A stretch of DNA of 64,000 nucleotides from contig NC_134515.1 of the NCBI RefSeq assembly GCF_027942865.1, positions 6,566,839 through 6,630,838 on the forward strand. The letters are read 5' to 3'. Of the stretch, positions 1 to 64,000 are shown piece after piece. Under the pieces are notes generated by a model that did not search any database, was not told the DNA's origin, and saw nothing but the letters and a program-made list of their open reading frames with translations. The position numbers and the translations under genes were made by a program. Source of the stretch: Odontesthes bonariensis. Its lineage: Eukaryota > Chordata > Actinopteri > Atheriniformes > Atherinopsidae. The stretch's first letter is position 1. Each line of letters begins with the position of its first letter.

Positions 1-1956
1 AAGGTTCTGCACATTGAGACAGTGAAAATCTCAGGCCAGTGGAGTGACTGGCCAAGTCATCATAAATAAATACAGATGCATTTTAGTTCATGATGACTTC
101 TACCTTGAAATGCTGCCATCAGAGAAAATAACTAAAATAACTAGTAATAGACTGCCAGTGTTAGTAAGAAGCCCTTACTTTAACAATAAAAAAAACCTGA
201 AGATGTGGGTCCTAAACCTATAGAGCTGGAACAGAGACAATGTCAAGAAATCATTTGTGTAACCTGGAGCCTTCATTAGGTCATCTATGGCATATAAATG
301 ATAAATGATCATAGATATCTTATCTGGGGTCCTTGGCTATATCCTGGTTATAGGCTTTCCAGCTGTTAAGTGATGTGCTGGGTTCTTGAAAAGGTTAGGC
401 TATTTAAAGAAATTAAGACTTACATTAACACAGAGGTTGAGGACTTGCTCAATATAGAGTTAAACTGGAAATAAAGAAATAAATTTAAGAATATAAAATT
501 GTAAAGTAGCAATGCATCCATGCTGTAGGATGACAGTGCTAACCATTACATCATCGTGCAGCCCAACAGCAAAGCTGAAAAGTAACTGACTTTTAAAAAG
601 TTCTGGATTAAACAGGAGAGAAACTCCTGACTCTGCTACATCTTTCAGCCACTAAGTGAATTTTTTTGACTGTTAAACCAGATGTACAATCTTTTTGTGA
701 CCGTTTTACAAATGCAATGAGACTGCACTCCTCTAAGAATACATTATAAGTCCATGCTCACACAAAGAAACACACCTCATACCCTTCTTTTGTTATGAGC
801 TGGGCACCTACAATATAGTATAAAAGTGGTAAATGAGTTCTTTGATATCATGTAATACCAGATAAAATGGAAATATCTAATGCTTGTTCTAAAAATTGGT
901 AAGAATAATGGACATGGTGTCCCTCAACTTTTCAAGGTCTGGACTGATTTGAGTGAAGCTGTTCCAAGCTCTTGGCTCACAATCAAAAGGAGAGTAGATA
1001 TAATGCTTGGCTTATAAATGGGACGGCATTAAATCTCAGTATTATAGACTAAGGACCTATAACTTTAAACTTTCAAATGTCATGGATGACACATAAAATG
1101 CGAAATGTTGGTATTTTAATTATTCAACTTACAATTTTTTTTTTTATCCAGTTATTGACACTTTTTCGATCAGAGGAGGGAATCAGAGTTAAGATACAAT
1201 CTGACCTTTGATGATTTTGAGTTATTCAGGAAATTTATTTTACAAAGCAAATTACATTTAAGGACAGACTTATGGCAGTGTGTCTCCCCATTCACAAGTC
1301 AGTTCTTGGGTCAAATAAACAGCCAGCTCAAGCATCAAATAGGAAACTAGAATGACCAATATTACCAGAACTAAAGCTACTTCAAGATATCTGCCGCCAG
1401 TGAGTCAAATCATATGTGGAAGTGGTATCAGTGAAGTATAATATACAACAAATAATATAACTTTATGACATTCTCTCAGCACAATGTAGTAATGCTGTGA
1501 TGTGCGCCTCAAACTACAGTGGGTGGTGAGGGACAACACAATGGGGAACCTCAGGAAGCCTTTTCAGGCTCGGCAGCACAATTATCGCTCATCTATCTTT
1601 AATATCTCATCCATTTTCTCCATCTCCACCAACAGAGAGGTACTCACCTTTCAATTATCATCACAGCTGGGGAATAAATTGGACAAATCAGATGCTCTGT
1701 CCTTCTAAAATGATGTGGACAAAAATAAGTGAAAATAGAAAAAAATATATATTATTGTTTACTGCTCACAGCGGGAATTGGATAGTTACAAGTTGAAATG
1801 AGATGTGCTTCAGTGGTGAATATAAATATGATATCTTGAATGCAACATTTTCTAAAACCATCACTAGTCCAGACCCTGCCTGTCTGCATGTTACATATGT
1901 ATGCATATGTACGAATCAACAGTTACTTCATCTCGGATTTACTATATTACCCAGAC
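1..1956. other. Intergenic, nothing recognised
   Basis: AT-rich sequence with frequent stops in all frames. No exon-like open stretch with conserved protein similarity, RNA gene or recognisable repeat was seen. It could be distal flank of chrna4 or intron of a gene outside the window; the sequence does not decide this. Confidence 0.5.
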
Positions 1957-2378
1957 TGATTGATACAAGCGGCCGAAATGAGTTTCCTCCGCAGGGTGTT
2001 TGGGCTCTCCCTTAGAGATAGGGTGAGAAGCTCGGTCATCCGGGAGGGGCTCGGAGTAGAACCGCTGCTCCTCCGCATCGAGAGGAGTCAGATGAGGTGG
2101 CTCGGCATCTGGTGAGAATGCCTCCTGGACGCCTCCCCGGTGAGGTGTTCCGGGCCCGTCCCACTGGGAGGAGGCCCCGGGGAAGACCCAGGACACGTTG
2201 GAGAGACTATGTCTCTCGGCTGGCCTGGGAACGCCTCGGGGTCCCCCCAGAAGAGCTGGAGGAAGTGGCCGGGGACAGGGACGTCTGGGTCTCTTTGCTC
2301 AAGCTGCTGCCCCCGCGACCCGATCCCCGGACCAGCGGAAGATGGATGGATGGATGGATGGATGGATGATTGATCCAA
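1957..2378 (+). mobile_element. 5'-truncated LINE 3' end with ATGG tail
   Basis: This GC-rich block is unlike its AT-rich surroundings. From about 2080 it reads in one frame as the C-terminal end of a non-LTR retrotransposon ORF2, with MRWLGxLVRMPPGRLPGEVF-like, RPRGRPRTRWRDYVSRLAWE and LLKLLPPRPDP segments, and it has stops further upstream. It ends in a tetranucleotide tail of about six ATGG units (2341-2366). A 12-bp direct repeat with one mismatch (TGATTGATACAA at 1957-1968, TGATTGATCCAA at 2367-2378) flanks it and is read as a target-site duplication. The copy is dead: truncated at 5' and interrupted. The clade was not resolved. Confidence 0.8.
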
Positions 2379-4879
2379 AGAAAAAAATGTTAACCTCTTT
2401 TACTATAACTTAATCCAAAATGGAAACTGTGTTCAGCATAGTTCGCTATACAAGCCAGCGAGCATGCTGTTTTATTAGGTTGTTATGGAGACAACATACT
2501 GCTTGAGCTGAAACCTGACACCAGAGCTTGCTAAAAAATAAAGCCATAATGCATCACATGAATAAATGCTGAGTTAGTGTGGATAAATGCATAAACATAT
2601 TTCCATAGGAATCTCCTATTTATAGAGAATGTCACTTGAATAATGCACGGTACAAACACTTCTAAGCTTTTGAGCAAGAAGTTGGCACCATATGGGAGTA
2701 ACGAAAGCATCACACTGCTGGCCCTTTAGTTTGGACACAGTTAAAACAACTTCCATTAAATTAAAAGTGTCACTGGATAAGAGCCTGACAGCATGAGTGC
2801 CCAAGACTCATCAAATGAATTAAGAGGAGTGTAAAGACCAAGGGCTTTGGTTGTTCCACACTTTGAATTAAATGCATCGCAAAGTAACTTTACATGACTA
2901 AAAATAGACTGATTGGCTGAAACTAATTGTCAGTGGCATTAAACACGGACTGAAATTGTTGCATGTACTTGTCATGCTGCTATTCCTTAGGGCATGTTTC
3001 TGTTACTTGGGGGAGCAAAAACTAGCACTTACCTAGAGAGATTATGTTGAGGTATTGATGAGATCCCCACCCCCACTGGACCTCAGATGCTAACCTTAAC
3101 ATCAGGGGAACAGAATTAGTCACTCAAGCTGCACTTAAGTATTCCCCATTTAATTAAAGCTATCAAATGGGGTGCTCTTTAAACAGAGCTATCCATAGAC
3201 ATTAGTCAAAGACCTGTCACGATTGGCAAGTCGAAAGAGAATTTAAAAAGGGGAAGCAGGATAGAAGATTCATATAGGTGAGATTTGTTTTGTTTAAAAT
3301 AGAAAAGAACAATAAAGATGATTTTTAGAAGTTAAAATCTGAGACTTATCTGCTGCTAGTGCATGTTATCTGAATTGGAGCCTTGAACTGTGACTTTTTC
3401 TAAATCACAGATGTTATAGTGCTTTTGACAACGTTGCCTAGTGGAGACTTAAGAAGAACAGACTCCACAAAGAACTTATTCGGTTCCTCCTGCTATAAAC
3501 TCACTAAGTTTGCAATAAAAGAAACAGACAGATAAAAATAACCGTGGCACTAAAAACAGGAGAATATGCATATTTTTTTCTACTGAATCTGTTTAAGGCA
3601 AATTCAAGACCTTCAGGAAACATCATCAAAGCAAATCAATTATTTCTGCTTTTCTGTGAAAAGAAATTAAGCATCTTCAAGATGATGGTGTTGAATTATC
3701 ATTTTTCAGTAGTCTGTGATGATATACATTTGAGCAATAACAAATAACTTATATAATCCTAAATAATATCATCCAAAGTTGCTTTGACTCATTAGAAGAG
3801 TCACTGTTTCCATAATCTATGTATTCACTGAAGTTTATTGTATAACTACTTCTTTTTAATCCATTTTTCAGAGCAACGGAGGTCTCTAGCAAACTGATCT
3901 GTGTAAACTGAAATACAGTATAATTTCACACGTTTTACAAGATCTTTATGGTATGGTTCCAGTGGTTGGTCTTATGTAATAATTAAAAATAAATAAATAA
4001 TTACTTTAGAAAAAAATCTGCTGTCATACAGTGCTATCAGTTTTCTGCAAAGTTCCACAAAATCATAAAAAGAAGAGGCATTGTAAAATGTTGTACTCCC
4101 ATTGTTTCTTGTTCACAATGCAGCGAAGAGCAGCAGAGACACTAACTCCAAGCTGTATCCTCTTAACTTACCTGGGGATTACCCTTAACTAGGGATTTAC
4201 AACACTGAAGTTCCAGTCAGAGGAAGGACTCTTTGTTTTTTCAGCTTTCTCAGTCATTTGTTTCATATAGATTGCACTGGCTCAGTGTCAATCCAAGGGG
4301 ATTTTTCTATAAAATCACCAAAAACAGACAAACACAAAACCTCCCTGCATAACTGGACAGTGTCTGCAATATGTAATGACAGAGAAAATGGCAAGACACC
4401 ACGCTTCAGCCAGTTCAGTCCACATGTGTGGCAGAGAGGTTGTTTAACATAGAAAGACTAAAAACATCTGTAAAATGTGCTTGCAAAGCTCTTTTTTTGT
4501 GACACACGTCCCAGTTGACTAAGTTATTCTAGACTCAGTTTATTTATTCATGATCAAGAACGAATGAATTATATACTGAACTGAAGTTGTTCACTTGAAA
4601 CTTCAGCACTGAGTGGTGCCAACATTCACCTTACATGAGAACTGTGCCTCATATCTGTAATCATGGCTGCTCTGTCATAGCTGGAAGACCTTGCAGAGGC
4701 CGTTTTTGTTATATTTTCTAGAGTTCTCCATAAGCTTTCTTCAAAACAAAGTGAAAATTACACCAATTAATTTGAAGAAATTACGAAGACAAACCCTTCT
4801 TCTTTTCGTCGCTTCTGTTTAGCATTCAGAGAAACTTCACTTCTTCTTTGCTGATGTTTTCTGTGCCACTTCTAACAAC

Positions 4880-4960
4880 TTACAATGCAAACAGTGCATT
4901 TGTATGCAAATGATTAATTAATGGAGTGCATACCCCCATTCATATGCAAAGATTGCAGAG
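4880..4960. promoter_or_regulatory. Octamer/TAATTA motif cluster
   Basis: A perfect octamer ATGCAAAT (4904-4911) runs directly into GATTAATTA, and a second octamer-like ATATGCAAA follows about 30 bp later. This arrangement resembles POU plus homeodomain binding sites. It lies 12.6 kb upstream of the chrna4 start codon. Motif occurrence alone is weak evidence for an enhancer. Confidence 0.25.
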
Positions 4961-5741
4961 AAAATCCGGCTCATGCACACGTGTACTGTTTCACAATGAA
5001 TGAGATTCATAAAAGAGACCAAATCATACACACAGCTTCATAGATTTGGCAAAAATGACTAATTGAATAAATAAATCACATTTCTGCTTGTGTGTGTGTG
5101 CACAGTCTTAATCCTGGATCTACCCACTGTTTTATGCACTGACTCCTAGTGTCATGCATTTCAAGAGTTAAGTAGCATCTCTGAGATAATACTTACTTTC
5201 GATTATACTGCCTCATGTACAGAAACCCTTTAGAGTGCCTTCATTTTCCCAAAGATTCTCCCTGACAACAGTGTGAGAATCTGTGTGCAGCTTTCAGATG
5301 GAAAAAAAATCATTTCAAGCTTTTCAAGTTTTTTGAGTATTGTTCACTGCATTCTGGTCTAAACAGGCTGACAGCAGCAGCATTTTGTTTCTACGTATTA
5401 AAAATATTAAAATAAAATATTAAATATTAAAAACATTGACTGAACCAGTTGATGCTTTTTAAGAACAGTGGAGGAACACTGTGAAAGGAAATCAAGGCTT
5501 CATCTCTTTTATACAGAACTAGTCTTAATAAGAAGTAATATGTAGGAGAGTATTGTGAAAATATTCAACTGAAATGTGCCATAACTTTTTTACCAGTGTC
5601 AAGCTTGTAAGTTTTGTTTTGCAGTTGATTTTCCAAGACCGAACAAAGACAGGATGGTCAAAGTGAGTGATCTTGTCCGATGTTCTAGGCATCTATACAT
5701 TATTGAAAATCATGTCACGTAAACACACTGAGATACAAGCA

Positions 5742-5775
<34 letters not shown>
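5742..5775. repeat. (CA)n microsatellite
   Basis: About 17 uninterrupted CA units. It explains a cysteine/valine-rich open frame on the opposite strand, which is not a gene. Confidence 0.95.
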
Positions 5776-5778
<3 letters not shown>

Positions 5779-8348
5779 GTATCCATTCCCTTGGTCATCC
5801 TCACACTGAGGAGATGACAGCAGGTGGATTTTGAGCGACATATTGAGATGGATTTTGACCCAAACAGGGACTGATAGTAAAAGGAAGATGGGAAGCAAGA
5901 AGAGAAGGAAATCACAAGGATGAAAGTGAAAGGCACGAGGTACAAAAGTAACACGGGTACACAGGCTAAGAGGAGTACATACATTATCTGCCTGAGTGTC
6001 ATTTAGATATTGCTGTGGAAGATGTATTTAAAAAAGAAAAGTTCCAAGAGATATAAAAGCATTGTTTCTGAATGATTCAGCCATTTTTGAGTTGTCCATT
6101 GATACTGTTTTGACTTTGACGAACAACTAAACGCTTTTAGAAACATATTTACGAGGAGTAAAAATGTACTTATCCTCAAACATGTGCAGCACATTCAGCT
6201 ACTTTTTAAGAGTACAAGATACTTTAAATGAAGACACTGGATCCAACAATAAATCATTAGATAAAGTGGATAAGGAAACTGCCTAAAACAAGCCCCCAGG
6301 CTGTTGACAACCCAAAAGCTTACTTATAAATGTCCAAGGAGCTCTGCTCCCTGGATTTACACTGCCTCTATCTTCACTTGTTAAGGAGAGGCAGAAAATG
6401 AGATAGGCTCCATCATGTTTATTGTTACTAAAGCTGGTGGGTAAATACATGAGTGACATGTTTAGTCATGCAAGCATTGCTGAATATAATAATTATTCAT
6501 GTTTCAGTGGACCAGGAGGTGGGGCAGTGATGGTGCGGCAATAAATTTCACTGCTGTATGGAATCTATATAAGTAGATGAAGCAGTGATTGGTTAATCAA
6601 CAGTTTAAATGAGTGATATACATAACATCTCGATTAAGTTTTAAAAGGATCTGAGAAAATCATGTCAAACTAAACATGGTGTAAATAATCATTGTATTAA
6701 ATTAGAAAAACATACCAAAAGACACTTTAATAAGAGTGTTAAGCTCTTCTTGTTACACTGCTTCCCTGCATGTATCCAGTCATAGTGAACTTATCAATGT
6801 GCACCAGCTTTGGCATATTTTTTATCACACTAGTCATGCAGCTAGTCATGGGTAGAGTATAACCTTGATCATGGCATCTGTAATTCAGCTCAGACCATTT
6901 CATGTCTACTTCAAATATGTAAGTATTGACAGGTTCAAGGCGAATAAAAGGACTCAGAGTGCATCCCTGAACTGCTTGGGGGCTCAGCGCCAAAATAATC
7001 CTTATAACAGTCATTACACTCATTGAATTAAATTAGAATAAGTCCAGATGTCCTTGAGGCTATTGAAAGCCTAGAAACTTTCAGTGGAAGTTTTATTTTT
7101 ATTTTTTTTTGTCAGCACAAAAAAGCCAACCTAGCAAACTAGACTATGGAGTTTCAAATATACAGATATTATAAGGAGTTCTTCTTTAAGGCAATCTATG
7201 TATACCTAACCAGGTGATTTGAATGCATGAACCTAGCCAATGAGTGAAAATGATCAGTAAAAAGTGTAAAATGAAATAAAGCTTGAAAAGTACCAGTCTC
7301 AACAGGATTAAATAGTTCTTCTTTTTCCTTTTTTTGTATTTTGGTTTATGTGTGTACATGTGTATCAATTGTTACCCCATCCATTCGCATTAACCAACAT
7401 TATAAAAATTATATGAACCATAAAATCAGGTACTTCTGACTCCTTTTGCAGTACATGTTTTGCACATACCCGAACTGAAAACTTCCTGGGACAAAATCAG
7501 TCGTGAGAAAGGCATATACTTATTGAGAAAAACCCAAAAGAGCAAACAAATATCTCCGTCGTTGCTATTGGTAAGTACTAATTGATTAGCACATCTGTTG
7601 TGTTGCGCTGCATTTGCTTTGCTTGGATCTTTAAGTAATTTCTTTCAACAATTTGCTTTTCATAAATGAATCACAAAAATATTGATAATTTCTCCTGCTG
7701 CTCTGTGCCCGATGGAAATCAGAGGATGAGAAGGATGAAGCAATGGTTGAATTCTATGATAAATTACTGCAACATGTGCAACATAATAAAACTTCTCAAA
7801 ATAAATGTGTATATTCCACGCATTTACTCTAGTGCTCTGTAACTGAAAATAAACAACAGTACAATCTATGGTAGGTTATTTATCAGAGATTGACACATAA
7901 GTTTTAATCTTGTTATTATGGTCCCTGCCACACAGATGAAGCCCCAGTTAGCCACCACAGTCCTGTTTGAGAGTAGCTGGCCAATAGATTCACAAAAACA
8001 TATTTGGCCAGCTTTTAAAAGCCAAAGTCTTCAAACTCACTCCAAATTTTTCAACATTTCCAACAGGTTCTTAGCTTGCTTGTAATATGTGGCACTGGAT
8101 ACAGTGCAAATTATTTCTTACATGTGCTACTGATTCACACATATGCCAAATCCAACCCCTTAAAAATGTAAATTAGAAAAAGTGAAGCATAATACAGAAA
8201 AAAACAGAATATTCAAAGTTTGTGATTTTTTTTCCTTATCAGTTTGTCCCCAAATCAACCGATGATGGATGACTTCCCCCCACTAAATCTCAATAGCATG
8301 TGCACATTAATCATAGATGCACGATTACAATGATTCAAGTTAGGATAT

Positions 8349-8790
8349 TTAAAGCAATACTATGTAACATTTCTACCTTAAAATAACAGCTTGAAAAAAA
8401 TTGTGCGGCTAGAATGAATTTTAATGTTACGATTGGCCCGTCTCTTATGCCCTTCGGGGGTTTGAGTTGGAAAAACTGCGCTATGTAACTTTGCTGGACC
8501 GGCCCGGGAGCTGAGCGGAAGTACTTCGACTTGCTTTCTGGCACACCTACCGCAAAAACAAATAGAACCCTCTCACGCTCCCAGGTATAAGGCTAAGCTA
8601 GTGCAACATTGTCAGTACGATCATCATGGCAGAGGCACCGAAGAAACATAAGAAGACGTTGACTGATGAAGCAAGGAAGAGAAAGACAGAGGCCGACAAA
8701 GCAAGAGACCGGACGAGAGTTGCTCTCGGAACAGCCTGTAGGGGGAGCTCCATAATGGGCTTTTTGAGAAGTTACATTGTATTGGTTTAA
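8349..8790. mobile_element. TTAA-flanked MITE with a transposon-protein start
   Basis: Ends are inverted repeats: A(G/C)CAATAC(T/A)ATGTAAC at 8353 and its complement ending at 8786, with TTAA on both sides (8349-8352, 8787-8790). The TTAA duplication points to the piggyBac or Kolobok superfamilies. Inside, an ATG at about 8626 opens a basic reading frame beginning MAEAPKKHKKTLTDEARKRK. It runs about 55 codons into the right inverted repeat and stops. The frame resembles the lysine-rich start of transposon-derived proteins I recall from teleosts; no search was possible. The element is non-autonomous (434 bp). Confidence 0.7.
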
Positions 8791-8795
8791 ACTAT

Positions 8796-9196
8796 TAGCC
8801 TGGGAAGTCTATGAGCGACACCGAAGCTTGTAGAGTGTTAATCCAACATGGCAGCGGACACAAAGTTACCGTTCGATGCAGCCTTAGAAAGTGTTTTAAG
8901 TAGCTTAGAACGCAAGTTAAGAGCAACGTTTGACGTTGAAAGATTTCATTGCCAAGAAGGATGTATTTCCTCGTCAAATTTCTGTCGCTCTACATACGTC
9001 ATCTGGTATAAGTGATACAATTGGCTATGAATCGCGCGTAAAGCAGCTTGGGAAGAACCAGACGCCATTTGATAGACATTCGTAGCGCCCAATAAACGGC
9101 TCTAGGCATTTTTAAACCACGCCTCAAATATGAGAAAATGCACACCTAGTTCCCAGACCACCATCTCATCGAGATGTGGACGCGTCAGCCAGGCTA
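8796..9196. mobile_element. DNA-transposon remnant, TAGCCTGG ends
   Basis: The segment starts with TAGCCTGG and ends with the complement CCAGGCTA, directly beside the preceding MITE. An ATG at 8848 opens 53 codons (MAADTKLPFDAALESVLSSL...) ending near 9011. In another frame just downstream a KDVF tetrapeptide survives, which would fit a helicase-like Walker A approach region, so the source may be an element encoding a RecQ-like helicase. That reading is low confidence. No clear target duplication was found. Confidence 0.45.
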
Positions 9197-9204
9197 CTGA
9201 ACTA

Positions 9205-12200
9205 TTGCAACACACAAAAGGTTAATAGAGCTGTGCCTAGAGTCCATGCTTGAAAGCAGCAACTAAAGAAGGCAATGAGGCAAGGTTGCCGATATGAAAT
9301 TTTTCTTGAGCTGATGTGATTGATAGGTCGCTACTGGAAAAATACAAAAAGATTTAAAAAAAAAAGAAAATTAAAAAAATGCATAGCTCCAGGGAAACAC
9401 AGTGGGACATAAAAGATGGGCCACGGGCTGTAGAAGTCATCCATGTTGTGTCAAGTTGTCAAGTTGACTGGTGATGGATGACCGAGTGTCTTGCAACATG
9501 CTGGAGACATCCATGCTCTGGATTCTGGTGTCAACATGAAGGGAGCATGCAGCAACTAAGACAAATGACTCTTGATGACATTGACATTTTCAAGACGTCT
9601 CATTAAATCCACTCTGTCTTCCCGATGGAGAACATTCATTTTCAACAATCCTTCACTCAACAGAAATGTTCAGCGTATACACAGCAAATAAGATGAGATG
9701 ATGTTAAAAGCATGGTTGTTTCAGTGTGGATGTGAAAAAAAGAAAGGTGCCTTTTCCTAAAAATCTATTCAGTATGATTTCAATTTTATCATATAAATTC
9801 TTACAGTCATAAAATTCCCTTTTCATTAATAAGCCCATAGACTCACTATTAATGAGACTGGACTCTGTTGAGACTGTTAGTCTTTACTATGTAGCCTACG
9901 GTAGGTTTCAGTATTTTTTTTTCACATGAATTCACTCCACTGATGCATAATGTTTACCAATGTGTCCAATATGATAAAATGGGAAGAAATAACAATAGAA
10001 TGTTAGATAAAAGTGAATTTGTGCCCCTGAGACAGTTCCCCCGAGGTGCCTCTTCAGCTGATTTTTAACTGATGCTGCTGACACACCAGGGACTTCACAA
10101 CATACTCCTCCACATACTACGCCATTCTCCAAACACTTCCCCCAGATATATCCCATTCTGCAGCTAGTACTGAGACGATGCATGGCGCAAGCATTCACGA
10201 TTTCTTATCTACTGTGTAAATGCGAATGGAAGTGGGTTTATGGTTGTATTGCTGGATAATATTAATTTATATTGTAATATAATATGAGAGAGAACAAGGG
10301 GAACAGAAAGCAAAATATATCTGCACATCAAAAATATGTATAAACTTCTCTTTTAGGAGAGAACAATATTTGAGTACAACCATACACTTCTCTTGAATCA
10401 AAGTGATATTAGAGAGGCTTTGTGCAGTACATTAGCACCGCTCTTTCAGGCCTGTTCTGATACTCTCTACAGTTCATGCCTTTCATCTTTATAGAGGCAA
10501 CATACAAATGCTAAAATAAGCACATAAAACAATATTTTTCCACATGAAAGTGCTTGGTTTAAACCCATTTTGCACCATTATTACTGTTACAGGCTTTCAT
10601 AAAAGCATCAATTTTAGGTGAGTGCAGTTTTCATGATTCAGAAACCGGTGAACCTTGTGTTGATGAAAATAAGAAAAAATGTGAAAAATATAGTTAACAA
10701 TGCTTTCTGTTCTGTCATGATTATGCAAGATCTGAAAAAGAAAATCCAGACTATTTACACTACAAAAGACAGGTTTATTCAACTCAAGGTGGTTACTTTA
10801 TAGGATTGAGCCTTAAAGAAAACAGATCCAGCGGTTACTGAAATGGCTTTATCTCTAATACCATTCACGGCAATAACACATAAAGCTGTGGGAAGAGAAA
10901 ATCTGAATAAAAAGAGAGGTCTCAGTTTCACTTCCATATGACTGAGCTACCACCGGGCTATATCACTTAAAGAGTAGGGATATGTGTTATCTGTACTCCA
11001 TCAAGACAGATGAACATGCACCTTTGGGAACAACAGTAGTGGCACACATAAAGCTGCCTCTTATTTCCCATTTGTAATTACGCTGTGCCTCAAGTGTTCA
11101 CATACTCTCTAAGATGCAAAAGGGTGTCAGTGAAAGCAATATTGCATTTTTGACAGATCCTCGCTCCCCCTCAAGTCCACACTGAAACCTGAAAAGTTGA
11201 ATGTCAGTGTTACTGGATCAGTTTGTCTCAAATTTAAATTATAGCTTTCTCTCTTTTCTTTTTTACACATGGTGACTCTCTTTGCGCTGTTCAGCTGAAA
11301 TCAATTGGCCAAGCTACATGTCCTTGCATAGAAATTGACTTGAAGTCAGCAGTGGCAGCAGAGGATTGTAGGGCTCCTTCATGTAAAGTAATTAAGCTGC
11401 AATTAAACACTGCTACATCCAATGTGTACAAACTGAAGGTACTGTATTAACTAAAATCACAAATGGCCGTGGAGTTTACCAAGCACAATATGGATAATGC
11501 ATCATTTTAATCAACAACACTTTAAGACTCTCGTTTCAAGGATTTTTTTTCATTAGTTCAGTAAAAACCATTAGTATAAGCTTACAGTGATTGACGCATT
11601 TATATCTTGTGCATATGTTTTAAATGCAGTTTAATTGCATGTTCACATACTCTGTAATGTCTGTAACTGAATTGGTCCATTGACCATTGGCTTTAAGCAT
11701 ACAATGATGACAATGACTTCTTATTATAAGATTGGATTAACTTGTTCTTGTCTAGAAGTCAGGGCTGCATGCAGTTTTGCTTTTGGAACCGCTAAATCAT
11801 TGATTGTTTTTCACAGCACCAGTTAGCAAGCTCAGTCAGAAATCTAATCATTTTCACACAAAGAGCTCACATTACAATCATTTATAGATTCAAAAAAATT
11901 ATTTTTACCAATAATCTACTATACTAGGCTTTAACACATGATATAAAAAAGACAGATTTCTCATATTATACATTGCTGTAGCGTCTTACGTAACTTCATA
12001 TCTGAAACACTTGCTCACAGTGTTCTCTCAGTATTCCAACTGGTATTTTAAAGTTTGTTATTTTCTGGAAAATCTGAATCCGATCAGGCCAATGGAGATG
12101 TCCAATTAGAGCAGAATGAGGGAGGCTGCCACCCTAGGTTCTGTTTTTACAGGAAATATTAAAATACATACAGGGAAATAGCACTCTGTTAAATATTGCT

Positions 12201-13980
12201 TGAGTCTTTAAAAAAGTCCAGTCTGCTCTAGCAAAGAGAAGGATGGCTGATCATTCTTGGTTTGGGGCTTGTCAAACCGGCCAGTGAGTCGACATTACGC
12301 AAATATACTACATGATACACAAAGATAAGTAATGGAAAGAAAACTTTGTTGTGGACAGTATGGCCCTGTAACTTTGAAGAATCTTTGCAAGCACAACAAA
12401 TCTGTATAACACTCTAATTAACTCAAATCTTTTACCAGAAATCTTTTAGTTCAATAGTTCAAATGTTTGCTTTATTACCAGATATTACCATGTAAGAAGG
12501 GATAAGACTGATAGTACTGTCAAATCTCTATGGATGAAGATCTGCTGCGAGCTGTTTTCTTTCCAACACCAAGGAAGAGATAAGAAAAGGTCATCATAAG
12601 GGTATTTCATTTTATTTTATTTAATCTTAAAGTCCATACTCTGGTTTAATTTGTTGAATGTGAAGATCAAGGATATCATATTTTTGAGATAAAACCTACA
12701 GACATGGTACCATGTATAATGTAAGAATGAAATAGTTGGGAAAGTAGCTTAACATGTTTCAAATAATTCAGCCTTGGTAAAGACCAGAGCTAAATTTACA
12801 TTTATTTTTTCAAATACTAAAAGGCACAATATCATGTATTGGAAACACTCCTGAATATGTGGTAAACTGACATGATTTTGAAATAGTCTGCTATTATTAT
12901 GATGAATGTTACTGATTCAGCAACCACAAAGACCTATCATATTGCAGTTCTAATGAGTCTGCAGTATTGTGCTGATGATCAATTTATTATCAGTCAAGAC
13001 ATCAAATAAAGGCATGATGACTTGTATCACCCCAATCATAGCATCATTTGATATAGTTTGCGTCAATTGATTTTTACCGTGGTCACAATAATATTAATCT
13101 CAAGTAGCAATGGCAGCGGCTATCATGATATGATGGCATTGAATAGTCATTACACTGTTTCTTTTTAAATGGAGTCCATGTTGTCTCTTAAGAGTAAAAT
13201 GATTCATATTCATGAGAGTATTTTCAGAGAAATCCCCTGTACTGTACACCCTGTAATATTTTGTCCAGATGGAGTCTATCTGGTGAACAGATGGCATTCA
13301 CCTTACAGATGCTGCAGTTGCCCCATCTTCATTAGCATCTGTTCAATCCAAGATCAGTTGCAGATGCGTTCATGGCTGGTGTTCAACAATGCTACGAGTT
13401 GCCATTGTTGACAGCATTCAGGATGGCTTCAGCATCCAAATTGACTCTATTCTTAAAGAAAACTTGACAATAGGAAGACTGTGACAACACTGTTATTATG
13501 TTTCATGTTCATATACCTTCAAGGCAGTCTGTGAAATCCCTTCAATTTCTCTTCTCCAGGAAGAGTGAAGTGGGGATTTTGTGTCAGTAGCCATGATTGA
13601 CAGGTGATCTTGGCAACCGTAGTAGGCAACGTGTTTATGCATGCATGCGATGAATCCCTGTGTCTGTGTGGGTTTGTGTCAGTACAAATGTAAAAAAAAC
13701 AAAAAGCAGAGTGAATCACTATGGCAAAACATGTGGTGTTGAGTGAAAGCTGACCTTGTGATCTCAGAACCTGGTGCTCTTTCAGGCATTTCTCTTCATA
13801 GAGACTGACTCAGCTGGAATTGATTCTGTGATATGATCAATACAACAGATACTTCATTCATTTCTGGGAGCCCATCAATAACGATATTACTTTGCGTATG
13901 ATTAAATCCCCAATGATTACTGACAGCTGTGTGACTAAATCCACATCTCACCTCCCACTAGTCTTGTTGTTACGCACATT
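9205..13980. other. Intergenic, no gene recognised
   Basis: AT-rich sequence without a supportable exon or RNA gene. A stretch near 11280-11420 has several TAATTA/AATTAA-type motifs and looks less degenerate than its surroundings, but nothing functional can be assigned by eye. Confidence 0.5.
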
Positions 13981-13981
13981 T

Positions 13982-14863
13982 ATACAGTTGAGTCCAAAAT
14001 TCTTCATGCCAATGACAAATTTAGATTTTTATATTTGACCAAATGCTTTCTTTTGGCTGCAAATGACATAAACAAGTGTTGACTGGTCCACAATCCCAGT
14101 AGAGACGTCTACAAAGCTTGTTAGCATTTGGAAGAACGGTTTGATTGCTGTGATGACAATAAATCCTTTGCCAGAGTTTCTGAAGAAAAAGTATAGATAT
14201 TTATGGATATATAATTTTCAGATAAACAATTAAAAAGAATAAATTGTTGAAATTTAGTATAATTGACCTCTTACACCATGTTTGCCATCCCTATCTCATA
14301 ATTGTGTAGTTTCTATAAGAAAGAATAAGCTATAAAAACATTTTTGATCAAATTATTATTCACTTTATGTTTCACTTTATATTTCATGTATATTTCATAT
14401 GACCCATCCCTCATTTCTTGAAACAGGAGCAGCAAATGATTGATACATGCACAAACATAAATGGAAATTAAGTACATAAGCCAAAAACAGGCTTTTCATT
14501 TTGTGAGCACGAAAGTCGATACTTGCTATGATCACTTTCATTCTTCAACACAGCAGGAACCTTTTCAGACAATGTTTCTCTTATTGTTTTATGTCATCTT
14601 CAGAAATAGTTCCCCAGGCTTCTTCAAGGATATTCCAAAACTCTTCTTTGGATGTTGGCTGCCTTTTGTTCCTTTCTGAACCCACACTGCTTCGATCATC
14701 TTGAGGTCCGGGCTCTGAGGAGGATTCAACCCTCCATTAGACTTGTTGCCACTGTTCTAGTGTTCTGGTGTCATTTGGCATACTTCAGCCTTTGCTTCCT
14801 GTTTCCCTTCATTAAGAATAGCTTCTTGACAGGCAAAAGCCATGTTTGGTCTTTGACATTCAT
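13982..14863 (-). mobile_element. Tc1-like transposon remnant
   Basis: The left edge reads ACAGTTGAGTCCAAAATTCT, like a Tc1-family inverted terminal repeat. Between 14570 and 14810 the reverse strand matches the degraded transposase segment also found at 59150-59440 (for example the shared stretch GGATGTTGGCTGCCTTTTGT on the + strand). The frame is broken by stops and no intact DDE domain remains. A SINE has landed at its right side (14864-15258). The right terminal repeat was not located. Confidence 0.6.
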
Positions 14864-15258
14864 GAATAACAGTGCGGCTGCACGGTGGTGTGGTGGTTAG
14901 CACCGTCGCCTCACAGCAAGAAGGTTCCAGGTTCAACACCCAGCTGGGGCCTTTCTGTGTGGAGTTTGCATGTTCTCCCCGTGTATGCGTGGGTTCTCTC
15001 CGGGTACTCCGGCTTCCTCCCACTGTCCAAAAAATCATGCATGATAGGTTGATTGGCATCTCTAAATTGTCCTTAGGAGTGAGTGTGCATGGTTGTTTGT
15101 CTCGTTTGTCTCTATATGGCCCTGCGATGGACTGGCGGCCTGTCCAGGGTGTACCCCGCCTCTCGCCCATTGACTGCTGAGATAGGCTCCAGCCCGCCCG
15201 CAACCCGATCGACGGATTCAGCGGTATAGATAATGGATGGATGGATGGAATAACAGTG
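14864..15258 (+). mobile_element. ATGG-tailed tRNA-related SINE, full length
   Basis: An exact 11-bp duplication GAATAACAGTG (14864-14874 and 15248-15258) brackets a 373-bp element. The head contains a pol III A-box-like GGTGTGGTGGTTAGCACC and a B-box-like GGTTCAACACC. The body has the GGAGTTTGCATGTTCTCCCC and GGCGGCCTGTCCAGGGTGTA segments common in fish genomes, and the tail is (ATGG)n. The same family recurs at 32853-33206 and 47287-47405 (both reversed) and, more degenerate, at 54138-54416 and about 30311-30385. The reverse strand has a 195-codon open frame through it that is not a gene. Confidence 0.85.
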
Positions 15259-17080
15259 CATATTTGATGTGATACCTCACTTGAATTCTCAAATGCAAGT
15301 TTCGGAAAAAACCTTGAATGCAAAACATTACTATCTTCATGCAAGTAATTATGTGAGTCTTACAGCATCTTTACAAGTTAATTAAATTTACATATTAAAA
15401 TACAGACAAGAACATATTTTCAGGTTTTTCAAAGTTGTTTTTACATCACAAAATCATCTTTTCAATTGAACTTACATGCACCGTCTTTTTTTTTTAGAGA
15501 GTTTGTTCATATCTCATACGTAGCTTGATTTGTTGTACTGTTTAATGAATACTTTTTAAATAAAGAATATCCTAAATCCGCTTTTTGAAAATATCTGACA
15601 TTAATCTATCATTAAAATTAAACAAATGAATAAACCTAGCTCTTTCCGCTATTTTTCATATGTATGCAAATTGTTGCTGTGATACCTATTTGTCAAAATC
15701 TTGTCCCTATTCACCTGGCATTTCTTACCTTAACCACACAGATACAGTCCAGTAAAGGTCAGTAAATGTGTCACCATCTGAGGAATAGGTCAAAATTCCT
15801 GTTTAGGGATCAGCAAAGGTGTTCAAACATCTGGGCAAGTTGAATTATTAAGATAAAGTGATTATTATTGGATAAAGTGACCGCTGCTACAAGGTATTCT
15901 CCTCTAAGCAAGGAAGCACCGATGGCTCCTTTCATCTGCTGAGAGAGCTTATGTGTGTCTACATGTGGGTGCAAAATTAACTAATGTGTCAGCCACAAGG
16001 CTGTATTGGCCTATTTGTGCACCCTGCCCTTTTACTGAAAGTGAAATTTCCTCTTCCAGGGCCCCCTGCTGCTGTGCTGTCCTCCTTTTCCTGCTGGACT
16101 CCTGTCAGCAATCCAGCTGGATAATCGGCAATCAAGTCTTTGATGGCACGAATGTACATCTGTGCTTGTGGCGGCATACAAGTGAGTGTAATCTTTTAAT
16201 CTATCAGGTCACTGTTAGTCATCACCAAATCAAGAAAATGTCTTTGATTAGAAAAAAAAGTCAGTGTTTGCACTGTGGAGTTTTATCTCTGTGGGCGTAT
16301 AGTGTATTGAAAAGAAGCATATTTGACCAAACATATAGAACAGCAAAAAAAATATCTCCTTCTGGACCTTTATTGTTGCACTTAGTTGTGTAGAAAAAGC
16401 CAGGAAAAACTGTCAGAAGGTCAAAAGTTGGCTTCTTGCTCACCCATTTCAAGTAAACAAAACTCTAGGCCAAGGTTTTTTAAGTGTCTTCAAGTATACT
16501 TGCTTCCTTTATATCATCAAAACATGACATACTGGCTGCCATTGCCGGGTAAAAGTAAAAAAAGTGTCATAAGAGTAAGCACATCTCAAGGAAAGGAGAT
16601 GGCCATCCTTGGCACTGAAGTCTGCTGACGTACAAAAGCTGTAAAAAAAGACTGCAGAGACTGCAAAAGAAATCTCTGTGGGTTTGTGTGTGTTTAGACA
16701 TTACATTGAGAAAAACTGACAGCAGGTAAGGGTCAGAGATGGGTTAAGATAATAGAGGAGTGTGGATGATATGCCCCTGGGAGTCAGTGCAGAGAGGGGT
16801 CTGAAAATTAGAGCTCCTACTTGTGTGACTCACTGGTACTTTTTTCCACACTGGACTTTGACAGGTAGCAGGATGCACATACATTATAACAGCTCACAAA
16901 ACTGCAAGGCTCATGTATACTCTACATACAAATAAGAAGATATCAAATCTGTTTCCATATCTCACACACACTGACAAAAGAGTTAACTGTTTTAATCGAA
17001 AAAGTGAAAAAGAGACCGAAAACTGGAACAGAGAGGAAAAAAAGAATAAGTGGGAGGGAAAGAGAATGCAAAAGACTGAG
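15259..17080. other. Upstream flank of chrna4
   Basis: No gene or recognised repeat. An open frame at 15953-16393 has no similarity that I recognise and no convincing gene context. Confidence 0.45.
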
Positions 17081-17180
17081 GTGTGTTTATGAGTGTGTGT
17101 GTGTGTGTGTGTGAGTAAGAGAGAGAGGGAGATGAGGTGAGGAGGCGGAGAGATGAGAAGCTAGGAAGGGAGTGATGTAG
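17081..17180. repeat. (GT)n and GA-rich tract
   Basis: A short GT run (about 17093-17113) followed by an AG/GGA-rich stretch lies some 350-430 bp before the chrna4 start codon, at or near the promoter. Purine-rich tracts of this kind are common at vertebrate promoters; no TATA box is evident. Confidence 0.7.
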
Positions 17181-17219
17181 AAAGGGAGGGTGGAGAAAAG
17201 AGGCATAAGCCACACTTGG

Positions 17220-17524
17220 ACAGCGGGTTCTAGTTGAGTGAGGAGGGACTTTTAAGTGTTGAACCAGGAAAACTACATTTCATGCTGCTGTGACTGAACA
17301 GAAAGGTAACTGAAAAGATGGACAGAGGGAAGCAGGAGTAAGACCGGACCCTACATGACCTCTCTATTTGGCTGTTTAACCCGATCCGAACCTCCTTAAA
17401 AACTGCGGCAACAGGACTTCATCTTAAAGGTTTGATGACTTTCAAGATGACTGACCAGCAGCACTGAAATCCAGGAGAAATTGAAGGGAGTTCACTCACG
17501 GTATTGGATAACACTGAAGTCATC
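17220..17524 (+). promoter_or_regulatory. chrna4 5' leader with four uORFs
   Basis: This is the probable proximal promoter and 5' leader. If transcription begins near 17220-17280, the leader contains four short upstream ORFs before the chrna4 ATG: 17282-17293 (3 codons plus stop), 17318-17341 (7), 17355-17399 (14) and 17435-17467 (10). All terminate before 17525 and none overlaps it. A leader intron cannot be excluded, since a GTAACT donor-like site occurs near 17305. The transcription start is inferred, not seen. Confidence 0.4.
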
Positions 17525-26175
<8,651 letters not shown>

Positions 26176-28192
26176 AACCTATGCATCAAGGACAATGAGC
26201 ACTGACAACAGGACAAACTGTCATATATTGTAAGAAAAGGTTTATCACTAATCCTTTTTTTCACAGTTTTTCAAAAGGACTAACAGTCTAATTCTTTGTT
26301 CTTGTCCTATTGGAAGGTTATCCATGGAGAAACAAGATTAAATATCTATCGTTGATCCCAGTGGGCATATAAATTTATCATGAAGGCAAAAGGCCAATGG
26401 CAAAAGTATCTCACTGTACCACTCAAATTTGACATTGAGCTGTATGACTTAAGCTGTCATTTTGTAAAAAGAAGTGTGAAAAATAGACTCTGACCAATTT
26501 ACAAATGCTGATTACACAACAAGAGCATAAATCAAGACATTCCTAGCTATTCATAAGACTATACAAGGTTATAATTATGTCTCGAACAATGCAAGTGTTG
26601 CAGTATCTTGATAACAGCCTAATTAACAATAAACTGCTTTTAACTAAAAACATACATAACGATATGTTAAAAAAATTTGATGCTGTTTCATTGTTCAAAG
26701 AATCCAGCATCAACGGTGTATTTTACACTATATCCTGCAATCAGCTATATGAAATCTGTTTCCAGTCAAACAGAAGAAAACAGATGGATGTTTCAAGCAA
26801 TGACAGATAGTGGAAGGGGGGGAAGTCTGAATGAATCACAAGACAGCAGTAAAACATTTAAAAGAATAAAAACAGAGTTATATATGTATTGATAGAAAGA
26901 AATATTGCAAACTTATTGTTCTTGAAGCGTGCATTTTAGGAACATGACTAAACTCCCATTTTTTTTAGCATCTGACTTTTGTAGCTTTGATTGTAATAAA
27001 TTTTACTGTTTGTTTTTTTTGCCTATTGGGTTAAAAAATCTTTACAATACAATTCATTCTGACCAAGAACCTGGTGATTTGAGAAAGAAATCCTACACCA
27101 AAGCACTTTTTCTTGAAGAAAACAAAGTCCAAAGAAAGAAGAAAATAAATCTTCTGCTGACTGAGTGGAGAACATTTTTTTAGGGTATGTTCACTCTTCT
27201 CCTGCCGTAGCTATTTTCTCTGTCTTCTTCCTCATTAAAATGTATAGAAGCTCCACTTCTGTACACTTTGACTAAAGAAAATGCATATGTTCATCAAATT
27301 CTAATGCTTTGTCCAAAAAGTCAGAAATCTGCAAAATACAGTATTCAGCCCAGGCATGTAGTTCTTCAGTTTTTAATGTTTTGTTGGTTAAAATAAACGG
27401 TTTGCTCTGATTAAAATTGTTTTGACTTCTTTTGCCAATGTTAAATGACACACCTGCAATTTTTCACAACACAGGCTCTGAAATGTATGACCCAACAGAC
27501 ACCATGAGATTGACAGGAGTGAAACAAACAAACAAAAAAAGTGCTATTGGTGCTTCTCAAAGACCAGGATGCTTCCTTGATTGGATGGATCTTTCCAAGT
27601 TGGGTCCTTAGATTAGGACTCCTGGACCAAGACTCCCTCCTTGTACTTGCTAAACAAATGATAGAACTGTCCTAACAAATGAACAAAGGCCACAGCAGCA
27701 GTCCCACCATTAATTTCATTTGACAAACACAACAGATGAAAAACTGACATGAAAAACTAGTTGCTGTTAGTTGGTTTTACGCTTCTTTGATTGCACAACA
27801 TGATGATAACAACTTCAAGCAGACAAAAAAAGTGAAAACAAACAACATTTATTGATGGATGTTGTTCAATGTCCAATGTTGCTCCATCTTTATGCAAAGG
27901 ACTGTGGGTGAGCATAGGAAGGGGGCTGGTCTGTAAGTTTCTGTAAGTTTAGTAAATCTTGCTGCTCTTTTATACAATCTGATTTGTTTGTTAAGGTTTT
28001 TTATTTGTTATTTTTTTCTTTATTTGTGTTTGTGTACATTTCAGCCTTGTTAAAGCCTAGTTTTTCTTTCTTACATGGACAATTACAGTTAGTTTTAATA
28101 AATTCCTGTAAAATGAAATAAAGACAGATAAAAGAAACATTTTAAGGGTTTCATGAAATAATTACAAGTGCTCAGGATTTTGTCAAATTTTC
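26176..28192 (+). other. chrna4 3' UTR and downstream flank
   Basis: AT-rich sequence after the TAG stop. Candidate poly(A) signals AATAAA occur at 26628-26633 and again near 28097 and 28118, so the 3' UTR may be about 0.5 or 2 kb. No coding similarity was seen in the small open frames. Confidence 0.5.
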
Positions 28193-28390
28193 TTTTGAGG
28201 GGGTGGTCAGTGGGTACAGCAGTTTTCCCATGTAAAGAGGCTACAGTCCTCTCTGCAGCTGGCCCCGGTTCGAGTCCCGCATCGGACGGCCCTTTGCTGC
28301 ATGTCTTCCCCCTCTCTCTGCTTCCTGTCTCTCTCCAACTGTCCTGTCCATTAAAGGCATAAAAAGCCCCAAAAAATAATAATTTTGAGG
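28193..28390 (+). mobile_element. tRNA-derived SINE, second family
   Basis: Shares its whole length with the SINE at 57433-57670: GAGGCTACAGTCCTC, then the B box GGTTCGAGTCC, then a pyrimidine-rich segment and the ending CATTAAAGGCATAAAAAGCC with an A-rich tail. The A box is damaged here. An 8-bp TTTTGAGG repeat at 28193-28200 and 28383-28390 may be the target duplication. It is not a tRNA gene. Confidence 0.75.
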
Positions 28391-30310
28391 ATTTGCTGAA
28401 GCGGAGTGAAGCAGTTTACATGTATGCTATTGTGATCACATGCATTTCAAACTTGTGATACATCAACGGTATAAGTTCCAACCAAGAACAATGAGACTGC
28501 CATTGTGGCTTTTATAGAAAAGTGCCCATGGTGCTCATTCCCACATACTGATAATTCACTCACATGCCATCAAGTTGCAGGGTTGAAGTGTATGAAAGGA
28601 GCCACTGTTATCTCATCTATGAATATGATGAGGTTGTGACAGTTACTCTCTTCTACCTGCAAAGGTAGTTTTGGCAAAGGTGTGAGTATAAGGAACATGA
28701 AGGATTTCAGCCCACTAAATTGCCACCAATGTTTTACTAAAGGGTTATCTTAAAGGTAAACAAACATAGAATGATCTTAACTGATGAAACATTAGGAACA
28801 AAGTTAACGTACTGAACACTGAACTGTATCCAAAAGCAAAAAATATCAGACTACTGTTAACCAGCAAGTCATATTCAACTCTTCTTCACTTCAATCCTCT
28901 CATACATCTGAGTCCTAATGTCCTGCTTGAATGAAACCTGAGATTAGATTTAAAAGCATGGAATATTACACCTGAATGCCCAAAGTAACGACCTCCATGT
29001 TGACCTCAGCCCACAAACTATCATATTTCCATTAGCTCAGCGGGGGGCCAACCAAATGATCATTATGTCAATTTACGGACGATCAAAAATGGCAATTTTG
29101 CACAATATGGAAACACAGCACTTTGAGCAAGGTGACATTACTGCAGTGCTATGTGCTATTCATGTACTTTAGCTCATATAACGGAGAAAAGGGTCTAGAT
29201 AACAGTCAGAATAGTGCAGTGATATTCTGGTTTCCCCGCAATCCCAAATTAGTTTAAAAATACACAATTACAGGCTACTACAAAGACAAGTTAAAATTGT
29301 TTTTTTGTATGTGAGAAAAGATTCATGACTAAACAGATATTAATTTATATTTGTCCTCCGGTTTTCTATAGAACGTCAAGATTCCATTTAATTGCCAATT
29401 CAATTCTGAAATTAACAAGAAGTGTCTTTATGAAGCTACAAACTAATTTCCATTAAATGATAAGACATGCCTTTTCACCAAGGATCTCACATGCATAAAT
29501 TTAGTATTGGATAATTAGAAAGGTAAATTACATATGATGTCAGACAGTGGAGCTTAATAAAGGTCTTCTGTATTAGTTCCTTAAAGAAAGCAAGACAAAA
29601 TGTCATGGAAGGGCACCAAGTTCTTAATTACGACTAAATGTCAAACTATCACAATTACCTTGAGAAAAAAAAAGTTGACATATGGTGCTAATTTCGATTG
29701 TAGTATGCAGGTGGGTTTTGATAATTAATTTAAACATCGAGAGATGTTATAATTAAATAACACTGACTAAAGCCAATGATTACATGTTTAACCCATGATC
29801 ACCCGAATGAAAATCCTACCAGCTGCTTCATGAGTAACTCTTTTTCCATGCACAAGATTATACATGCACGCATGTATGCACAGTATGTAGATTACAGTTA
29901 GGCCTGGCAATATTTAGACACTGACCCTTTCTTTTTCCAAACTTGATACCAAAACATATAGGAATATATAAGTTACATTTAATTCATGCAAACACTGTGA
30001 CAAGGCAATTTCAAGTTTCTACACTCACAAAAAGTGCATTCTTTTATTTTCTCAGAATATATTAAAATGTTGATTTGAGCACTTTGATTTTTCTGTACCA
30101 CCCACACTGAAAGTTATTTTGACTGCAAATTGTTGGTGTACAGCAACAGCCTCCATTTATAAATGCCATACTTTGAAATCAATTCTAGTTCCTTTCATTT
30201 CCTAAGTTATGGGTAGATGATTAATAAACTTTATGTAGATTCTGCAAAGCACTTTACAAAGTGTTTCTCATTCACCCACTTACACAAACACTCATAAAGC
30301 ATCCTTCCAG

Positions 30311-30385
30311 CCATCAATCCATCCGTTTCCTATACCACAACATTAATCCACTTCAAGGCCACAGGGGGCTGGAGCCATTCCCAGA
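30311..30385 (-). mobile_element. Degenerate ATGG-tailed SINE fragment
   Basis: Reads CCATCAATCCATCC, then TTTCCTATACC, then CCACAGGGGGCTGGAGCC, matching the tail half of the reversed copy at 32865-33194 at low identity. No duplication was found. Confidence 0.4.
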
Positions 30386-31639
30386 AGAAAGGCTTGGTGC
30401 AGCCCGAACTGTACAGTTCCTTCAGAAAATATTTTGTTAAAATCTTTTTTTTCACTGCCAATTGTCCATATATTCAAAATGTACCAGAGTGACAGTTCTG
30501 GATTAAAACTCAGTTTACAGTCACGCCGTTGTTTTGTGTAGGAGAGCATCTATGTAACCTTACCATAATGGTGATCATAGAATATTAAACTTGCATGTAA
30601 GTCCTCACAAACTAACTCCATCCCCCACACCTACTCCTCCTTCTGAGGGACCAAATCAAGGGTGGAAAGTTTGTATGTTGACATGTCACAACTTACTCAG
30701 TTGAACTATGTCATGGTGTAGCAACACGTAGCAGTTAAAAGTAAAAGTAAAAGTAGGTAGAATTTGGGGCTACATTGTTGAACGTTCGCGTGATACAAAA
30801 ACCTTTGTATAGACAAAGGGAAATGATAGTGGAAAATGCAATTTTGGAGCCTTTTTAGTTGTAGGTTTTACAGTATGGATGAACACAGCTATTATATTTT
30901 ATGCCATGAAATTTGGTTGTCTACTTTTAAAAAAATCTACATTTCAGCAGGATTGGTCAGGATTGTTCCGTCTGCCATTATGAATCTTAAGATGTGTCTG
31001 TTTGAAATAAAATTGACTGATCATTGTAACAAAAAACACACGTCAGAAAAAAACCCTGAAAGTTGAAGGAACTCTTCTGTTGTTGAGACAGATCGGGACT
31101 TATGGGTGTATGAAACCATTTCTAAAACTTTAACTGTTACCAGTTGCACTGTGGCCTAAATAATGGTGAGGTGGAAGAAGTCTGAGTGGCTGACCTCACA
31201 AGTGCTTGGTCAGGGAAGTGACAAGAATGGAGTTTAAGTCTTTTGTGGAGATTAAAGAAAGTGCTGGAAGGACAACTATTTCAGCAGTTTGCATCAATCA
31301 GGCGGTCGTGATAGTACATCCATGAGTCGCACTGAGAAAAAGACACAGCAGTTTACCAAACAGCATGTAAGGTACAAAAGAATGACAAAAATGAGTCTCC
31401 GATCTGGGTTTAATTCCAAACATTTGTCAAGCAAACACCTCAGACTGCTCAACACCTGGTTAACATGCTCCTGTGGTGCCTGAAGGTGCCTTTCAGTATC
31501 TGAGACAAGACGATGGGTCAAAATGGAGGGAGGGATGCATACAGCAAAACAGAGAGAGGTGCCTGAAAGAACATCTGCTCTGGAGTACAGCAGCCTGGGA
31601 TACAGATGGCAGCTCATATTTCAGCATTGCTGTAATGCT

Positions 31640-31718
31640 TTTATTTTATGTAAAGCACTTTGAATTGTTTTTGTGCATGAAATGTGCTATACAAATAAAC
31701 GTGACTTGACTTGACATG
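31640..31718 (+). mobile_element. Retroelement 3' tail fragment
   Basis: Contains GTAAAGCACTTTGAATTG and GTGCTATACAAATAAACGTG followed by ACTTGACTTGAC, a terminal sequence common to many teleost non-LTR retroposons. The upstream body (31485-31640) may belong to the same insertion but is not recognised. Confidence 0.55.
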
Positions 31719-32852
31719 AAAGTAAACCAAATCATTCAAACCAAGACAACACTGAAGTGGCTACATGTCAGGTCTCTGCCTTTCCTTTAGTGGCTCAGTC
31801 AAAGCATATATTTAAACGTTACAAAAGATGCGGGGAGACATTAAGAGACCAGGTCAAAGATGCCTCCCATTCAGTTTGACAAGTCTCTAGACAAGACCTG
31901 TCAGAAAGAATTCAATGAACCTCAGCAAAGTTTAGCAGCAGCTTTTATTCCTGTATACTGCTGCCAACTCAACATCATTGCTGCAAATGTTAAGGATGTT
32001 GGTGTTAACATTAATGTGAGAAAGAGTACTAATACTGCTGAAATCAGTATTTCGTATTATATTTAAGTTATTGTGTGTGTGTGTCATGCAATAAAAGTGT
32101 TATGCAGTGAAAGCAGCTTGGACATTTTAGCTCTGCTGCATTAAAAACGGCAGATTATGATGAAGTTTTTGTCTGAGCCCTTCAGCTTCATCTCTGAAGA
32201 TGATCACACTTCTGGCACATTTTATAAAGAGTATCGACACATTTGCTACCCGAAGCTATCCATAAGTATATGGGTTCTGTTCTTGCTTTGTTATTTCATC
32301 AGAGACCAAGGCTGTTTGCTCTCATCTTTGGTTTTATACATTTTTTGCTTAACCCTCATGATTTCCATTGTCACCTCCCATTTGACTGCATCCATTTCAG
32401 AAGGACAGATTCCTTTTTCTTCAACTGTGAAGATTTGTTATTGCGGTAAACCTTTATCACGTCAGTGGTAATAATCGTGTTATCAAAAAAGATAACGGGA
32501 ACAGATTGTGTCTGAGTTCATCAGTGGCCTTGCAAGAGTAACAGGCATAACATTTAGTCTGAAGAAGAAAGGTCCAAAAATGTAGACATATTTTGTAATG
32601 GGCTATGTAAGAAAAAATGATAGCCTTGAAAAGTCAAAGCAAATTAAATACATCTTAACATCAGTAAGTCCTTAAATAATGGTCAGATTTGTAACAAGTG
32701 GTCTTGTGGTTTATGATGAGATGCAAAAGTAATGTGATATCTGTTCAAACTAAAGACTAATTGGGACAAAATGAAGAAAAATGCATGAACACCTTTCAGC
32801 AGAATGATCTATCTAATTGAGTTTAAAAAGTTAATGGCATGCTAAAATTTAT

Positions 32853-33206
32853 CATATTTATTTCCATCCATCCATTTTCTATACCCGCTGAATCTGTCGG
32901 TCGGGTCGCGAGGGGGCTGGAGCCTATCCCAGCGGTCATCGGGCGAAAGGCAGGGTACACCCTGGACAGGTTGCCACGGTGACAAACAACCACACGCACA
33001 CTCCTAAGGACAATTTTAGAGACACCAATTAACCTAACATGCATGTTTTTTTTGGACAGTGGGAGGAAGCCAGAACCCACGCATATACGGGGAGAACATG
33101 CAAACTCCACACAGAAAGGCCCCAGCTGAGAGTTGAACCTGGAACCCTCTTGCTGTGAGGCGACGGGGCTGACCACCACACCACCGTGCAGCCGCATATC
33201 TATTTC
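32853..33206 (-). mobile_element. ATGG-tailed tRNA-related SINE, reversed copy
   Basis: Near-full 330-bp copy of the family at 14864-15258 in the opposite orientation. It starts on the + strand with the complement of the tail (CCATCCATCC) and ends with the complement of the head. A 12-bp duplication with one mismatch (CATATTTATTTC at 32853, CATATCTATTTC at 33195) flanks it. A 130-codon open frame on the reverse strand is only the repeat body. Confidence 0.85.
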
Positions 33207-35020
33207 ATTTAACAAAATATTTTATGGGTAAAATCTAGGTCTACTTTCTTTTTTGGTCACAGTAGAGCTTACTACATGTGTCTCGGTTGCTTTTAAAACA
33301 CAAATCAAATGATCATTGACATCTCGATAATGGACACATTATACTATATCTATCTTAATGAAATTAAATCTATGCTTATAAAGCTTTTATATTAAATGTT
33401 CATGTGAACTAGTATTTTACATGGTAGTTTACAAATGTTTGCAGAGACAGTAAAGAGCACAAATAAATACATTCCATTGTTCTTATTTGTGCCAAGTCAT
33501 TAACATGTACAACCCTCGGGTGAACAGCTTTCAGGAATACCCAAGTAAAGTGTCTGTCAGGGTGGCCTCCCAATCAATTCTCCCATCACACCTACTTAAT
33601 CACATAATCCAGGCTTTGATAAGTGCCGATTAGGAGGGAAAACTACCCTAAAAGGTCAGTCTGCATCCATGGATGAGACATACGTCTGCAAGAGTGTGCA
33701 TCGCATACAGAGGCCCAACAATGTGGAAGGCACACAGTTAATCTGTCTCTGGCTGGGGAGCAGTGCCCTCAGACCTGAGGTGCATGATTGGGGTAAGTCA
33801 TGAAGCACAAACCATCAAGGGATCCCATTAAATCAACATACACTGTGCATTTAGCTATTTTACCCAAAAATCAGCTAATTCCATGGGATCCTTCCAGTCA
33901 CAAGCAGTCAACATGCTGCCACTCATCAGGACAGAGCAGAACTGAGGCGTCCCTCAGGGTAGAGCTGAAGGTTTAGGAGTTCTTTATTCATGCACACTTC
34001 ATCGGTGGCTTAAGCTGTATCTCATTGGTGCCACTACAGCTTTAGTATGAGGTTTTTCCACTATCTCTTTCCCTTTAGGGATAATAAGATTGCTGTGACT
34101 TGATGAGGGTCATTAGTTTGTCTAGCTGTCTTTCGTGGACTGGGGCTAACTGTACATTTTAGCACAGTTATGCTTACGTCATTCTTTTGGGAAATAGACA
34201 TTTAAGAGTAGGGGTTTTGAGTTTTTACATCTTGCCCTCTTATTATGCCCCCCCCCCCCCCCCCCAATTCAGATGAAAAATGCTAATAAATGGAAGCCGT
34301 ATCACTATGAATACCCAGACTAACATCCCAATTCAAACCTTTTGCTGGAGTCTGAAAGAATACAAGGTAGATGCAGTCACCACCTGACCCGCCCACGGGC
34401 AATGTGTGTCAGATATGTGAGCAGACAAGCTGCTCCTAAAATGTATTATTTAATAGAAAGGTTATGGTTGAAGCTTCAAAGATGCATTGTATGAGCCATA
34501 TGAGGCGTGGGCGTGACTTCAGAACTCGGCAAAGGTCTTCCAACTCCTAAGGATGTAATTTTAAAATCAGTATGAAAGTCAGAGAAAACTGCAGCAGCCT
34601 CTGGCCAGAATGACTGCAATCTCTCTTAGAATAGAATAACAAGGAAGTTACAGCATTTCTCTTTTTTTTTTTACTGGAGTTTAGTTGCATAAAGATGTGT
34701 AGTTCAAAAAAAAAAAACTCAAATACACAATAGTTTCACTAAACAAGATCTTTAGTTGTGGTTAAAAAAAAAAACAACCCAAAACAATACAGTGAATTGT
34801 ACAGTTTGAATCCATCAACCATCCATGCTGAGAAAAATAATTTGCTGTTTAAAATAAAATTATACACACTGGATCCATGATTCCAGTGAGAAATTATGCT
34901 AAAAATGTAGAAAAACAAAAAAATATTGAAGCAAAATGACAACAGGCAAAAAATGAAAGTTAATTTCAGGAAGCAGTGCTTCCTTTTTTTTTTTCTCTAA
35001 AGTCTTTGACGACACTGAGC
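33207..35020. other. Downstream flank of zgpat
   Basis: No gene recognised. The stretch 33530-33860 is more balanced in composition than its neighbours but has no open coding pattern. An 18-C homopolymer lies at 34248-34265. The zgpat 3' UTR must begin just below 35021; its poly(A) site was not determined. Confidence 0.45.
34248..34265. repeat. Poly-C tract (18 C)
   Basis: Uninterrupted run of about 18 C residues; the length may be affected by sequencing or assembly. Confidence 0.85.
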
Positions 35021-38000
35021 TTAAAACTCTGTCATCTTCTTGTGTGTGTCAGCCTTCCTGTTCTCTCTCTGGATGGACAGCTCCTGTGCTTTCTGCTGGG
35101 CCAGCAGGCAGCGAGCCGCAGACAGCTTCTCCTCCAGCTGCTTCACTCTGGATGCATCCCTTTAAACACAAAAAACAAAGAGATTTGGAGGAGGAGAGCG
35201 ATGACGAGTCAAATCTGTTTTATCTGTCTGCCCAGTTCAGAGAGGATTGGTGGTGGAAACACGAGTGTAAGCTAAAATTTTTACACCTACTTTACATTTT
35301 CACTTCAGTTGTCATTTGTGAATTCGAATGAATCATCATTTTACTTGAATGGAAAATTACATTTCTTCCAATTAACAATAATTATAGTTGTGTAAGCAAT
35401 GCATTGATGCAGTAGTTATCCAATGGTTGCTAATGGGTCTATACTTAAAGTGATAGTCCGGAGTAGATTCAACCTGGGGTCATTTGAACCGTGATATCCA
35501 GCCAAGTAGCCCACCCGCAGTTTTTGCGATATTGGCTGAACATCAGCTGAGTTACAGAGTTATCCCGAATAGCTTAGTACAAGCGCTAATGGACCCTAGC
35601 AGTATCTCCAAAATTACCACACTAAAATCACATGCCATGACACCAAACTTCTACAGTAGTACAAATATGGTCTGTACTCACAAAACGATGCATTTGGAAG
35701 TTTGAAAATAGTCCAGGAGTTTATTATTATCAACACAAGCCTGATAGCTTCTCTGCTGCTAAAGCTGCGTCAACGTCACTTCTGGGAGCTTCAAAGTAAG
35801 ATGAGGGTTGATCTACTACTGTAGACAACAAAGTATATGCTATATTCTACATGTTTTTTTATGAATTTTTATGTTGTAGAGTTGTGAATTTATTTTATCA
35901 ATGGAGAAATTGAGCAGCCTTGCTTTGTTGTCTACAGTAGTAGATCAACCCTCATCTTACTTTGAAGCTCCCAGCTCCCAGAAGTGACGTCGACGCAGCT
36001 TTAGCAGCAGAGAAGCTATCAGGCTTGTGTTGATAATAATAAACTCCTGGACTATTTTCATACTTCCAAATGCATCGTTTTGTGAGTACAGACCATATTT
36101 GTACTACTGTAGAAGTTTGGTGTCATGGCATGTGATTTTAGTGTGGTAATTTTGGAGATACTGCCAGGATCCATTAACCCTTGTAAAAGCTATTCGGGAT
36201 AACTCAGTAACTCAGCTGATGTTCAGCCAATATCGAAAAAACTGCGGGTGGGCTACTTGGCTGGATATCACGGTTCAAATGACCCCAGGTTGAATCTACT
36301 CCGGACTATCACTTTAAGCTAAAGATTAGAGCCGCTGCTAAAAAGCCATAGAAGTGATTCAGAGATTAAACTAAATTGCAATTACCTAGTTTCCAATGAT
36401 CATTTATGATTAGTTCCATGCCTTAAAGGAGAAGTTCGTATTTTTAAACCTGGACCTTATTTGTGTCATAAAATACGTTCATCTACTCACCGATAACAGT
36501 TTGGTGAAAGTCGGCGTCCTTCGGAAGATATTTAGATTACTGTACTCAAGATCGGCGTATATCCATATAATGGGAGAGAACAGGGCAGAGACAATACAGC
36601 CTCTAAATACGACATTATCTGTCTTCATTTCACCAATACTTTAAGACCACTGAATGAATGAACGTGTACTATTGCACTGTTAGCTCATAGCTGCCGTGTT
36701 GTTGTTATCCAGGGCTATCGGGGGGCTTACAGGAAGCTTTCTACACACACGTCTAGTGGGATGACTTCATCGACGTGCGCCGCTGCAGCACAGCTCATTC
36801 ACTCCGTAAACTGTGACAGTCGGCTAACTGCACAAGGACTTTGCTGCTGCTAGTAGCAACATGACAGGATATGACAGGATATTTATCAGATTTAGAAAAA
36901 TGTGGACGACGACTTTGAGTACGATGGACGTCCTTACCGGAGTGAATGAGCTGTGCTGCAGCGGCGCGTGTCGATGACGTCATCCCACTAGACGTGTGTG
37001 TAGAAAGCCCCCCGATAGCCCCGGATAACAACAACATGGCAGCTATGAGCTAACAGTGCAATAGTACGCGTTCATTCATTAATTCGTCTTAAAGTATTGG
37101 TGAAATAAAGACAGATAACGTCGTATTTAGAGGCTGTATAGTCTCCGCCCTGTTCTCTCCCGTTATATGGATATACGCTGATCTCCAGTGATCTAAATAT
37201 CTTCCAAAGGACGCTGCCTTTCACCAAACTGTTATCGGTGAGTAGATGAACGTATTTTATGCCAGAAATAAGGTCCAGGTTTAAAAAAAAAAACAAAAAC
37301 TTCCCCTTTAATCGAAGTAAAATCAGAGATAAATGCATAATAATTTAAGAACTTATTCTGAACCCCGTACTGACCTGCCTGCCTGTCTATTGAGTAACTT
37401 GCTGAGTTGCTGGATCTCCCTCTCAGTCTGGGACACCCTTTCAGCAGCCTGGAACTGCTTCACATTCAAACTCCTCTTGGTGCTTTTTCCTCCTCTGTAA
37501 GCCTCCAAACTAGTTGCTGCCAATGCAGCAGAGGCACCACCTTCAGCAGGATCAGAGCTTCTGTCTCCAAGCTGGTGGTTTAGAAAGTCAAAGACGGTAC
37601 GGCGCCCTCCGGTGGCGACTCTGGGCTTTCTGCGCCGCTTTGGACGGCCGGTTTGTGCACCGTCCTTGGTTGCCTTGCTCCGGGTGCGCTTCTGGGTGAA
37701 CTGTGCACACTCGTCCAGAGACTTGCCTTGCGGTAGGACCACTGCCATCACCGGCTCTACTCGACCCTCCAGCAGCTTTCCTAAGCCTGAGAAAACAAAA
37801 GAGATCGTGTGACCAAGGGGAACATATTGCATTGTAGTTTGTGCATCTACACACAGTACACTAGACAGAAGGATTTCTACACCGACAGCCGAAACAATGA
37901 GTTTGCCTTCATTCTTGAAGTTATTCCTTCTAAATATTTGTATTTAGATTGTGATCCAGGGGTACATCCTCTTTGTGATCCAGCCTCTTTAATGTTGTAT

Positions 38001-39876
38001 CGCCTTGTTGTACATATGTAAATGCTCTGTAGTAATTACTTACATACTTGCTTAATCATGTAAAGTTAGATCCAGAAAAGTTAGGACACTGACACGATTT
38101 TTCTTATTTTACTTTAGATATATTTAAGTTATATGATGAATATGGGTTATTAGCACAACTATTAACAAAAATGTTCACTGTTAATACTATGTTAAGAATC
38201 CTTTCCATAGAATGACATTACCAGAGAATGGGTTTCCTCCTTTGTGACGCTTTACCAGGCCTTTGTCTGTCAGCAGTTGTTGTTTGTGGGTGTTTTAGAC
38301 TCTAGTTACATCTTCATCCACTAAAATGCAGCTTGTCTGGATGGAAATCAGGTGAATGACTCAGCCAGTTTTGAGTCCATCTCTAATTCGAACCACCTTT
38401 GCTGCACTGAACAGCATCTAAGGGGACGGTATTTACTTGTCCACTTCAGAATCCTTCTGGTTGCTTTATCACATAATTGTGGCGATTGTGGTTTTCATAT
38501 CTTTGTCTCATTTATAGTATTGTTTTATTGCTATTCAAGACAGAAAACCCTGAGAATAATACAAGTTACTGATGTGATCTGGAGATGATGCTGTTACTTC
38601 AGAAGTAAAAATGCTCTTAGTGTTGTGCATTTGAACTCACCTTTCCCATATTCATAACCCATTTTTAGCATAAGTTTGGATCCGATGCCTCTGGTATGTG
38701 CTTCCCAGCCACCAAAGTTAGCACTGCTTAATGTTACTGCAGATTCTTCAGCAGAGTCTATAACTGTTGCATAAGAATAAAAACAGAAACGGTTGGTTAT
38801 TTTTCAAGTCGTGCAAAACAAACTAAACCATAATCAAACGCACAACATTTTCTCGGCAGGATGAGAAAATAACTATTAAATAGTTAGTTTGCCACATCGT
38901 GTTTTGTGCAATACCTTTTGCATATCCCGTAGCATCTCCATCTCCAGTGTCGTCTGGATCAGAGTCAGAGGAGATCGGGTCGTCTTCTCTCAAAGGTGGA
39001 ATAATGCAGTCGGCCTCAACCACAACATCTTTCAACAGCAGTGAGTCAAATTTCACAGTGTAGAAACCACTGTCGATATCTATATTAAGAGAGACAATAA
39101 TATCAATTAATAAAAAAAAAACTGGAATCAAATGTTGTTCTGGTTGTTTTATATGTGGTACAACTGTACTCTGAGTTGCATAAATCATGACCAGTCAATA
39201 ACTGCAACTGTTAAAAGACAAACCTTTAATTTTGGCTGGGTACCAAATACCGTCTTCATGACGAACCAGGCAGGACGAACCCTCTTCAAGATTACTGAGG
39301 TCACACTCCAAGAACTCTCGGAGCTCTGACACATACACCACCTCACCGTGAGAAAACCTTCAATAATGACAAAGAAACATAGAAATTACATTTGAGCAAA
39401 TTAAACATTTATTGATCAGAAACGTCCACTGACTCAGCCTCCTTTTTAAATCCCATTCCAGTTAGTTCATTCTTATCAGGGTGAACCACAAAGAAAGGAA
39501 AGCAAAACTTTAAACATGAAAAAAGTCAAAAGTAATTCTGAAAACTTTAGCAGCTCAACAGTTAAAAAAATAAACAGATAAATACAAACAAATTCCTTTA
39601 AAAGTTGGTGACACGTTCTATTTAGTTAAATCCTACGACAAATCACTGCAGGTGCGGGGGATTTATTTTACCTGCAATTATCCAGAAAGAGGCATTTGTC
39701 TTCCAGGTAGAACGGACATGGTTTCATAGACTTCTGCGTGGGGTAGATATAGAGGACCCTTACTTGTGCCTCATCTCCATCTGGTGGCTCTGATCCCACC
39801 ACCATGGCATTGTGATACTCCAGTGTCCCCCATTTTGTCCTATAAGGTGCTCTTACTTTGGTACCACTAAGTGCAT

Positions 39877-39910
<34 letters not shown>

Positions 39911-40306
39911 TTCTTCCTCCTCTTCTTCTTCACAATTCACTGCCCCTGCCTCCCCATCTGTATCCTTCTCTCTGTTATCAGAGCTACTACCAGAGCTCTC
40001 TCCCAGTTCAGAGTAAAAAGCAGCAAACTCATCATTCAGACCGCCGTTTGCACTGCTAATATCAGCCGCTGCCTCTGAGGTGTTTATCTGCAGTCCATTG
40101 TGGTTCTCTAGGATGGCAAGTAGCCGGCTCTTTTTGACGGACACCAAGCTGGCCTCTGTGAGCTCAATAAGCTGGCAAAGGTCTTCTTTCAGTTTGAGCA
40201 GGTCTGGCTGCTGAGCGGGGTCCAGGCCAGCCGACAGGGCAATCTCCACCTGCTGCAGCTGTGCACCATAGGTAGCAATTGCAGCCTCAAGGGTTTCTTC
40301 ATCCAT
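35021..40306 (-). CDS. zgpat: Zinc finger CCCH-type and G-patch domain protein
   Basis: Nuclear sequence-specific repressor; in mammals it recruits the NuRD complex and represses EGFR. Coding exons on the reverse strand are 40306-39672, 39357-39224, 39079-38915, 38763-38641, 37786-37375 and 35159-35021. All junctions are GT-AG and in phase, giving 535 residues (human 531). Seen in order: N-terminal MDEETLEAAIATYGAQLQQVE, nearly identical to human; an acidic run at 126-144; LSGTKVxAPYxxxWGTLEYHNAMVVG; a CCCH finger with C197, C205, C211 and H215 (C-x7-C-x5-C-x3-H), its last motif split between exons 1 and 2; a Tudor-like segment around GIWYPAKIKDIDSGFYTVKFDSLLL; a G-patch at about 337-383 (GIGSKLMLKMGYEYGKGLG); a basic region; and a C-terminal coiled coil ending ADTHKKMTEF. 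It is divergent from tti1 and convergent with chrna4. The last intron is mostly two foldback elements. Confidence 0.97.
35445..36317. mobile_element. TTAA-flanked long-arm foldback element 1
   Basis: Arms 35449-35833 and 35933-36313 are near-identical inverted copies of about 385 bp with a loop of about 99 bp. The termini are AGTGATAGTCCGGAG and its complement, with TTAA on both sides (35445-35448 and 36314-36317). There is no transposase. The structure fits a foldback MITE of a TTAA-targeting superfamily (piggyBac or Kolobok). The arm match is high, so insertion or arm homogenisation is fairly recent. It sits in the last zgpat intron. Confidence 0.9.
36423..37311. mobile_element. TTAA-flanked long-arm foldback element 2
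   Basis: A different foldback from element 1: arms of about 36427-36808 and 36934-37307, loop about 125 bp, termini AGGAGAAGTT and AACTTCCCCT, and TTAA on both sides (36423-36426 and 37308-37311). The left arm has a small insertion (TACAGGAAGCT) and the right arm has a longer A-run near its end, so the arms have diverged more than in element 1. It lies 105 bp from element 1 in the same intron, and its right end is about 65 bp from the penultimate zgpat exon. Confidence 0.9.
39877..39931 (-). repeat. GAG/GAA coding trinucleotide tract in zgpat
   Basis: A CCT/CTT-type run on the + strand encodes the acidic run at residues 126-144 (a few Asp among Glu). The two other frames yield Pro-rich and Leu-rich open frames that are artefacts of the repeat. 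Confidence 0.9.
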
Positions 40307-40362
40307 ATTGACAACTTGACAGAGGGTAGGACAGGAATGGCCAGCCTCAACCCCCTAATACA
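40307..40362 (-). other. zgpat 5' UTR exon and splice acceptor
   Basis: Upstream of the start codon on the reverse strand, TTTCCTCAG then GTGTATT makes a good acceptor, so the coding exon probably begins about 55 bp before the ATG. A matching non-coding first exon may end at the donor TTCCAGAG then GTAATG near 40791. Both are inferred from splice signals only. Confidence 0.45.
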
Positions 40363-40779
40363 CCTGAGGAAACAGAAGATGGAAATGTAAAGCCAAGTAA
40401 ACATAAGGAACAGAGGGACTGCAGTGTCTTTCATCTTTTTCATCACATCAGAGAACAGTTTAAAATTTCCTTACATCACTGTTCATTTATGTATTGCAAG
40501 GCAAACTGCCTAATATTTGATAATGAAAGGACACAGCCGGGAACCGGCGACGCTAAATGATAAAGAGTTTGAAGAGTACAAGTCACGCTGTAGAGTTGTT
40601 TTATATACTGTACTAACAGTTTGTCATATGAGAAATCTACACATATATTTGATAGTCAGTGAATTTTCCAACAAATCTAACCCTGCCAAGAGCACTACCT
40701 CGATACTGTGTAACGTATAATGGAAGCTTGTTTTAGCTGTTAGCCACCTTTCGCTAACTTTTAGCACTGGCTATTTTAG

Positions 40780-41490
40780 GTCATTCATTACCTCTGGAAT
40801 TAGCGGGGCTCTCTGGCCTCCACAGCAGCCACATAAAAAGGGACAGGCATCAAAATGTGTCGTCTAAAATGTACATGTTATTTAAACTGCTTCACAGCCC
40901 AGCCACAACTGACCAACATCAAGCAAACAGAAGCGTTTCGGAGATCGACTTCCGTTGAAAATGTTGTTCTTTCACTATAAAGCAAACATATTCGTTATAT
41001 TCACACTACACCTTTAACTGTAATTTAACTACAATCTGTACAAAGGTAGAAATTCAGCTTGACAGTTTGATATTGTTGTCTGAAGTCACGCTAGAAACCT
41101 TATACTCTAATACTATCGTATGTTCTTTGAAAAAAAAATTAATTCACCCATTGGAACTGAACAGAAAACAAAACGTATTGGCAGAAAATAACTAAAACTC
41201 ACAGTGTTTTAATAACGATTGGTTCTCACGACAGTCACAGTTTTTAAGTGTTCAAACTTTGTTATTATTAGACATAATTTTACACAGTACATTTACGATC
41301 TTTTATTATGAAAACACCCGGAAGTCGTTGCTTTTCGTCAAATTTATGCGCCTGTGACGCACAATTATGATGCTTAGTTTACAGACTTCAGCGGTAACTT
41401 AATGAATGTATACAATGATATTTTTAACGTGAAAATTAAACCACATCAGTTACTTTCCTGCGACTAGTCGTAATACTCAAGATGTGAAGG
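40780..41490. promoter_or_regulatory. Head-to-head promoter region of zgpat and tti1
   Basis: The start codons of the two genes are 1.87 kb apart and divergent. An ETS-type site ACTTCCGT (40948-40955) faces zgpat and CCGGAAGT (41318-41325) faces tti1. A possible non-coding first tti1 exon ends at a donor AAG then GTAGGC (about 41489). CpG density is only slightly raised and no TATA box is evident. Transcription starts are inferred. Confidence 0.45.
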
Positions 41491-42175
41491 TAGGCTGTCT
41501 GTTTTATTTCGCTCGTCCTCCAATGCAAGCAGCATGCTGGATGCTGTCACCATCGAGTGCCATTGAGTAGCAGATATTGTACTCTCACTCCTTAGATATG
41601 TACATTTTCTTGATAATACCAAGTCTTTTTTTTTTCACATTTTTGCCCAAATACAGTTAGGGTAATACAAATGATACATCAACCAACATCACCATCTGCC
41701 ATATTGGTAACAGGCTTCCTCCATAGCTTTGGCAACATGTAGAATAGAGGGCTCATGTTTTGTTAACCACCCACCTGTAATGTCTCACCAAGGCCCTGGT
41801 CATTTTGTAATGGACATATATTTTGAATCACTTAAAAATTACAGACACATACGTTTTTTGTTTACCTGGCAGGGGTGTATAGATTACCAGATTAATATAT
41901 TTTCTATGTCATGTTCAAAACAGTGTTTGTATATCTGTTTATACCAGAGTGAGTTTGGGGATCTTCAGTTTCTTACAAGCAGAATGTTAAAAAAACTGTA
42001 TACTTTCAAGATGACAATTACAAATTGAAACACAAACATGAAATCTTTTGAAATCTACATACCCAAGAACACATTGATTTCGGTTTCAGTGTAGTGTACT
42101 CGTTTAATTGCTGTCTCTTTCTCATATTAACGATTTCTCTTCCTATGTTCCTTCACTGAAGTGGTCCCCGCTGGG

Positions 42176-45100
42176 ATGCCTCCAACCATGTCTCAGATTA
42201 GCGATCCAAAGATTGCTTTTGCTTACCTGCGTCCAGCCTGCGTCCTGCTTACCCGCGAGCCCACTGTGACCAATGTAGACACACTTAGTGGCCAATTAAA
42301 AGACATTAATGATGCCACATTGCAGCAGCTCCAAGAGTATGTCCTCTTCCCTCTTCGCTTTGTTCTTAAAGTCCCTGGGTCCAAGAAGGACAAGCTGGTT
42401 CAGGCTGTGGCTGAGGCCATGAGTTACGTCCTGGAGAACACTTGTGTCCAGAGCTGGGAAACCCTCCGTGACCTCTTCTCAGAGCTCTGCCTCTGCCTCG
42501 GCTCTCCCACGGACCCTGGCAAACCTGCAGATACGTCGGAGGAGATGAAATCATCTGTGCTGAGGTGCCTGGATGCTCTGCTTCATGCTGCTTATGGTGA
42601 TATAGTCTTCAGACTCTATGAACCAATCATGCTGCCTGGACTGGGCGCTGCCGTATCGCTGCTGCTGGCTTTAGGGGAAAAGGAGAAATCTCGAGTAATT
42701 CAGGCAGCTGCCTTGAAGTGCCTCCAGGTTTTGACTCTGCAGTGTGACTGCACTCAGGAGCATGTGGTCCCCTCTCCAGATGAGCAATGTTCTGTCGGCA
42801 ACACTGTGGCTTCGTTCTTACCTGGGATAAGCGTAACTGTAGCGAGGATCATCACAGGAGATTTAAGACAAGGCCATGCAGTTACAGTCAGGGCCATCAA
42901 GGTACCATAACTCTACATTATTTTGAATTTAGTAAATTGTTTTACTTTTAAAGTAAACTAAAGTTCGAATAGTTTAACCACCTGAAAACATGGTAGGTTA
43001 ACATCTTGTGTCTACAACAGTGCAATAAAGCAAATAAAGAGAAATAGATGCAAAATATTCTCCTCTTTTGACTTTCATTATTATTAATCAGGTGTGGGCC
43101 AGATCAGTGGGGCTGGTCATGGAAGATGCCCAGCTGCAGACCAATGAGTCCAACAAGTCTCCTTCACCAGACCTGGGTAGGATCGCACAGCTCGTGGTCG
43201 GGCGGACACCAGACTGGGTGAAGAACACGGCCGGGAAGCTGTCTCTGCTGCTGAAGAAGATCATCTCCTGCACCTCGGCTCACCTGCACTGGAGGGTAAG
43301 ACTGCAGATGGTGGAGCTGGCTGACTACCTGCTGTCCAGGTGTAGTCAGTCACTGAAGGAGTGTGTGGGGCTGCTGCTGGAAGCACTGGTGGGAGCAATC
43401 AATGACGAGGAGCCCAGAGTCAGAGAGAGGTCGGTTTTGCTTTACGATTCTTTGAGAGAAAATAACAAAGTCCTAATTAAAAGATTCAAGATGTTTACTA
43501 CAACTCTTGTCTTGTCTTTAAGGTGTGAGGTTGCCCTCAGGGAGGTATCGCGGAGGAATCAGAGCTGCAGTAGCAGCAGTGATGTGACCAGTAAACACAG
43601 CAGCGGCAGTCAGACGCTCACCGATGTCTTGTCTGAGAATCTCCACTCTTTAGCCACCTCCCTTCCTAGACTGATGAGGACGTCTGACGACCAGAAAAAG
43701 CTGTTTGTCCTCAATGTGTTTCTGGGCTACATAAAAGTTCTTGGTCCACTTGTCTCTGTGGTGCTGAACTCTGCTGCACACCTGGAGAGGATTTCTAAAG
43801 CATTGATGCAGGTATGGTAACAGCCAGGTGTTTGCTTTGTGTTGCTTTTAAATCATGAATTTACATATGAAATCACAATATACATGAAGACATACATATG
43901 GTGTCCCCTTGTGATTCCACTTCTGAAGAAAAATCTATGAGAGCTGTAAATTTGTGTTGTGTTGTGTTGTATAGTTTAGTTATATAATTGTGGCAGTTGT
44001 CAGCCTTAAAACACATGGTAGGTTTTAGTTTCATGTTAGTACTGTTCATATGTATGTACTCGCAGGAAAACCAGTCGGTCGTGCAAAGCTGATATCAACA
44101 AAACTCAGATGTATGGTTTGTTAATAAGAATCGTTTGCAAGATACTGACCCTGAAAACAGCCAAATCAGCTAAAATTTTACACCTGAGAACTATTCAAAA
44201 GAAGTGATTTCACCACTTCAAACGATTGTGCATAAAGATAAAAAAAAAAGGTTTATGTTGTTTTTTTTCTTTTTGTCATGCCTGATATCTTTTATGGAGA
44301 CAGCCTCAGTCTAAGACTGCAAAAATGAAGTTAGTGTCATATCGTAAAAAATGCTCACAATATACGTTCCTTTTAATATAGTGTTCCTAACATAACTTAC
44401 AGTGTTCCCTACTTTAATAAAGAGCTTGGATTATTTGTGTAAATTGTTGGAAAATTCACTCCAATAATAGATTTTTTTAAATTTGTGATATTTCTCTGAT
44501 ACTTAGTGTATTCAAAGCTAACTTCAGCTGAGTTGAGCTCAATATACTTTTTTTTCCCCTTTATATGAAACAAGTCATCCATATGTCCTAGAATGTGTCA
44601 AAACTAACCCACTGCAGCAACCAGCCTCTCACACACAAACCAGTCATGGTGGAGCCCCCATGCAAGGTGCTTGCCTGCCACTGGAAGAAACTTGGGGTTC
44701 AGTGTTGTGCCCAAAGGCACTTTGGCGTGTGGAGGGGCTGAGGTCAAAACACCAGCAGATGGGAGAAGTTTGCCCCCGAGCCTTTCTGTCAGACAGCCCT
44801 CAGATTATGGCAACCTGCTGTACCACCTAAGCGCTGCCTCACTCACACAGCATGACCGCCCAGTGTTGCTGTGAAACTCCTGACTTTATGCTGGTTGAGT
44901 ATCACAAACTTAATGAATCAAATTTTCACATGCATATTAGTAAATTACATGTTTTGCATAAACTCTGATTTGCCTTTCAGTCAAAATGTAAAACTTTATG
45001 TGCAACCACTTTAACGCATATTAACAAAAATTTAGGGCGGTGTTTAAAATATATTTGAAAACAGAACGAAAGGATTTTCAAATTGGTTTTTTGTTATTTT

Positions 45101-48100
45101 TTTCTTTGTTTGATATCAATGAAAACATCAAATATGCATCAATAAAAATACAAGTTGGTACAGTTAGTATCACACTATTTAAACATGCAAAATATGCAAA
45201 AATTCATACAGATGTATTAACCAAACTTTATTACAACCTTTCACATGAGAAAAATCTTTTGTGTGACGAATAACAGTTTCAAAAGCACGTTTAGCCTGTC
45301 ACTTTTCACTTATGTACACAGAGACCCTAATGGAATCTGCCTGGTTTTGTGGTCTTGTCTTAAAGAAGTTCCTGTTCATCCAGCAGAATTGTAATGTTTT
45401 AATATTGAAAACAGATTTCCCGTTTTGCCTGTGCAGGTGCTGGAGCTGGATGTGATGGATGTTCGTATTGTCGAGGAAAGGAGTTACGCTGGTACCATAG
45501 AGACGAGCTCAGACTCTCATGACTCCTACAGTGCTCACATACAGAGGAAGCATTTTCTCTACTTCACAGATGAGAAGATCTTTACAGTGCTCATGGAGAT
45601 CTGCCGGACGTTAGGTATATTTCATTTTATATGAACTTATAGATGCATTTTTTTTTTTGCATGCATATTACTGTCATTTTCAGATACATTTTAAAGCAGT
45701 TCTAAACACTTAACTTGGGTTAATGACTTAGTTAAACTTTAACATTTCCTGTTTCTGTGCTTAGGTTACTATGGCCACATCTACCTGCTGACTGATCACC
45801 TCCTGGACTTGTACCGCCAATCTTCAGCGTACAGAAAGCAGGCTGCCATGGTGCTAAATGAGATAGTCAGAGGTGCTGCAGGCATTGCTGTAGCAACACA
45901 GAGTCGGTGTTTGGACAGTGAAGTTCAGGGACACTCTGCCTCCAAGGAAGACCTTAAAGCAGCAGTAGTGTCTATCATGGAGGAATACACCAGTCTGAGC
46001 AACTGGCACCTGATAACTGTCAGTGAGGAGACGGAAAAAGACCATCAGGATCAGCAGGTGAGGTTTTACAAGTTCCCAATAATTACCAAACAAATCATAA
46101 GAAAGTGAAATAATAAAATATTCAATGTGTCAAGTCAGCCTCACCTGTGTTTTGTGGAGATTCACCACAGCTTGAATCATGTTGAGACATTTTATTTTTC
46201 CTGCCCAAGTGTTGTAGCTTTCTTTTTTTCATCCAAAAGTGAAATTATTCTGCAAACAAATTCTGATAGAAAAAAGTCCTCTGCAGTTACATGTGCCCAT
46301 GCAATGTCCTTTTTATGTTATCCCTCTAAAAAATGTACTGTCACATAAAGCTTCTACAACTGAGATGGAAGTGCAGCATGGTCAAAGCCTTTCAAAGGGG
46401 AGATGCTTACCATCAATGCTTAGTTTTGCAAAGGTTGAAGTTAGCAATGTCTAGATGCTAAACTCGAGGCTTATAGTCGTAAAATGGTCGTCCACAAACT
46501 GCTGGAGGATGTCACAGTGGACGCTCATTATTTGTCAATAATTTCTTTAAATGATTCGGGGAATAATCTGGTATTTAATGACCTTATATGTTTTTTCACT
46601 TTAGTGCCGTTAGTTAGATAAACAACAACTCAGCAGTTAAAAACCTTTGTACACATAAAAATGTCACACTGTGACTTAAATGATCTTAATGATTTAGAGG
46701 ATGGAGCAATGGATTTAATAATAGCCTGCGAATATTCCAGCATCATCAGCTGTATTTGCTCTTCAACATTCTTTGTACTAATGATCTTCACTTCTGATAG
46801 ATGACCCCACTGTTTGCTGTATGTTGTTCTGAATGAGGATGTTATGTTTTTTCCTTGACATTCTAATATGTGCATTTCAATTTACTTTTGGTTCGGTAAC
46901 CTCCCGACTAACAAACTGCTCCAGACCTTACAAAGAAACATGTCCAGTCTTAGTTTGTTCTTCCTAAATTCTTGGCTGATCGTGGTTGAACTGAATTAGC
47001 TGAAAGGCGTTCCTGACGGCTAAAACTGTTCCAACGTTGGAACTGACCAACTCTGCACTTTCTCAGGGCTTCCACCAAAGAGAGCTCCCAAAACTCTGGC
47101 AGCTCTCTGTTAGCCTGAAGATAAAGTACTCATCCAAGTACATCACAGAATAATAAGAATTTCAAAAGAAGAAATTCGCAGACATAAGTTAGAGGCAGTA
47201 TTTAGCCAGTGTAGACAGAGCCAAGGGCTCTCTCTAGTTACATTAGTTACGTTCATCACTGGAATGTGAAACTGATGTTAAAAATGTTTTGAAATATCCA
47301 TCCATCTTCTATACCCGCTAAATCCAATTTAGGGTCGCGGGGGTGCTGGAGTCTATCCCAGCTGCCAGAGGCGGGGTTCTCCCTGGACAGGTTCTTTTGA
47401 AATATATTTTTATTGAAGGTTTTTATGAGCAAAAATAATCCCAAGAGATGTGGAAACATTCATTGGCAGGAATCTAACACCAGGTTGTTGTTTTTTTTGC
47501 CAAAGGTTTTTTCAATTTAATTTCTTATTGAATAGACCGTCATCAGGTAAAAGTCTGACTTCAAGTTAATCTAAGCACAAACAAAATGCTTGGGTTTTAC
47601 ATATAAGTTTATGTCATTTGTTTAATATTGACTGCTGTATGTCCATCACAAAATATACTATACTACATTTTTAGGGAAAAACAAACCGTGATGATGCATG
47701 ATATTAACATTTGTTTTTTTGCTTTTTTTTTAGCTGCTCAGCCCATCCAGACTCGTCTCCATATCCAACGGAGATGCTAGCAACAATACTGCAAACTCTC
47801 TCCAATTGAGCCCGTCATCATTTGCCTCCCTTCCACCCTCCTCATCCACCTCCGCAATCCACCAGCTCAACAGCAACATCTGGCAGCTGTGTATCCAACT
47901 CGAGGGCATGGCCTGCTTTGCCCAGGCGCTGGAGCATGACTTCCGCCTGCTCCTGATGACCTCACTGTACCCCGTGCTGGAGAAAGCCGGCGAGGAGACG
48001 CTGCTGGTCAGCCAGGCTGCGCTGAACTCCATGATGGACATCCGTCAGGCCTGTGGCTACTGCTCCTTGAAGGATCTAATCAATGAGAACTCGGATTACC

Positions 48101-51100
48101 TGCTCAATGACGTATCACTCAACCTGCAGAGGCTCAGTCAGCATCCCCAGGTAGATCTGACTATATGTTTTTTCCCTAAGAAGTCTAATATTTAGGCTTA
48201 AGTTCATATACATAATTCCCTTTATTACAAAGTCCATGTCTGTGTGGGACTGCTATCCTGAAAATGCATTTCATCTCTTTTTACCGTCTTGCTTTCCAGG
48301 CTCCGCGTGTGTTGACAGTGATGTTGACTCACTCTGACTGCAGCCTGCTGCCTCTGATTGGGGACATTGTTCAGGATGTGCTGATGGCTCTGGACCTTAG
48401 CTACGTTCACTCAGCTGCTCCTTTCTGCTCTGTGCTGCATGCGCTCATGAAGGCACTGGGTAAGATTTCAAAAGTGATGTCATCTCATTATTTACATATA
48501 CTGTCAGCAAGTGACTCATACTATACCGTATCATACAGCCTGATTCTCACTGGTACTGTTAAATAAAACCACGGGGCACCATTTGGTGAGGGAAAACTTA
48601 AAAAAATATTGTCGGGAAAAAAAGGTTTCTCTTTGGAATATTTAAAAGATTTTGTTTACTGCAGCTTTATTTTATTCATCTTCAACCTATGTTTGCATGC
48701 CATGCTGTTCTTTATTTTCCCTTTTAGCAAGGTGGTTTCCTCCCACATGCAGCTGTATCATTAAGTCCGCCAGTTCCAAGCGAGCCTCCACCGAACAGGA
48801 AGACTTTGACATTCGCCAGTTCCTGCTGGATTACCGCAAACAGAAAGACTTGGCAGAGGGCGTTGGGATGGAGGAGGATGACACAGAGGATCTTGGTAAT
48901 ATGAAGCCTAACCCAGAGCAAAACAGAGTGGTATAATTTGTGTATTTTTAGTGTTGGTTATATTAAAATGAATGTGTTTGTGACATGGATTACAATTAAA
49001 GTTAAAAATACGGTAACCTCATGAACATTGCATTTTAACATACGGCAAATAAAGCATTTTGGGTGGCATGATTCATCACCACATGCATTCACTGTCATTC
49101 TAGAGGTCCCTCCTCGTACAGAGTGTGAGGATGCTGAAGATACCGGTGGTCCTGACGTGAAATCAGAACTTCCCTTACATCTCAGCATTACTAAAGATGT
49201 AATGGAGCGATGCATTCACCTGCTGTCAGACCCAAGCCTCAGGCTCAGACTCAAGGTATTGTGTTTGTGGTGGGATGTGCACTGAAGGGAGATCATTGAT
49301 TTTTATGATAGTTTTACTTATTTTGTTTTTATTATTTGTTTGATTAGGACAATGCACATTAACCAACACCAGAGCATCAATGTAAATATGCCAGAGTTAG
49401 CACAGTTGCTAAATTTCATCCGTTGTCCTAAGGCCGGTATAATAAAAAAACATACAGACAATACACCATGACAAATGGATATAACATGTAGAAATCTTAC
49501 ACCAAAAAAAAAAATAATAATACTAATTCACATCAAAGTTCATCAAGAGTCCATACACAAAATGGAAAATACGGAGGGGTTACCCATGAGAGCAGGTCTG
49601 GGTTGTTTTCAACCACTTGTTAAGGGTCTTTTTAAAGGTGGTGTAATTGTCACAGTTTCTAACATGAGTTGGCAGTGTGTTTCTCTGATGGACACCACCA
49701 TTTAGCTAAATTTAGTCCTGCGCCACTGTACATCACAGTCTCCTCTAGTCTGTGCTCTGGTGTTTACTCTAGAGGATTTTGTCTTTATGAAATCCTCTAA
49801 TAGTGGAGGGGCTAATCCTTTCAAAACCTTAAAGATGAGACAGACATCCAAAAACAGCTGATAGCTATCAAGGTCCAAGATTTTATACTTTTTAATAATT
49901 TTACAATAATGGTAATGTATAGTAGTCCCAATAAGGATACTTTTCCATTTTACAGCAACATTTTTTTCTATTTTTATCACAATCCATCCAACAAATGTTC
50001 AGACGTCTTTTGAATTACCATTTTATAAATACAAAATTCTATACACTTCATACGTGAATAAAAGATGTATTATTGTTGGATGTACTGTATGTTTTTGTCC
50101 AAAGGTGCTAGACATCCTGGAGCTGTGTGTATTTGTACTGAGTGAGATGGAAAATGAACTGCTGCCCATGGCTCATCGTTGCTGGCCAGCCCTCCTGCAG
50201 AGACTCACAGCTGATGACCCATTAGCTGTCCTCAGAGCCTTCAGGGTGTGTAAAACAAATTTCCCTTTCCACTGAATTAGTAATAGTTATGAAAATTGCT
50301 TTTTTTCTGATAAACTTTGAGAAGTATGTAATGTGTTGCTGAATTGCTGAACAGCTTGATATTGTAAATAGGAATTCAAGGAGATTCTAAACTCTATGAT
50401 TATTAGAAATAACATTTTGACTTGTAAAGCAGGTAATGTTTAATCAGTCAAAGGCCGTGGCTGTAAGTAAGCACTAATTACCAGCTTATAATGAAACTGC
50501 TGCGATGGTTACTTTTTGTAACACAAAAACTACCTATGCCAGATTTTATGGAATGTGGTGGCCAAGTTGGATCATGGCCAAAAAGAACATATTGAATTTC
50601 TGTGCCGACTGAATCGGAAACTACAGCACTGGGCCTGGTGGAAGCTGTGTAAGAGATGAAAATAGTATTTACAGTAGAAAAGGAGAAAAATCATTCAATT
50701 GTTTGCAGATTGTCTTGCTAGAGCTGGCTTCTCAAATGATTTCAGACTTAACAGACCACAAAAAGGATAAACATGGCCTCCTGATGATTAAAATTGAAGT
50801 TGTTTGATCATGTATTTCACTTGACTTGTTTTCTTCAGATTCTTACTGATTAATTTACAAAGTTGGTCCTAATTAGTCTATAAATGGTCATGCTTGTTAC
50901 TGGAGCATTCTACTGCATTTTGACAATGTTCTTCATTTGAAAAAAAATGTACACATCAGATGCTGTGTACGCTGGGTGAAACATGTGGTGACTTTCTGAG
51001 GAGGAGGGTTTCTAAAGAGGTCCTTCCCAAGCTGAGCTCTTTTCTGGCGCGGCAGGCTCCAATCAGCGCCAAGGCCGGGCCAGTCTACACACACACCCTG

Positions 51101-54100
51101 GCCTACAAACTGCAGCTGGCTGTACTACAGGGGCTGGGCTCACTGTGCCAGAAGCTGGATCTGGGTAAGAGAATAAAAACACAATATGCAAACATGCAAA
51201 GGTTTCCTAAGACACAATGTGCAGTAGCATTCTGTAGGATTTTACCAGGCATGATTTTATAGTATGACCGTGACAGGGAAAAAGTGGGCAAAAAGAGAAA
51301 ATTAGCCATGGCAAGACAGTTAGTCTTTGTATGGTAGTTCATTTGAGGAAGATTAATTCAATTCAATTAAATTCAAATCAGTTTTATTTATATAGCGCCA
51401 AATTACAACAAATGTCATCTCAAGGCACTTAAATAATACAGTCCAATTGGAGTTCAATTCATTGTAATCATAATCCAATCCATAATTCATATAGAGCCAT
51501 TTCAAAAAACAATTTCCGAGCCAAGCAAACCAACAGATTGCACCGAAACTTCTCTTCAGTCCAATCTCCCATCCTGTGGAGAGGAACGACTCCCTTTTAA
51601 CAGGAAGAAACCTCTGGCAGAACCAGACTCAGGAAGGGTGGCCATCCGCCTCCACCAGCCGGTGTTTGAGAAGAGAGGAAAGAGGGGACAACGAACACCG
51701 TAACACCATTCAAAGGATACCTTTTGGAACAGGGAAACACGAGTTAATGACCACAATAATGTCACCTGTACATAATATCATTTGGGAAATTAAGCGGGGG
51801 GAAAGAGAGCCAAGTGAGGAAAGGTGTAACATGTGAGGCCCCCCATTAACATTATGAAATAACATTATATATTTTCAAGCAAGAATATACTGATAATATG
51901 GATTTCTCTTTTCGAGTAATGGTAATGATAGTAATATTACACTGTTATTTAATAAGTAATCAGTGTTCAAAATCAAATATTACTGTGTTCTGTAAATTCA
52001 GCCATAATTTTGTTTGCTAAATATTGAAATGCCTTGAGGTTAGAGCTCACCGCACGCATGAACATACAGTTTAGCAGGATGAGGGCGTTCAGATAAATCA
52101 CAACCCTGTTCCTTTATTTTCCCTGCCACTAGGTGGCAGTCTTGTACAGCACTGGAAACATATTGGGGGACTACAACATGAGTCAGTGTATCTCATTTCT
52201 CCATTTTTGTTTCATTATTGAAGTCTGGAGGCTGTGATCTCATTTTCCATCTGATAAATATGATTGTGAAACTTATGAGTGTCTTTGTAATGTTAACTTA
52301 CACTATGTCTATTTCTGTGTGTGTGATGATAACATGCATTGTGGAGGCAGGCATGTTTTTCATCACAGTGAACATTCTTTCAGATTTTTACATTTGTGTT
52401 TGGTTTTATTCGACAACTGTTATACATTTCATTCCTCTCATACATAAACCATAATGGGAAAGCATCATCAAAAATGCTAACAGGCAGTGGCAGCCCTTGC
52501 GTTCAACATATTTAAATGAAGATACAGACCTCAGCCAGCTGAGCCAACAGGATGCTGCTGAACCCTCAGTTGCACACACAATCACGTCATCCAAGCTCCT
52601 GTTCTCCCTCAAGCTGCATTTCACCACAGCAAAGAAAGAATTGCTGTTAAATGTGCAATCAGCCAATCAAGACCCTACAGAAGGGAAGGCCATTTAATTG
52701 ATAGGTTAGGACTTCTGTTTTTGTTGTTTGCTGATGTTGTGGTTTTTTTATGCCTGACATAGTTTCAATTTAATGACTTAGAATATTAATTGAGAGTGGA
52801 CTGGTGGCTCAGTGCCAGTATAATTCCAGTTGTATAATTATGAAATGGTAATTCTGTTCATTTAGGCTGTAACACATATTGGCTTTAGTTTTCCAACTTT
52901 CCAACACTGCTACATTTTTAAAGAGAAAATATTGTACTTTCAGTGGTACAACAAGACTCTTTAGATATGTTGGGAGTACTTATACCCTCTGTGTTTCTGT
53001 TCTGCTTGTGTGGTTTTCAGTGGATAAGTACAGCGGTTTCAGGAAAACAATGTAGAAATACTTCAATCACCTCCAAGAGGAGGTGGTGCTTGCAAATAGT
53101 GTTCTCATTCATTAAATATCATTCAGAAATATCTTTTTTTCATGAACAGTGAGTATTTCAGAATTGATTGGCAGGGCAGCAATGGGGGGGGCAATTGTTA
53201 AGCAGATTATACATTTTAAAAATCTGTTTAAAATGTTGATTTTAGGGATGATGTTGTAAGTTTTAATTAACAGACAAAATGGGGATTTGATCTTAAAGTG
53301 TAGATTTACCAGACTAGTCACTAGCACAGTGGGGATGTGAGATCAGTAATAGCGCTAACATCACAAATGCTGCACGCTCCAAGTGGAACTCATCACTGAC
53401 AGATGAAACATTAGCAGCCTGTGACACAAGTTAACACCGATGTCGGCAGCCTTTGCTCAGCCAACAGTAGATTTACAACAGCAGCAGTTCAGAAATAATT
53501 TGGCTTTTCAAATGATAGAAAGAAAGATTTGCTTTAGGTAAATTTGATTTTAAAGAAATGTAGATGTTATGAAAAGCAGTTTATGTGTCCCCCCCCCCCT
53601 CTTCATCCTCCCCACATTGTATTTGAATAATACTCTGAACTGTAGTACACTGAGCCTTCTAAGTTGAACCTAAATGTTCTACAACAAACCATCACATTCA
53701 GTAAAGCATGTAGAAATATCTCTTAATTTAGAAGTTAATAAATAGACATGCACTAACTACGTGCTACATTGCAGTGTGTTTGAGATGCTGGACTGTAATT
53801 GTGTTGCTCTGTGAAGTCATTGCCAACACTGTTAAGACTTCGTAGTTCGTAGCACACTAAGTGTGAACTGGACTGGTTTAACATGGAGATGACCCAGCTC
53901 TGAATAAGTGAAGAAAAAGGGAGAGTTAGTGGCTCAAACGCTCTAATGCGCAGACAGAAAAAGCAACGGTTAGTTTTAACATTCTAACCACACTGCGCTC
54001 TTCAGTCATTTGAGAAGTTTGAACTCTTTTAGCGTCTGAACGATGTGCAAAGCAAAGGTGAGAAAAGCCATCAAGTGCAGCAGAGAAGCCATCTGTACCT

Positions 54101-57100
54101 GTCTCTAACCATTCCTCCTTCCATTTTATGAAACCACTTAATCCAGTTCAGCAAGAGGTGGGGCACACCCTGGACAGCTTGCCGGTTCTTTACAGGGCCA
54201 CACAGAGAGAAACACCCCCCCCCCACATGCTACTGTCAATGTAGGATCAGTAATAACCGAACATGTGTGTTTTTGGATGGTGGGAGGAAGCTTCAGTATC
54301 CAGAGACAACCCATGCATGCACAGGGAGAACGTGCTCACAGACAAAGCCACAGCTGGGATTCGAACCAAAAACCCTCTTGCTTTGAGGCCCTTTGAGGCC
54401 ACCACACTGTGCAGCCCTACCTTTGTCCAATAAAAGTGTTTGTAACATATGCTGTTTGATCAGATGAAGTCAGGGCAATTGACACATTGCTCTTTGGTAT
54501 TGTATGAGTCTTTAAACAACTTAAGACCACTTAACATAAGTCTAGGTTAAATCACTGTGAACAATAGTAACGTAATCATTCTGGTCATAGAATACAGATG
54601 GTTTGAGAGAACATTGAAGCACGCCACCTTTGTTAAACTAAAAGACCATCTTTACAAATAGGAGCAACCTCAGTCAAATATAATGCAGTCCTGACATCCC
54701 TCCCCAGGGATCCCCTTTCACACCTGGATTTATACGAGGATTGAGTTGTTATTTATACAAGTTTTGGCTTAGAAATGATCCACAGGTGTAAAAATTATTT
54801 AGTTTTTTTTCTCTCTGAATCCATCAACATCCTTTGTCTATTGGCCTTCTGCTTTAAGAATTTATTACATTTCTACTTTTTTTTACTATTTTCTTGGAAA
54901 CCTATTATTGACATCATGAAACTGCCCCAGGCGGATCATGTTCAGCCTTAGCTGATATAGGTTTTTTTTCCACAATGAAACTACTGTCGATCATTTGCAA
55001 TAATAATAACTTAATAATGCATGCAATGTAATGTTAATCAGAAAATTTGAAACAGTTGAAAAGTATATTTCAACTCCTGGGTGGGCGTTTCAATTGTGAA
55101 TTATTTCGATCTTGTAATTGGCTGCAAGAATTCATCCAAAATTTATTTTGTAAAATCTAGGATTATAGTTCAGCCAATCCATGAAATCCTCGGAACCATG
55201 CTCAAATGAGACTTTTCTGTCACATTAAAGAAAGAATAGTCCATGCTTTTAAGATTTATACAATGTTTTTTCTCTCTGGAACTTCATGCTGTTCTCCTTC
55301 CTATCAAGAGGAGAGGGATTTGGTGTTGGAGATGTAGAAAATACGAAAGAGCGGGAGAGAAACAGTCAGCGGCTGTAGCCTCATGTGAATACCGATTTGG
55401 CTACAGCTTACCCCTGGGACGCCTGCAGCAAGCCAATTACCAAGCCTTAGTCACAGAGAGAAAGACAGAAACATAGATTGACTGAAGCCACTGATACATT
55501 TCAACCCCAACTCTACCTTCAGCTCGAATTCCACAAAATCTAACAGCAACTAGCCCTCTTCACTTTGGTATTTCTTCCTTCTCTGCTTCCCTCCAAGCAC
55601 CTTGATTCCACAAAAGACTACAGACTTTGAGTACAGCAGCAGAAAGGGAGGAAGAAAGGGGATAAAAGCGGTTGCTAAATAATCCTATTTAACTCTGAAA
55701 TGTGCACTGCTGCTTTTATTCTTGACTCACAGCGAGCAGGCCTGTTCGAGCCGAGTGTGGGTTGAATTGGTAAATAGAGTAAGCAGAGAGGGAGACAGAC
55801 ATGTTTTGAAATGAGGTTTGAAAGGCAGCCCAGTTTGCAGCTTAGGGAATAGCTAAATATCTGCTGGGAAGGATGCAGAAAGAGAGACAGGGGGAGAGAA
55901 ATGGAAAGAGGAGATGAAAGTAGAGAGATATCAGTTGGATGGAGGGAGCGGGAGCCGGCAAGACTGACGGATACAGGTAGTGAATGGCAGAAAAAGGAGC
56001 AGAGGCAGATGTGTCAAAACACGTGAAACAAGAAGACTTTAGGATATAAAGATGGAGGGAAGGATGGATGTACACTGGAAAAAATGCCCCTCCAAAAATA
56101 AGTAAAAAAAACAACAAATACGAGACGTTTTTGCTTGAAATAAGCAAAAAAATCTGCCAATGGAACCAATGAAAATCGGCTTGTCAAGATTTCTTGAAAT
56201 AAAATGTGATATTTAGGACTTTTGAGTTAAAAGTGATCTTGAAATTAGCTTAAAAACCTCTTCAAATGAAAAAAAAAAGCTTGTTTCATATGAAATCTGA
56301 CTCAAAACAAGATGTTTTCAAGACTTTTTCACTTAACAAGATATTCAAGATGTATTGTATTAAAACAAGTCCCTATATCTGGCTGAAATGGTACTTGTTA
56401 GGCAATTGTGTCTTATATCAAGTGTAATGAGATACTCAATGAGACAAATATACTTGGTAAGATTTAGATTTTTTTCCAGTGTAAAAAGCAAGTTCTTTTT
56501 TTCAACATTGGGAAAGAGAGAATGTGAGAAATCTAGAGATGTACAAATCCCCACCTCAACAGTTTATCTCAGCTCATTACAGTTAGAGAAAGTAAAGTCC
56601 AGGCTTGCACTACTTTTTCTTCTGTCATCTTCTTTTCTTCTTATTTTATCCATCAGCTTTCCAATCTGCCATCTCTATCTGTATTCTGAGATGGTTTTAA
56701 TCAGTTTAAATAAAAAAGTGCAGTCCCACACGTATTTAAAAACTCAAAGGCAATAAGGACTTATTAAGTTGCTTTGTTTTTGAAATTTTCCAGGCCATCC
56801 TGTTTATTGATCGTGACATTCTACAGATTTTCGCTTTGCTGAAAAGGCTCTATGCATACTGATTGTTGTTTAAATGAAATGCTTTGAAGGTCATGTGTTT
56901 GGTTTTCTCAGGTGAAGCAGATCTCGATGCTGTATGTGAAGCTTGTCTGCCCTATCTGAGCTGCAGGCAACCCATCAGAATGCAAGAAGCCTGTCTAAGG
57001 TAAACCTTTATTAAAGGCCTTTGTAGTGGTGGAAAATGAACAGGAAGTACATCATGTAGCTACAGTTTTGAGGTATTTGAGTGTAGGCTTGTCACAGATA

Positions 57101-59971
57101 TTTCATAGTCAACTGATTGCCATTTCTTTTCACTGGATGTGATCATTTTGTATTTGAATCTTTTTAGTTCACCTATAAAAACAGCTTAATGTAACTAACA
57201 GAAATTGCATATTTTGATCTGTCTGCGTTGGTTACAGATGTTTGCACCCAATCCTTTTGCTAATGCCACCAAATGTTGATATCGGGTCAATTAAATTCAA
57301 ATATTCAATCAACACTATTTTTGATGAACTTCTATTCATATTGATGGCATTATCCAGACTGCACAGCATTTATGAGGGCACATTCTGGTTTTAAGCCAAA
57401 TGAAAAAGGAGAGCCAATATCTCAGAGGCAGCAATTAGATGGATTTGGGGGCGGTCGGTGGCGCAGTGGGTTAAGCAGCTGCCCCATGTACAGAGGCTAC
57501 AGTCCTCACTGCAGCTGGCCCCGGTTCGAGTCCCGCACCGAGCGGCCCTTTGCTGCATGTCTCCCCCCTATCTCTGCCCCCTGCTTCCTGTCTCTCCCCA
57601 ACTGTCCTATCCATTAAAAGCATAAAAAAGCCCCCCAAAAAATATATTAAATAAAAATTAGATGGATTTGAATTAAAGAGAAAAAGTTGCTAGTTTCATT
57701 AATCTAAAACGAACAGAAACAAAGACAGTATTATTATTCCAATTGTTTGTGTGTCAGTTAATTGTCAACTGAAACTTTTCATTACATTTTTATTTGGCTG
57801 CAGTAATTTAGAAAATGTTCTTTAGTGTTACAAATCGAGTCCACCTCACTAAGCTGTCTTTGAGGTTGTTACCGTTTACATGCAGCTTACAAGTTAATAT
57901 CAGTTAAATATGCATACACTATAATACTTAAATCTTCCTGATGTATTGTGGTGTGTTTTCTTTTGCTTTCAATACTTTACTCTTTCAGTGAAATGATAGC
58001 AATTTATAAATCTATACTTTTACCTTTAAGTCAGTCCGGCTTTAAGTCTTATTTTGAGCTCCATACACCAACAATAAATGTTCTGCCAGAGATACAGTTC
58101 TGGTCTTTTTATGACTATAAGAGACTGTTTTGGGGTTTTTTTGAGCACCAATTAGGCTTTTTCCCCTTAATTATTCATTGCAATTTTTAATTATGTAAAC
58201 ATGAATACTTTAAGTTATTTGACACATTAATAGTTTTCGTCAGGGCTCTTGTAATTTAAAATAAGTATTATTAAAAAGAGAAATTGATTATTTATTTATG
58301 TTTACTTAAGTAAAGGTTGTATAGTACTTCCCCTTCACAATTCACATAATATGATAATCAATATGACTGACACACTCTATAATGTTTGAATCTTGATTAT
58401 TATTTTTTTTTAATCTTTCCAAGCTGCATTAGACAGAATGTGCTTCCTTTAGAAGAGGGAATTTGTATCGCTGGTTTGGCAGCTAACAGCCACCTGACAT
58501 GATGAACTAAGAAATAACAGCAAAATGTAGTCCAGATGTCAGTCCCCCAGAATTGTGGACTGATCCTTTGTGGGTGTTCTGTCATACTGTGACATGTCTG
58601 AAATGCTCTCATTCACTGTCTCATGTGTGGGGTGCTGGGCTGTAACAGGGTAAAATTCACAACAAGAGTTCAGACCTAACTTATGGCCATGACTATAACA
58701 AATCCTAAGCCCCTCATGGCATCTGCTTTAATATTTTATACACCATTTTAAATGGTCTTCTATTGAGAATAGAATGTATGCGACTGATTGGAATTCAGTT
58801 TAAATACATAAACAGCTTTAACCTTAAAATGATAAAGCTTGCTATTCCTGAAAGTTTCTGAATATGCAAGCCATCCTTGTTAAAGACGCTCGCTATACAT
58901 CACCTTTTAAAAAGAATATTTTTATGGATTTTAAAGTAATCCTGGTGAGTAAAAATAAGTCAGCATTAAATATACTTACATTGCAGTGCAAAAGATTTGA
59001 GCCCCTGCCCTCCGTCCTTTCTTTATATATTGCCAGGAAAACAGGAAATGGGTGCAGTGATTTATTGAAACATGCAAACTTAAATGGGAACAGAATATAT
59101 CAGGCAAAACGGAGCAATTCTAATGAGCTTTAAAGTCAATACACCTGAGCACCTTTGTTCTTCAACACAGCCTGAACCCTCTTCAGGAATAGTTCTCCAG
59201 GCTTCTTGAAGGACATCCCAAAGCTGTCCTTTGGATGTTGGCTGCCTTTTGTTCCGTTCTCTGTCAACATGATCCCACACTGCTTCAATAAAATTGTGAT
59301 CCAGGCTCTGAGGCAGATTTATCCCTCCGTAAGACCTGTTGCCGCTGAGGTTCATTCTTGTTCTCGTGTCATTTGGCCTACCTCAGCCTTTTCTCCCTGT
59401 TTCCCTCCTTTAATGTTGGCTTCCTGCCAGCCACCCTTCCACTGAGATCATTTCTGATGAGGCCTTAGCCTGGAGGTCTATTGCTCAAGGCCACTTTAAA
59501 TTATTAAATTAGTGTGACTGTTTGGAAGCAAATTATAAAGAAATATGGGGTGGCTTAAGACATTTGCACATACTGTAAAGACTTTCTTAGTGTAATAAAA
59601 ACAAAGTTACATAAAAGCAGTGTCAGTAAATAGTCCATAGTCAAACTGTAAGTATGCCATAGCCAGCAAATCTGCTCAATCTATTACTAAGGATTAAAGA
59701 ACAGTGTTTTTCCAAAGAGCTAACCCTGGCAACTTTTCCCTCTCTTCACAGTGTTTTCCGACACTTAATCCAGGTGGATCCGGACACCTTCTGGTTTACT
59801 CTAAATGAGCTGCACTGCCCCTCCTCCTACATCCCTCCCCACCCCGATCTTGAGCCTGTGCAGCTGAGTGGGATGGGCAGACCAAGAGACGAGTACTCAG
59901 ACAATGTGTTCAAACTGCTCAGGGAGGAATTTGGCCCATTTGTTGAAACAGTTAACCAGCCAGTCGGTTAA
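42176..59971 (+). CDS. tti1: TELO2-interacting protein 1 (TTT complex HEAT-repeat protein)
   Basis: Scaffold of the TELO2-TTI1-TTI2 complex, which works with HSP90 to mature PIKK kinases (mTOR, ATM, ATR, DNA-PKcs, SMG1, TRRAP). Exons: 42162-42901 (5' end non-coding), 43092-43429, 43523-43811, 45437-45614, 45765-46057, 47734-48150, 48300-48459, 48728-48895, 49104-49255, 50105-50245, 50960-51164, 56912-56999 and 59752-59971. All are GT-AG and in phase. The first ATG, 42176, gives 1124 residues; ATG 42188 ([16 protein letters not shown]) aligns exactly with the human start and gives 1120 (human 1089). Landmarks: [110 protein letters not shown] and a conserved C-terminal [21 protein letters not shown]. 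An acidic low-complexity loop lies near EEDDTEDLG. Confidence 0.97.
43430..43522 (+). other. tti1 93-nt intron, open in frame
   Basis: GTCGGT donor after AGAGAG and TCTTTAAG acceptor before GTGTGAGG. It is 31 codons long with no stop in the reading frame, so retention would insert 31 residues without a shift. Human TTI1 continues directly across this point (...IQAQCNKVL...), which supports removal as the norm. Confidence 0.75.
43812..45436 (+). other. tti1 intron 3
   Basis: 1.6-kb intron. The part 44600-44875 resembles a teleost SINE-like repeat; the remainder is AT-rich with no recognised feature. Confidence 0.75.
44600..44875 (-). mobile_element. SINE-like repeat fragment
   Basis: The segment GGGGTTCAGTGTTGTGCCCAAAGGCACTTTGGC and the nearby TACCACCTAAGCGCTGCC are characteristic of an abundant teleost interspersed repeat. 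Ends and duplication were not defined. Confidence 0.45.
46058..47733 (+). other. tti1 intron 5
   Basis: 1.68-kb intron. It contains one 5'-truncated SINE (47287-47405). The remainder is AT-rich without a recognised feature, and the acceptor is preceded by a long T-run. Confidence 0.8.
47287..47405 (-). mobile_element. 5'-truncated ATGG-tailed SINE
   Basis: Only the last 97 bp of the family at 14864-15258, reversed (47298-47394), bracketed by an exact 11-bp duplication TTTTGAAATAT (47287-47297 and 47395-47405). Truncation at the 5' end with an intact tail is the mark of target-primed reverse transcription. Confidence 0.85.
49256..50104 (+). other. tti1 intron 9
   Basis: Intron of 849 bp, most of it a reversed LINE fragment (49320-49980). 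The acceptor TTTGTCCAAAG precedes GTGCTAGAC. Confidence 0.8.
49320..49980 (-). mobile_element. Non-LTR retrotransposon fragment
   Basis: The reverse strand at 49702-49980 reads as the end of a reverse-transcriptase ORF ([20 protein letters not shown], then a basic Cys-poor tail), a pattern seen at the C-terminus of fish LINE ORF2 proteins. It then runs into AT-rich 3' sequence. It is truncated and cannot be autonomous. The clade was not resolved. Confidence 0.6.
50246..50959 (+). other. tti1 intron 10
   Basis: AT-rich 714-bp intron with no recognised repeat or RNA gene. Confidence 0.8.
51352..51840 (-). mobile_element. Teleost non-LTR/SINE-type repeat
   Basis: Begins with the tail-like TTTTATTTATATAGCGCC and contains CCTTTTAACAGGAAGAAACC and GCAGAACCAGACTCAGGAAG, strings that recur in many fish genomes. 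Orientation is from the position of the tail. No intact ORF or duplication was identified. Confidence 0.6.
52123..52139. promoter_or_regulatory. CTCF-like palindromic site
   Basis: CTGCCACTAGGTGGCAG matches the CTCF core (CCAC-Y/N-AG-R/G-GGC) on both strands. It is only a motif match; similar strings occur inside some fish repeats. Confidence 0.35.
54138..54416 (-). mobile_element. Degenerate ATGG-tailed SINE copy
   Basis: Reversed and diverged relative of the family at 14864-15258. The segments GGGGCACACCCTGGACAG, GTTTTTGGATGGTGGGAGGA, CACAGGGAGAACGTG and CTGGGATTCGAACC (B box complement) are in the expected order. No clear target duplication, so it is probably older than the other copies. 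Confidence 0.7.
56071..56483. mobile_element. TA-flanked MITE with CACTGGAAAAAA ends
   Basis: Terminal inverted repeats CACTGGAAAAAAT (56073) and ATTTTTTTCCAGTG (ending 56481), with TA on both sides, 409 bp, no ORF. The TA duplication suggests mobilisation by a Tc1/mariner-type transposase. Confidence 0.75.
57433..57670 (+). mobile_element. tRNA-derived SINE with intact A and B boxes
   Basis: An exact 15-bp duplication AATTAGATGGATTTG (57433-57447 and 57656-57670) flanks a 208-bp element. The head has A box TGGCGCAGTGG and B box GGTTCGAGTCC at tRNA-like spacing, then a pyrimidine-rich unit and an A-rich tail. It is a better-preserved copy of the family at 28193-28390. It would score as a tRNA-like hit but lacks a plausible anticodon-loop fold and is a SINE. 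Confidence 0.88.
58978..59577 (-). mobile_element. Internally deleted Tc1-like transposon
   Basis: The ends TACATTGCAGTGCAAAAGAT (58977 on) and the complement of TACAGTATGTGCAAATGTCTTAAG (ending 59577) are imperfect inverted repeats beginning and ending in TA. The reverse-strand segment 59130-59355 reads [20 protein letters not shown], recalling the NLNPIExxWxxxK motif near the end of Tc1 transposases. At about 600 bp it is far shorter than the usual 1.6 kb and is broken. Confidence 0.7.
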
Positions 59972-61784
59972 TCAGCTGGTGATTGATGCTACTGGCTCAT
60001 TTGTCAAAAGGACGGCTTATTGAACGACTGACTCCACAATATGTTAAATAACTGGAAGAAAATCTGGCCACTGTGCTGAAAAGAGCAATCAGATATGCTT
60101 GTGATAAAATGCACGGTGAGTAAAAAGGCAAATGTTGGCTTTGTTGTGGGTGTTGAGATCCAGAACAAAGCTGACAGATCTTCTACATGCAGTGAAAGTA
60201 CTGATGCTTCTCATTTCATGTGCTTATTTGACAGGCTTATAGTGTACATCGAAATTTTACATTTGTTATTTTTTTATGTCACCTCTATTTTTTTTTAAAG
60301 GAAATGCCTTATTATTATTGTTAAACACACAGCTTTGAGTTTCAGAGTTTTACTGAAAAGAGAAAAATTTGGCAGACGGTGGTCCAGATTTTTTTTGTGA
60401 ATTTGAGATAATCAACAAAATATGATGCCCACCAATTAGAAATAACATTGTGTAATTAAATGAAACCATCTTGTCATTAACGAGTTTCGAATCTGTTCTG
60501 TAGTGTTTTAAATGGGCACCTTTACAAGGGTTTCTTTCCAGAAGGGGGCCAACAAGAAGTGTCTGGTTACAGACATCTGGGGCATGCCTGAATGACATCA
60601 GAATAAATAATAACTTGATCCTACAAAGAAAATGTGATACAACTTATTTCTCATTGCCGCAGAGCTCCTCTGTTATCCGAATCTCCTCAGTGGGCTCAGC
60701 AGTGACCAATATGACCACCATAGGGAAATATTTTCTGTCAATATTTAAAATATTACCTGGTACATGTTAAATAGTTCTTAGGCACAAAAAGAAGCAATCA
60801 ATGGTCTCTCTGGGCCTTCTTTATTAATATGTTGTAAAAGAAAAAAAAATTAAAAAGGTCCAAACTGCGTGGCACTTTTTTTTTTATAAGAACGTAACCC
60901 TACGTAGTCTGTAATATAATGTCCGAGAGGGCGGCACACACATCCAATAATAAGTTTGGTAAATCGCAAAACCCACCGCATATACAACAGACGTCTTTTA
61001 CAAAAAAAAACAAGGTAAATTGATGTAAAAATCATTTCTGTGTGATTCATTTGCTGAAAAATCAATAAAACGTGCACTGGTGCGGGCACTGACTCCTAAG
61101 AGTTAAATATGTATGTTGACATATATGTTCAATATGTAAACTGTTTTTTGTGGACACAAGCGAATGTCAGTTAGTGTAATTAATTTCATTAGACCAGTAT
61201 GATATCAGTAAGTGAATTGGCAAGAATTTGTTGAATACATATTCTTGTCAGTTTACCTAGTGATGATGTAACTGTATAATGGTATTTTAAGGCCTTTTCA
61301 GACATCAACTCAATAACATTAATAGCCTTATCAATCTGTTGTGATGGCAATTATTCATTGAGACGCTGGTTTCTTTTCTGTTAATGTCCCTCATTCTTTA
61401 TTTAGATATACCTGTGAAAGTGACACAAAGAGCCATGGTGCATACTCAATATTGGACAGTGCATAAAATGTAATGCTGCTTCTCAGAAGAGAACCTGGAT
61501 TAGCTCACTAAAATCTTTTAAGTCCTTTTAAACGTACAGTTTTCTGGTGATTTTAATACGTTGAATGTTCAACGTGATGCACTGAGTGGCAGCAAGTTAC
61601 ATTCCCTGATAATCTATTTATTTATTAAGTTAATAATTGTTTTAATTTGATCTTTATCTCTAACATTTATCTCTTTGATCTCTAAAATTTGAGCTGAACA
61701 TCCGTAAAACACTTAAGGATGATTTGCAGTTAAAGCCTACAGTTAAAGCCAGTTCTTTTGCCAACCGATGTGGAATACACTTAT
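59972..61784 (+). other. tti1 3' UTR and downstream flank
   Basis: AT-rich sequence after the TAA stop. Candidate poly(A) signals AATAAA occur near 60602 and 61065. No further gene was seen. Confidence 0.5.
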
Positions 61785-61838
61785 TGTAAGTCGCTTTGGA
61801 TAAAAGCGTCTGCAAAATGACTGTAATGTAATGTAGTG
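61785..61838 (+). mobile_element. Teleost retroelement 3'-end fragment
   Basis: Contains GTAAGTCGCTTTGGATAAAA followed by GCGTCTGCAAAATGACTGTA and short ATGTA repeats, a very common 3' terminal segment of fish retroposons. Only the end is present. Confidence 0.65.
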
Positions 61839-62249
61839 TATGAAAATGACACAACTGGATATATAAAAGCCAGTATAAAGTTAAAAAAACAAGATCGTTG
61901 AAGAAAATTATAGAGTAATGTAATGGCTTTCATTTTGTATGTATAACCAGTATCGGTAAATAAATCAATATATAGTAAGACTTTCTCCCTAAAAAAGATT
62001 AAAGTAAAGTAATCCTTCTTGGGGAAATACACATACCCTTGAATACTTCAAAAAGTAGGTATTTCAGCTCAAAAACCATATTTAGAAAGATCTTTGCCAA
62101 TCAGTTTCTTGGCTGTAAGAGAGTAGAAATATAGTGACTACACGTTCTTATCAACTTAAAGGATGTTTACAGGAATTTGCTCATTAAATCCTTGGCGTGA
62201 ACTGGTATGGTTAAGGGACATGGTATGAAAATTACTCATTGGGTCAAAA

Positions 62250-62893
62250 CTACAGTCAGTAGGGTTACATGGCACTGAAAGGATCAGATAATTGGCTAAA
62301 TTACAAAAAGATTGAGTTATTAAGTGCATGTAGACACCTTAATCTGACAAGAAATTGGATCGGATCGGGTTACTCGCGATCGGATTAAGACCCCGAGATA
62401 ACTCGGTTGAAAGTCAAAAGAAACCTGCTTGTAGACGGTGAAGCTCGTGGTGAATTAGACTTTGCGTTCTGCGCATGCTCCAGATTTTTTTCCCGGGGTC
62501 GTGACCCGGAAGTCGGAAGAGACGATATTACTGTTGTAGTTGCGTCGGAAAGAAAAACAGCGCAATTGAGATTGCGCTGTTGTGCATCACGTTTGTGCAA
62601 TAAGCAGCTCATCACAAACGAAATATAGAGGGACGTAGTTTCATCTTGCTCTTCATTCGCCATTTTCTCGAATGCCTGAGTTTGGTGTTGAAGGGGTCAA
62701 CTGGAAGTGTCTCTATTAGCAATAGTTGAAATGGGTACAGCGCCACCTATCGTATCGGAGTTTGACACGCTTTGTGCCTCTGATCCGATTCATTCACTGC
62801 CATATATCCAAGGATAATTACCCTTTCTCAACTCATTATTGTAATTTAGCCAACTATCTGATCCTTTCAGTGCCATGTAACCCAACTGTGTTA
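62250..62893. mobile_element. Terminal-inverted-repeat element with GGGTTACATGGCAC ends
   Basis: Left 62262-62306 and right 62839-62883 are inverted copies of about 45 bp (GGGTTACATGGCACTGAAAG...), with weaker matching for some 10 bp further out. The interior (62440-62670) is GC-richer than its surroundings, contains a CCGGAAGT motif and, on the reverse strand, an ATG at 62663 opening about 90 codons. It could be the 5' part of an autonomous DNA transposon whose body was lost. The target duplication was not identified, so the superfamily is unassigned. Confidence 0.65.
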
Positions 62894-64000
62894 GAGCTAC
62901 TAAGGAAAACTGTTTAGCTTGTATGTTTGTGACCCATGTTTACAGATGTCTCCAGTAGAAACTAGCGGACCTGAGGCTGAGACACAGACAGGGTAGAGAT
63001 GGCAGAAAGTAGCAAGAGATGATCTAAGAAATGATCAGTTTTGGTCTTTTTTGGAATTTTTCCCAACTAGAGCAAATAGTGAAACTACAGCCTTGCTTAA
63101 GCCTTCTGTGGTTCATGTACAAAGAATGAATGACTCCTAGCTTATCAGAGGATGCCCCAGGGAAGAATGTTGTATAACTGCTAGCCAAATCAAATACATT
63201 GTGACAAGGAAACAGGCTAATATGTCACTGTTATCAGAGACCTGAAGAGTTCAAGACATGTAAACGAAGTAAACAGAAAATCTTGCAGGTCATTATCACA
63301 TCCCGTCACTATCGGAGAACCTGGAGCCTCCCCACCTCACCGCTCTATAATGAATGTATGAGGCTTCTGGTATGGGGAAACAAGATCCCCATGTTTTGTA
63401 TTTAGTTGGCCTGGCTTAATGCTAGCGCGCCCCGGCACAGCAACTCTTTATCTCATCCAATGCTGTTGCTATTTATCCTGCTGCCAGTGCTGACAATAGC
63501 ACCATTAGTCATCAGCAGCAGTGGGAGGGGGGGGCCTTTGGCAGCACCCATTACGCGCAGTCCGCTGCTTAACATCGTTCCTCCTTAATGCACACAGACA
63601 GACACACGCAAGGGCTGTAAAGCTAAACCACAGCTGACACTGAACTGAGAAAACAGCTGGAACAGATAGAAGTGTGGAAGGGTCGTTCTCACCTTTTTAC
63701 ATCTCTTGAATAATAAGAAGCTTACCCAGCATTTAGTCTTATTTCATATACAATTTATTTCATTTGATAAAGGCATACACTTAGTGTGGGACCAAACATT
63801 CTAGAAGAAATGTACATTTTCCCCTCTTCTCTTCAACAGTGATTTCTCCTTTTCAAAACATCCAATCAAAGTTACTGGTTGGAAAAGAAAACCCAGTCAC
63901 ACTGAACCCCGTGTTGTCCACTAAGTCAACCTTGCAGTCTCCATACAGTGACTGCCCACAGTAACAGAAGTGCTGTTGTTCCTCTGACAGATAGCACAGT
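62894..64000. other. 3' flank, nothing recognised
   Basis: No gene or repeat recognised. The stretch 63300-63600 is GC-richer and contains several AT-rich homeodomain-like words (ATTAGTCATC, TTAATGC), which is compatible with a regulatory element of a neighbouring gene but does not demonstrate one. Confidence 0.4.

Follow-up and report, generated by a model that had tools for sequence, protein, structure and literature searches.

Kolobok transposons and the T2-MITEs of Xenopus are among the described systems closest to the elements considered here. According to the available parts of two reports (PMC9587614, PMC6004289), Kolobok elements duplicate a TTAA target and have 5'-RR..YY-3' ends, T2-MITEs carry an AGGRR terminal motif, and high-copy non-autonomous elements occur alongside THAP/DDE Kolobok genes; for the TTAA/AGGRR features, PMC6004289 cites the work of Izsvak et al. 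1999 on Angel. The Angel elements of teleosts are, by their description in the accessible part of PMC3636048, DNA transposons found in high copy number in fish, with long inverted repeats able to fold as RNA. The foldback element Tetris of Drosophila virilis also has long inverted arms, which are related to 220-bp satellite repeats, and the TIR-220 repeats were possibly homogenised (available text of PMC4079207). In the Midas cichlid, goldentouch combines a long inverted transposon with a position in the last intron of a gene; it consists of a duplicated piggyBac of 8.2 kb, has a stem of 4.1 kb, and is polymorphic and accompanied by an expression difference (available text of PMC8758764).

The window analysed here is a stretch of 64,000 nucleotides (C15:6566839-6630838) of the 945-Mb genome of Odontesthes bonariensis, and the last intron of a zgpat-like gene within it contains two elements, A and B. 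Like Kolobok and T2-MITEs, they are high-copy non-autonomous elements with a TTAA duplication and 5'-RR..YY-3' ends (AGGRR in B only), in a genome with candidate THAP/DDE Kolobok genes; unlike in those, a single inverted repeat, interrupted by a short loop, makes up almost all of A and of B. Copy number and foldable arms recall Angel, and arm length recalls Tetris, although no satellite array of the Tetris kind was seen in the A/B region. As in goldentouch, a fish gene hosts the insertion in its last intron, but size and family differ. Our main reading, to which we assign a probability of roughly 0.86, is that A and B entered the intron in two independent cut-and-paste events, as palindromic Kolobok (T2-MITE)-type MITEs, which would have been multiplied in trans and had their arms copied.

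Two palindromic elements in the last zgpat intron

The minus-strand exons beside the intron translate to a zgpat-like protein, and a TTI1 gene lies on the other side. The name zgpat is presumptive, recognised in the exon translations; the G-patch match of the protein reaches 20.4 bits, slightly under the 22.0 cut-off. Coordinates and arm lengths proposed by the sequence-only reading were recovered (Table 1): A and B, of 865 and 881 bp without the TTAAs and 873 and 889 bp with both, are separated by 105 bp and occupy about 79% of the intron. The last intron of this fish zgpat is mostly two different palindromic DNA transposon copies, apparently inserted separately, and as elements both are of an ordinary, routine kind. 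Foldback elements have tandem repeats inside their inverted arms; a direct-repeat search of 35000-37600 found no tandem repeats, only four short two-copy families. Elsewhere in the window, a third inverted-repeat element occupies 62257-62888, with arms of 53 bp (94% complementary) and 526 bp between them.

Table 1. Features of the last zgpat intron (window positions)
Feature	Position	Strand	Basis or remark
Last zgpat intron	35160..37374	minus	2215 bp; donor GT 37374-37373 and acceptor AG 35161-35160, from sequence; flanking exon translations
Element A with its two TTAAs; palindromic non-autonomous transposon	35445..36317		Sequence, inverted-repeat and genome search
Left TTAA, target duplication of A	35445..35448		TTAA at both ends in 37/39 other copies
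Left arm of A, start AGTGATAGTCCGG	35449..35833	+	Family consensus arms, 395/395 pairs complementary
Loop of A, 89 bp	35834..35922		Found in 40/40 aligned sequences
Right arm of A	35923..36313	-	Inverted-repeat search; consensus arms
Right TTAA, target duplication of A	36314..36317		Same 37/39 copies
Element B with its two TTAAs; palindromic non-autonomous transposon	36423..37311		Sequence, inverted-repeat and genome search
Left TTAA, target duplication of B	36423..36426		Sequence
Left arm of B, start AGGAGAAGTTCG (AGGRR motif)	36427..36806	+	Inverted-repeat search; consensus arms
Loop of B	36807..36937		Consensus loop with AACATGG start and 25-codon frame that is disrupted in the window copy
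Right arm of B, element end CTTCCCCT	36938..37307	-	Inverted-repeat search; consensus arms
Right TTAA, target duplication of B	37308..37311		Sequence

Ungapped segments of the A arms are 97-100% complementary in the window copy (arm mismatch 2.3%) and the family consensus is a perfect inverted repeat; for B the segments are 91-92% complementary (mismatch 6.9%) and 370/372 consensus pairs match. A genome search with the combined query gave 5,089 first-look candidates, the best 40 of which comprise the window copy and 39 other places 95-98% identical to A. The A-end pattern has 659 forward and 667 reverse matches genome-wide, 1,326 in all against 0 for the backward control; half of these ends gives a lower bound of about 663 copies. 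Searched alone, B returned 2,607 first-look candidates, the full-length copies among the best 40 being 82-88% like it. From these, 39 copies of A and 20 of B were fetched for alignment. Copies of A diverge from their consensus by a median of 1.6%, the value also found for the window copy, and those of B by 6.5%, with the window copy of B at 6.3%. By this measure family A appears young and numerous; since the sample consists of the 39 best-scoring copies, the whole family may be older than it looks.

Size variants of A occur as well: L094-L096 have insertions, that of L094 enclosing a putatively HARBI1-like frame, and L097 has a deletion. A 30-bp remnant of the family, L062 (C2:8275066-8275095), has only two 11-bp ends between TTAAs within a frame that is presumably Tc1-like; it probably arose by deletion of almost the whole palindrome. 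In B, the 25-codon frame of the consensus loop is perhaps the start of a parent-element gene. Its 25 residues match no Pfam model and, among the fetched loci, give only weak, chance-level matches beyond B copies; it is a conjecture that B represents the 5' end of a coding Kolobok in inverted form.

The TTAA target duplication expected in other copies was borne out. Besides the 37 A copies flanked by TTAA at both ends, L002 differs at its right end and L020 is bordered by TTCA at each end, which shows these four bases to be target sequence that was duplicated. Among B copies, TTAA stands on both sides of the aligned boundary in 8/20 and not in the other 12, many of which are truncated or shifted. 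Single-TTAA empty sites were found for an A copy, L038, and none for the zgpat intron. L038 lies within a LINE reading frame. Joining its flanks gives a sequence with 36 genomic matches, of which 13 run uninterrupted across the full 303 bases at 97-99% identity, and seven of the eight empty sites fetched have a single TTAA, the eighth being missed by the search string. At one TTAA of a LINE family, three different TTAAAG elements occupy the LINE copies L038, L071 (seen at both ends) and L073 (seen at its right end only). The joined flanks of another A copy, L010, show no additional TTAA where the alignment crosses the site, and are 73-75% like a short dispersed repeat that forms an inverted pair in the window at 14873-15250 and 32863-33196 (segments 86-95% alike).

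Matched changes in the two arms

Every aligned sequence, 40 of A and 21 of B, keeps its family's loop, and each family thus probably derives from one palindrome. Because a mutation hits a single arm, it would be expected to remain there unless the arms exchange sequence. Within the arms, double changes at mirror positions are far more frequent than on control pairs whose partners were slid by 1-15 positions: 89 of 15,703 cells in A as against a slid mean of 4.7 (maximum 8.0), and 110 of 7,290 in B as against 32.3 (maximum 45.0). Leaving out CpG, 83 remain in A (slid mean 3.7) and 61 in B (16.4, maximum 27.3). Watson-Crick pairing is preserved in 84/89 and 86/110 of these double changes, compared with means of 35.8 (maximum 50) and 43.7 (maximum 56) when the right-arm columns were shuffled 200 times. 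Variants present in both arms of at least two copies number 15 in A and 14 in B, the slid means being 0.35 and 1.8. These observations suggest that one arm has at times been copied onto the other. Against this, 13 variants of A and 26 of B occur in one arm of at least three copies without any two-arm carrier, so that such copying would be incomplete.

Some non-CpG changes in both arms are private to one sampled copy. Two of these belong to A, where the slid mean is 0.05 and the maximum 1, and eight to B (1.3, maximum 4), alongside 100 and 240 private one-arm changes, respectively. Position 7 of A was also followed in 34 elements whose ends could be paired by eye among the matches listed (6 of them among the fetched loci, 2 of these in the alignment): seven are C/C, 21 T/T and six mixed (Fisher p 0.002). 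Three copies picked by eye, L028, L031 and L053, were then subjected to genome-wide word searches. For the A copy L028, the exact 24-mer holding two linked changes has no match in the genome beyond that copy's two arms. Allowing one mismatch adds 12 places, eight with the first change, four with the second and none with both; no mirror-image partner of these 12 was found among the matches listed, a search that would overlook a partner arm carrying one more change. What is private to L028 is only the combination of two changes, each of which occurs alone elsewhere. The three-change word of the B copy L053 is likewise confined to its own two arms, and the change in L031, being found at five places, one arm each, is not private, which counts against arm copying.

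Loss of sister copies, or an extra mutation within the word, could also lie behind apparently private two-arm changes. As exact words miss further-changed relatives, this weakens the case in B, at 6.5% divergence, more than in A, at 1.6%. The simplest reading is nevertheless arm-to-arm copying, which in at least some cases would have followed insertion. That it continues after insertion by hairpin or cruciform repair, producing matched changes without RNA selection, is a tentative proposal which we hold at just short of even odds. Among the titles and abstract openings listed in literature searches, none concerns concerted arm evolution in MITEs; conversion between LTRs is described in the available text of PMC8605555.

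The strongest competitor, itself improbable in our judgement, is that selection on RNA hairpins or on transposase-binding ends, instead of DNA copying, kept the matched changes. In the accessible part of PMC3636048, matched substitutions in zebrafish Angel arms within two lncRNAs are interpreted as evidence of selected RNA structure, and two of the A sites (7 and 12) lie within the terminal repeat. The signal in A and B, however, is spread along the arms, in two families, and in copies chosen by similarity irrespective of transcription. Since copies were counted without regard to transcription, DNA-level copying should be excluded before RNA selection is deduced from changes of this kind. A slightly weaker contender is an artefact of assembly or polishing, in which reads of one arm correct the other. 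Inverted repeats are indeed difficult to polish, but many one-arm differences persist in the very same copies, L028 included (339 one-arm cells in A), and some variants recur in both arms across many copies.

Kolobok affinity and independence of the two insertions

Both window elements, and the complete ends of their copies, have AG..CT termini that agree with the 5'-RR..YY-3' pattern. The AGGRR motif is present in B (AGGAG/AGGGG) and not in A, which starts with AGTGA or AGCGA, while the A consensus end AGTGATACT equals the first nine bases of a Xenopus Kolobok end listed in the available text of PMC9587614/PMC6004289. A search of the genome for THAP domains gave 1,545 first-look candidates, of which the best 150 were scored and the surroundings of 10 fetched. 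One element, at C13:26766386-26771758 (5,373 bp, its right end placed by sequence), is bounded by TTAA-AG; it contains a THAP exon and a frame of 620 aa arranged as D..D..DLWH. This frame matches seven places at 93-100%, itself included, five of them nearly full length and four of these stop-free; with remoter relatives there are 77 matches (71 of 336 candidates scored). No Pfam model passes for the frame, RVT_3 (15.7 bits) and MULE (15.8 bits) both remaining below their cut-offs, and we label it Kolobok-like from the THAP exon, the layout judged by eye and the TTAA-AG ends. On these features, the genome appears to contain open THAP/DDE Kolobok-like genes.

A further group, here called h, was found at seven distinct places (L083, L087-L092), each with a THAP exon. 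Four of the seven start with TTAAAGC[A/G]ACACTCCGG and three with variants, and 17 of the first 18 bases are identical between h and A ends. Longer stretches were obtained for L088, L089 and L091 (as L100-L102, respectively), and two of the three contain elements of 1.19 and 1.44 kb whose inverted ends span some 250 bp; no recognisable catalytic frame was found in these stretches. TTAA elements of about 1.2-1.4 kb with a THAP exon between inverted ends of about 250 bp are seen in L101 and L102, and also in L083, L087, L088, L090 and L092. A THAP-only protein from such elements might compete with a transposase.

An autonomous element with the ends of A or B was sought and none was found in the genome. 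The search for an A end joined to a different inner sequence yielded three rows from two sites, the C2 remnant and a 2.8-kb element on C27 with frames of up to 228 aa. A 150-aa frame beside the THAP exon in L083 was discarded as a partner gene of A, as it belongs to another transposon nested there; this 150-aa version has no Pfam match, and the 789 first-look candidates accordingly belong to that nested element. The nested element (L098:900-2715 and L099:923-3101, in L083/L086) has ends TTGAGAATGAGGAGT, TA on each side and an open 186-aa frame, and is itself high-copy, the best 150 of the 789 candidates being 73-100% alike and mostly above 90%.

Are the two neighbours causally linked? The sequence-only reading described a shared design with unrelated sequence, and raised the ideas of one transposase mobilising two families or of a nested preference for this spot. 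That description stands in part: the ends of A and B show no significant similarity (score 4.5, equalled by 39/220 internal control windows), but both elements start with TTAAAG and end AG..CT. These common features, with the TTAA target and the long arms, would fit a single transposase or an intron hot spot. So would the end comparisons, in which eight of 28 pairs fall below p 0.02, uncorrected for the 28 tests: among them are A-h, A-C27 and h-L073 (0.001 each) and B-L073 (0.003), of which A-h, h-L073 and B-L073 would allow a distant common end family. Against a link stand the direct A-B comparison, the fourfold difference in median divergence between the families, and a chance expectation of about 0.4 A-B pairs within 105 bp across the genome, an estimate using about 663 A copies (a lower bound), 2,607 B first-look candidates and 945 Mb. 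We consequently give little credence to linked insertion; one transposase for both is disfavoured by the ends and the divergence, and a preference for this spot is unnecessary. The unequal arm mismatch of the window copies supports two separate events, and the pair reads as two separate insertions for which neither a shared transposase nor a hot spot would be needed.

We infer both the transposase that would have moved A and B and the route of repair. The founder of each family would have been one almost perfect inverted repeat with arms of about 380-395 bp and a loop of 89 or 124 bp, which a THAP/DDE Kolobok transposase would have multiplied in trans by acting on the AG..CT ends. In the intervals between transpositions, or afterwards, one arm would at times overwrite the other at the DNA level, by conversion or hairpin repair. 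A member of the older family, B, and one of the younger, A, would have entered two TTAA sites of the zgpat intron.

Consequences for zgpat and for palindromic transposons

The near-perfect hairpins anticipated in the pre-mRNA were confirmed as predicted folds. As zgpat-strand RNA, A is predicted to fold at -734 kcal/mol (mean of 20 shuffles -217, z -107) and B at -644 kcal/mol (mean of 20 shuffles -233, z -45). The sequence-only reading further proposed ADAR editing, small RNAs or altered splicing as possible outcomes of such hairpins. For zgpat, the likeliest consequence would be none or a slight one, as the hairpins would lie in a spliced-out intron. It is very unlikely, in our view, that the double hairpin was recruited to regulate zgpat splicing or expression: the cichlid goldentouch repeat does go with an expression 2.4 times lower, but its stems are approximately tenfold longer than the A/B arms (available text of PMC8758764), and the window copies have diverged about as much as their family medians, with no sign of preservation. 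The least probable alternative of all is that A and B are piggyBac-type MITEs, a superfamily that also targets TTAA but whose ends read CC[C/T]T (available text of PMC2872659) and not AG..CT.

If arm copying is true, it would help account for the survival of long, perfect palindromes as families of transposons. It would also provide a DNA-level null model for paired substitutions in transposon hairpins within RNAs, including those interpreted as selected structure in PMC3636048, and the presence of two numerous families in one assembly would make the evolution of such arms directly measurable.
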